Notes under the pieces: model-generated
What the model was told of the DNA's origin: nothing
Seen by the model: the letters and a program-made list of their open reading frames with translations, nothing else
The model's database searches: none
NCBI GenBank assembly: GCA_030017955.1
Contig: JASEGR010000021.1
Span: forward strand, 1-40,474
Source of the DNA: Candidatus Eisenbacteria bacterium
GTDB taxonomy: Bacteria > Eisenbacteria > RBG-16-71-46 > JASEGR01
Length of the DNA: 40,474 nucleotides
Direction of reading: 5' to 3'
Made by a program: the position numbers and the translations under genes
Shown here: positions 1-40,474 of the stretch, one piece after another
Position numbering within the stretch: the first letter of the stretch is position 1
Layout of the letters: each line of letters opens with the position of its first letter

Positions 1-54
1 AGTGTCGTGTCCAGGGGCAAAGACATAGACAAGGAACTTCCGGGACACGACACT
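1..54. repeat. 12-bp inverted repeat, REP-like element
   Basis: The arms at 1-12 and 43-54 are perfect reverse complements (agtgtcgtgtcc / ggacacgacact) around a 30-base loop. The right arm reaches into the stop codon of the small membrane-protein gene at 53-331, so the transcript of that gene would end in this hairpin. No T-run follows, so it is not a textbook terminator. A related core (ggggacacatcact) recurs at 20119-20132, and half of it (gttgtcgtgtccggga) at 32819-32834, which suggests a dispersed palindromic element. The left arm begins at base 1, so the element may extend outside the window. Confidence 0.6.
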
Positions 55-331
55 AACGCGGTCTATTCTTGATTTCGCGGAACAACGTGAGGGCTCTTCT
101 CAGAAGGAAGAGGGCGACGAAGGCCATCCCCAAAGGAATATAGAAAACTTTCGACATTCCGCCCTCGAATCTTTCGCTCATCTTATAGAAAGGAAAGAAC
201 GAGTAGATGAGGAATCCGAGAACCGAAAGAACTGCAATAAGAAGAAGAACCTTCCCTACCAGCTCTTCTTTTCCGACCCGTCTGGGTTTTTCCGGCTCTT
301 CTTGCTGGCAGTGTGGCCTTTCGCTGTCCAT
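53..331 (-). CDS. small two-helix membrane protein, unknown function
   Basis: This is a 92-residue protein that I do not recognise. The first 22 residues are hydrophilic and rich in Glu, Lys and Arg. Two hydrophobic segments follow, at about residues 25-48 (LLLIAVLSVLGFLIYSFFPF) and 63-78 (VFYIPLGMAFVALFLL). The short charged tail fits an inner-membrane protein with both ends in the cytoplasm. It starts 28 bases downstream of the tRNA-Arg(CCG) gene on the same strand and may be co-transcribed with it. Its stop codon overlaps the hairpin at 1-54. The hydrophobic pattern and an ATG start support coding, but no family can be named. Confidence 0.55.
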   Translation of the reverse strand: MDSERPHCQQEEPEKPRRVGKEELVGKVLLLIAVLSVLGFLIYSFFPFYKMSERFEGGMSKVFYIPLGMAFVALFLLRRALTLFREIKNRPR

Positions 332-358
332 TTTCCCCGGGATTCAAACTTCAATAAC

Positions 359-436
359 TGGCGCGCCCGAAAGGATTCGAACCTTCGACCTACGGCTCCG
401 GAGGCCGCCGCTCTATCCGGACTGAGCTACGGGCGC
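359..436 (-). tRNA. tRNA-Arg(CCG)
   Basis: On the minus strand a full cloverleaf can be drawn. The acceptor is GCGCCCG/CGGGCGC, the D arm GCTC/GAGC, the anticodon stem GCGGC/GCCGT around loop CTCCGGA (anticodon CCG), and the T arm GAAGG-TTCGAAT-CCTTT. The discriminator is G and the CCA end is genome-encoded (359-361). It lies between trpD and the small membrane-protein gene, on the same strand. Confidence 0.96.
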
Positions 437-466
437 CATCTAGATTTGAAGGTGCTGCCGCGGCGC

Positions 467-490
467 AGTCTCCCCTCTTCCCAGGAGACT
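467..490 (-). terminator. hairpin at the 3' end of trpD (weak terminator candidate)
   Basis: A perfect 7-bp inverted repeat (agtctcc 467-473 / ggagact 484-490) touches the trpD stop codon and precedes tRNA-Arg(CCG). No U-tract follows. It could be a 3'-end or processing structure between the mRNA and the tRNA rather than an intrinsic terminator. Confidence 0.3.
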
Positions 491-1503
491 CAGGCCGAGC
501 TTGTCACCCTTCTCAGCTCATCCAACTTGCTCAAAGCCGCACCGCTGTCAATCAGACGGGCTGCTTCCCTCACTCCTGCCTTCAAATTGTCAACCCTGCC
601 GGCAACCAGAAGTCCGGCTGCAGAATTCAGAACTACGATTTCGCGCTTTGCTCCTTTTGCGCCTCTAAGAACATTGACAATCATCTCGGCGTTTTCCACC
701 GGTGTGGCGCCGGCCATCTCGCCTAATCTGACGCCTGGAATACCAAAGTCCCCGGGTTTGATCTCATACGTATGGATATTGCCGTCTCTCAGCTCGGTTA
801 CCTTTGTCGGGGCGGAGATTGAAATCTCATCCAGACCGTCCAGGCCGTGGACGACGAGTGCCCTTGTGCATCCGAGCTCCTTGAGGGCAAGTGCGAACTT
901 CTCGGTAAGGTCAGCCTGATAAACTCCCAGAATCTGTCTCTTTGCTCCTGCAGGATTCGCAAGCGGGCCTACGAGATTGAATATGTTTCTTATGCCTGTT
1001 TCCTTGCACGCCGCGCTGGCAGTCTTCATCGACTTGTGAAGAGAAGGTGCGAACAGAAAGCAAATCCCTATCTTCTCAAGACACTCCTCGAGCTTCGCCG
1101 CAGGGGCGTCCAGCTTTATCCCGAGGGCGCCGGCCGCGTCTGCGCTTCCGCACTGACTCGAAACAGCTCCGTTCCCATGCTTTGCAACGCAGACTCCGGA
1201 TGCAGCAACCACAAATGCCGCAGCGGTCGAAATGTTAAAAGTCTGTGCTCCATCCCCTCCTGTCCCGCAGGTATCAAGGACGGGCGTCCGTTTTGTGCTG
1301 ATCTTCGTGGCTTTTTCTTTCATTGCCAATGCGCATCCAATGAGTTCGTCAACCGTCTCGCCCTTCATGGCCAGAGCAGTCAGGAAGGATGCAACCTGTG
1401 AAGTCGATGCCGTTCCGTCCATCATTTGCGCCATACAAAGACGGGCTTCCTCACGGCTCAAGTTCTCTCTGTGACACACCCTGTTGATGGCTTCTCTTAT
1501 CAT
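490..1503 (-). CDS. trpD: anthranilate phosphoribosyltransferase
   Basis: TrpD transfers phosphoribose from PRPP to anthranilate, the second step of tryptophan synthesis. The 337-residue length is normal for the family. The helical N-terminal domain (1-65) is followed by the PRPP/Mg motif GTGGDG at 80-85, the STAAAFVVAASG stretch at 92-103 and a KHGN motif at 108-111. Usual family members read KHGNR and continue with SSxSGSAD. Here the Arg is Gly (codon GGA) and the next motif is SSQCGSAD, so the PRPP-binding loop is slightly divergent. The ATG at 1503 was chosen because the longer frame runs into recN and has no homologous N-terminus. No other trp gene is nearby. It sits 19 bases after recN on the same strand, so the two are probably co-transcribed. 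Confidence 0.93.
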   Translation of the reverse strand: MIREAINRVCHRENLSREEARLCMAQMMDGTASTSQVASFLTALAMKGETVDELIGCALAMKEKATKISTKRTPVLDTCGTGGDGAQTFNISTAAAFVVAASGVCVAKHGNGAVSSQCGSADAAGALGIKLDAPAAKLEECLEKIGICFLFAPSLHKSMKTASAACKETGIRNIFNLVGPLANPAGAKRQILGVYQADLTEKFALALKELGCTRALVVHGLDGLDEISISAPTKVTELRDGNIHTYEIKPGDFGIPGVRLGEMAGATPVENAEMIVNVLRGAKGAKREIVVLNSAAGLLVAGRVDNLKAGVREAARLIDSGAALSKLDELRRVTSSA

Positions 1504-1522
1504 TTTGAGCGACCCCCGGGCC

Positions 1523-3226
1523 TCAACCCTTTTGTGCTGCAAGCAGTTCTTTTGCCTGTTTCAGAGTGGTTCCGGTAGCCCTGTCACCGGCAAGCATTCT
1601 CGCCAACTCTCCGACTCTCTTCTCTCCCGAAAGCTTCTCGACATGGATCCCGGTTCTTTTCCCGTCGCTCTTCTTCTCGACGAGATAGTGGGCGGTTGCC
1701 TGGGACGCAATGATCGGAAGATGGGTAATGCAGATCACCTGCATTTTCTCGCCGAGTTTTCTCAGTTTCTCCCCGACGGTTCTTGCCGCCTTCCCTCCTA
1801 TTCCGGAGTCGATCTCGTCAAAGATAACGGTTTCGACCTCGTTATCCCTTCGAAGAATCGATCTCAGCGCAAGCATGATTCTGGATATCTCCCCGCCCGA
1901 TGCTATTTTTGAAAGCGGCTTGAGCTCCTCTCCTGCATTCGGGCTCACAAGGAACTCCACCCTGTCCACTCCGCTGTCCCAGAGTCTGAGTTTCTTTCCA
2001 TCAATCTCAATTCCGGATTCCTCATCTTCGATGTTCTCTATGAGAATCGAGAACCTGGTCGTCCGCATATCAAGAGTTGAAAGCTCATCCCTCATTCTTT
2101 CCTCAAGCTGGGATGCCGCCTTCACTCTTTTCTTCTTTAGATAACCCGAGAGTTTCGAAAGCTCATCCCGTATCGCTGCGATCTGCTTCTTGATTGCATC
2201 CCCTTCAGGGTCATCCCCTGAAATCATGGAGAGCTCGCTCTTCAGTTCCTCTGTTTTTTTCAGAAGTTCAGCCGTTGAGCATTTGTGCTTTGCCTTGAGG
2301 CGTGACAGGAGATGGAGTCTCCCCTCAAGTTCCTCAAGTCTTTCCGGATTGCTTTCTATGTTTTGGCGAAGCTTCGAGATCTCGCCGGCCGCATTCTGAA
2401 CCAGGACCTCTGCCTCCTTGAGGGCGTTCTCTTGGTCCTTTATCCTCGGCATATAGGCGCCGAGCGAGTCCAGTTCCCTGAGGACTCTTGAAATCCTTCC
2501 AAGCACCGCATGCTCATCATCGTAAAGAAGGTCGTAGCCGAGTCCCAGCGATGAGGAGAGCTTTCCCGCATTCATGAGAAGCTTCCTCTCTTCCTCCAGA
2601 GACTCCTCTTCACCGGGTTTGACTCCGGCGGACTCCAGCTCGCCGAGTTGAAACGCAATGTAATCCCTCTTGTCCGCAAGCTCAGAAAGCCTCCGGATGT
2701 GCTCGCTTTCTTTGCCGATCAGCTCGCTCAGTGTTCTTCTCAGAGCGGGTATTGCAGACTGCTTTTCGCTTAGTTTGCCGAATTCATCAAGGTAGTAGAT
2801 GTGATTCTCTTTTGAGATGAGAAACTGATGCTCGTGCTGGCCGTGAATATCAAGCAGAAGTCCGCCAATTCCCTTCAAACCTGAGACTGTTATCAGAGAT
2901 CCGTTTGCAAAGGACCTTGACCTGCCGTCTGAGTATACCTGCCTTCTCAAGATCAGCTCATCCTGGGAGGGCTCAGACCCCATTGATTCCAGAAGTTCGT
3001 TTGCTCCGCTCAGATTGCTTGAAAAAACACCTTCAACGTTCAAATGCTGGCATCCGGACCTGACCATTTCGGGGGAAGCTCTCTCGCCGGCCAGAAGCGC
3101 AACTGCGCCGACAATCATAGATTTTCCCGCGCCGGTCTCGCCCGTGATTACGTTGAAACCGCGATCAAATCTGACGCTCAGTGAATCGGCTATCGCAAGA
3201 TTCTCAACCCTAATTTCCTCGAGCAT
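1523..3226 (-). CDS. recN: DNA repair ATPase RecN
   Basis: RecN is an SMC-like ATPase that acts early in repair of double-strand breaks. The 567-residue protein opens with MLEEIRVENLAIADS and a Walker A motif GETGAGKS at about residues 29-36. A long coiled-coil arm occupies about 150-370. The signature region KIASGGEISRIMLALRSIL and Walker B VIFDEIDSGIGG lie near 460-510, followed by a conserved ICITHLPIIA H-loop. The ATG at 3226 was chosen because it matches the family N-terminus; the longer frame only overlaps nadK. It overlaps the 3' end of nadK by 17 bases, which indicates translational coupling. Confidence 0.95.
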   Translation of the reverse strand: MLEEIRVENLAIADSLSVRFDRGFNVITGETGAGKSMIVGAVALLAGERASPEMVRSGCQHLNVEGVFSSNLSGANELLESMGSEPSQDELILRRQVYSDGRSRSFANGSLITVSGLKGIGGLLLDIHGQHEHQFLISKENHIYYLDEFGKLSEKQSAIPALRRTLSELIGKESEHIRRLSELADKRDYIAFQLGELESAGVKPGEEESLEEERKLLMNAGKLSSSLGLGYDLLYDDEHAVLGRISRVLRELDSLGAYMPRIKDQENALKEAEVLVQNAAGEISKLRQNIESNPERLEELEGRLHLLSRLKAKHKCSTAELLKKTEELKSELSMISGDDPEGDAIKKQIAAIRDELSKLSGYLKKKRVKAASQLEERMRDELSTLDMRTTRFSILIENIEDEESGIEIDGKKLRLWDSGVDRVEFLVSPNAGEELKPLSKIASGGEISRIMLALRSILRRDNEVETVIFDEIDSGIGGKAARTVGEKLRKLGEKMQVICITHLPIIASQATAHYLVEKKSDGKRTGIHVEKLSGEKRVGELARMLAGDRATGTTLKQAKELLAAQKG

Positions 3227-4106
3227 CTCTGGCAGGGACTCCTCCCCACTTGAATTTCTCGCGCAGCACGTCGTAGAAAGACACACCTCTTGCCGACACG
3301 AGATTGGCGCATACCCGTGCCTTGTGGAATCTAACAATGTGGTGGGGATGAAGGTCAAACGACTCATGACCATCAGCGATGAGTTTTGCCGTGGTGTCTC
3401 GGGGTGCAAGCTCAACTGTAAGCGTCTCTTCCCCCGGCACGACGAGAGGTCTTGCGGCAAGCGAATGAGCGCATATCGGCGTTGCCAGAAGCGCGCTCAT
3501 GGTTGGCTTCATGATCGGACCGCCGGCGGACAGTGAGTATGCAGTTGAGCCCGTCGGAGTGGAAACAATCAATCCATCGGCCGTGAACTTGCCAAGAAGC
3601 CTCCCGGAAACGAGCAGTCTCATTCTCAAAGCTCGTGATGAGGCGGTTTTGCAAATCACAATGTCGTTCAGAGCTTCGTATGAGTGGATGCTTTTTCTGA
3701 AGTCCTCGACTCGGGCTTCGACCATCATTCTTCTTTCCACCTCATAATCGCCCTTCATTATTCTCTCGAGTGCCGGATAGAGGTCGCAGAGTTTTATGTC
3801 GGAGAGAAACCCAAGGCTGCCGAGATTTACGCCGAGAACAACTGCCCTGGTCCCCCTCACAGCTTTTGCCGCCCTGAGGATTGTTCCGTCTCCGCCGATT
3901 GCCAGGACTACCTGAGCCTCCTTCCTCAGCACTGATTCATCGCTGGAAAGGTCGGGTCTTTTCAAGAATGTCCCAAGGCTCTTCTCAAGAAAGACGTGTA
4001 CCCCTCTCGTCTCAAGCCACTTGATTGCGTCAAGCGCAACCTTCCTGGAATTTGTTCTTCTCGTATTAACTACGAGCGCGACTCTGGATGGTTTTTTCGG
4101 TTTCAA
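3210..4106 (-). CDS. nadK: NAD kinase
   Basis: NadK phosphorylates NAD to NADP using ATP or polyphosphate. The 298-residue protein has the GGDGTILRAAK motif (family GGDGT) with the catalytic Asp, and later the glycine-rich TPTGSTAYSLSAGGPI motif. Both are diagnostic. The start is a TTG at 4106 preceded by a GGGGG stretch at suitable spacing, and it overlaps the end of dxs by 41 bases. Start choice is uncertain by a few codons because the first conserved residues are VALVVNTRR at 9-17. The dxs-nadK-recN order puts NADP supply beside the isoprenoid pathway and DNA repair, an arrangement also seen in other bacteria. Confidence 0.93.
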   Translation of the reverse strand: MKPKKPSRVALVVNTRRTNSRKVALDAIKWLETRGVHVFLEKSLGTFLKRPDLSSDESVLRKEAQVVLAIGGDGTILRAAKAVRGTRAVVLGVNLGSLGFLSDIKLCDLYPALERIMKGDYEVERRMMVEARVEDFRKSIHSYEALNDIVICKTASSRALRMRLLVSGRLLGKFTADGLIVSTPTGSTAYSLSAGGPIMKPTMSALLATPICAHSLAARPLVVPGEETLTVELAPRDTTAKLIADGHESFDLHPHHIVRFHKARVCANLVSARGVSFYDVLREKFKWGGVPARDARGN

Positions 4107-5982
4107 ACTTTGCCCCCGTCCATTTCAATGCGGTCTGCGCGATACCTTCTGCGGTAAGGCCGAGCTTCTGAAGGAGGAGCGCCCTCGGGCCGTGTTCGAT
4201 GAAGGTGTCGGGTATTCCGAGTCTCTTCACGGCCACATGAGAAAGTCCCCTCTTCTCAAGACACTCCAGGACTGCAGAACCGAACCCGCCGTTCAGAGCG
4301 CCCTCTTCAACGGTCAGAATCACCTTCGTCCTCTGGGCCAGCCCGGATATCATTTCCTCATCAAGAGGTTTCAGGAATCTTGCGTTTAGAACTCCAGCCG
4401 ATATTCCTTTTTTCTCAAGAATCTCTGCGGCGAGAATCGAAGGATGAACCATCGATCCGATTGCCAGAATGTAGAGATCATCGCCGTTCTTCTCAATTAC
4501 GGCCTTTCCAAGCTCCAGCTCCTTCATCTCCCTGCGGGTCCCGGCCCCGGAGATGCTGGACCTCGGAAACCTGATCGCCACCGGGCCGTCTTGAATCTTC
4601 ACGGCTGTAAAGAGCATATCCCTGAGCTCATTCTCATCCTTCGGAGCAAGAATCCTCATCCCCGGAATAACCCGGAGATAGACCATGTCGAAAGGGCCAT
4701 GATGCGTAGGACCGTCCTGGCCAACTATCCCAGCCCTGTCAATTGCAAAGACAATCTTGAGCTTCTGAAGTGAAACGTCATGAATAATCTGGTCATACGC
4801 CCTCTGCAGAAACGTGGAATATATTGCGACGATTGGTCTCATCCCATTGGCCGCGAGCCCCGCTGAGAAAGTGACTGCATGTTCCTCGGCTATCCCCACA
4901 TCGAAGAACCTGTCAGGATAGAGCTCCGCGAATTCTCTGAAGCCCGCGTTGTCGGTCATGGCTGCAGTGACAGCCACAAGTCTCTTGTCAATCCCGCCGA
5001 GCTCGCACGCGGTCCGGCCAAATACATCCGTGTAAGTTTCCTTTGAGGTTTCCTCTGATTCGCCCGTTGTCTTGTCAAACGGGGTTACACCGTGGTAGAG
5101 CGTCGCATCATCTTCGGCGAATTTGTACCCCTTCCCTTTCTTCGTGATCATGTGGAGAACAATCGGCCCTTTCACCTCTCTCAGCTGCCTCAGGATTGGT
5201 ATCAGCTCGTGCAGATTGTGCCCTTCAAGCGGGCCGTAGTACTTGAATCCCAGCTCCTCGAATATTATGTTCGGTACGACAATACTCCTCACTCCTTCTT
5301 TGAACCTGCGGCCAAAGTACCTTGCCTTGCTTCCGATGGCCGGGATTCTTCCCAGGGCTTCCCAGATTCGCGCCTCTATTCTCCTGTAGGCCCTCGTCGA
5401 GATCACCCTTGTGAAGTATCTGGCCATTGCTCCGACATTCGGGGAGATCGACATCCCGTTGTCGTTTATGATTACTATCAGGTTTGTCTTGAGGTCTCCC
5501 GCCTGGTTCAGGCCTTCGTAGGCCAGCCCGCCAGTGAGCCCGCCGTCCCCGACAACAGCAACGACATAGTAAGACTCGCCGGCCAAATCTCTTGCGCATG
5601 CCAATCCCAGCGCGGCGGAAACGGACGTGCTCGCGTGCCCGGTTCCGAACGCATCGTGGACGCTTTCTTCTCTCTTTGGAAATCCGGATATCCCTCCAAA
5701 CTGTCTTAAGCTCGGGAATACATCTTTCCTGCCGGTGAGAATCTTGTGACAATAGCTCTGATGCCCCACATCCCAGACTATTTTGTCTCTTGGTGAGTCA
5801 AAGACATAGTGGACTGCAATACCGATTTCAACCGCGCCCAGGCTTGCTGCGAGATGACCTCCGGTTTTTGAGACAACACCGATGATGCTCTCTCTTATCT
5901 CATTCGCAAGCAGAGGAAGCTCATTGATGGAGAGTTTCTTCAGATCCTCCGGGGAATTGATTTTGTCCAGCAGTTTAGCCAT
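4066..5982 (-). CDS. dxs: 1-deoxy-D-xylulose-5-phosphate synthase
   Basis: DXS is the thiamine-diphosphate-dependent enzyme that condenses pyruvate and glyceraldehyde-3-phosphate, the entry step of the MEP isoprenoid pathway. The 638-residue protein is of normal length. Features seen are the N-terminal HLAASLGAVE region, DVGHQSYCHKILTGR, the ThDP/Mg motif VGDGGLTGG followed by INDNGMS, and transketolase-like C-terminal domains containing GIAEEHAVTFSAGLA and DRAGIVGQDGPTHHG. The ATG at 5982 is clear, but no good Shine-Dalgarno sequence precedes it. It is separated by 23 bases from the DUF212 gene and follows the prenyl synthase, so MEP entry and chain elongation are in one operon. Confidence 0.97.
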   Translation of the reverse strand: MAKLLDKINSPEDLKKLSINELPLLANEIRESIIGVVSKTGGHLAASLGAVEIGIAVHYVFDSPRDKIVWDVGHQSYCHKILTGRKDVFPSLRQFGGISGFPKREESVHDAFGTGHASTSVSAALGLACARDLAGESYYVVAVVGDGGLTGGLAYEGLNQAGDLKTNLIVIINDNGMSISPNVGAMARYFTRVISTRAYRRIEARIWEALGRIPAIGSKARYFGRRFKEGVRSIVVPNIIFEELGFKYYGPLEGHNLHELIPILRQLREVKGPIVLHMITKKGKGYKFAEDDATLYHGVTPFDKTTGESEETSKETYTDVFGRTACELGGIDKRLVAVTAAMTDNAGFREFAELYPDRFFDVGIAEEHAVTFSAGLAANGMRPIVAIYSTFLQRAYDQIIHDVSLQKLKIVFAIDRAGIVGQDGPTHHGPFDMVYLRVIPGMRILAPKDENELRDMLFTAVKIQDGPVAIRFPRSSISGAGTRREMKELELGKAVIEKNGDDLYILAIGSMVHPSILAAEILEKKGISAGVLNARFLKPLDEEMISGLAQRTKVILTVEEGALNGGFGSAVLECLEKRGLSHVAVKRLGIPDTFIEHGPRALLLQKLGLTAEGIAQTALKWTGAKFETEKTIQSRARS

Positions 5983-6005
5983 TTTTTGTTGAACGACCAG
6001 GTAGT

Positions 6006-6446
6006 TCAGTACCAGATAAAGGCGAAGAGAACACCGGTAACGGCGCCGACAAGCACCTCAAACGGAGTGTGACCGAGAAGCTCGAGGAGCCTCTCTTCGC
6101 CGACCTTGTGCTTCGAGTAGTGATCATCCAGAATCCTGTTGAGAACTTCAGCCTGCCTCCCTGCCGCGCGCCTCAGACCTGCCGCGTCATACATGATTAT
6201 CAGGCTGAAAAAGAGAGTAACACCAAAAAGTGCACTGGAGAAACCTTCCTTTAGCCCCACCGCCATGGAAAGCGAGGAAACTGAAGCAGCATGCGAGCTT
6301 GGCATTCCGCCCGTACGTACAAATCTCCTGAAGTCGAGCTTCCCATGCCTGGCAAACGCTGCAAATCCCTTGAGCAATTGAATCAACAGGCTGCATGAAA
6401 TGGCAATGAGAAACGGCTTCTCGCTCATGAAAACGTTGAACGGCAT
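6006..6446 (-). CDS. divergent PAP2 (DUF212/YuiD-like) membrane protein
   Basis: This 146-residue membrane protein has hydrophobic helices near the N-terminus, the middle (SALFGVTLFFSLIIMYDAAG) and the C-terminus (VLVGAVTGVLFAFIWY). It carries the family motif GGMPSSHAASVSS at about 46-58 and DAAGLRRAAGRQAEVLN at about 87-103. These mark the divergent PAP2 family (YuiD, acid-phosphatase/haloperoxidase-related). The family is related by fold to lipid phosphate phosphatases, but its substrate is unproven. Its ATG follows the stop codon of the prenyl synthase directly (TAG-ATG), and dxs follows. I infer a role on a prenyl phosphate or phospholipid, but this rests on context only. Confidence 0.85.
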   Translation of the reverse strand: MPFNVFMSEKPFLIAISCSLLIQLLKGFAAFARHGKLDFRRFVRTGGMPSSHAASVSSLSMAVGLKEGFSSALFGVTLFFSLIIMYDAAGLRRAAGRQAEVLNRILDDHYSKHKVGEERLLELLGHTPFEVLVGAVTGVLFAFIWY

Positions 6447-7355
6447 CTAGTTCCCCCTGCTTGCTACGAACTCAGCCATTTCCTCGAAATGACCGCGAAA
6501 CTTTCCAAAGTGCTTTGCGTCTTTCTTTGCCTCGTCAGTGAGCCGTCTCACCGCTTCGCACGATCTCCCAATGCCGATGACCGAAGGATACGTGGGTTTC
6601 TTTCTCTCCAAGTCATTTTGAACTGCCTTCCCGAGCTTCTCGGGAGTTGACTGAAGGTTGAGAATGTCGTCGGTAATCTGGAATGCCAGGCCGATCCTCT
6701 CTCCGTATCCGGAGAGCCGGGCAAGCATTCTCTCTGACGCTCCAGCCAGGATTCCTCCCATTCTCAGAGATGCCCTGATGAGAGCGCCGGTCTTCTGTTC
6801 GTGAATGCGTCGCACCCGCGGAAGGCTTACCTTCTTCCCTTCATGCAGCAGGTCAGCGGCCTGACCTCCCATCATTTCGTGCGCCCCCGTTGCCCCGGCA
6901 AGTTCGGCAATGAGTCTTACCGCCGTTTCAGAACTGATGGCTCTGCTATTACTGATTGATGCAAGATTTTCAAAGGCAAGCGCAAGCAGTGCATCTCCTG
7001 CCAGGACGGCAATACCCTCTCCGAACGCCTTGTGACATGTCGGCTTGCCCCGCCTCATGTCATCGTCATCCATGGACGGAAGGTCATCGTGTATGAGTGA
7101 GAAGGTGTGCACGAGCTCAATCGAGCATGCCACCCTGAATACCGTGTTTCCCTTCCCGCCGCATGCCCTGTGCGCAAGGACAAGAAGAAGCGGCCTAAGC
7201 CTCTTTCCTCCCGACATCACACTATATCTCATTGCGCGCCCAATTGCCAAAGGACTCTGGGGTGAAGACGGGAGGACATTCAGAAGCTCTCTTTCTATGG
7301 GGCTCTTGGTTTTTTCGATGAAATCATGGAGAATCGGAAATCTATTCTTCTCCAC
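6447..7355 (-). CDS. ispA: polyprenyl (farnesyl/geranylgeranyl) diphosphate synthase
   Basis: This head-to-tail prenyltransferase builds farnesyl or geranylgeranyl diphosphate from IPP. The first Asp-rich motif is DDLPSMDDDD at about 90-99, in the DDxxxxD form typical of bacterial IspA-type enzymes, followed by RRGKPTCHKAFGEG. The second motif is DDILN near residue 226, and the SGGKRLRP IPP-binding segment is at 48-55. I chose the GTG at 7355 (302 residues) because an AAGGA ribosome site precedes it and family homology begins just after it. The longer frame simply shadows xseB. It overlaps xseB by 14 bases and abuts the DUF212 gene. Chain length cannot be fixed from the sequence. Confidence 0.93.
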   Translation of the reverse strand: MEKNRFPILHDFIEKTKSPIERELLNVLPSSPQSPLAIGRAMRYSVMSGGKRLRPLLLVLAHRACGGKGNTVFRVACSIELVHTFSLIHDDLPSMDDDDMRRGKPTCHKAFGEGIAVLAGDALLALAFENLASISNSRAISSETAVRLIAELAGATGAHEMMGGQAADLLHEGKKVSLPRVRRIHEQKTGALIRASLRMGGILAGASERMLARLSGYGERIGLAFQITDDILNLQSTPEKLGKAVQNDLERKKPTYPSVIGIGRSCEAVRRLTDEAKKDAKHFGKFRGHFEEMAEFVASRGN

Positions 7356-7611
7356 TTTCTTCCTTCTTTTCCAGAGGTTCCAGCTCAAAGCCGCCGTCTT
7401 CTCTTGCCATGAGTTTTTGGAGCTTCTTCTCGACGGTGTCCAGTTTCCTAAGACAGAACTTGACGAGCTCCATCCCCTCTCCGAACCCGGAGATGGAATC
7501 CTCAAGACTCATCTCGCCCCTCTCGAGCTCCTTCACTATCTCCTCAAGTCTCTTGAGGGCAGATTCAAATGACTGCTTCTCAACGTCCGGAGTCTTTTCT
7601 TTTTCCTTCAC
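7342..7611 (-). CDS. xseB: exodeoxyribonuclease VII small subunit
   Basis: XseB is the small helical subunit of exonuclease VII, which degrades single-stranded DNA to oligonucleotides. The 89-residue protein has the family core SFESALKRLEEIVKELERGEMSLEDSI, then FGEGMELVKFCLRKLDTVEKKLQ. This is the usual helix-turn-helix hairpin of XseB. Its ATG overlaps the TGA stop of xseA (ATGA), and its own end overlaps the prenyl synthase start, so the xseA-xseB-ispA-DUF212-dxs run is translationally coupled. Confidence 0.94.
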   Translation of the reverse strand: MKEKEKTPDVEKQSFESALKRLEEIVKELERGEMSLEDSISGFGEGMELVKFCLRKLDTVEKKLQKLMAREDGGFELEPLEKKEESGEE

Positions 7612-8840
7612 CTTTCCTCCTGGGATTGTGATGTCTGAAGCACACTGCAGTTTGCCAGGCCGTCAAGAAACTCGAGCTCGAGTTTCTGTCCGGACGTAAT
7701 GGCCTTCACTCTTTTAACTATCTCGCGGGCCGGGTATCCCCGCACAACGCAGTATCCTCTTCTCAGCACCTCCCTGGGGCTAAGAGCCGTGAGTCTGTGA
7801 ACCAGGCTTTCAGTCCTCTTCTTTTTCTCATCGAGAAAATGCCCGGCCATGAGCCGAAGTGAGTGGGAAAGCTCATCTACCCTCCTCGCCCTCTGTTCGA
7901 GAATATCAACCGGCCGCATGAGACCGTAGCTCTTTCTCAATCTTTCAAGTCTTATCTTGAGGTTCGAAATCAGCGACAGAAGGTCCTTCTTCAACCTGGA
8001 CTCGAGATCAGATATATGCTCCAACACTTCAAGCTTGTCTTTCACAGCCATCTTTGCCGCCGCAGATGGTGTCGGCGCCCTCATGTCTGCAACAAAATCG
8101 GCAATTGTGAAATCTATTTCGTGTCCCACGGCAGAGATCACCGGGATGTGTGAAGAGAAAATACTCCTTGCAACAACCTCTTCATTGAAAGCCCAGAGAT
8201 CTTCCGGCGGGCCGCCTCCTCTTCCTACGATCAGGACATCAACTTCTCCGAACCTGTTGAAGTTATCGATGGCTCTTGCGATTTCATCCGCGGCCCCTTC
8301 GCCCTGAACTCTCACCGGCGCCAGAATCATCTCTATCCCAGGCCATCTTTCGCCAAGTATTCTTTCTATGTCTCGTATTGCGGCGCCGCTTGACGAAGTG
8401 ACTATGCCAATCCTTTCCGGAAATGGCGGAAGGGGTCTCTTTCGCGCCTCGTCAAAAAGGCCTTCTTTTGCGAGCTTCTTCTTCAATTCCTCAAGTCTAA
8501 GCTGAAGTATCCCGACCCCGAGTGGACTCAGCTCATCGCAAACAAGCTGGTACTGTCCCCCCTCTTCATAGACCGTGATCCTGCCTCTTGCTTCAACCTT
8601 TGCGCCTACCTTTGGCTCGAAGAGAAGCTTCCTGTTCGCCTGTCTGAACATTGCGCACTTGAGGAGCGCATGTTCGTCTCTGATAGAGAAATACATGTGC
8701 CCCGAGCCCGATCTTTGATCGCTCATCTGTGATATTTCACCCATTACCCACACTTCATGAAAGCTTGTCTCAAGAAGCAGCTTGATCGACCTCGTAATCT
8801 CCGTGACCGTGTAAACCTTTTTCTCGGGAAAAGTCGCCAT
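7608..8840 (-). CDS. xseA: exodeoxyribonuclease VII large subunit
   Basis: XseA is the catalytic large subunit of exonuclease VII. The 410-residue protein has an N-terminal OB-fold (about 8-100: VYTVTEITRSIKLLLE, VWVMGEIS, SGHMYFSIRDE). The catalytic domain contains GIVTSSSGAAIRDI, VDVLIVGRGGGPPEDLWAFN and ISAVGHEIDFTIADFVADMRAPTPSAAA. A coiled-coil arm (about 270-350) follows. All family landmarks are intact. It starts nine bases after folD ends and overlaps xseB by four bases. Confidence 0.97.
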   Translation of the reverse strand: MATFPEKKVYTVTEITRSIKLLLETSFHEVWVMGEISQMSDQRSGSGHMYFSIRDEHALLKCAMFRQANRKLLFEPKVGAKVEARGRITVYEEGGQYQLVCDELSPLGVGILQLRLEELKKKLAKEGLFDEARKRPLPPFPERIGIVTSSSGAAIRDIERILGERWPGIEMILAPVRVQGEGAADEIARAIDNFNRFGEVDVLIVGRGGGPPEDLWAFNEEVVARSIFSSHIPVISAVGHEIDFTIADFVADMRAPTPSAAAKMAVKDKLEVLEHISDLESRLKKDLLSLISNLKIRLERLRKSYGLMRPVDILEQRARRVDELSHSLRLMAGHFLDEKKKRTESLVHRLTALSPREVLRRGYCVVRGYPAREIVKRVKAITSGQKLELEFLDGLANCSVLQTSQSQEER

Positions 8841-8848
8841 CAGAATCC

Positions 8849-9739
8849 TCAGCTTCTCATGACCGAAAGCTCGAATTGTCTCTTTGCGGCTGTCACCGTA
8901 TTCCTGAGCAGCATGGCCACCGTCAATGGTCCCACGCCTCCCGGGACAGGAGTGATTGCACGTACGATGCGGCTCACGCGCTCAAAGTCAACATCTCCAA
9001 TGATACTCTGCTTGCCGTCTCTTTCAATCCTCGTGATTCCAACATCTATCACTACGGTCTTTGCGCTCACCATATCTTCCGTCACCGTGCCCGGCTTCCC
9101 GGCACACGAAACCAGGATATCGGCTTCTCTTGTGTGCTGCTTCAGGTTCTTTGTGCCCGTGTGGCACAGGGTCACAGTTGCATTCAATCCGGGTTTCTTC
9201 TGGGAAAGAAGAATGGAAAGAGGTCTTCCGACCAGATTGCTTCTTCCCAGAATCACGACATTTGCGCCGTCAAGACTGATGTTGTTTCTCTTTATGAGCT
9301 CCAGGATGCCAAGCGGCGTGCAAGGAACAAATCCGTCTTCTCCGCGGGCGAGAAGGCCTATGTTCAGAGGATGAAGCCCATCTACATCCTTTGAAGGATC
9401 AAGATGCCTGATGACCTGTCCCTCATCAATGCCAGTCGGTAGGGGAAGCTGCACTATTACCGCATGAATGTTCCGGTCGCGGGAGATGACGCTGAGCTCT
9501 TCTGAGAGAACTGAAAGATCGGTTCCCTCGGGGAATTGGCGGTGAGTGAACTCTATTCCGGCGTCGCGGCATGCTTTTTTCTTCTGCCCGACATAGACCT
9601 CGGAGCCGGGGTCTTTCCCGACTGAAACCACGACCAGCCTGGGAACCTGTGCCTTCGCACTTAAGAGCGCGGCCTCTTTTCTTACTTCGTTCCTGATCTC
9701 TTCTGCTAGCTTTCTTCCCTCCAGCAGAATTGCGCTCAC
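8849..9739 (-). CDS. folD: bifunctional methylenetetrahydrofolate dehydrogenase/cyclohydrolase
   Basis: FolD interconverts 5,10-methylene-THF and 10-formyl-THF with NADP. The 296-residue protein has EVYVGQKKKAC with the conserved Tyr49 and catalytic Lys53, the QLPLP motif near 96-100 and PSKDVDGLHP near 115-124. The Rossmann signature GRSNLVGRP and C-terminal TPVPGGVGPLTVAML follow. It starts at a GTG with an AAGGG site eight bases upstream. It forms a tight group with xseA/xseB, a pairing common in bacteria. The 92-base gap to ymdB upstream is the largest in this cluster, and a promoter may lie there. Confidence 0.97.
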   Translation of the reverse strand: MSAILLEGRKLAEEIRNEVRKEAALLSAKAQVPRLVVVSVGKDPGSEVYVGQKKKACRDAGIEFTHRQFPEGTDLSVLSEELSVISRDRNIHAVIVQLPLPTGIDEGQVIRHLDPSKDVDGLHPLNIGLLARGEDGFVPCTPLGILELIKRNNISLDGANVVILGRSNLVGRPLSILLSQKKPGLNATVTLCHTGTKNLKQHTREADILVSCAGKPGTVTEDMVSAKTVVIDVGITRIERDGKQSIIGDVDFERVSRIVRAITPVPGGVGPLTVAMLLRNTVTAAKRQFELSVMRS

Positions 9740-9831
9740 TGGCCGGCCCTTCCCTGTGTCCCCGGTCTCATCTTTCGGATAGCGACAAATGCCGATTGCG
9801 GGCGATGCTCAAAACGACTCTCAATGCAGGT

Positions 9832-10626
9832 CTAGTATTCATCATCGAGCTTTATCTCGATTCTTTCAATTGCGGTTGATTTTCCCGAAACTCCGTCAAC
9901 GGAAATGAAGACAGCATTCAATCTCAGATCATCCGTGGCGGGTTCAAATCTTTCCGGAAGCTGTGTCAGGAAGCGGCGGATTGCCATTTCTTTCTTGACC
10001 CCGATGACCGAATCAAATGGCCCCGTCATGCCGGCATCGGTGATGTACGCAGTTCCGTTGGGCAGTATTCTTTCGTCCGCCGTCTGCACATGGGTATGAG
10101 TGCCGATGACTGCGCTGACCTTTCCGTCCAGGAACCAGCCCAACGCGGTTTTCTCCGAAGTCGCCTCGCCGTGGAAATCAATGACTATTGTTTGCGTCTT
10201 GTCTCTGAAGAATTCAAGAGTGGAAAGAGCGACCCTGAAGGGACAGTCAACCTCTCTTATGAACGTTCTGCCGAGAAGATTCATGACGCCAACTGGCTTC
10301 TTGTTTCGCGCAGTGAAAACACCTGCCCCCGGGCCGGGCACGCCGGGCGGATAGTTTGCAGGCCTGATCACTCTCTGATCATTTCCCAAAAGCTGGAAGA
10401 CTTCTTTCTTGTCCCAAAGGTGGTTCCCACCAGTTATGACATCCACTCCGGATTGAAAGAAGAGCGATGCAATCTCAGGCGTGAGGCCTTTTCCGGCAGC
10501 GGCATTTTCGCCGTTGGCTATGCAGAAATCGACACCGTTCTTCGCTATGAACGTAGGAAGAATTGCGGAGAGGACGTTTCTACCCGGTTTTCCAAACACA
10601 TCAGCAACGAAAAGGATTTTCGTCAC
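9832..10626 (-). CDS. ymdB: YmdB-family metallophosphoesterase
   Basis: This is a 264-residue calcineurin-like phosphoesterase of the TIGR00282/YmdB family. Bacillus YmdB hydrolyses cyclic nucleotides in vitro and affects biofilm and motility decisions. Metal-binding residues are visible: Asp9 in [10 protein letters not shown], Glu40-Asn41 in [10 protein letters not shown], Asn68-His69 in GGNHLWD, the His in [11 protein letters not shown] and the pair in [11 protein letters not shown]. It starts at a GTG that overlaps the TGA stop of rny (GTGA). The rny-ymdB pairing matches Firmicutes and many candidate phyla, which supports a joint role in RNA turnover or signalling. Confidence 0.93.
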
Positions 10627-12197
10627 CGAGCGTACTCCACTGCTCTCATCTCCCTTATCACAACGACTTTTATCTGACCCGGGTACTCAAGCTCCCTTTC
10701 AACCTTGCGGGCAATGTCTGCAGCAAGAAGCGTCGCCTTCGAATCGTCAACCTCCTTGTGCTCGACCATTATCCTTATCTCCCGCCCTGCCTGTATAGCA
10801 TAGGCCTTCTCCACGCCCGGGAAAGAGTCAGCTATTCTTTCGAGCTTCTCGAGCCGTTTGACGTAAGTCTCAAGTGTCTCTCTTCTCGCCCCTGGTCTTG
10901 CCCCTGAAACAGCATCTGCCGCCGAGACAAGGACACTGAGAAGACTGTTAGTCGTGGCAGACCGGTCGTTGTGATGCTCTCCGACGGCGGCAAGTACCTC
11001 CTTGTCTTCACCGTACTTTGCCAGGTAGTCCATCCCAATCTGTGCGTGCGGTCCTTCGAATTCGTGAGTCATGCCTTTTCCAATGTCGTGCAGAAGCCCT
11101 GCTCTCTTGGCGAGGTCGATGTCCATCGAAAGCTCGGCAGCCATCATGCCGGCGAGATAGGCAACTTCCTTTGAATGCTCCAGCACGTTTTGACCATAGC
11201 TCGTTCTGTACCTGAGCTTTCCGAGAAGCTTTATTACTTCGGGATGAAGACCATGAATTCCGACATCGAGACTGGTTTGCTCGCCTATCTCTCTTATCTG
11301 ATCCTCGATCTCCTTCCATGCCTTGTCCACGATTTCCTCTATTCTGCTGGGATGAATCCGCCCGTCGGCAATCAACCTCTCAAGCGATATTTTTGCGACC
11401 TCGCGTCTGACCGGGTCAAACCCCGAAAGAATAACCGCCTCAGGCGTATCATCAATTATCACGTCAACCCCGGTAGCAGTCTCAAATGCGCGGATGTTCC
11501 GTCCCTCCCTGCCGATGATCCTTCCCTTCATCTCTTCATTCGGAAGCGAGACAACCGAGACAGTCGTCTCGGCTACGTGTTCGGACGCGCACCGCTGGAT
11601 GGCAAGGGTGATTACCTTCTTTGCTTCTTTCTCGGCTGTCCGGAGGGCGCTCTCCTTTATCTCGGCTATGAGCTTTGCGGCCTCATGCCGGGCCTCGCTC
11701 TCGAGGTTCTGCATAAGGAGCTCCTTCGCTTCCTGGGAGCTCATCCCCGCAATCTTCTCAAGCCTCGTGTTCTGTTCCTGGATAAGCACATTCAGGTCGT
11801 GCGCTCTCTCTTCGAGTACCTTGTCCTTGTTGGTAAGGTCCCTTTCAAGCCTCCTCAAATCCCTTTCCTTCTTGTCAAGCAGGTCAACCTTTCTGTTTAG
11901 ATTGACCTCCCTTTCCTGGTTCTTCCTATCCCTTCCCTGGAGCTCGAGTCTGACACCCTGAGTCTCTTTTTCAAATTCTGCTCTTGCCTTGTACCATTCA
12001 TCCTTGGCCTCGAGAATTGCGCTTTTCTTCTGAGTCTCGGCCTCCTTCTGCGCTTCTCTGAGAATCTTCTCGGCCAGTTGTTCGGCATTAACAACCTTGC
12101 TTTCGCCCAGTTTCCTGCTTGTGTACCAGCCGACAAAAAACATTGCGATCGCAATTCCAACGCCGGCGAGTGTGTAAAGTACTATCGCTAGATCCAT
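10623..12197 (-). CDS. rny: ribonuclease Y
   Basis: RNase Y is a membrane-anchored endoribonuclease that starts mRNA decay. The 524-residue protein has an N-terminal transmembrane helix (about 4-25). A long charged coiled coil rich in Glu, Lys and Arg spans about 35-200. A KH domain ([15 protein letters not shown], about 225-285) and an HD domain ([16 protein letters not shown] and LLHDIGKG, about 340-430) follow. A strong GAGGAGGAG ribosome site lies just before the ATG. The leader contains a perfect 8-bp hairpin and, further upstream, the 6S RNA candidate. It overlaps ymdB by four bases. Confidence 0.97.
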
Positions 12198-12214
12198 CTT
12201 CTCCTCCTCACCTC

Positions 12215-12237
12215 TAGACCGGAATCTAACCGGTCTA
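12215..12237 (-). promoter_or_regulatory. perfect hairpin in the rny leader
   Basis: The arms tagaccgg (12215-12222) and ccggtcta (12230-12237) pair perfectly over eight bases with a seven-base loop. The hairpin lies between the 6S RNA candidate and the rny ribosome-binding site, 18 bases before the ATG. No U-tract follows, so it is more likely an mRNA 5' structure or an operator than a terminator. RNase Y controlling its own message is a speculation. Confidence 0.45.
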
Positions 12238-12250
12238 ATCTATTAAAAAA

Positions 12251-12430
12251 ATTCCCTACCTTAATGCCGTGTGGCCGAGACTTTTGAACCTGAAAGTTTC
12301 AGGTGGGCGTCTTCCTGAGCGGTTCGTGCCTCCCGCTTGCGCGGGATTCCACTACGCGCTCAATGGTTGACTCCCGTAGAAAAGATGTTGACTCAAAAAT
12401 GTCTAGACCATCACCAACACGGTAGGGAAT
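12251..12430 (-). ncRNA. ssrS: 6S RNA (RNA polymerase regulator) candidate
   Basis: Between zapA and rny lies a non-coding RNA-like stretch of 180 bases. Its ends, ATTCCCTACC (minus strand, from 12430) and GGTAGGGAAT (ending 12251), pair perfectly over ten bases. The 3' strand runs straight into TTTTTT, so the closing stem can double as an intrinsic terminator. The 3' half contains a CACCTGAAACTTTCAGGTTCAA-like hairpin, and the centre has GGAATCCCGC..GCGGGAGGC. This recalls the closing stem, central bubble and 3' hairpin of 6S RNA. Position immediately downstream of zapA is the classic location of ssrS. Bacterial 6S RNA mimics an open promoter and binds sigma-70 holoenzyme. Exact ends are inferred from the terminal pairing. 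Confidence 0.85.
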
Positions 12431-12432
12431 CT

Positions 12433-12753
12433 TTACCTAGTATCGGCGGATTCCTCAGATTGTTTGCCGGAATTTCCTCCTTGTAATGGGCCAGCTCTGT
12501 TTGAAACCTTCTCCAGAGTTGAGACTAGCTTCTCGGTCATCTCCCCGACTTGAAACAGTTCTCCCGCTATATTCATCGAGGCCAGGACTGCCACCTTGTG
12601 CAGAGGGAATGTGCGGTATTTTTCCGCGCTTTCCTTCATCTTCTTATCCACATATTCTGCAATCCTTGCAACGTAGTCAGGGTCACCTTCGCCCTTCAAT
12701 GGGTATTCTTCACCGAAAATGCTGACCTTGAAGCTCGCTTTCTCAGTGGCCAT
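12433..12753 (-). CDS. zapA: cell division protein ZapA
   Basis: ZapA binds FtsZ and promotes bundling of protofilaments at the Z-ring. The 106-residue protein shows the family N-terminus FKVSIFGEEYPLKGEGDPDYVARIAEYVDKKM. The helix HKVAVLASMNIAGELFQV and a C-terminal coiled coil (TEKLVSTLEKVSNRA) follow. It has an ATG start and a hydrophilic Ser/Gly/Glu-rich tail. It lies downstream of pheT and the coiled-coil gene and directly upstream of the 6S RNA candidate, whose transcript may be processed from or read separately from the zapA mRNA. Confidence 0.92.
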   Translation of the reverse strand: MATEKASFKVSIFGEEYPLKGEGDPDYVARIAEYVDKKMKESAEKYRTFPLHKVAVLASMNIAGELFQVGEMTEKLVSTLEKVSNRAGPLQGGNSGKQSEESADTR

Positions 12754-12813
12754 TACCTTCGACTCAATCTTTGGATTTTCAAGTTTCCCTACCGCTGATT
12801 ATCTTTCCCGTGC

Positions 12814-13086
12814 TCAAACAACAGTGTTCAGCTTCTTAAGAATCTCTTCCAATCTTCTCAACAAGGCCTTACGCTCGGCAAGAAGCGTATTCGTCACCTT
12901 GCTCATCTTTTGAAAATCACTGCTCGTAATACCGGAGCCCTCCTTGCTTGTCTTTTTCCTGCTCCTTAAGTCTACTTGAAGCTGCTTTACGCTTTCCGTG
13001 AGTCTTCTGTTATCCTGAACAAGTTTCTCTGCTAAATCAATCGCTCTTACTACCCTCTCATCGAGCTTTTCAACTTCTATCGACAT
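12814..13086 (-). CDS. small coiled-coil protein between pheT and zapA
   Basis: This 90-residue protein is almost entirely helical. Heptad-like spacing of Leu, Val and Ile runs through 1-42 (VEKLDERVVRAIDLAEKLV, RRLTESVKQLQ) and 58-88 (MSKVTNTLLAERKALLRRLEEILKKL). A charged linker (RSRKKTSKEGSG) breaks it in the middle. No catalytic motif is present. It lies 60 bases upstream of zapA and 23 bases after pheT. Small coiled-coil genes in this spot are often annotated as hypothetical or ZapB-like. I infer, without proof, a divisome or Z-ring accessory role. Confidence 0.75.
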   Translation of the reverse strand: MSIEVEKLDERVVRAIDLAEKLVQDNRRLTESVKQLQVDLRSRKKTSKEGSGITSSDFQKMSKVTNTLLAERKALLRRLEEILKKLNTVV

Positions 13087-13109
13087 CGCGCTTCTGCTTT
13101 CGCCTTCAA

Positions 13110-15485
13110 TCAGGAATGAGCAGCCCTAAGCACTGCTCCCTTCCTATCCCTCAGCTCTTTTACGATCCTCTCAACTTCAGAGTTCGCATCCTCATCTGAA
13201 AGAGTTCTTTCATTTGACCTGAAAAAAAGTGAATATGCAAGACTTTTCTTTCCCTTCGGTATCTCCTTTCCTTCGTATACGTCAAAAAGCTTGAGTTCTT
13301 TCAGGTAATTTCCCCCGCTTAGGCGTATCGTCTCTCTCAGTTCCGCCTCCGCAATGCCGGTTTCCACAATGATCGAAATGTCTCTCTTGATCCCGGGGAA
13401 CCTGGGCGGTTCAAAGTACTCCCTGATCCCCCTTGAAAGGCCCATCAATTGGTCAACATCGAGCTCCCCGACGTAAACACCCGGAACCGAATCGACAACC
13501 TGCGGCTCAACCTCTCCCAGGAATCCCAATTCAGCCCCAGCCGCCGAGAATCCGCATGAAGAACCTTTTCTAAATCCTTTCTTATCATAACAGAACGTAT
13601 GCGGAGTGTCAACTCTCAACTCCGACAGAAGCACGCCAACTATCCCCTTTGCGTCGAAGATGTCAACTTTTCCGCCGGTAGGATCCCACCTGTCCGGCAC
13701 TCTCTCGCCGGTGATGCCGAATGTGAGCACAAACTTCTCCTCGGGCGGTGCTCCGCGCTTCTTCGTGAACAATTTCCCAAGCTCGAAAACCCTGATGGAT
13801 TGGCCGCCCCTTCTCAGATTCCTCACGATGGTCTGAGTTACTCCACACATGAGAGTAGGTCTCAGGTACGCGGAGCTTGAGCTCAGCGGATTGAGGACCT
13901 TGACCAGATCATCTTTCTCGAATCCGAACAGAGTGGGGCTCTCCTCATCGATGAGGCAGTTTGTCAATATCTCTGCGAAGCCAAGCCCGACCATGAACTC
14001 CCTCAGTCTGTTGTTGAACTCGTCGGTGCTGTTCTTTCTGCCGGGGAGACCGCTCAAGTTCCCCAGAGTTGAGGGAAGTTTGCCGTATCCATAAGAGCGG
14101 GCCACTTCCTCGATGAGGTCGGCTTCTTCGTTTATGTCGTACCTGAAGCTTGGAACAGATGTTTTGATTCTCTTCCCGTCAATCGCAGGCGAAAATCCAA
14201 GCGAATCGAGAATCGACAGGGTCTCACGGACTTCCGGAGACGTTCCCAACATTGAGTCAAGCCTGCCCATATCAAGAAAAACCGTCTTACTTTCGTGGGG
14301 CTTATCACCGACGATTGAAATCGCATCGAGCGGAGTGCCTGCTCCAAGCTCTCCGAGCAGACCTCTCACAAGAAGGAGCGCAGGCACTACACCTTCCTGG
14401 TCAACGCCTCTTGAGAATCTCATGGATGCTTCAGATGAGAGCGCGAGGAGCTTCGAGCCCTTTCCCACTCTCCTTCTCTCGAAGAAAGCGCTTTCCAAGA
14501 GAATCTTCTTTGTGGAAGCTGTGACTTCGGATTCTTCACCGCCCATTATCCCGGCTATCGCGACCGGCTTCTCCGAATCAGCAATCACAAGGACGTCTTC
14601 GAACAGATTTCTTTCAACGCCATCAAGTGTCTTTATCTTTTCACCCTTTTTTGCTCTTCTCACAATGATCCCGCCGCTGAGCTTCTCCAGATCGAAAGCG
14701 TGGATCGGCTGTCCTCTCTCAAGAAGACAGTAGTTCGTCACATCGACAACACTGTTGATTGGCCTCATTCCGGAGAGCTCAAGTCTTCTCTGCATCCAGA
14801 AAGGAGACGGTGTCACCTTGATATTTTCCACAATTGCCGCGGCATATCTGGGGCAGCCTTCGGTGTCCTCGACACGAATCGGGAAGTCGAGCTTCGGAAG
14901 GGATGCTTTCCGCTCATCTTTCTTCTTCCACTTCGCAAATCCGGAGGCAACAACTTCCCTGGCAATGCCAAGGACGCAGAGACAGTCGGCCCTGTCGTGC
15001 GGGATATCAACTTCAAGAACAGTATCGTCGAGCCCCAGCGCTTCTCCCAGAGGAGTCCCTTTCTCGAGCTCAGACGGCAGCTCGAGAATGCCCTCGCCAT
15101 CGCTTGAGATTTCGAGCTCAAGAGGCGAGCAGAGCATTCCCTCCGAGCGAATTCCCCTGAGCGTGATGGACTCGATCTTTCTTCCGCCTGGCAGGAACGA
15201 GCCGGGCACTGCAACCGGAACCGTCATGCCAGGTTTCACGTTCGTCGCTCCGCAGACTATCCTGAGCCCGGAGCTCCCAACATCGACACTGCAGACTATG
15301 AGGTTCCCTGCCGAGGGATGCTTCTCAACTGAGAGCACTTTTCCGACAACAATACTCTTACCGCTCCATGTGATTTTCTCCGATGAGTCAACGAGAAGAC
15401 CTCTCTCACTTAGGATGCGGGGCAGTTCCTGAGGAGCGGAATTGAATTCGACTAGAGATCCAAGCCAGCTTACTACGAGCTTCAC
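13110..15485 (-). CDS. pheT: phenylalanyl-tRNA synthetase beta chain
   Basis: This is the editing and tRNA-binding subunit of the (alpha-beta)2 synthetase that charges tRNA-Phe. The 791-residue protein has an N-terminal OB/EMAPII-like tRNA-binding domain (VVGKVLSVEKHPSAGNLIVC, about 45-150). The B3/B4 editing domain (about 210-370: MRPINSVVDVTNYCLLERGQPIHAFD), B5 domain (about 395-470) and catalytic-like core follow. The C-terminal FDX-ACB anticodon-binding domain (FPGIKRDISII) starts at about 695. It starts at a GTG and lies 61 bases after pheS, with which it forms the usual operon. Confidence 0.97.
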   Translation of the reverse strand: MKLVVSWLGSLVEFNSAPQELPRILSERGLLVDSSEKITWSGKSIVVGKVLSVEKHPSAGNLIVCSVDVGSSGLRIVCGATNVKPGMTVPVAVPGSFLPGGRKIESITLRGIRSEGMLCSPLELEISSDGEGILELPSELEKGTPLGEALGLDDTVLEVDIPHDRADCLCVLGIAREVVASGFAKWKKKDERKASLPKLDFPIRVEDTEGCPRYAAAIVENIKVTPSPFWMQRRLELSGMRPINSVVDVTNYCLLERGQPIHAFDLEKLSGGIIVRRAKKGEKIKTLDGVERNLFEDVLVIADSEKPVAIAGIMGGEESEVTASTKKILLESAFFERRRVGKGSKLLALSSEASMRFSRGVDQEGVVPALLLVRGLLGELGAGTPLDAISIVGDKPHESKTVFLDMGRLDSMLGTSPEVRETLSILDSLGFSPAIDGKRIKTSVPSFRYDINEEADLIEEVARSYGYGKLPSTLGNLSGLPGRKNSTDEFNNRLREFMVGLGFAEILTNCLIDEESPTLFGFEKDDLVKVLNPLSSSSAYLRPTLMCGVTQTIVRNLRRGGQSIRVFELGKLFTKKRGAPPEEKFVLTFGITGERVPDRWDPTGGKVDIFDAKGIVGVLLSELRVDTPHTFCYDKKGFRKGSSCGFSAAGAELGFLGEVEPQVVDSVPGVYVGELDVDQLMGLSRGIREYFEPPRFPGIKRDISIIVETGIAEAELRETIRLSGGNYLKELKLFDVYEGKEIPKGKKSLAYSLFFRSNERTLSDEDANSEVERIVKELRDRKGAVLRAAHS

Positions 15486-15546
15486 AACTGCATGCCTTTC
15501 TGGTTTGTTTTGATAGTCTTCTTAGCAGCGCGCACGGTTTCTGTTC

Positions 15547-16596
15547 CTAAAGAGTTTCTTCCTGTCTTAAGAAACGAATGTCGTTCTCGTAGAAGAGCCG
15601 CATATCATTCACTTTGTACTTCAACATCGCCACGCGCTCAACGCCCATTCCAAAAGCATATCCGGAAACACTCAGCGGGTCGTATCCAACATTCCTGAGA
15701 ACGTTAGGATGCACCATGCCGCAGCCGAGTATCTCAAGCCATCCGCTTCCCTTGCAGACCGGGCAGCCCTTGCCGTCGCAGTGGATGCAGATCACATCCA
15801 TTTCTCCGCTGGGTTCGGTGAAAGGAAAGTGAGATGGTCTGAATCGTGTTTGGATATCCCTCCTGAACATCTCCCTTGCGAACTCTTCCAGAGTTCCCTT
15901 CAGGTCTCCGAGGGAGACTTGCGAGTCAACATAAAGTCCCTCGACCTGGTAGAACTCCGGCGTATGTGTGGCGTCGGACGCCTCGTTTCTATAAACCCTT
16001 CCCGGAAATATCATGCGGACCGGCGGCTTCATGCTCTTCATCGCCCGAATTTGCACAGGAGATGTGTGAGTCCTCATGAGAAGCCCGCCCTCGACAAAAA
16101 ATGTATCGTGAGATTCTCTTGCCGGATGGTGCGAGGGAATATTCAGCGCTTCGAAATTGTGGTAGTCATCCTCCACATCGGGTCCGAGGAAAATCGAAAA
16201 ACCCATTCCGTAGAAAATTTCCTCGATTCTTTCGAGAACGCTCAAGACAACGTGTTTCTTCCCCTTCCACAGACTCCTTCCCGGAAGGGTCAAATCAATC
16301 TCGGGCTGCTTCTCTTCTTTGGCGCCCTGCTCAGCCAGTTTTCCTTCAAGCAGTCCCTCGAGCAGAGCTTTTATCCTGTTTCCGTCTTTTCCGATTATCT
16401 TCCTATCTGCATCACTCAGGGACGAAAGACTCCGCAAGATTTGCGTGAGTCTGGCCTTCCTCCCCAGATACCTGACCCTTCTTTCTTCGAGCTCTTTCTC
16501 TGAGGATGCTTCTCTAAGCTCGGCAGCTCCCTTTGCTTCAATTCCAGCTAGCTCCTTGAGAAGCTGGGAAGCTGTTTCAGTCAATTCAGCGCTCAA
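15547..16596 (-). CDS. pheS: phenylalanyl-tRNA synthetase alpha chain
   Basis: This is the catalytic class II subunit of phenylalanyl-tRNA synthetase. The 349-residue protein has an N-terminal coiled coil (1-90) and the class II motifs. GPDVEDDYHNFEALNIPSHHPAR and MRTHTSPVQIRAM lie near 140-185. FPGRVYRNEASDATHTPEFYQVEG is motif 2, and GYAFGMGVERVAMLKY is motif 3. A CxxC pair set (CIHCDGKGCPVCKGSG) marks a small zinc-like insertion before motif 3, seen in several bacterial PheS. The start is TTG at 16596 with an AGGA site six bases upstream. Confidence 0.97.
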   Translation of the reverse strand: MSAELTETASQLLKELAGIEAKGAAELREASSEKELEERRVRYLGRKARLTQILRSLSSLSDADRKIIGKDGNRIKALLEGLLEGKLAEQGAKEEKQPEIDLTLPGRSLWKGKKHVVLSVLERIEEIFYGMGFSIFLGPDVEDDYHNFEALNIPSHHPARESHDTFFVEGGLLMRTHTSPVQIRAMKSMKPPVRMIFPGRVYRNEASDATHTPEFYQVEGLYVDSQVSLGDLKGTLEEFAREMFRRDIQTRFRPSHFPFTEPSGEMDVICIHCDGKGCPVCKGSGWLEILGCGMVHPNVLRNVGYDPLSVSGYAFGMGVERVAMLKYKVNDMRLFYENDIRFLRQEETL

Positions 16597-16661
16597 AACT
16601 TTCCTTTCCAGGTCGAATCTTCAAAAGGGGAAACCGCGAATCGCCGGCGAGACAGAAAGCC

Positions 16662-17015
16662 CTAGAGATTCTCTTTCGCAAGGCTCGCAAGCTTCGAAAA
16701 GCCGGATTCGTCACTTACTGCAAGCTCTGACAGCATCTTCCTGTTAATTGTGACGTTTGCCTTCTTCAGCCCATTGAGGAAATTGCTGTAGGAGAGTCCG
16801 TTCAAGCGGGCACCCGCGTTGATCCTGGTGATCCAGAGCCTCCTCATGGTTCTCTTTCTCGTTCTTCTGTCCCGGTACGCGTACTGGAAACCTCTCATCA
16901 GGGTTTCCTTGGCGCTCTTGTGGAGCCTACTCCTGCCGCCGCGGAAACCTTTTGCTGCCTTTGTCACCTTCCTGCGCCGCGCCCGGCCGGGGACAACAGT
17001 CTTAGTTCTTGGCAT
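16662..17015 (-). CDS. rplT: 50S ribosomal protein L20
   Basis: L20 binds 23S rRNA early in assembly of the large subunit. In several bacteria it also represses the infC-rpmI-rplT operon by binding its mRNA. The 117-residue protein begins MPRTKTVVPGRARRRKVTKAAKGFRG and contains YAYRDRRTRKRTMRRLWITRINAGAR, the standard L20 core. It is the last gene of the infC-rpmI-rplT group, followed 65 bases later by pheS, the same order as in Escherichia coli. Confidence 0.97.
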   Translation of the reverse strand: MPRTKTVVPGRARRRKVTKAAKGFRGGRSRLHKSAKETLMRGFQYAYRDRRTRKRTMRRLWITRINAGARLNGLSYSNFLNGLKKANVTINRKMLSELAVSDESGFSKLASLAKENL

Positions 17016-17042
17016 TCAACTCACCACCTTTCCTGTTTTCTT

Positions 17043-17240
17043 TTATGCAAGACCCAGAAGCCGCTTTGCTCTATGCTCCTCAGTCGCGTGTACGAGAGTC
17101 GCTCGTCTCAATCTTCTCTTCCGCTTTCTTGTTTTGCTTGATAGCAGGTGAGCCCCGTAGGCCTTTCCGCGTTTCACCCTTCCCTTGGCGGTCACCTTGA
17201 ACCTCTTTCTCGAGGCTCTATTTGTCTTGATCTTGGGCAT
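17043..17240 (-). CDS. rpmI: 50S ribosomal protein L35
   Basis: L35 is a small basic protein of the large subunit. The 65-residue sequence [27 protein letters not shown].. ends with a Lys/Arg-rich [18 protein letters not shown] segment, the family pattern. The ATG at 17240 lies inside the 3' end of infC (23-base overlap). The longer open frame upstream has no L35 homology. Lies 27 bases before rplT. Confidence 0.96.
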
Positions 17241-17814
17241 CACTCCCCCTTTCGACCAGCTTCTCTTCGGCCGTTGTCTTCTGTGGTTTGGGCACCGTGA
17301 TCTGCGGTTTGGGGACCATAATTTGAACAAGATTCCTGCCCTCAAACCTTGCGGTTCCATCCAGAAGACCCACTTCGGTCAAGTCACCGGTGATTCTCTG
17401 AAGAAGTTTGAATCCCGTCTCGGAATGCGCCATCTCCCTGCCTCTGAAGGTTATTGTGAATCTCACCTTGTCACGGGCAAGGAGAAACTTCCTGGCATGA
17501 ACCACCTTGAACTCGTAGTCATGCTCATCGATCTTGGGCCTGAACTTGACTTCCTTCAGCTTCATGATGTGCTGCTTCTTCTTGGCTTTTCTTGCACGCT
17601 TGTTCTGTTCATACATGAACTTGCCGAAGTCCATTATCCTGCACACGGGAGGTTTTGCTGTTGGTGATACTTCGACAAGGTCGAGACTCTTGCCTTGAGC
17701 AAGGGAAAGGGCTTCCTTGACAGGCAGAACCCCAACCTGTTCTCCATCGACACCTATGACTCTTACGGTCGGAACTCTTATTCTCTCGTTAATCCTGATC
17801 TGCTTATTTGCCAC
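17218..17814 (-). CDS. infC: translation initiation factor IF-3
   Basis: IF-3 binds the 30S subunit and checks start-codon selection. The 198-residue protein has the N-terminal domain ([45 protein letters not shown]) and the linker [20 protein letters not shown]. The C-terminal domain ([22 protein letters not shown]) follows. The C-terminus is extended by about 20 residues, including a repeat ([14 protein letters not shown]). The start is GTG rather than the AUU used for autoregulation in enterics. A GGAG site lies rather far (about 12 bases) upstream. A structured leader precedes it, and it overlaps rpmI by 23 bases. Confidence 0.97.
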
Positions 17815-17844
17815 CTAGGGTTCCATCTCCTTTCTGAAAGTGAA

Positions 17845-17946
17845 ACAGGCGCCAAGGGAGTTCCCTCCCCGGGTCGCCTGTCCCAAACACCTGCGAACGA
17901 CCTCCAAGTAATGACCTTGCCAGCTCGCCAAGATGGGCCGCAAGGT
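17845..17946 (-). promoter_or_regulatory. structured leader of the infC-rpmI-rplT operon
   Basis: In the 177 bases between thrS and infC the minus-strand RNA can form two stable hairpins. The first pairs gcaaggt/accttgc (17940-17946 with 17914-17920). The second pairs cgcctgt/acaggcg (17875-17881 with 17845-17851) and contains a nested gggag/ctccc stem with a four-base loop. The second ends 31 bases before the start codon and is followed by only three U residues. L20-binding leaders are known at this position in Firmicutes and in gamma-proteobacteria. I cannot show that these hairpins match the known motif. Confidence 0.5.
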
Positions 17947-17991
17947 GAGAAGGGACTTCCTTCCACTTTGATTCTAACAACTTGAGCGATG

Positions 17992-19914
17992 TTATCGTTT
18001 TTCCTTGTTCTCCGCAAGTAATTTCGTTGAGAATTCCTGAAGATCGAAACTTCCCAGGTCGCCTCCTTTCTTAGACCTTACAGAGATACATCCCGATTCT
18101 GCCTCTCTCTTTCCGATCACGAGCATGTACGGGATCTTCATGAGCTCGGCATCTCTTACCTTCGCACCTATTTTCTCATCCCTGAAGTCGGTTTCACACC
18201 TGACGCCGCTCCCTCTCAATACATCGGCAAGTTTCTGTCCATAATTCTTGTTTTCCTCAGACACGGTGAGAATAATGACCTGAACGGGCGAAAGCCATAG
18301 AGGGAACTCGCCCGCGTAGTGCTCGGTCAGAGTCCCTACGAATCTCTCCATGGACCCGAGGACAGTCCTGTGTATCATGAAAACCTGGTGTTCCTTTCCG
18401 TCTTTCCCGACATAGCAAACGTTGAACCTTTTCGGGAAGTTGAAGTCAAGCTGAATCGTCGGGCCCTGCCAGCCTCTTCCAAGCGCATCCCTGAGTTTTA
18501 TGTCTATCTTCGGGCCGTAGAAAACCGCTTCACCGACTGCCCTCTTGTAGCTGTCGCCTGACCTCTTGAGCGCTTCCTCGAGAGCAGACTCTGCGGTTTC
18601 CCATTCATCATCGCCGCCCGCGTAGCCGGCAGGATTCGCAGGGTCCCGCACGCTCAAGTCAATGTCAAACTCCTTGAAGCCGAAACTCGTGAGCATGAAC
18701 TTGGCCAGATCAAGCACGCCTACGAGCTCTCCCGGAAGCTGCTCCGGAGTGCAGAAAATGTGGGCATCGTCCTGAGTGAATCCCCTGACCCTCTCAGTTC
18801 CATGAAGCACTCCGGACCGTTCCTGCCTGTACACAGTCCCGAGCTCGGCATATCTCACCGGAAGCTCCCTGTAGCTTCTCTTCTTCGACTGATAGACAAG
18901 AATGTGAAACGGGCAGTTCATTGGCTTAAGAACGTACTGTTCCTTTTCAACCTCGAGGAGGTACATGTTCTCCTTGTAGAATTCGAGATGGCCTGACGTG
19001 GCCCAGAGCTCGCCTCTGGCTATGTGAGGGCTCATGACGAGCTCGTATCCTCTCTTCAGATGCTCGTCCTTCCAGAAATCCTCAATGACCCTTCGCAATG
19101 CGGCGCCCTTGGGATGCCAGAGAACAAGGCCCGGCCCGAGCTCTTCTCTCAAGCTGAAAAGCTCAAGCGCCTTTCCAAGCTTCCTGTGGTCTCTCCTTTT
19201 GGCCTCTTCAAGCTTCTGCAAATATTCTTCGAGGTCTTTCCTGGAGTGGTACGCGGTGCCGTAAATCCTCTGGAGCATTACGTTTTTCTCACTGCCTCGC
19301 CAGTAGGCTCCGGCACACGAGAGCAGCTTGATTGCCTTGACAACACCCGTTGAAGGGAGATGCGGACCCCGGCAGAGATCGGCGAAATCACCATGCGTGA
19401 AAACCGAGACAGTGTCCTCTTCGATTCCTTTGAGGAGCTCCACCTTAAGATTTTCGCCCTTCTTCTCGAAGAGTTTTATTGCTTCTTCCCTTTTCATGAC
19501 CGATTTCTTGAAAGGCATGTTCGCGCTTATGATTTCATGCATCACCATCTCTATTGCGGAAAGGTCTTCAGGCAAGAAAGCCGAATCCTTCTCAAAATCG
19601 TAGTAGAAGCCGTCTTCAATCGCAGGGCCGATACCGAGCTTGACGTCCGGAAAGAGTCTCTTCACCGCCGATGCCATTATGTGAGATGCGCTGTGGCGGT
19701 AGATTTCTCTTCCTTCCTCGGTGGAAAAGCGAAGCAGACGAGGAGAGCAATCGTCTTCGATGCGTGTATCAAGAGGAAGGATTTCCCCTCCAATCTCCAC
19801 GGCAAAACAGTCGCTTTCGTCCGCCCCGAGTTTCTTCAGGACATCAGAGACCGGAGAACCCTTCTCAATCTCCAATGACTGTCCTTCGAGATTCACTTTA
19901 ACCTTCTGCTGCAT
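17992..19914 (-). CDS. thrS: threonyl-tRNA synthetase
   Basis: ThrRS charges tRNA-Thr. The 640-residue protein has a TGS domain (1-62). The editing domain carries the HSASH zinc-type motif (His74, His78) and the later TVSVFTHGDFADLCRGPH. The class II core has MNCPFHILVYQSKKRSYRELPVRYAELG, YRQERSGVLHGTERVRGFTQDDAHIFC and the GWQGPTIQLDFNFPKRF region, and the C-terminal anticodon-binding domain starts at about 540. Conserved Cys (MNCPFH) and His ligands of the catalytic zinc are present. It starts at ATG with an AAGGAGAG site. It is the head of the thrS-infC-rpmI-rplT-pheS-pheT series known in many bacteria. No T-box is visible. Confidence 0.98.
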   Translation of the reverse strand: MQQKVKVNLEGQSLEIEKGSPVSDVLKKLGADESDCFAVEIGGEILPLDTRIEDDCSPRLLRFSTEEGREIYRHSASHIMASAVKRLFPDVKLGIGPAIEDGFYYDFEKDSAFLPEDLSAIEMVMHEIISANMPFKKSVMKREEAIKLFEKKGENLKVELLKGIEEDTVSVFTHGDFADLCRGPHLPSTGVVKAIKLLSCAGAYWRGSEKNVMLQRIYGTAYHSRKDLEEYLQKLEEAKRRDHRKLGKALELFSLREELGPGLVLWHPKGAALRRVIEDFWKDEHLKRGYELVMSPHIARGELWATSGHLEFYKENMYLLEVEKEQYVLKPMNCPFHILVYQSKKRSYRELPVRYAELGTVYRQERSGVLHGTERVRGFTQDDAHIFCTPEQLPGELVGVLDLAKFMLTSFGFKEFDIDLSVRDPANPAGYAGGDDEWETAESALEEALKRSGDSYKRAVGEAVFYGPKIDIKLRDALGRGWQGPTIQLDFNFPKRFNVCYVGKDGKEHQVFMIHRTVLGSMERFVGTLTEHYAGEFPLWLSPVQVIILTVSEENKNYGQKLADVLRGSGVRCETDFRDEKIGAKVRDAELMKIPYMLVIGKREAESGCISVRSKKGGDLGSFDLQEFSTKLLAENKEKR

Positions 19915-19932
19915 ATTCTCTCCTTACAAGTG

Positions 19933-19971
19933 ATTATATAGATACGCGGCACTGGTCTATCATGGCCGCGT
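19933..19971 (-). promoter_or_regulatory. hairpin and -10 candidate between tRNA-Val and thrS
   Basis: Arms acgcggc (19944-19950) and gccgcgt (19965-19971) pair perfectly over seven bases with a 14-base loop just downstream of the tRNA gene. Next on the minus strand is TATAAT (19933-19938), followed by the thrS ribosome site. The TATAAT box has no clear -35 and would give a leader of only about a dozen bases. The hairpin may instead mark tRNA 3'-end processing. Confidence 0.35.
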
Positions 19972-19980
19972 GGACAGGGA

Positions 19981-20057
19981 TGGTGGGCGATACTGGAATT
20001 GAACCAGTGACCTCCTGCATGTCAAGCAGGCACTCTAGCCATCTGAGCTAATCGCCC
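19981..20057 (-). tRNA. tRNA-Val(GAC)
   Basis: The minus strand folds as acceptor GGGCGAT/ATCGCCC, D arm GCTC/GAGT, anticodon stem CCTGC/GCAGG with loop TTGACAT (anticodon GAC), variable AGGTC and T arm ACTGG-TTCAATT-CCAGT. The discriminator is A and CCA is encoded at 19981-19983. It marks the boundary between the housekeeping block and the accessory region to its right. Confidence 0.96.
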
Positions 20058-20118
20058 CCATCTTTTCCATCTCTCTTTCCAAACTCTAGCCCTCGCGCCC
20101 CGTCCTGTCAAGTAATTC

Positions 20119-20132
20119 GGGGACACATCACT
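20119..20132. repeat. REP-like core (partial)
   Basis: The 14-base ggggacacatcact resembles the right arm of the inverted repeat at 41-54 (cgggacacgacact), with two differences. No clear complementary arm is visible beside it. A looser relative (ttcgggcacatatcacct) is near 39983-40000. Confidence 0.35.
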
Positions 20133-20229
20133 CAATTCTTTTGCCCATTGCAGGCTCATTACGGGCCTTCTGCTGAGGCGTCTGCCCGAGCAGCCTCGGC
20201 GGTCATCCTCTCCCCTCCTCCTCCCAATT

Positions 20230-20265
20230 CCCTCTCCCCCTTGGGGAGAGGGTAGGGTGAGGGGT
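20230..20265. repeat. dispersed palindromic CT/GA-rich repeat
   Basis: Arms ccctctcccc (20230-20239) and ggggagaggg (20243-20252) form a perfect 10-bp hairpin with a three-base loop, then tagggtgaggggt. The reverse complement of 20243-20264 is identical over 22 bases to 37656-37677. This is the widespread ctctcccc..ggggagag type of intergenic repeat. It lies 15 bases beyond the stop codon of the CCG-domain gene and could act as a 3'-end structure for it. Confidence 0.7.
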
Positions 20266-20279
20266 CTCAAATCATTCTC

Positions 20280-20984
20280 TCAAGTATGGCTGTTGACATA
20301 TTCATCAAGCTCTCTGTGCCATGCATCCGGCTCGTATGTCTTCGGAACGGTATCTTCCTTGAATAGCAAATCAACCAGATATCTCGGGCGCTTCCCTCCC
20401 ACGAACATCGCCTTGGCGCATGAAACGCAGTACACGATTATATCTTCAACCGGCATCTGAGACGCCTTCTTCTTCATCTGTTTTACAACATCTTTCGTCG
20501 GGATGTTCCCCCAGGAAATGTCGCCGCAACAGGTGCTCTTGGTCCTTGTCCTTCTGGGCTCAACAAGAGTGATGTTCATCTTGCTTGCCAGCTTCCGCAC
20601 TGCGCTGTGCACTCTTGTCTGGTCTCTGGTTGGGCAGGCATCAATAATAGTCATTTTCCGCTTCCGGTAGTCCGGAAAAGGAAAGAAGGAATCTTCTGCG
20701 AGCACTTCCCAAAGGGAGACGGTTGACGAGCGTTTGTAGTTCTCTCGATATCTTCTGTCGCAGCCAGGACATACGTTGATTACTTGTGTCCCCGAAGCCA
20801 AAGGCGGAACATGCCTGCAGCAAGTAAGCAGCATTTCCATCGGCCCGACGTTCTTGACGAGAGTGCCGTGCACCTTCTCAGCAAGATGCGGCTTGTAGAT
20901 CATCAACGCACATCCGGGTGCAAATAGCCTTTTCACTGAATTCTCCGGCTGACGGGATGTGTCAAGAGTCGTGGATAGGTACAA
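20280..20984 (-). CDS. CCG-domain (cysteine-rich, HdrB/GlpC-like) protein
   Basis: This 234-residue protein carries cysteine-rich CCG-type signatures. The first half has APGCALMI, the CCRH pair and CPGCDRRY. The second half has DACPTR, STCCGDISW and YCVSCAKA. CCG domains bind special iron-sulfur clusters or zinc in heterodisulfide reductase HdrB, GlpC and LutA-like proteins. No transmembrane segment, ferredoxin domain or flavoprotein partner is encoded nearby, so its electron partner must be elsewhere. ATG start. It is the first gene beyond tRNA-Val and has the AGA/AGG-rich codon style of the housekeeping block. Exact substrate unknown. Confidence 0.75.
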   Translation of the reverse strand: MYLSTTLDTSRQPENSVKRLFAPGCALMIYKPHLAEKVHGTLVKNVGPMEMLLTCCRHVPPLASGTQVINVCPGCDRRYRENYKRSSTVSLWEVLAEDSFFPFPDYRKRKMTIIDACPTRDQTRVHSAVRKLASKMNITLVEPRRTRTKSTCCGDISWGNIPTKDVVKQMKKKASQMPVEDIIVYCVSCAKAMFVGGKRPRYLVDLLFKEDTVPKTYEPDAWHRELDEYVNSHT

Positions 20985-21024
20985 TGCGGGCTGTTACTTT
21001 CCAAGCGAAGCGTCCCATGGAGTT

Positions 21025-21099
21025 TCATCTGCCCTTGTACACATCGCGTCGGTGATCCACCCTTACCACATTCTTGAACAGAAGCTTATAGTTTGCCAT
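21025..21099 (-). pseudogene. internally deleted RelE/ParE-type toxin remnant
   Basis: This 24-codon frame starts at an ATG inside the last codons of the RHH antitoxin gene, exactly where a RelE-type toxin would start. It reads MANYKLLFK, the usual N-terminus of these toxins, and then directly NVVRVDHRRDVYKGR. The latter closely resembles the usual C-terminal strand (VVRVGHRRDVYR) of the same family. About 60 residues between the two, including the catalytic core, are missing, with the frame kept. I read it as an in-frame internal deletion that disarmed the toxin. It is too short to be functional as an RNase. Confidence 0.7.
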
Positions 21100-21313
21100 G
21101 CGACTTCAGATCCGCAAGCAACTGCTCATATGTCATCGTTGGCTCGTCCGAGCGTTTGTCAAAAGCGGCAAGATATTCCTGGTCCTCCCGCAGAACCATC
21201 CGAACTGCATCATTCACAAGCGCTGACACGCTGCGCTGCGTGTTGGCCGCCTTTGTGCGCAGGGCTCTGTGGACTTCCGGGCTAAAGTAGATAGTGGAGC
21301 GCCTGGCATTCAC
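21086..21313 (-). CDS. ribbon-helix-helix antitoxin (RelB/CopG type)
   Basis: This 76-residue RHH protein shows the DNA-binding strand RRSTIYFSPEVHRALRTKAA and helices TQRSVSALVNDAVRMVL. The toxin-binding tail is EYLAAFDKRSDEPTMTYEQLLADLKSHGKL, whose TYEQLLADLK part is typical of antitoxins paired with RelE/ParE toxins. I chose the GTG at 21313 because it makes a GTGA overlap with the upstream antitoxin and has a GGAGGAGG site. A longer start at 21331 is possible. The partner toxin downstream is reduced to 24 codons, so this antitoxin is now an orphan. It may still act as a repressor or cross-neutralise related toxins. Confidence 0.8.
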   Translation of the reverse strand: MNARRSTIYFSPEVHRALRTKAANTQRSVSALVNDAVRMVLREDQEYLAAFDKRSDEPTMTYEQLLADLKSHGKL

Positions 21314-21534
21314 TCTGGTCCCCTCCTCCACCCATCAAGGTCGCCTTCCCAGCGTACCACCCCTTTGAGCTCCAACACTTTCTTCTGACGTCCGTGCCTC
21401 AGCAATTCCCGCAGCGCGTGCTCAATCAATGCCTGGGTCGTTCGAATTCCGGTCTCCTTCCGGCATCTGGCAAGAAGCTGATCATCAAGCACAACGCTTG
21501 TTCTCACCTTCACGGTTTCGGCGGGCAGTCGCAT
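21310..21534 (-). CDS. VapB-type antitoxin without a toxin
   Basis: This protein of about 74 residues has the pattern KVRTSVVLDDQLLARCRKETGIRTTQALIEHALRELLRHGRQKKVLELKGVVRW. This matches the VapB antitoxins (ribbon-helix-helix, TGIxTKxxLIxxAL). No VapC PIN-domain gene follows; its stop codon overlaps the start of the next RHH antitoxin. The ATG at 21534 has AAGGG nine bases upstream; an ATG at 21543 is also possible. It overlaps the end of the DUF4440-like gene by about 25 bases. Either the toxin was lost and the genes fused into a tandem, or this is a compact regulator pair. Confidence 0.75.
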   Translation of the reverse strand: MRLPAETVKVRTSVVLDDQLLARCRKETGIRTTQALIEHALRELLRHGRQKKVLELKGVVRWEGDLDGWRRGPE

Positions 21535-21965
21535 GGGGGGCATCCCTTGTCGAACACGACCTTCCGGCGGCCGTCGGCTTCGCGGCGCCAGATTGAGTTA
21601 AACGTGCCAATCTGCTTCCCTTGCGGATCGCGAACAGGACCGGAGCTGAGCGCCAGTGTGCCCGAGTCGAGCACCTCCACTTGTTCGGGCTCCCAGGAAA
21701 ACGGCGCCTTTGGGCCTTCGAAGAATTGCTTCCAGCCCGCGGCTACTGCTGCTCTTCCGCGCAGGACGCTCTGTCTGCTAAAGAAGAGCGCATCGTCCGC
21801 GATAAACGATGCAAACGTGCTGCAGTCGCGCGCAGCCATCGTCTTTGCGAAGGCCGTTTCTGTCGCGCGCACCTGGAGGGTGAGTTGTGCATTGCTTTCA
21901 CTGTTGGCTGCCATGGCCGGCTGAGCGACTAACAGGGTCAGGATCAACAGAACTATTCTCATCAT
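21510..21965 (-). CDS. secreted DUF4440/SnoaL-like protein
   Basis: This 151-residue protein starts with a signal peptide (MMRIVLLILTLLVAQPAMA, cleavage near AMA-AN). The NTF2-like fold of the DUF4440 family follows: RATETAFAKTMAARDCSTFASFIADDALFF, VLRGRAAVAAGWKQFFEG, then ALSSGPVRDPQGKQIGTFNSIWRREADGRRKVVFDKG. The C-terminus is Cys/Pro rich (GCPPCDCPPKP). DUF4440 proteins are small periplasmic or cytosolic proteins of mostly unknown ligand. Its end overlaps the VapB-like gene. It is more GC-rich than the housekeeping block, consistent with acquisition. Confidence 0.8.
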   Translation of the reverse strand: MMRIVLLILTLLVAQPAMAANSESNAQLTLQVRATETAFAKTMAARDCSTFASFIADDALFFSRQSVLRGRAAVAAGWKQFFEGPKAPFSWEPEQVEVLDSGTLALSSGPVRDPQGKQIGTFNSIWRREADGRRKVVFDKGCPPCDCPPKP

Positions 21966-22053
21966 AGCGTTTTCTCCATTCCGCCGAGTGCTGTGCCCGC
22001 GAAATCATGATGATCCCGGCCATAGCCTGCCCGGGAAAGAGCCAATCTCCATT

Positions 22054-23691
22054 CTAAGGTTTCCCTCGCTTGGTCGGCTTCGCAGCGGGTTTCTTCGCGG
22101 CCTCTTCAGACGTCAGCATGCCACTGTACGCGTTATACATTTCCTGTGCGTCCTTGTCGTCCGGATGGTCCCTGACCCACTTCTTGAGAATGCCCACCGC
22201 TTCTGCCTTTCTTCCATCCTCCCAGTACAAAACGCCAAGAGCCTTCACCGCATCTCCAGATTGCACGGATTTACACACCTTTTCGAGTTCAACGATCGCA
22301 CTCTTCCGCTGCCCCGTCCTCTCAAGCATCACAGCATACTTGAAACGAATCTGCGGCCCAAGTTGCGGGTCGTTGCCGAATTTCTTCAACATACTCCTGT
22401 AGTGATCGCGCGCCTTGTCGAAACTTCCGACTGCTTCGTAGAAAATCCCAAGCCAGCCAACGACTCCTTGAAAGTAAGGATCGATCTTACTTGCGGCCTC
22501 CATCTCCACAACTGCTTCATCCATCTTCTCTGCTTCCCGAAGCTGCCAGGCAAGCCTCACGTGTGCAGCAGCGTAATTGTTCCGCGCGAGCCCGAAATGA
22601 GGATCTTCACCAAAAACTGATTCATCATATCTTCTATTCTTGGTGTACAGGCTGTCATACTTGAAGACCTCGTAAAGATTCTTTTTCATCTTCTCAGCGT
22701 CAACCTTGCCATTGGGACCTACTTCATCGGATAGGACCCTCAGAACCAGACCCTCGAGACTGAGCCGGGGCGTGAGTCCAATCTGATCGGGCACTGTGGC
22801 AGCCAGATAGATCGGAAGTTTCGCGGAGCCCCGGGCCTCATTGGTTTCGAGAATATGCTTCACCATTATGTCCTTGATAAACACGAACTCGCTGTTCTCG
22901 TTCTCGTACGGGGCAAGCGAATCAATCGCGCCGTCGGACATACTGATCGGTACCTCTGGCTTCTGGTATTTCACTTGTTTTATGTACCAGGGCACGTTAA
23001 GAAGGCTGAGGTTTACAACGCGAACGTCCCTCCTCAGATTTCTTACTTCCTGAAGATACCAGAGTGGATAGGTATCGTTATCGCCGTTTGTGAAGAGAAT
23101 CGCGTTCTTCTCGAGCGGCGCCATCATGTTGTAGGCGTACTCGGCTAGCACCGGAGAGATGTATCCCAGGGAAGCCATTTTCTCGAGCGCCGCCCTGGCT
23201 GTCTTCATGTCATTCAATCTCGCAGAAGCCATCATAAGAATAGGATATGTCTCGGCGTACCCTGGATCGGACAGGGATGCCTGAAGCAGACGCTTTTGAA
23301 TCCACTGAACTTGCCTCTCGTCAGAAAAGTCCTGATCGCCCAGCGAGACGCTTACAACCAGACAGGCAGCATCGGTTGAATCGATCTCGATCGCCCGGCG
23401 AAACTTCTGCTCACTTTGTTCTCTGTCGCCGCAAATCTCCAGTGCTCTTCCCCACTCCACCCAGGCCCGCACTTCATCGGGGTGCTGACCGGCGTATGCT
23501 CCCCAGTCTGCGGCGAGTTTCCGGCACTTGTCGAGTGTGTAGCTCGCGCGAGTGATGCTCAGAACGTGAGGAGGCCGCTTGGGAGGACGTGGCGATTGAG
23601 CCGCAGTCTTTTTGGCAGGTGCACCTTCACAAAGTGCATACACCCAGACGAGGAGAATGGACAAAATCAGCAGAACTTTGCCGCTTCGCAT
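22054..23691 (-). CDS. secreted TPR protein with a DUF2723-like C-terminal region
   Basis: This 545-residue protein starts at the ATG with an AGGAGGT site and a signal peptide (MRSGKVLLILSILLVWVYALCEGA). TPR-like helices occur at about 65-190. A central segment contains AILFTNGDNDTYPLWYLQE and VRVVNLSLLNVPWYIKQ. This segment is typical of the C-terminal half of DUF2723 (POMT-like glycosyltransferase) proteins in Bacteroidetes and related phyla, but here the membrane domain is absent. More TPRs (about 385-520) and a Lys/Pro/Ala tail follow. It is probably periplasmic or lipid-anchored (Cys21 may be a lipoprotein Cys, though the lipobox is poor). Function unknown. Confidence 0.8.
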   Translation of the reverse strand: MRSGKVLLILSILLVWVYALCEGAPAKKTAAQSPRPPKRPPHVLSITRASYTLDKCRKLAADWGAYAGQHPDEVRAWVEWGRALEICGDREQSEQKFRRAIEIDSTDAACLVVSVSLGDQDFSDERQVQWIQKRLLQASLSDPGYAETYPILMMASARLNDMKTARAALEKMASLGYISPVLAEYAYNMMAPLEKNAILFTNGDNDTYPLWYLQEVRNLRRDVRVVNLSLLNVPWYIKQVKYQKPEVPISMSDGAIDSLAPYENENSEFVFIKDIMVKHILETNEARGSAKLPIYLAATVPDQIGLTPRLSLEGLVLRVLSDEVGPNGKVDAEKMKKNLYEVFKYDSLYTKNRRYDESVFGEDPHFGLARNNYAAAHVRLAWQLREAEKMDEAVVEMEAASKIDPYFQGVVGWLGIFYEAVGSFDKARDHYRSMLKKFGNDPQLGPQIRFKYAVMLERTGQRKSAIVELEKVCKSVQSGDAVKALGVLYWEDGRKAEAVGILKKWVRDHPDDKDAQEMYNAYSGMLTSEEAAKKPAAKPTKRGKP

Positions 23692-23846
23692 AAGTCGTGC
23701 ACCTCCTTCTAGAAAGGTGGTCGCATTTTGCGACAACCTCAGCTGTCTCCTCCCCGTTCCCCTCTCCCATTACCCACAACTGTAGCAGCAACCTGACTCA
23801 AGGCCAATCCTCGGCACGCTCCGTTGATTCGAGGATTGTCCTCCCG

Positions 23847-24464
23847 CTACCCGTTCGCAATCTCCTCCATCGTGCGGCCCGTCGTCACCGAAGTCTGATG
23901 CTCGGCCACGACATCGGATTTTGGATCGGCAAACTCGTCGCGATGTTTGATTAGAAGCCACTGAGGTTTCTTCGGGTCGCCCCGGCGGATTCGTACGAGG
24001 ATCCAGGACCCACGGAGCCGTTTACCCTCAAGCACAAATTTGAAGTCTCCCCTGGCGTAACCGTGGCGCAGGCCTTCAAGGGCGTCGGGCTCGTCACCAT
24101 CGTACCGATAGGTGCCCTGATCCCAGAGCATCACCGTTCCTCCTCCATACTCCCCTTCTGGGATGGCGCCTTCAAAACTGCTGTACTCGATAGGGTGATC
24201 CTCGACCTGCATGGCCAGGCGCTTGTTCGCCGGATCCAGGCTCGGTCCTTTTGGTACGGCCCAGCTCTTCATCACACCGTCGAGCTCGAGCCGCAGATCG
24301 AAGTGCAGATGGCTCGCGGCATGCTTCTGGATGACATATGCGAGCTTGCGATGTTTCACTGCCCCTCTCCTACCAGCCGGCTCAGCAGTCTTCGAAAAAT
24401 CCCGCTTCCGCCGGTACTCAGTGAGCGAGCGCCTTGGAGAGCGGGAAGGTGTCTTTCGCGGCAT
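23847..24464 (-). CDS. stand-alone LigD-type 3'-phosphoesterase
   Basis: This 205-residue protein corresponds to the PE domain of DNA ligase D, which trims 3'-phosphates and 3'-ribonucleotides during non-homologous end joining. The catalytic set is visible: QKHAASHLHFDLRLE with His48, His54 and Asp56, WAVPKGPS at 68-75, His90 in EDHPIEY, and EGEYGGGTVMLWD. The spacing of the His and Asp residues equals that of the Pseudomonas PE domain shifted by six. A basic N-terminus (SLTEYRRKRDFSKTAEPAG) is typical. No Ku, polymerase or ligase domain is in the window, so partners must be elsewhere. A fragment of a second copy lies at 27305-27406. Confidence 0.9.
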   Translation of the reverse strand: MPRKTPSRSPRRSLTEYRRKRDFSKTAEPAGRRGAVKHRKLAYVIQKHAASHLHFDLRLELDGVMKSWAVPKGPSLDPANKRLAMQVEDHPIEYSSFEGAIPEGEYGGGTVMLWDQGTYRYDGDEPDALEGLRHGYARGDFKFVLEGKRLRGSWILVRIRRGDPKKPQWLLIKHRDEFADPKSDVVAEHQTSVTTGRTMEEIANG

Positions 24465-24806
24465 ACAGTTCAGCGGCGGCGTGGGGTTACCGGGCGTGAC
24501 GGCTTGCTATGCCAGGCACGGCTCACCAACGGATACTTATTGGGGCTTTCCAGTGATTCGACCTCCAAGTGGAGTTCATCGCTCTACGAAGACCGTCGGA
24601 CTCATAGCGCAATTTTAGCATGATTCACTTAGATGCGCTAGACCGGATCGCGGGCTAACGCAAACTCGATAGACGGCAGGGGGAGGGGTTGAGGTGCCCG
24701 GCCAGTGCTCGCACCACGTGAAGTCCCCGTGGGCTGACTAGTGCGGCCGCCAATCCGGTGTGCGCCGAGGCACCAGGCCGGTCGGTCCATCGCCGACTCG
24801 AGCTTG
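24465..24806 (-). other. gene-free stretch between LigD-PE and higA
   Basis: No convincing coding region. The minus strand has an ATG at 24605 opening a ten-codon frame (MSPTVFVER, stop at 24576). That recalls the start of DUF4160 proteins but is far too short to claim. A TAAAAT box lies just before it. The higA-proximal half is GC rich and without recognisable repeats. Confidence 0.4.
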
Positions 24807-25112
24807 TCAACCCGATTTGCGATACCGGCCAACTTCTTGGTCCAGGCGGTCTCCCAGCCGGTCCGTTTCGACGTCAAGCTCGTAGTCCATTTGCAGCCCA
24901 AGCCAGAATTTTGGGGACATCTTGAAGTAGCGGGCCAAACGGAGAGCTGTGTCGGCAGTGAGCGCACGCTTGCCTAGCACGATTTCATTAATGCGCCGCG
25001 GAGACACCCCGATGCCGCGTGCTAGCTGGTTCTGGCTGAGACCCGAGGGTTTGAGGAACTCCTCAAGAAGGATCTCCCCGGGATGAACTGGGTCTAGCTT
25101 CTTGCTGGCCAC
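24807..25112 (-). CDS. higA: HigA-family antitoxin (XRE helix-turn-helix)
   Basis: This 101-residue protein opens with KLDPVHPGEILLEEFLKPSGLSQNQLARGIGVSPRRINEIVLGKRALTADTALRLARYFKMSPKFWLGLQ, the classic HigA/VapI domain with an XRE-type helix-turn-helix (about 25-75). It starts at a GTG six bases after the higB stop. Toxin-first order is the usual arrangement for higBA. The antitoxin neutralises HigB and represses the operon. No damage is visible. Confidence 0.93.
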   Translation of the reverse strand: MASKKLDPVHPGEILLEEFLKPSGLSQNQLARGIGVSPRRINEIVLGKRALTADTALRLARYFKMSPKFWLGLQMDYELDVETDRLGDRLDQEVGRYRKSG

Positions 25113-25118
25113 AGCGAA

Positions 25119-25406
25119 TCACCCCCTGTGATAGTCTACAATGTCCACGTTGTAGGCGTCACCTTGCTCCCAGCGGAAACATATGCGCCAACGATCATTG
25201 ATCCTTATACTGTGTTGCCCTTGTCGATCTCCTTTCAGTGCCTCGAGGCGGTTCGCAGGGGGCACACGCAAGTCCTGCAACGTCTCGGCCCTATTGAGCA
25301 TTCTCAGCTTCCTCAGGGCAATCCGCTGGATATCCGGAGCGAGTCGACGCACCGGATGGCGATCGAAAAGAGCTTCAGCCTCTCGAGATCTGAAAGACCG
25401 AATCAT
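25119..25406 (-). CDS. higB: HigB-family toxin (RelE superfamily mRNA interferase)
   Basis: This 95-residue protein has IRSFRSREAEALFD at the N-terminus, a central PDIQRIALRKLRMLNRAETLQDLRVPPANRLEALKGDRQGQHSIRINDRWRICFRW and the tail VDIVDYHRG. All of this is standard for HigB (plasmid-maintenance killer) toxins, which cut mRNA on the ribosome. ATG start, ten bases after the truncated rhuM gene. With higA it is the only toxin-antitoxin pair in the window that looks complete. Confidence 0.93.
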   Translation of the reverse strand: MIRSFRSREAEALFDRHPVRRLAPDIQRIALRKLRMLNRAETLQDLRVPPANRLEALKGDRQGQHSIRINDRWRICFRWEQGDAYNVDIVDYHRG

Positions 25407-25415
25407 AGGCTCAGG

Positions 25416-26069
25416 TTATGACGGATAACGTCGTAAGTCAAGATATAGCTCTTCTTTCGCTGCGCCTCTTGGCTCGGTCAACAAACGTTTGTCGTAGCGC
25501 TGCAGCCAAAGGAATGTATGCGTGTAGCGGGCGATGACCTCCACCAGCCCACGCCCCATGTCCGTGGTCAGCTGCGGGCTCGCAATAGTTCGGCGCAACA
25601 AATCCAGCGCCGCCTCGATTTCTTTGGCGTTGGTTTCGAGCCGCTGACGGTTGATGGTGATGCCTCTGGTCAGATGTTCGTGCAGCACCCGCGTGGCCCA
25701 GATGCGGAACTGCGTCCCGCGCTTGGAATTGACTCGATAGCCAACGGAAAGGATGGCATCGAGGTTGAAATGTTCAACCCGACGTTCGACGGTGCGCCCG
25801 CCTTCATCTTGAACTGTTGCAAAAAATGCAACAGTTGATCTGCGGTCGAGTTCACCTTCCCGGAACACATTGCCCAGGTGTCTGGAGATAACGGACTTGT
25901 CTCGCTCGAACACTGCGGCGATCTGGTTGAGGCTCAGCCAAAGGGACTCCTGCTCCAGACGTACCTCAAGATGGCCCCCTCCCTCCCTGGGTTGGTAGAT
26001 GACGATCTCGCCCCTGCCGCCGTCGATGGTCCGGGTTTCTCCCCGGTGTTCCTTTCCTCTTTTTGCCAT
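25416..26069 (-). CDS. RhuM-family protein, C-terminally truncated
   Basis: This 217-residue protein has the RhuM core: GEIVIYQP, LWLSLNQIAAVFERDKSVISRHLGNVF, EGELDRRSTVAFFATVQ, VEHFNLDAILSVGYRVNSKRGTQFRIWATRVLHEHLTRG. The connecting helices ELTTD-like SPQLTTDMGRGLVEVIARYTHTFLWLQRYDKRLL follow. In full-length relatives of this subtype a Fic/Doc domain follows. Here the frame ends after RGAAKEELYLDLRRYPS, so that domain is missing. Its ATG is one base beyond the stop codon of an hsdS remnant, an arrangement typical of type I restriction-modification operons that carry rhuM. higBA now sits where the missing part would be. Confidence 0.85.
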   Translation of the reverse strand: MAKRGKEHRGETRTIDGGRGEIVIYQPREGGGHLEVRLEQESLWLSLNQIAAVFERDKSVISRHLGNVFREGELDRRSTVAFFATVQDEGGRTVERRVEHFNLDAILSVGYRVNSKRGTQFRIWATRVLHEHLTRGITINRQRLETNAKEIEAALDLLRRTIASPQLTTDMGRGLVEVIARYTHTFLWLQRYDKRLLTEPRGAAKEELYLDLRRYPS

Positions 26070-26070
26070 G

Positions 26071-26166
26071 TCATAATTCTCCGCTAAACGCCCGGCGCAA
26101 CAGGGCCGCCGACAGGGCGTTGATGGTATTCAATTCTACTTCCACAGCCACACGGATTTTCTCCGC
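26071..26166 (-). pseudogene. hsdS: 3' remnant of a type I restriction specificity subunit gene
   Basis: On the minus strand an open frame of 31 codons directly after an in-frame stop reads AEKIRVAVEVELNTINALSAALLRRAFSGEL and ends at 26071-26073. The ending ALxxALLRRAFSGEL is the hallmark C-terminus of HsdS subunits (ALLPSILARAFRGEL type). The stop is one base from the rhuM ATG, so the operon junction is original. Everything 5' of this, and any hsdM or hsdR, is gone and replaced by the RelE/RHH pair. It is a scar of a lost type I restriction-modification operon. Confidence 0.75.
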
Positions 26167-26195
26167 TCAGTGCAACTCTATTCATAAATACCTCG

Positions 26196-26429
26196 TTAGT
26201 GTCCGATCCGAAGAACCAGGACATCCTGTCCCAGAATGGTGTAGATAACGCGGTAGTCTCCGACTCGACACTTTCTGAGGCCCCCGAACTTGCCCTTCAA
26301 GAGTGGGTAAGATTCGGCGTTTTCTGCTAGATTCTTCTCGATGCGCCTGAGAGCCCTACGGGCCTCCTCCTTGCCCAGTCTGGCGAGATCCCGGGAAACC
26401 GACTTCTTGTAGACGATATTATAGGCCAA
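26196..26429 (-). CDS. RelE/ParE-type toxin with a premature stop near its end
   Basis: This 77-residue protein reads MAYNIVYKKSVSRDLARLGKEEARRALRRIEKNL, then YPLLKGKFGGLRKCRVGDYRVIYTILGQDVLVLRIGH. This is the RelE/ParE toxin fold including the RVGDYRVIY strand. It stops right after GH (TAA, 26196-26198). In relatives the chain continues HRRDIYE. The bases after the TAA read CGA GGT ATT TAT GAA TAG, i.e. RGIYE then stop, so one codon change seems to have removed the last six residues. That tail includes residues thought important for activity. It starts at TTG, overlapping the antitoxin by 11 bases. Confidence 0.82.
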   Translation of the reverse strand: MAYNIVYKKSVSRDLARLGKEEARRALRRIEKNLAENAESYPLLKGKFGGLRKCRVGDYRVIYTILGQDVLVLRIGH

Positions 26430-26637
26430 GGGATTTCTTAAGCTCTTTACCGGATACTACGGGGTCGGTCCTGTCATGTAGACGATCAAGTGCTATCTGC
26501 AGGTCTGCATAATCCTCAAAATAAGACTCGAGTGCCTTTTGAACAATATAGGACCTCGGTCTCTCTGTCTCCCTGGCAACGCCATCCAGCTTCCTGGCCA
26601 AGTCGATGGGGAGTCTCACTGAAACGGGCTTAGTCAT
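26419..26637 (-). CDS. ribbon-helix-helix antitoxin (RelB/ParD type)
   Basis: This 72-residue protein has the RHH strand KPVSVRLPIDLARKLDGVARET and helices RPRSYIVQKALESYFEDYADLQIALDRL. The toxin-binding end is DPVVSGKELKKSLGL. This is the usual partner of RelE/ParE toxins. ATG with an AGGAGGT site six bases upstream, and a good promoter just before it. It ends overlapping the toxin start, so expression is coupled. Confidence 0.9.
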   Translation of the reverse strand: MTKPVSVRLPIDLARKLDGVARETERPRSYIVQKALESYFEDYADLQIALDRLHDRTDPVVSGKELKKSLGL

Positions 26638-26643
26638 AATGTA

Positions 26644-26694
26644 CCTCCTGTATTCTTTGTATTACATTGTACACTATAACATCTCAGCATGCAA
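26644..26694 (-). promoter_or_regulatory. sigma-70-type promoter and operator of the RHH/RelE module
   Basis: On the minus strand TTGCAT (26689-26694) and TACAAT (26666-26671) are separated by exactly 17 bases. An AGGAGGT site follows at 26642-26648, six bases before the ATG. An interrupted palindrome TGTA-N8-TACA (26658-26673) overlaps the -10 box, the right position for an autorepressing antitoxin dimer. Local AT content is clearly higher than in the flanks. Confidence 0.7.
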
Positions 26695-26738
26695 GCCCTT
26701 TTCACCGGAAGCCCCGAAGGCGTTGTCGGCAACCTTGA

Positions 26739-27221
26739 CTATCGGAAGTAGTATCTTGCTCCGATTGCTGCGTTGATATCGAAGTCCGTGTCTGGTGCCA
26801 CGTCAAGAATGGGAACAACTTCCAGGAAGATATCGATTGGGTGGCGGGCGAACATGTAAGCGATCCCGAATGGTATGCGGACACCGACTGAGGCATTTCC
26901 ATCATTCGCTCCATCTCCATTATTGAGTCTGATCCTGGCCCCCACACCATAGTAAACCGGAAGCCGGCCCTCGGATTCCTTGAGCTTCAGAAGGGTGAAG
27001 TTGTGAATCAAATAGTCCGCATGGAACTGAAATGCTTCGTTCTCCGAAAGGGACCAGGCGGCAGCACCATCCACGGCACGCGTCCCACTAATCCATGTCT
27101 TGATGCTGATGCCGGTTGGTTCCCCAACGATCACGCCGACGCCCAGCCCCTCTTCACCTCTTGCCTCTACCATTCCAAACGCCAGGGCAAACAACACGAA
27201 AACTAGTGATACCGTTTTCAT
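26739..27221 (-). CDS. small outer-membrane beta-barrel protein (DUF3996-like)
   Basis: This 160-residue protein has a signal peptide (MKTVSLVFVLFALAFGMVEA). Alternating strands follow: LGVGVIVGEPTGISIKTWIS, AVDGAAAWSLSE, EAFQFHADYLIHNF, LPVYYGVGARIRL, ASVGVRIPFGIAYMF, PIDIFLEVVPILDV, INAAIGARYYFR. The terminal aromatic is next to last, as in many outer-membrane barrels. The GEPTGIS motif and overall length fit the DUF3996/small barrel family of diderms. The ligand is unknown. It supports a diderm host. Confidence 0.82.
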   Translation of the reverse strand: MKTVSLVFVLFALAFGMVEARGEEGLGVGVIVGEPTGISIKTWISGTRAVDGAAAWSLSENEAFQFHADYLIHNFTLLKLKESEGRLPVYYGVGARIRLNNGDGANDGNASVGVRIPFGIAYMFARHPIDIFLEVVPILDVAPDTDFDINAAIGARYYFR

Positions 27222-27304
27222 CTGTCCCTCCCTCTGTCTTTTGTCTACATCGCGGTTTACCGGCCGCGTGTTGGGCGAGGCCTGGCAGAGGCGGTTGTTG
27301 AATT

Positions 27305-27406
27305 GTGGCGTGTCACTGCCTCTCTGCCACCAGTTGGTTTGGCGGTCACCGAGAAGTTCCGCTTCCGTCGGTACTCAATCAGCGGCTGTCGCAGAGAACG
27401 TCTGGC
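27305..27406 (-). pseudogene. fragment of a second LigD-phosphoesterase-like gene
   Basis: In the minus-strand frame at 27305-27406 the translation contains RRSLRQPLIEYRRKRNFSVT followed by AKPTGGREAVTRH. This matches residues 11-38 of the LigD-PE protein at 23847-24464 (RRSLTEYRRKRDFSKTAEPAG, then RRGAVKHRK). The nucleotide match includes ccgcttccgtcggtactca against ccgcttccgccggtactca. The rest of the PE domain is absent; the frame dissolves at 27305 and overlaps the C-terminus of the radical SAM gene in another frame. I read it as a decayed duplicate whose 5' end was captured by the radical SAM gene. Confidence 0.65.
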
Positions 27407-28826
27407 TGTCGTCGGGAGTCTCTTCCCCGCTGACCTCACCTGCACCATTGAACCTATTCCCCACCTCACGCTTGAAGACCGCGTATCCCTTGCGGTCCAG
27501 ACAGATGTTGCTCCTGTATGAAAGATTGGCCACCAGACTGATAAGCGGCTTCCGGCGCTGCCATAAACAGGTCCACGCCCTGTGCAGAATACGAGGCAGA
27601 AAATAGAAATTCCCGTTGCAGGAGAGCATTTCCTGCATGACGCCATCCAGAGAAAAATGCTTATACCGGGCCACGGGATGGGTCAGCGTGTAATATTTCC
27701 AGTCTTCCGGAAACGTATTGAGGACGATGCGGCCCTCCGATTTCATCTGGTCCCACAAGCGCGTGCCGGGCAAGGGTGTCAGAAAAAGCGCGTTGAGATT
27801 GTCCACGCCGTACTCACTGGCCGCCCCGGCGATACGTTTGCCGATGCCCTGTTCGTCTATATTCAAACCGATGATAAAGGAACCCATCACCGGGATGTTG
27901 TGCCGCTGTATGCGCCGCACGGAGGCGCGGAAATCCCGGCCCTTCATAAGATTGAACTTCTTGCCGAGTTCCAGAAGCCCTTCCGTCGTGGGGGTTTCGA
28001 AACCGATGAAGACACCGCTGCAGCCGGCTTTCGCGGCCAACGTCAGAAGCTCTTCGTCATCGGCGAAGTTAATGGTGGCCTGGGCAATCCATTCTTTTTG
28101 CAAGTTTGCCTTTGCTAAAGCGCGGAACAGATCCTTGGCGCGGGCGATGTGTTCGGGACGCGTACCGACGAGGTTGTCGTCCACCACCAGAACATGCTTC
28201 TCACGAATCGACTGGAATTCCCGCACGACATCAGGAATTGGCCGCTGACGGTAGCGGGCCCCATTGAACGTCGTCACACTGCAGAAGCTGCAGTTCAAGG
28301 GACAGCCTCGCGTGGTCTGAATGGATCCGAAGGCATATCCCGTAGTCAGCAAATCATGACGTGCGAGCGGGACATCGCTCATCGAGGCGAACCCTCCGTC
28401 ATACCGGCGCTTCAGGGTGCCATGCCGGGCGTCCTCCAGGACCTGCGGCCAGATGGCCTCAGCTTCCCTCGTGACGATCGAGTCCACACGCTCCATGGCC
28501 TCATCCGGGCACATGGTTGCGTGAATGCCGCCCATGACGACGGGCACGCCTAGATTCCGGAAGTGAGTGCTCACTTCATAGGCGCGGTTCGCCTGTGAAG
28601 TGAACGCAGTAATTCCCACTAGGTCCGGCCGGGGCATGGCCTGATAGTCCGGCACGTCGAGGTTCTCGTCCACGATCGTGATTTCCCACTCCGGCGGGGT
28701 CAGGCCCGCGAGAACCATCAAGCTGAGCGGTTTCCACACGCGGTAACGGTTCCAGCGGCTCTCCTTGACCTTGATGATGCTGACAAGCGGGTTGGATGGG
28801 TTGATCAGATACAGTCGCATTTTCAT
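27375..28826 (-). CDS. B12-binding-domain radical SAM protein
   Basis: This 483-residue protein has an N-terminal cobalamin-binding-like Rossmann domain (MRLYLINPSNPLVS; ITIVDENLD; LVGITAFTSQANRAYEV; VVMGGIHATMCPDEA). The radical SAM core follows, with the cluster motif CPLNCSFC (Cys175, Cys179, Cys182). The later motifs VFIGFETPT and MGSFIIGLN are typical of the MiaB/BchE/HpnJ-like class. The substrate cannot be named. A C-terminal region of about 90 residues is helical and basic. Its last dozen residues lie over the LigD-like remnant in another frame, so its natural C-terminus may have been replaced. Start ATG with GAGG; no partner gene is adjacent. Confidence 0.87.
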   Translation of the reverse strand: MKMRLYLINPSNPLVSIIKVKESRWNRYRVWKPLSLMVLAGLTPPEWEITIVDENLDVPDYQAMPRPDLVGITAFTSQANRAYEVSTHFRNLGVPVVMGGIHATMCPDEAMERVDSIVTREAEAIWPQVLEDARHGTLKRRYDGGFASMSDVPLARHDLLTTGYAFGSIQTTRGCPLNCSFCSVTTFNGARYRQRPIPDVVREFQSIREKHVLVVDDNLVGTRPEHIARAKDLFRALAKANLQKEWIAQATINFADDEELLTLAAKAGCSGVFIGFETPTTEGLLELGKKFNLMKGRDFRASVRRIQRHNIPVMGSFIIGLNIDEQGIGKRIAGAASEYGVDNLNALFLTPLPGTRLWDQMKSEGRIVLNTFPEDWKYYTLTHPVARYKHFSLDGVMQEMLSCNGNFYFLPRILHRAWTCLWQRRKPLISLVANLSYRSNICLDRKGYAVFKREVGNRFNGAGEVSGEETPDDSQTFSATAAD

Positions 28827-29105
28827 TCTTTTCCTCTTTCAAACCACAAAACTCTTCAATCCGATCAAAGTCCCGGTCATTCTACAACGGAGCAGTTTTG
28901 TGTTCAAGAGGTGATGCAGCGATTTGTGCAGTTTACAGCCTTGCTGACAGTGATGTCCCGGTATTGCGGGTTGCGATATATGTGAGGCGCGTTAGCAGAC
29001 GTTGGTTACACTACGCTGGGAGTGGACTGTTTGCTTAGAACCATCTGCGGCTGGTTACCTGCGGCACAGTAGTGCGTGAGCATCAAGGGTTCAAGATCTT
29101 GATAA

Positions 29106-30902
29106 TCAAAGTGCATCAAACCAATGCTTGATCTTCAGTGCCATGAGCTTACGGCGCTGTTCCAGAAAGTCGTCATATACCGGAATTCTTCCGTCGAGCA
29201 TGGACTCGGGTACGCAATGCGTTCGCAGATTAGCACGTATCTCGGCCGCATCAGTGATCCCGCCGTACTTCTTCTTGCCACCGTTGCACTGCTCGGCCAG
29301 TTCCTTGAAGTACCGATCGGGCGGCTTGTCGCCGATGGCGATGTTGATCTCACTCTGGGCCAGCACGAAATTGGCGATCTGGTTGTAGCGCCCGCGTGAG
29401 AGGCCCTGCATTTTCAAATACTTCTTCGGGTAGACGTGATGCACATCGTTCCGGTTGAGCAGCAAGTCGAGCACGGTGATGTCGCGCGAGAGGAACCCCT
29501 TCTCGCCTAGTTTCACCTGCGCCGCCTGATAACAAAGAAAGTACGGACTCTGAGCAGAGGAGGTATCCATCAGCTGCGGCAGCATGCCGGTCCAGAAGGT
29601 CTCGGGCAGCTCGTTTTCAGTCACCGACTCGGCGTAGTTCGCGAGTCCGTGCGTCTCGACCTGGCGGATGTCTAAGTCGAATGCGGTCTCTGGGCTGCCA
29701 GTATACCGCCCACGTAGTACGGACATGACATACCAGCGCCGTACCAACCGCTCCAGGTCAGCTGGCGGCACGTCATCCGAACGCCCGCGCAGGTAGAGAA
29801 TGTAGGCAAAGTTCACTGCGTTGCGGCCGCCGATGAGGTCGCTGGTCACGAACCCTGCCGAGCGCAGGATCATGGTGATCCGGTCGAAGTGAGTCTTGTT
29901 GATGAAGGTGAGGACACCTTTCTTGAGTCTGGCAAAGGATTCCTCGGCAATAGCCTCCTCGAACTGCTTGGTCTCGAAGTTGCGGCCCGATACCAGTGCG
30001 ACCAGATCCTGCAGCCTCCCACGTCGGAACTCGGACGTGAATGCTACGCGCAACATGTCCGTGTAGGTTGGGTCGTAGATATCGTCGTTCGTGTCCTTCA
30101 GCCAGCGCATCTGGGGTAGGAACTCGGAGGTGGCGAACGCCTTGTCATTCTTCTCAATTATGGGCAGAAACTCCGGTGCAACTGCAAGGTGGCAGAAGTA
30201 GTCGATCGCCTTGCGCAGGAGGTTCCCGCCGTAGGTCTCGTTGACAGCGATTTTCGACATGGCGAAGTCGGCCTGCGAGAGTTCGGTACCGGCCGAGTTT
30301 ACGCGGATGAAGATCTCGGTGACCGTTTCGATGTCGAGGTCCTCGGCGAGTTCAATTACGCCGACATGGTTGTTGATGATCTTGCGGAGCTTCTCAAACA
30401 CCCGCGACACGCGCTTACGGTCGGCGGCGGGGTTCTTCTCGGTATAGTTGTCGGTCAGTTCGGTGAGGCTGGCGTCGGGCGCGAAGACCTCGGCTACGTC
30501 TTTTATCCAGGCTACGTCCTTGGCGATGGCTGGGTTAGCGACCTCGAAACGCTCCTCCTGTGGGTGAAAGGCGATGCGGATGCGAACGGTTTCGTAGTCT
30601 TTGGTCAGCACCTCCCAGCCGAGCAGCGCCGCCATCAGCGCGGTGACCCGCTGCTGGCCGTCAATGAGGATGCGCTTTCCGGTAGATGGTGTGCCGTCCT
30701 TGAGCCTTACGGTCGGATTGCGCCACGCGATCAGATAGCCGACCGGGTAACCCTGGTAGAGTGAGTCCAGGAGGTTACGGACCTTAGTCGCATCCCACAC
30801 GAAAGGACGCTGGATCTCCGGGATAGCGATCTCCTCCGATTTGACCCAGGTAAGGAGGGTCTCGACAGGATGTGGGGTGACGGAGTATCGTTGCGTAGCC
30901 AT
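29106..30902 (-). CDS. GmrSD-like DUF262/DUF1524 nuclease
   Basis: This 598-residue protein joins an N-terminal DUF262 (ParB/Srx-like, NTP-handling) domain to a C-terminal DUF1524 HNH-type region. QRPFVWD (31-37) and DGQQR (81-85) are the DUF262 signature. [10 protein letters not shown] from residue 488 and [18 protein letters not shown] are the His-Asn nuclease-like motif. The family includes GmrSD and BrxU, type IV enzymes that cut glucosylated or methylated phage DNA. ATG start. It is the last gene of a possible three-gene operon with the ion channel (74-base gap) and the PD-(D/E)XK-like gene. Codon use is richer in CGC and GCG than in the core genes, suggesting transfer. Confidence 0.88.
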
Positions 30903-30976
30903 GCTCAGTACCTCGGTCTCAAGAACTTATCCATTTCACTCATAGTCATCTCTGGAGTCCTAACACTTGTTGGAGC

Positions 30977-31720
30977 TCATCTGATCTTCCCTTGCGTTCC
31001 AACAATCTCTGCTAGATCGTCAATCTTGGCCTCAAGCTGCTCGATCTTGCCGGACTCGCGACGGGATGATGGCTGCAGGAACCAAGAAGCGACGAAGCCG
31101 GCGAACGTGCCGAAAAGGCCGACGCCGGCCACCATGAGCATTGCGGCGACAACCCTTCCTTCGGCGGTGACGGGATACTTGTCACCGTACCCCACAGTGG
31201 TAATAGTAACAATGGCCCACCACACAGCGTCCTGGGCTGATTTGATATTAGCTTCAGGCGTCGACTCGCAATGAAGAATTGCAACCGCGGAGAACGCGAC
31301 CATTAGAATGGTCACGAGGGTCGCCGCCAGGACGGCGGACTCGGCGCGTCTGTTGAGGACGAAACTCGCCAGGATTCGAGTGGCGCGAAAGCCACGAAGT
31401 AGGCGTACGACTCGGACTATCCGGGCTACTCGCCCGATCCGCAGGATGGGAATGGCTGGAATGCTTGACAGAAGGTCAATCCAGCCCCACCGATAGAAGT
31501 ACTGCCATCGTCGCGGCGCACGGGCGAAACTTAGAAGGAAGTCAACAAGGAACACCATGCAGACACCCGTATCTGTGTATCCGAGGACCTGCCGAGTAGA
31601 CGGTGAAAGAGGAACTACCGCTTCGATTGCCAGCACGACGATGGCGTACAAACACAAGGCCAGAATGAATAGCTGATACGGCCTTACGCTCTCGGGCCTG
31701 CGGGCACCACTCTCGTTCAT
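30977..31720 (-). CDS. voltage-gated potassium channel (6TM)
   Basis: This 247-residue protein has six hydrophobic segments. S4 carries regularly spaced arginines (RIGRVARIVRVVRLLRG, about 94-110). The pore is WWAIVTITTVGYGDKYPVT, with the K+ selectivity filter TVGYGD at 175-180. S6 is VVAAMLMVAGVGLFGTFAGFVA. A short C-terminal coiled coil (KIEQLEAKIDDLAEIV) probably aids tetramerisation. It matches small KvAP-like bacterial channels. It lies between a nuclease-like gene and the DUF262 gene on the same strand. A housekeeping role is possible, but abortive-type defence by membrane depolarisation is also conceivable from context. Confidence 0.9.
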   Translation of the reverse strand: MNESGARRPESVRPYQLFILALCLYAIVVLAIEAVVPLSPSTRQVLGYTDTGVCMVFLVDFLLSFARAPRRWQYFYRWGWIDLLSSIPAIPILRIGRVARIVRVVRLLRGFRATRILASFVLNRRAESAVLAATLVTILMVAFSAVAILHCESTPEANIKSAQDAVWWAIVTITTVGYGDKYPVTAEGRVVAAMLMVAGVGLFGTFAGFVASWFLQPSSRRESGKIEQLEAKIDDLAEIVGTQGKIR

Positions 31721-31814
31721 AGTCTATCCGTTTACCATGAGCATAAACAATGAGGCTGAGCGGCCCGCGAAGCCGGACTACTCCGGCTTGACGTTGGACG
31801 GCATATTCCCTGGC

Positions 31815-32576
31815 TCATACGAAAAACAGGGACGGTTCCCCGAACGTGAAGGTCTCACCCTTGAGCAACGCCGATCTCACGTCGTGTCCCATCTTGCGTT
31901 CTCCGGCGTCCCACCGTGCCAGCAGACCTGCATAGATCCTAGAAGGCACAGTCGGCGTGGCAATAGCGCCGAGTTTCAGCGACGATGTCGGCACGAGGGC
32001 TCGAAGTCCGCGTAGAGCATCGAGGTAGCAGTCGCGATGTGTCACATCGAAAATCTGATATAGGACAGCCCGGTGTGCCGCTCGCGGAAAGCACGCGGAC
32101 GCGGCGCGGTGTATGAGCTGATAGGGCAGGTGGAGTACACGGTCAACAGTCAGTTTGTCTTCTGTAGCCGTGTGAAGCATGTCGAGCCACCCACCAAGAA
32201 CGTCGCATCGGTTTGTATCGCGCGGCTCATGTAGCCATGCGCTAACCGTTTCGTACTCCGGCTCGGTGTACTTGGCCTCGATCGCGATGGCAACCGATGA
32301 CGAGATGATCATGAGATCTGTGCAGGATGGCTTTCCCCGGCCGCGCCTGACACCGACCGAATGCTCAAAGGAGAACGTAATCGGCGCGACTACCGGAAAG
32401 CGGAGCTGATTCTGGAGTGGAGTAAGTCTCGCAAGGGCATCCTGCCAATATGCGACGAGCGGGATCGTCGACCGTCGCGGCGAGTTGAGATCGGCATCAT
32501 GCAGGGCGCCTACGATGCCCCGCCAATCAGGTTGCGGTGTACCCCTCATGGATAGAAGCAACTCAGCCTCATTCAT
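31815..32576 (-). CDS. PD-(D/E)XK-like nuclease candidate, unknown family
   Basis: I do not recognise this 253-residue protein by name. It carries a motif compatible with the restriction-endonuclease fold: CTDLMI with Asp87, then the strand SSVAIAIEAKYTEPE with Glu100 and Lys102 (D-x12-E-x-K). Further landmarks are LPYQLIHRAASACF and AVLYQIFDVTH. The ATG at 32576 (MNEAELLLSMRGTPQPDWRG) was preferred over an earlier TTG at 32633. It has no good ribosome site, so the start is uncertain. It precedes the K+ channel (94-base gap) and the DUF262 protein on the same strand. Confidence 0.6.
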   Translation of the reverse strand: MNEAELLLSMRGTPQPDWRGIVGALHDADLNSPRRSTIPLVAYWQDALARLTPLQNQLRFPVVAPITFSFEHSVGVRRGRGKPSCTDLMIISSSVAIAIEAKYTEPEYETVSAWLHEPRDTNRCDVLGGWLDMLHTATEDKLTVDRVLHLPYQLIHRAASACFPRAAHRAVLYQIFDVTHRDCYLDALRGLRALVPTSSLKLGAIATPTVPSRIYAGLLARWDAGERKMGHDVRSALLKGETFTFGEPSLFFV

Positions 32577-33060
32577 CGTCGCAAGCCGCTCAACTGAATG
32601 TATACTGCAAGGATAACAGGATAAACATTGCAAGTCTCACAGCACAACTTGAATCTAACACAACCGCGGTCTGAGTGCAACTTCTGTTCTGTCATCGAGT
32701 CTGAGCAGCTTGTCACTTGAGCAATTTCCAGATTATGCCATGGGAACCGCTATTTAACTGGGTAATAACTGCGGATATCAGCTGAGGAGCGCGGCGGCAG
32801 GCTGAGGTCAATCTCGGAGTTGTCGTGTCCGGGAGTTCAGGCTGAAGAGCAACTGCCGGGCCACGTCTTACTTGCTGATAACCGACCTTCTCCCCTTTCG
32901 CCTCATGATCCCGCTTTTCTTCGGGACCCCGAGCTTGGGAACAAGAGTCTTCTTTCTTATCTGGGACGGTTTGAGAATTCGTCTTGGTCCTTGAATGCTT
33001 TTCATCTTTTCTGGTCTCGCATGAACACCTCTAGAGACCTGCGCGACCTGTGTCAAGAAC
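32577..33060 (-). other. intergenic stretch before the island-flanking tRNA-Arg
   Basis: About 480 bases without a convincing gene. Near 32819-32834 is gttgtcgtgtccggga, like the left arm of the repeat at 1-12, with a weak partner gccgggccacgtc at 32856-32868. A short basic minus-strand frame (45 residues, 32868-33005) reads MKSIQGPRRILKPSQIRKK then LVPKLGVPKKSGIMRRKG. It has core-like codons but no ribosome site. It could be a small protein or the remnant of one. No terminator with a U-tract was seen. Confidence 0.4.
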
Positions 33061-33137
33061 TGGTACCCCCGGGGTGAGTCGAACACCCGGCACACGGTTT
33101 AGGAAACCGTTGCTCTATCCATCTGAGCTACGGGGGC
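33061..33137 (-). tRNA. tRNA-Arg(CCT)
   Basis: The minus strand gives acceptor GCCCCCG/CGGGGGT (terminal G-U pair), D arm GCTC/GAGC, anticodon stem ACGGT/ACCGT with loop TTCCTAA (anticodon CCT) and T arm GGGTG-TTCGACT-CACCC. The discriminator is A, with CCA encoded at 33061-33063. It reads AGG codons, which are common in the core genes here. It forms the right border of the accessory region. Confidence 0.96.
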
Positions 33138-33245
33138 AAAGACAAGAATCAAGAATCGAAACCGAGAACCGGCCCGGAGAATCAAAGTCGAGATGCCGAC
33201 GTCCGCAACCAGGCCTCAAGAAACGCAAAACCGGAGCAACGACCC

Positions 33246-33773
33246 TCACTCGCTCTCATATTTCACGAGTGAGAATACGTCATAGCCGTCGAGCTTTTCT
33301 CTGCCGTTCAGGAAAACGAGTTCGATGAGGAAGCCGATCCCGCACACGTTGCCGCCGAGTTTTTCCACCAGCTTCACTGCGGCGAGCGCAGTCCCCCCTG
33401 TTGCGAGGAGGTCGTCAATCACGAGAACGTTCTGTCCCCTGGAAATCGAATCCTCATGAATTTCGATTGCATCTGTTCCATATTCGAGGTGATATTCTTC
33501 CCTGACTTTCTTCCAGGGCAGCTTCCCTGGTTTTCTTGCAGGGATGAATGGAAGCCCTCGCTTGAATGCGAGCGCGCCGCCGAGAATGAAACCCCTTGAT
33601 TCTATTCCGAGCACGGCATCAACCTTCGTCCCTTTGAAATGTTCGTCGAGCAAAGAAACTGCGCGCGAAAACTGTTTCCCATCGTTGAGAAGAGTAGTTA
33701 TGTCCTTGAATACGATTCCCGCCTTAGGAAATCCGGGAACATCTCTTATGTACTTCGATAGCTCCTGGCTCAC
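33246..33773 (-). CDS. apt: adenine phosphoribosyltransferase
   Basis: APRT salvages adenine with PRPP to AMP. The 175-residue protein has IRDVPGFPKAGIVFKDITTLL, GIESRGFILGGALA, the flexible-loop region RKPGKLPWKKVREEYHLEYG and the PRPP motif VLVIDDLLATGGTA. All are family hallmarks. It starts at GTG with GGAGG six bases upstream. It is 12 bases after the sigma-factor gene and the last gene before tRNA-Arg(CCT). Confidence 0.97.
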   Translation of the reverse strand: MSQELSKYIRDVPGFPKAGIVFKDITTLLNDGKQFSRAVSLLDEHFKGTKVDAVLGIESRGFILGGALAFKRGLPFIPARKPGKLPWKKVREEYHLEYGTDAIEIHEDSISRGQNVLVIDDLLATGGTALAAVKLVEKLGGNVCGIGFLIELVFLNGREKLDGYDVFSLVKYESE

Positions 33774-33785
33774 GCGTTCCTCCTC

Positions 33786-34850
33786 TTACACAAACGTCCC
33801 GGACTGGAAAGACCTCTCGGTCATTTCTACCAGCCGTTTCATCTTGAGCAAAGCTCTCTTCTCCAGTTGGCGGACTCTCTCCCTGCTCACGCCAAAGAAA
33901 GACCCAGTTTCAGCGAGTGTCCTTGTCGTGCCGTCATAGAACCCGTACCTTATTCTTAATATTGTTTCCTCCCTCTTGGGAAGTCTTTCAAGAAGTCTTG
34001 ATATCCACTCGTTCCTCAGGTGAAGCTCGACAAGGTCTTCCGGTGACGGTGCGACAAGCGCCGGCTGGGTTTCGGCAAGTCCGTCGAGCGCTTCCAAGCT
34101 TGAAACGTAATCAAGTGACTTTATGCTCTCGATCAGTGTGCCGACTTTCTCGACTTTCTTGAGAGGTTCCTTGATTTCAGCTGCAGTCTCCTCGATGGTC
34201 GGTCTCCTGGCCAGCTTCTGCGTGAGCTTTTGTTCAGCTTTGATGTAGCGGTTGGCCAGATGAATGACATGCAGAGGAATTCTCACAGTCCTGGATTGGT
34301 TCGCTATACCTCTGGAGATTGACTGTCTTATCCACCACGAAGCATAGGTGCTGAATCTGAAACCCTTCGTGTGGTCGAACCTGTCCACAGCGAGTATCAA
34401 TCCGAGGTTACCTTCTTCCACGAGGTCAGCAAATGGAACACCGGAGCTCACATAGTTCTTGGCCATCTTTATTACGAATCTGAGGTTGGAGACGATCATT
34501 TTCTTTCGCGCCTCTTGACTTCCATTGCGCGCTGCCATGGCGCAAGCGACTTCTTCGGTCGGACTGAGCAAGGGATACTTTCTGACTTCTCTTACATAGA
34601 TCTGGAATGAGTCTAATATCTCAGGCGGCAGTTCCTTGTCAGGTCGCTCTTCTTCTTCTTCCTTGATTATGACGCCAAGGTCTCTTGCAAGGTCCAGGAA
34701 CAACGCGAACTCGGTTTCGTCAAAATCCGCACATTTGGCAAGCTCGTCGATGCTGTGTGAAGAGAGGAACCCTTTTTCCTTTCCTTTTTCGAGAAGCGCA
34801 GTGACCTTCTTCTTGAAGTCCTGTTTCGACTGCTTCTGCTTTGAAACCAA
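33786..34850 (-). CDS. sigma-70 family factor (RpoD/RpoS type)
   Basis: This 354-residue sigma factor has a short 1.1-like N-terminus with an acidic stretch (EEEEERPDKELPP) and region 1.2 (DSFQIYVREVRKYPLLSPTEE). Region 2 (NLRFVIKMAKNY, DLVEEGNLGLILAVDRFDHTKGFRFSTYASWWIRQSISRGIANQSRTVRIPLHV), region 3 and region 4 (LPKREETILRIRYGF, GVSRERVRQLEKRALLKMKRL) follow. It is too small for a usual primary RpoD and may be a second, RpoS-like factor or a compact primary one. TTG start with GGAG six bases upstream. It lies between acylphosphatase and apt. The -10-recognition sequence is standard. Confidence 0.93.
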   Translation of the reverse strand: MVSKQKQSKQDFKKKVTALLEKGKEKGFLSSHSIDELAKCADFDETEFALFLDLARDLGVIIKEEEEERPDKELPPEILDSFQIYVREVRKYPLLSPTEEVACAMAARNGSQEARKKMIVSNLRFVIKMAKNYVSSGVPFADLVEEGNLGLILAVDRFDHTKGFRFSTYASWWIRQSISRGIANQSRTVRIPLHVIHLANRYIKAEQKLTQKLARRPTIEETAAEIKEPLKKVEKVGTLIESIKSLDYVSSLEALDGLAETQPALVAPSPEDLVELHLRNEWISRLLERLPKREETILRIRYGFYDGTTRTLAETGSFFGVSRERVRQLEKRALLKMKRLVEMTERSFQSGTFV

Positions 34851-34875
34851 GGTGCTCCACCCTTTCGCCCGGGTG

Positions 34876-35154
34876 CTAGAATTTCACATCAAAGCTCTTC
34901 AAGTCTCCTTGGAATTCCTTCCATTCGACGAAAACGTTTTCAACGCTTGCCGCTCTTGGTCCGACCCTGAGCTCTGTCACCAACTCCTCTATGAGGCCTC
35001 TCTCCCCCTCTGCCTCGACTTCCACATCCCCGTTTCTCAAGTTTCGCGTGTATCCGGAGAGCCCGAGCTCATTGCCTATTCTTATGGCAAAGAACCTGTA
35101 TCCAACGCCCTGAACGACTCCTTGAACAATAATGTGAGCTCTTACTTGAGCCAT
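34876..35154 (-). CDS. acyP: acylphosphatase
   Basis: Acylphosphatase hydrolyses acyl phosphates such as 1,3-bisphosphoglycerate. The 92-residue protein has VQGVVQGVGYRFFAIRIGNELGLSGYTRNLRNGDVEVEAEG, with the catalytic Arg in GYRFF and the Asn in TRNLRNG. ATG start. It lies 20 bases after lemA and 25 before the sigma-factor gene, so it is co-transcribed. Confidence 0.95.
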   Translation of the reverse strand: MAQVRAHIIVQGVVQGVGYRFFAIRIGNELGLSGYTRNLRNGDVEVEAEGERGLIEELVTELRVGPRAASVENVFVEWKEFQGDLKSFDVKF

Positions 35155-35174
35155 GCTTTCCGTCGAGCCCGTGA

Positions 35175-35738
35175 CTAGAATTTTACCTCAGGAACTTCCT
35201 TAGCGCCAGCTTCAGCCTCGAAGTATACGCCCGGCTTATCCAGTCCACGCCGCTTGGCAAAGAATTTCCCGAACACTTCACGAATATAAGTGTTAAATGC
35301 GCGGACTGATTCGTTATATCTCTGCCTCTCAACCGCTATTCGATTCTCGGTTCCCTCGAGCTGTGCCTGCAGAGTTTGGAAGTTCTCCGAGGCGCGAAGC
35401 TGCGGGTAATTCTCCGCAACCAGAAGGAGCCTCGAAATTGCACCAGTCATGGCCTTCGCGTTCTCTATCTTTCCTTCCGTGGTTGTCGCGCCTGTCCACC
35501 CACTTCTGAGTTTCGTGACCTCTTCGAATAGGCTCGATTCATGCTTTGCATAACCTTTGACAGTCTCGACCAGGTTTGGAACCAAATCGTTTCTTCTTTG
35601 AAGCTGCGCTTCAACCTGTGCCCAGCTGCCGTTGACTTGCTCGTTGAGCCGGACGACTCTATTGAGACCGTTCACGTACCACGACAGGATTATTATTACT
35701 ACGATCAATATTCCAATGAGCCATGCAGCATTTTTCAT
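35175..35738 (-). CDS. lemA: LemA family protein
   Basis: This 187-residue protein has an N-terminal membrane anchor (AAWLIGILIVVIIILSWYVNGLN). The LemA helical domain follows: VVRLNEQVNGSWAQVEAQLQRRNDLVPNLVETVKGYAKHE, LRASENFQTLQAQLEGTENRIAVERQRYNESVRAFNTYIR. The C-terminus (EAEAGAKEVPEVKF) is standard. Function is unproven, but LemA is very often linked to TPM-domain proteins, as here (TPM gene directly upstream). Ribosome site GAGGAGG before the ATG. Confidence 0.95.
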   Translation of the reverse strand: MKNAAWLIGILIVVIIILSWYVNGLNRVVRLNEQVNGSWAQVEAQLQRRNDLVPNLVETVKGYAKHESSLFEEVTKLRSGWTGATTTEGKIENAKAMTGAISRLLLVAENYPQLRASENFQTLQAQLEGTENRIAVERQRYNESVRAFNTYIREVFGKFFAKRRGLDKPGVYFEAEAGAKEVPEVKF

Positions 35739-35833
35739 GTCATCTACCTCCTCGGTTTCTTGTTACCAACCACCTCTGACTTCTCTGGCTAGCAGATATT
35801 CCAACGCGCCGCTAAGCGCTCGAAGCAGAAACT

Positions 35834-36757
35834 CTACCAGCCACCGCCTGCTCCTCCACCGCCGCAGCTACCACCGCCGAAACCACCGAATCCGCCGCCA
35901 AATCCACCTCCCTTCAGGCCGCCGCCGAATCCGCCAATCATCCAGAAAGGAAATCCGGTGGACCTGCGGGAACCAGGACGCCGTCCTCCACTCGACACAA
36001 TCATCAGGATTACAAAGATAATGACAAAAATAATAGTCATCACGGAACGGACATTCTTCCGAGCCGAAATGTCCCGCGGCAGGGCAGCGAGCCTGTCAAC
36101 TGATGCCAATGTGACGCCTTCCTGTTTGGCAATCCGCGCCGCAATCACGTTGACTGCAGAAAGAAGCCCTCCGCCATAATCTCCTTCTCTGAAAGACGGG
36201 CGCAGTATGTTCCGGTAGATCTGAGATGCTATTGCATCGGGTATCACATCCTCGAGTCCGTAGCCGGTCTTGATCCAGAGCTTCTTGTCTTCAATGGCCG
36301 CGACGAGCAAGAGCCCGTTGTCTTTTCCCTTCTTGCCGATTCCCCATTTCATGAAAAGGTCAACTGAATAGTCATGTATCTCGATCCCGCCTGTCGTTTT
36401 GACAGTGACCACAACGAGCTCTGCCCCTGTCTTTTCCTCGAGTTCGCAGGATATCGCTTCCATTCTTGCCTTGGTCTCTTCCGGTATCACTCCGGCAAAA
36501 TCATCAACAAATCCGACTGGCCTGGGAACCTCCTCTGCAAAAGCGAATCCGGGACAAGGATTACTTTGAAGGCCCAAGTTGTTCGCCACGAATGTCAGCC
36601 CGGGCAGTTTGTTTGTAAACTGGAGGACACCAGGCGTGAAAGTGAGAAGGGCTAAAGCGGCCAGTCCAGCCAATGCACGGAAGTTACAACCGCGGCAATT
36701 AGCGGCTGAGAAGTGGTCTGCAGGGAATCGGGGTGGAAGCAGCTTTTTGGACTTCAA
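35834..36757 (-). CDS. TPM-domain membrane protein with Gly-rich tail
   Basis: This 307-residue protein has an N-terminal hydrophobic region (LAGLAALALLTF). The TPM domain (about 78-220) includes VGFVDDFAGVIPEETKARMEAI, TGAELVVVTVKTTGG, LLVAAIEDKKLWIKTGYGLEDVIPD and FREGDYGGGLLSAV. A transmembrane helix (MTIIFVIIFVILMIVSS) and a Gly/Phe repeat tail (GGGFGGGFGGFGGGSCGGGG) follow. It resembles YgcG/Psb32-type proteins, which are thought to act in the envelope. TTG start overlapping the stop of the upstream gene (TTGA), so translation is coupled. The Gly-rich tail, common in this family, ends with GGGW. Confidence 0.9.
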   Translation of the reverse strand: MKSKKLLPPRFPADHFSAANCRGCNFRALAGLAALALLTFTPGVLQFTNKLPGLTFVANNLGLQSNPCPGFAFAEEVPRPVGFVDDFAGVIPEETKARMEAISCELEEKTGAELVVVTVKTTGGIEIHDYSVDLFMKWGIGKKGKDNGLLLVAAIEDKKLWIKTGYGLEDVIPDAIASQIYRNILRPSFREGDYGGGLLSAVNVIAARIAKQEGVTLASVDRLAALPRDISARKNVRSVMTIIFVIIFVILMIVSSGGRRPGSRRSTGFPFWMIGGFGGGLKGGGFGGGFGGFGGGSCGGGGAGGGW

Positions 36758-37515
36758 GGTTTTTCTCTGGTGCGAAGTGTGTCGGCAAAAGAAGCAAGTT
36801 CCTCAATGCAAACAAGATACTCTGAAAGAAGCTTCTCCTCTTCGCCTTGCGGGACTCTTTTTCTCCCAAGTTTCATATCGAGGATAGTTGTCAGAATCCC
36901 AGACCTGATGCCGAAGGCCTCGGATACGGAACTGACAATCTCAGCTTTCCTGCGCGGAGGCTTCATATCCTTGAGCACAAGCATCGCTCTGAAGATTGGA
37001 ATCAGGGAGTTGAGCGACTGTTCAAGGACCTTCTCAAGCCCTCTTTTTGCCAGACCAATCTCAAGGTAGGCCTGCCTTACTCGAAGAAGAGCTCCTTTGA
37101 GCTGCTGCTCACATTCAAGCCGGAGACTCTGGTTGCTGAGCTCAACGCCTGCAAATGGGTCTTCTCCGTAGACCAGGAGACTCGTTTCCCGCATATCAAG
37201 AAACTCGATCGGGAAAACGTCAAGCGATGTTGCGACATAGCTGGGCGTAAGAAAGACCGGGGCCACTATGCGCTTTTTGAAGCCTGACTCCACAAGCTTG
37301 AGGCATTTTCTCAAGAAAGCGGGACTGATTTCCTTGACCAGAAGAGCGATGTTGACGTTCGAATGGCCGGGAACAAAGTCAGGCCCGGTTGCGCTCCCGA
37401 AGATGAATGCGGATTCAATTGCATCTCTCTCGATGGCAAGGAAGTCTCGAAGATATGGCTCGACGACTTTCGCAACATCAGGTCTCAGTTTTTCAAGGTT
37501 CTTCAATGGTTCCAA
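36754..37515 (-). CDS. nucleotidyltransferase-fold protein lacking the acidic residues
   Basis: This 253-residue protein opens with helices (LEKLRPDVAKVVEPYLRDFL). A nucleotidyltransferase-like segment, SAFIFGSATGPDFVPGHSNVNIALLV, follows. The usual motif is GS-x-GSDxDL. Here both Asp positions read Asn (SNVNI), so catalysis is unlikely. Helical C-terminal segments follow (QLKGALLRVRQAYLEIGLAK; LNSLIPIFRAMLVLKD). I preferred the TTG at 37515, which has a GGAGG site six bases upstream; a longer frame begins at 37545. It may be a nucleotide- or RNA-binding structural protein. It is the first gene of the TPM-lemA-acyP-sigma-apt series. Confidence 0.75.
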   Translation of the reverse strand: MEPLKNLEKLRPDVAKVVEPYLRDFLAIERDAIESAFIFGSATGPDFVPGHSNVNIALLVKEISPAFLRKCLKLVESGFKKRIVAPVFLTPSYVATSLDVFPIEFLDMRETSLLVYGEDPFAGVELSNQSLRLECEQQLKGALLRVRQAYLEIGLAKRGLEKVLEQSLNSLIPIFRAMLVLKDMKPPRRKAEIVSSVSEAFGIRSGILTTILDMKLGRKRVPQGEEEKLLSEYLVCIEELASFADTLRTREKP

Positions 37516-37611
37516 AGTTTCACCTCCGGAACATGCCGGAAACAATCAACTTTTGCCCAAACAGTATAAGCATTCAGAGCACAGTGTCAAAGGATTGTGT
37601 TAGCGGAGTTT

Positions 37612-37703
37612 CCCCTCACCTCAATCCTCTCCCCAGGAGGGAGAGGAAGAATAAACCCCTCACCCTACCCTCTCCCCGGAGGGAAGAGGATCAACGCGAG
37701 GGG
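37612..37703. repeat. tandem pair of CT/GA-rich palindromic repeats
   Basis: Two similar units follow each other. 37612-37647 starts cccctcacctcaatcctctcc and continues with a ggagggagagga arm. 37656-37703 starts cccctcaccctaccctctcc and continues with ggagggaagagga. The second unit shares 22 identical bases, in inverted orientation, with the repeat at 20230-20265. They sit in the 243-base gap between the nucleotidyltransferase-like gene and the flavoprotein gene. Confidence 0.65.
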
Positions 37704-37758
37704 AACTATGTCGAACTACTGACCTTATTCAGTGCAGATGTGTCGAAAGCGGCCGCAA

Positions 37759-39000
37759 TCATACATTCACGGGTATCCTTAGAACTCTGGCCCCGAGCGA
37801 GAGCATTGACCGGAACAATGTCTTCCGGACCCCAAACGGAGAAAGCCACCACTTCTCAAACAGGACCTTCCCCAGGTGCCACGCTTTTCCGATGTCCCGC
37901 AGTTTGAGCTCCGGAGCCGGTTCACCGAAGAAATCTCCGAATGCAAAGCCGGCAAGACCCTCCCCCGCTTCGAGCATGCAATACCCGGTTCCGCAAAATT
38001 CAGCCGTGGATGTACGGCCGGCGATGTCATCGGCAACCCTCCGCGCAACCACTTCGGCCTGCGCATGTGCAAAGACTCCGGCTTTCGGCAGCATCATCGG
38101 CACATCGGGCTTCCACCGCCCGGGGATGCTGAGTGATGTGATGTCGCCGATTGCGTAGATGTTTTCGATTTTTGTCTTAAGCGTGAAACGGTCAACTGGA
38201 ATCCACCCGGCCTCATTTACGAGTTTGGCTTCCCGGACAAGAGAAGGAGCGCGATGCGGCGGAATAGCTATGAGCAAGTCGTACCGGACCGGTTTGATTC
38301 CGTCAAAGACGAGTTGGCGCTCCAGTGCGTTCAGCGACGCCAGCTTATGCAGTGGATGAAACGAAATGCCTTTGGATGTCAGCATTTGCTTGACTGCCTC
38401 GCCAAGTTGCGGGCCTGCAACGGGCATCGGTTGTGGCTCAGGCGTATAGAGATGTATATCTACTTTGTCCTGAATCCCACGCCTGCGGAAATAGTCGGCC
38501 ATCAGCATTGCGGCTTCATGAGGCGCGCCGGGACATTTGTATGGAACCGAGCAAACAACCAGTGTAACGTTTCCCCCATTGAATTGAGCGAGAGTTTGCT
38601 GGAGTTTTCGAGTTTCTTGAAACGTGTAAAACGAATGAGCAGTTTGTGAAAGGCCGGGTATAGCCTCCGGGGCGAGTTCTGCTCCCAAAGCGATGACCAG
38701 GTAGTCGTAGCCGAACGTACGCTCCGAAGTTGCGACAGAGCGATTGGGAATGTCGATACTCTTCGCCTCCGCTTGAACGACTTCGATGCCCCGGTGGACG
38801 AGAGATCCCAGGGGCCTGGTAATACTTTCCGGCCGCCGGCCGCCCACCATCAGCCAGAGAAACGACGGAGCAAAGGCGTGCTCAGCGGTCTTCTCAACAA
38901 GAACGATTCTGTGATGCCGTGCCAGCCTGCGACGGAGTTCGTTGGAAACGACAAGTCCGCCGACCCCTCCGCCTAATACTACGATTGTTTTTGCGTTCAT
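37759..39000 (-). CDS. sulfide:quinone-oxidoreductase-like flavoprotein
   Basis: This 413-residue two-Rossmann flavoprotein has the FAD motif VVLGGGVGGLVVSNELRRR at 7-25 and VIALGAELAPEAIPGL. Conserved cysteines are seen at 150 and 156 (VVCSVPYKCPGAP) and at 336 and 341 (FCGTGYC). The second FAD motif is IYAIGDI with Asp286, and LPKAGVFAHAQAEVVA follows. These cysteines and the two-domain layout are like SQR/FccB enzymes that oxidise sulfide. A C-terminal amphipathic segment (WWLSPFGVRKTLFRSMLSLG) may bind membrane. ATG start. It is the third gene of the ArsR-DsrE operon. Substrate inferred from the operon. Confidence 0.82.
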   Translation of the reverse strand: MNAKTIVVLGGGVGGLVVSNELRRRLARHHRIVLVEKTAEHAFAPSFLWLMVGGRRPESITRPLGSLVHRGIEVVQAEAKSIDIPNRSVATSERTFGYDYLVIALGAELAPEAIPGLSQTAHSFYTFQETRKLQQTLAQFNGGNVTLVVCSVPYKCPGAPHEAAMLMADYFRRRGIQDKVDIHLYTPEPQPMPVAGPQLGEAVKQMLTSKGISFHPLHKLASLNALERQLVFDGIKPVRYDLLIAIPPHRAPSLVREAKLVNEAGWIPVDRFTLKTKIENIYAIGDITSLSIPGRWKPDVPMMLPKAGVFAHAQAEVVARRVADDIAGRTSTAEFCGTGYCMLEAGEGLAGFAFGDFFGEPAPELKLRDIGKAWHLGKVLFEKWWLSPFGVRKTLFRSMLSLGARVLRIPVNV

Positions 39001-39079
39001 TCCAACTCCTCCAGGTTAGATGCGCCGCCTGCGCCCGGCCCGAAATCCAGTCTCCGAAGAGAGGCGCACGTACTCGCCA

Positions 39080-39433
39080 CTAAAACGTAAACGCTTTGTC
39101 GGCTTCGACGGACCACCGCGCCAATTCCATCATATTGCTTCTCTCAACACCCTCGATCAGTTGGGCGTTGCTAATCCCCCGGGGATCAAGACAGCTGCCG
39201 CAGGTTTTCACTTTTCCGCCGCGGGCGACAACTGACTTCAGCATCCGCTCGATGTTGTAGTATCCCTGAGGCGTTGTTTGGTTTGGGATTGCACAAGCGA
39301 CAGCGTCAGCAATCAGAAACACCAATACCTGCGCGGAAGGATGATCCTTCTCGATGCTCATTGCCAGCCGCAGGGCGTTATACGCTTTCTCCGTGCCATA
39401 CGGAGCGTCATTGATGAGTATGAGCATTTTCAT
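39080..39433 (-). CDS. DsrE/DsrF-like protein
   Basis: This 117-residue protein has a DsrE fold: MKMLILINDAPYGTEKAYNALRLAMSI, AQVLVFLIADAVACAI, GYYNIERMLKSVVARGGKVKTCGSCLDPRGI, and VERSNMMELARWSVEADKAF. A CxxC pair (Cys78, Cys81) and Cys47 could carry sulfur in persulfide transfer. ATG start. It lies between the ArsR-type gene and the flavoprotein gene on the same strand. Confidence 0.85.
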   Translation of the reverse strand: MKMLILINDAPYGTEKAYNALRLAMSIEKDHPSAQVLVFLIADAVACAIPNQTTPQGYYNIERMLKSVVARGGKVKTCGSCLDPRGISNAQLIEGVERSNMMELARWSVEADKAFTF

Positions 39434-39525
39434 TCAGAGTTCCTCCGTGGCCGCTTGACTTCGAAGAATGACAGAACCAACTGTCGGAAGAGAACTTTCG
39501 CAACATGCAGTGTCCTGGGTTCCCC

Positions 39526-39846
39526 TCACGTGAGACTCTTGAGAATCTTGTCCCTTTGAGAATGATGTTCGACCAGCACTTCACGCATTAGGTCGCACGC
39601 CTTGATGACCTTCGGATTGGAGATGCGGTAGTAAATGTTCACACCGTGACGCCGCGAGACTAGGATTCCTGCTTTCTTCATTAGAGAAAGATGCTGTGAA
39701 ACGTTGGCTTTTGAGATTGACATCTTCTTGGCGATATCGCCTACGCTCATTTGCTTCCCCCGTAGTATGTTCAGCATTTCAAGGCGCTTCGGGTTCGATA
39801 GGGTCTTGCAGATTTCGGCGTGTAGATTATAGAGTTGTCTGTTCAT
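39526..39846 (-). CDS. ArsR/SmtB-family regulator
   Basis: This 106-residue winged-helix protein reads LHAEICKTLSNPKRLEMLNILR, then MSVGDIAKKMSISKANVSQHLSLMKKAGILVSRRHGVNIYYRIS. It lacks the CxC metal motif of metal sensors. It has only two cysteines, Cys13 in the first helix and Cys84 in the last helix (KACDLM), a pair that could form a persulfide or disulfide sensor. It precedes DsrE and the flavoprotein, so a sulfide- or persulfide-responsive repressor is likely by analogy with SqrR/BigR. An operator candidate overlaps its promoter. Confidence 0.88.
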   Translation of the reverse strand: MNRQLYNLHAEICKTLSNPKRLEMLNILRGKQMSVGDIAKKMSISKANVSQHLSLMKKAGILVSRRHGVNIYYRISNPKVIKACDLMREVLVEHHSQRDKILKSLT

Positions 39847-39868
39847 ACGGCTCCAATTGTTATCAGAT

Positions 39869-39885
39869 ATTATAGTTTAGAAACT
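39869..39885 (-). promoter_or_regulatory. promoter and operator candidate of the arsR operon
   Basis: A TATAAT box lies at 39869-39874 on the minus strand, 22 bases before the ATG. Touching it at 39874-39885 is agttt-ag-aaact, a palindrome with five-base arms around two central bases, in the -10/-35 spacer where a repressor would block polymerase. The -35 region is weak (GAATGG at 17 bases), as expected for a regulated promoter. The surrounding 35 bases are AT rich. Confidence 0.5.
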
Positions 39886-39903
39886 CTGCAACCATTCTAC
39901 GGA

Positions 39904-40139
39904 CGCGCCGGTTAGCTGTCAAGTCTTTTTGTTAGCCTGCCCAGTTAGGGGGACTTATTGACTTTGGTTGGAGAAGGATTGAATTCGGGCACATATCACC
40001 TAATTCGGTTGGGGCTCGGCCCGGGTCGGAGCACAGCCAGCGAAACGCTCACTCCGGGTCGGTGATTACGAAATATGGCGCAGGTTGGCGAACGTTTGAG
40101 TGCCTAGAATTGAGTGATGTGAGACGATAACCGTGTTTG
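39904..40139 (+). other. gene-free stretch, probable left end of the IS110 element
   Basis: No coding frame. It contains a 9-base direct repeat ccgggtcgg (40021-40029 and 40054-40062) and a REP-like ttcgggcacatatcacct near 39983. In IS110-group elements the 5' non-coding end encodes a structured bridge RNA; this stretch, with the next hairpin, is the place where one would be expected. I cannot define its ends or its target and donor loops. Confidence 0.35.
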
Positions 40140-40220
40140 CATGGGGTCCTTGCTGATAAGATCAGGGAAAGCTTTGCGTAAGTAGTTACCCGGTTCTTAC
40201 CAGGCAAGGAGGGTCCCATG
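40140..40220 (+). promoter_or_regulatory. hairpin covering the transposase ribosome site and start codon
   Basis: The bases catggg (40140-40145) and tccttgc (40147-40153) pair with cccatg (40215-40220) and gcaagga (40204-40210). This gives a 13-bp stem with one small internal loop. The right strand holds the AAGGAGGG ribosome site and the ATG (40218-40220). Translation of the transposase would be blocked in this structure, a known way to limit transposition from outside transcripts. Confidence 0.55.
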
Positions 40221-40448
40221 CATTATGTTGGTGTAGATTTACACAAGCGGTCTGTTGTAGTTACGGTTCTTGGTGATGATGGGCAGCTGGTTGAGACCAG
40301 GAGTTTTTTGTGTATGGAGGAGGAGGCTATCCGGGAGTATTTCAGGAGTATTCGTCCTTTCAAGGCGGTCATTGAGGCCTCGTCCAGTTATCGTTGGTTA
40401 TATGATGTTATGAGTCCGTTAGCCTGCTTTATGCATAAACTTACATGA
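40218..40448 (+). mobile_element. IS110-family transposase, truncated 5' part
   Basis: The plus-strand frame reads MHYVGVDLHKRSVVVTVLGDDG, then the segment RPFKAVIEASSSYRWLYDVMSPLA. This is the DEDD (RuvC-like) N-terminal domain of IS110-group transposases, with the catalytic Asp of GVDLHK and Glu of IEASSSY. Full proteins have about 330-400 residues. Here homology stops after SPLA; the frame ends FMHKLT-stop at 40448, 26 bases before the window end. It is the only plus-strand gene. Frameshift, deletion or insertion after residue 69 are all possible; the window ends before this can be decided. Confidence 0.85.
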
Positions 40449-40474
40449 ACATGGTATCGAGTGCCACAAGTTAC

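Follow-up and report, generated by a model that had tools for sequence, protein, structure and literature searches.

A 6S RNA gene in Eisenbacteria and its conserved gene neighbourhood between zapA and rny

The window, by which we mean the whole stretch of 40,474 nucleotides of a Candidatus Eisenbacteria contig that was analysed, carries on its minus strand a co-directional cluster in the order pheS-pheT-ORF-zapA-6S-rny-ymdB-folD. The central member of this cluster is a gene for 6S (SsrS) RNA, a widespread bacterial RNA that restrains the cell's main transcribing enzyme (RNA polymerase). The features with which we are concerned are the following, given in the order in which they are met along the cluster:

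12814-13086, minus strand: 90-aa ORF between pheT and zapA, assigned by its position alone to the place of the proteobacterial zapB
12433-12753, minus strand: zapA, cell division protein, whose stop codon lies 1 nt before the 6S 5' end (PF05164, 60.2 bits)
12249-12431, minus strand: 6S (SsrS) RNA gene (RF00013, 86.5 bits; class-tuned model R1, 146.2 bits, with the window itself among the 39 training sequences of R1; fold z -7.5)
12421-12431, minus strand: closing stem, 5' strand (pairing in the MFE fold; homologous helix in 40 sequences)
12387-12400, plus strand: predicted product RNA (pRNA), 5'-GUUGACUCAAAAAU, whose template would be the 5' side of the central bubble (by analogy)
12288-12304, minus strand: hairpin (ACCTGAA/TTCAGGT) in the 3' strand of the central region (MFE fold, consensus of alignment A1, Rfam consensus)
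12250-12260, minus strand: closing stem, 3' strand, the last pair being G-U (read directly, MFE fold, alignment)
12245-12250, minus strand: U-tract immediately behind the ten-base stem, where transcription presumably ends (read directly; recurrence of T-runs)
12215-12237, minus strand: perfect 8-bp hairpin TAGACCGG-TTAGATT-CCGGTCTA in the rny leader (read directly)
10623-12197, minus strand: rny, RNase Y, 51 nt from the 6S 3' end (PF12072, 191.3 bits)
9832-10626, minus strand: ymdB (PF13277, 353 bits)

The 90-aa ORF has no Pfam match at E<=0.001, and ORFs weakly similar to it occupy the same place in some relatives. The 8-bp hairpin occupies part of the 51-nt rny leader, downstream of the U-tract and just before the ribosome-binding site.

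An earlier note on this DNA, which gave no strand, had proposed a 6S RNA at 12251-12430 and named a covariance search with the Rfam family RF00013 as the check. That search bears the proposal out, with a match at 12249-12431 on the minus strand, which is the reading strand of the RNA, at 86.5 bits against a cut-off of 46.4 (E 6.6e-16); the match spans the whole model (positions 1-187 of 187) and delimits an RNA of 183 nt (12431-12249). Scanning the whole window with all Rfam families yielded four matches, namely three tRNAs and the 6S RNA, and the latter is also the sole RF00013 match in the window's own genome. The position just downstream of zapA, on which the proposal had leaned, is the known ssrS location, as in the E. 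coli order zapA-ssrS-fau, and the placement between divisome and RNA-decay genes holds too, with the protein family matches of zapA and RNase Y flanking the RNA. The stretch at 12249-12431 is, to near certainty, a genuine 6S (SsrS) RNA gene of this Eisenbacteria genome; as a member of its family the RNA is unremarkable, and the lineage is little studied.

The fold is that of the family. The minus strand at 12240-12432 has an MFE of -82.4 kcal/mol, whereas 200 dinucleotide shuffles of the same segment averaged -50.1 (sd 4.3) and none was as low (0/200; z -7.5); the plus strand at 12251-12430 folds less well (z -5.3). The MFE and centroid folds are almost the same and describe a rod with a closing stem, a large central bubble, an apical stem, and a terminal loop. 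The closing stem consists of ten perfect pairs, five of them G-C, between ATTCCCTACC (12430-12421) and GGTAGGGAAT (12260-12251), and both this stem and the U-tract right after its 3' strand can be read in the sequence, as had been noted before. Across 40 sequences the closing helix (helix 1) is paired in 97.5% of cells, with changes on both sides in three of its six pairs. Also present is the hairpin previously remarked upon in the 3' part, ACCTGAAACTTTCAGGT at 12304-12288 with the arms ACCTGAAA and TTTCAGGT, which is a standard 6S element; its counterpart in the A1 consensus, CACCTGG..CCAGGTTCAA, is conserved in the class and lies at the same place in the Rfam consensus. PMC8414754 describes a hairpin opposite the 5' central bulge in the 6S RNAs of LAB and B. 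subtilis, of which the hairpin at 12288-12304 is the counterpart.

Covariation among relatives was evaluated on the alignment A1, whose 40 rows are Eisenbacteria hits that include the doubtful or second hits L113, L117, and L120 and exclude L123. The RNAalifold structure of A1 has 34 pairs, 22 of which changed on both sides, and it contains the closing, inner, and clamp helices, with the distal apical part being left without predicted pairs. Consensus pairing is found in 93.1% of cells against 38-49% in slid controls, a comparison that favours the A1 structure because it was derived from the same alignment; none of 500 shuffles matches the structure on any of five covariation measures.

For the central bubble, the start site of the E. 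coli 6S pRNA was used to place the pRNA start in the window. Together with the alignment to the Rfam consensus and the pattern of GG at positions 4/5 that is reported for pRNAs in PMC8414754, this analogy predicts a pRNA that starts opposite 12387 as GUUGACUC. The template CC, which corresponds to GG in the pRNA, is kept in 37 of the 40 A1 rows; the window has TC, and its pRNA would therefore carry GA, not the usual GG, at positions 4/5.

The 3' end of the RNA was compared with that of 6S genes in other phyla, for which we used the best-scoring loci, about 30 each out of 70 matches in Krumholzibacteriota (the phylum of a MAG with that title), 69 in the G051 phylum (that of genome G051), 54 in Desulfobacterota (here the phylum of a Desulfobacterales MAG), and 67 in Bacillota (the phylum of a Paenibacillus), with L038, L044, and L002 as extra loci beyond these sets, the first two of which come from genomes reached through rny. 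In the window, six further U (12250-12245) follow straight after the ten-base stem. Four of them could pair with GAAA at 12431-12434 to give 14 contiguous pairs, an extension that requires a transcript starting upstream and including the three A just before the RNA, and for this reason the window's tract could be stem and not tail. Among 36 Eisenbacteria loci the U-tract mostly does not continue the stem, with a mean of 1.9 extra contiguous pairs. The T fraction of the first six nucleotides past the stem is 0.64 in Eisenbacteria, as against 0.13-0.25 in neighbouring 6-nt steps, and at the best-scoring loci of the other phyla it ranges from 0.46 in Desulfobacterota through 0.57 in Krumholzibacteriota and 0.61 in Bacillota to 0.64 in the G051 phylum; a small part of this T excess is explained by the U-rich end (gucu) of the Rfam consensus. 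Runs of at least four T within the 14 nt around the stem end occur at 22/37 Eisenbacteria loci (background 0.5%) and, among the best-scoring loci, at 17/32 in Krumholzibacteriota (background 2.2%), 10/29 in the G051 phylum (9.9%), 10/30 in Desulfobacterota (5.8%), and 17/30 in Bacillota (7.6%). When each U-tract is set against local windows, p<=0.05 is reached at 26/37 Eisenbacteria loci (the tract being weaker in families f8, 8/16, and f10, 1/2, and absent in f7, 0/2), as well as at 16/32 and 12/29 best-scoring loci of Krumholzibacteriota and the G051 phylum, respectively, the 37 Eisenbacteria loci being those left once L113, L117, L120, and L123 are excluded. Since the same feature is present in the 6S genes of Bacillota, it is not special to Eisenbacteria: the U-tract after the closing stem is a general, terminator-like trait of 6S genes.

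How far this trait amounts to a terminator was the question left by the earlier note, according to which the closing stem doubles as one. What stands of that claim is the stem of ten perfect pairs, five of them G-C, with a U6 tract directly behind it, an arrangement that recurs in relatives; what does not stand is the classical form, as the loop, instead of the short 3-8 nt of an intrinsic terminator, is the rest of the 6S RNA (~160 nt), and a simple terminator scan with the classical definition does not list the closing stem and U-tract. The sequence is thus only consistent with an element that would resemble an intrinsic terminator save for its loop length, and that is not a classical one. 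We lean towards termination of 6S transcription at the closing stem as the somewhat likelier course of events: transcripts, whether they start upstream or at a local promoter that escaped detection, would most likely end at the U-tract and give the 6S 3' end directly, and read-through past it would supply rny.

A side observation concerns family f8, where the 5' stem strand recurs (TCCCTGCC-like) just past the 3' strand at several loci, e.g., L021, L024, L028, L114, and L115, and this second copy could pair with the 3' strand in place of the first. With the arm in the first register, 1/16 f8 loci reached p<=0.05; with the arm moved by one base and L023 excluded, 8/15 f8 loci did so (median p 0.025), with little elsewhere, in a test that was made post hoc, after the first result had been seen, and on related loci, for which reasons the second copy counts only as a noticed feature. 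Local folds around it mostly have modest z-scores, and in the window a second copy is not shown (p 0.14).

The 5' end presents a different picture. No sigma-70-like promoter was found in 11900-13300, and a comparative test, in which a weighted hexamer score for the 22 nt upstream of 6S was compared with the same locus, placed a -10-like hexamer just upstream at local p<=0.1 in 4/36 Eisenbacteria loci, which is no excess over the 10% expected. The same test gave about twice the chance frequency at the best-scoring loci of Krumholzibacteriota (7/31), the G051 phylum (6/29), and Desulfobacterota (6/30), and it was positive for E. coli (1/1). A promoter of its own at the 6S 5' end is not supported by the scan or by the comparative -10 test, which was negative in Eisenbacteria, and the gene may thus not be an independent transcription unit; a degenerate promoter, as can occur in GC-rich lineages, could nonetheless escape such tests.

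The lack of a promoter signal just upstream in Eisenbacteria leaves room for processing, in which an endonuclease, RNase E/G or RNase Y, would release the 6S RNA from a long transcript of zapA, 6S, and rny, and trimming would follow. We hold this to be a serious possibility, at somewhat less than an even chance. It fits with an RNA that starts 1 nt past the zapA stop codon, with a zapA-ssrS-ygfA order that matches E. coli, with RNase Y being encoded next door, and with an RNase E/G family gene (PF10150) in 13 of the 14 genomes examined, the window's own included. Processing alone, however, offers no explanation for a U-tract that is concentrated exactly at the 3' end of the stem and mostly does not continue it.

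The distribution of the gene was followed by Rfam searches at E<=0.001, with filters that lose some weak matches, which found 6S RNA in 41/59 genomes, the window's own included, and in 37/46 relatives of the same class, one of which (G004) is doubtful, because its match (locus L117) has neither zapA nor rny nearby and scores only 6.2 bits with the class-tuned covariance model. Three of the nine same-class genomes without an Rfam match (G011, G021, and G026, family f9) have zapA adjoining rny, and between these two genes the class-tuned model, built from 39 sequences of the Eisenbacteria class and two other phyla with two of them from f9 itself, identifies 6S genes that the Rfam search missed in all three (96.7, 72.4, and 76.0 bits, respectively):

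L262:3129-3313, L263:3128-3307, and L264:3120-3301, minus strand: f9 6S genes between zapA and rny (class-tuned model, 72-97 bits)

The other six genomes offered no complete junction for this search, three having no rny match, two a weak partial one, and one an rny at a contig end. Beyond the class, the Rfam 6S family is matched in 70/78 genomes of Krumholzibacteriota, 68/77 of the G051 phylum, 49/79 of Desulfobacterota, and 60/61 of Bacillota.

Several further matches were observed. Possible second 6S copies lie away from zapA and rny at L113 (G024) and L120 (G001), with Rfam scores of 57.3 and 45.7 bits, the latter below the cut-off, and class-model scores of 71.8 and 37.6 bits, neither locus being in the training set. 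A Bacteroidota-titled MAG (L138) has a sub-threshold match of 42.7 bits in a zapA-rny junction, with zapA ending 55 nt before it and the rny match starting 39 nt after it; the class model has no match there at E<=1. Weak 6S matches were also seen in two MAGs, one of Cloacimonetes (37.8 bits, 211 nt past zapA) and one of Syntrophaceae (20.7 bits, 9 nt past zapA). At seven rny loci with Zixiibacteriota titles (L037, L039-L041, L045, L079, and L081), the ORFs of zapA and rny lie 41-140 nt apart, with no 6S match.

The gene order around 6S recurs across these groups, in counts from which only L123 is excluded. Among the 40 Eisenbacteria hits, zapA lies upstream in 36, rny downstream in 35, and ymdB directly downstream in 2, and the four hits without zapA comprise three doubtful or second copies and one at a contig end. 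The best-scoring Krumholzibacteriota loci have zapA in 31/32, rny in 29/32, and ymdB in 3/32, with the one zapA miss lying 202 nt from a contig end. At the best-scoring loci of the G051 phylum (flanks <=1.5 kb), zapA is present in 30/30, rny in 20/30, and ygfA, the gene for 5-formyltetrahydrofolate cyclo-ligase (PF01812, 132.8 bits in the one tested), in 27/30. The best-scoring Desulfobacterota loci examined by tblastn have rny downstream in 30/30 (28/28 once L131 and L133, from genomes reached through rny, are removed), zapA in 25/30, and ygfA in 9/30. The same method matched no ygfA/fau after the 6S gene at any of the 40 Eisenbacteria or 32 best-scoring Krumholzibacteriota loci, and no zapA, rny, ymdB, or pheT at the 30 best-scoring Bacillota loci. 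Two of these Bacillota loci (L252 and L259) show ygfA just downstream of 6S, as in the proteobacterial order. At eight Krumholzibacteriota loci (L146, L147, L148, L153, L156, L163, L164, and L168), the zapA frame, as judged from ORFs, seems to end 21 nt inside the 6S gene, so that the codons for the end of ZapA would overlap the closing stem's 5' strand.

From this distribution, zapA-6S-(ygfA)-rny appears to be an inherited arrangement common to several phyla, and the simplest reading would be an inherited zapA-6S-ygfA-rny-ymdB order from which pieces have since been lost. The linkage to rny is not obligatory, because 6S stays beside ymdB in five genomes in which an RNase_Y_N match is found nowhere, and these genomes, four of which have an RNase E/G gene, likewise oppose a functional necessity of the 6S-rny neighbourhood.

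The position of the element, on the coding strand of rny and 51 nt ahead of that gene, and the frequency with which rny follows it, in 35/40 Eisenbacteria hits and at all 30 best-scoring Desulfobacterota loci examined, could also suggest a structured rny leader (an attenuator or riboswitch-like element) instead of a free 6S RNA. Such a leader is very improbable and we reject it as the main reading, as the element has the full-length architecture and score of 6S RNA, is kept with ymdB directly next to it in the five genomes without an RNase_Y_N match, and is separated from rny by ygfA in another phylum and in some Desulfobacterota. That the 6S match is a chance fold in DNA has a negligible probability and is refuted by the RF00013 E-value, the fold z-score, the covariation, and the conserved position in several phyla, with nothing found in its favour.

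Having identified the RNA as a 6S RNA, we can set the locus beside known systems. It shares with 6S/SsrS RNAs (RF00013; E. coli ssrS, B. subtilis 6S-1 and 6S-2) the length, the closing stem, a central bubble clamped by GGG/CCC, the apical stem, the 3' central hairpin, and the location after zapA. Compared with E. coli ssrS, the host lineage differs, the zapA stop codon is separated from the RNA by 1 nt rather than 41 nt, and the RNA is followed directly by rny, whereas E. coli has ygfA/fau. PMC7641849 reports zapB-zapA-ssrS-(fau)-EVE arrays in beta- and gammaproteobacteria, with which the window has in common a zapA immediately upstream on the same strand and a presumed co-transcription; in contrast to these arrays, it has rny-ymdB-folD after 6S and no ygfA/fau match. 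In the 6S genes of Bacillota, too, a T-rich tract comes after the closing stem (four or more T in a row at 17/30 best-scoring loci), but these genes differ in their surroundings, with no zapA, rny, ymdB, or pheT match at the 30 best-scoring loci, and those of LAB have rarA upstream, uspA downstream, and, in most species, a terminator downstream (PMC8414754). The 6S RNA of Aquifex aeolicus is annotated at pheT in a table entry of PMC4227106, and pheT is likewise upstream of 6S in the window.

The descriptions of 6S genomic settings that we found, in the portions of them accessible to us, deal mainly with Proteobacteria and Bacillota, and this literature, which does not extend to the main 6S surveys, does not name 6S adjoining rny. 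What seems new, as far as we are aware, is not the 6S RNA itself but the neighbourhood, in which the zapA-ssrS-ygfA order already known is connected with RNase Y, as zapA-6S-rny in Eisenbacteria and Krumholzibacteriota and as zapA-6S-ygfA-rny in the G051 phylum. The shared zapA-6S-(ygfA)-rny order provides a synteny handle for divergent 6S genes, and it gave the three that the Rfam search had missed.

As to function, the known behaviour of the family suggests that the rod-shaped RNA of ~183 nt would mimic an open promoter and bind the housekeeping RNA polymerase holoenzyme, from which it would be released once the polymerase has transcribed the central bubble into a short pRNA. A more speculative proposal, which we consider unlikely, is an ancient cis-linkage of transcription control with RNA decay, in which the closing stem of 6S would be a partial terminator before rny, RNase Y synthesis would need read-through past 6S, and the resulting mRNA would carry a 6S domain open to polymerase binding up to its removal by RNase Y or RNase E/G. 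Two B. subtilis studies state that polymerase binds full-length rny mRNA, in an interaction that its authors call species-specific (PMC11077062), and that RNase Y autoregulates via its own mRNA (PMC10303841). If the cis-linkage were true, the levels of 6S RNA, of free polymerase, and of RNase Y would be tied to one another, and the polymerase-rny mRNA binding of B. subtilis (PMC11077062) would gain a structural parallel at 6S-rny. The neighbourhood of zapA, 6S, and rny, conserved and functionally suggestive, offers a testable case for a link between the control of RNA polymerase and RNA decay.
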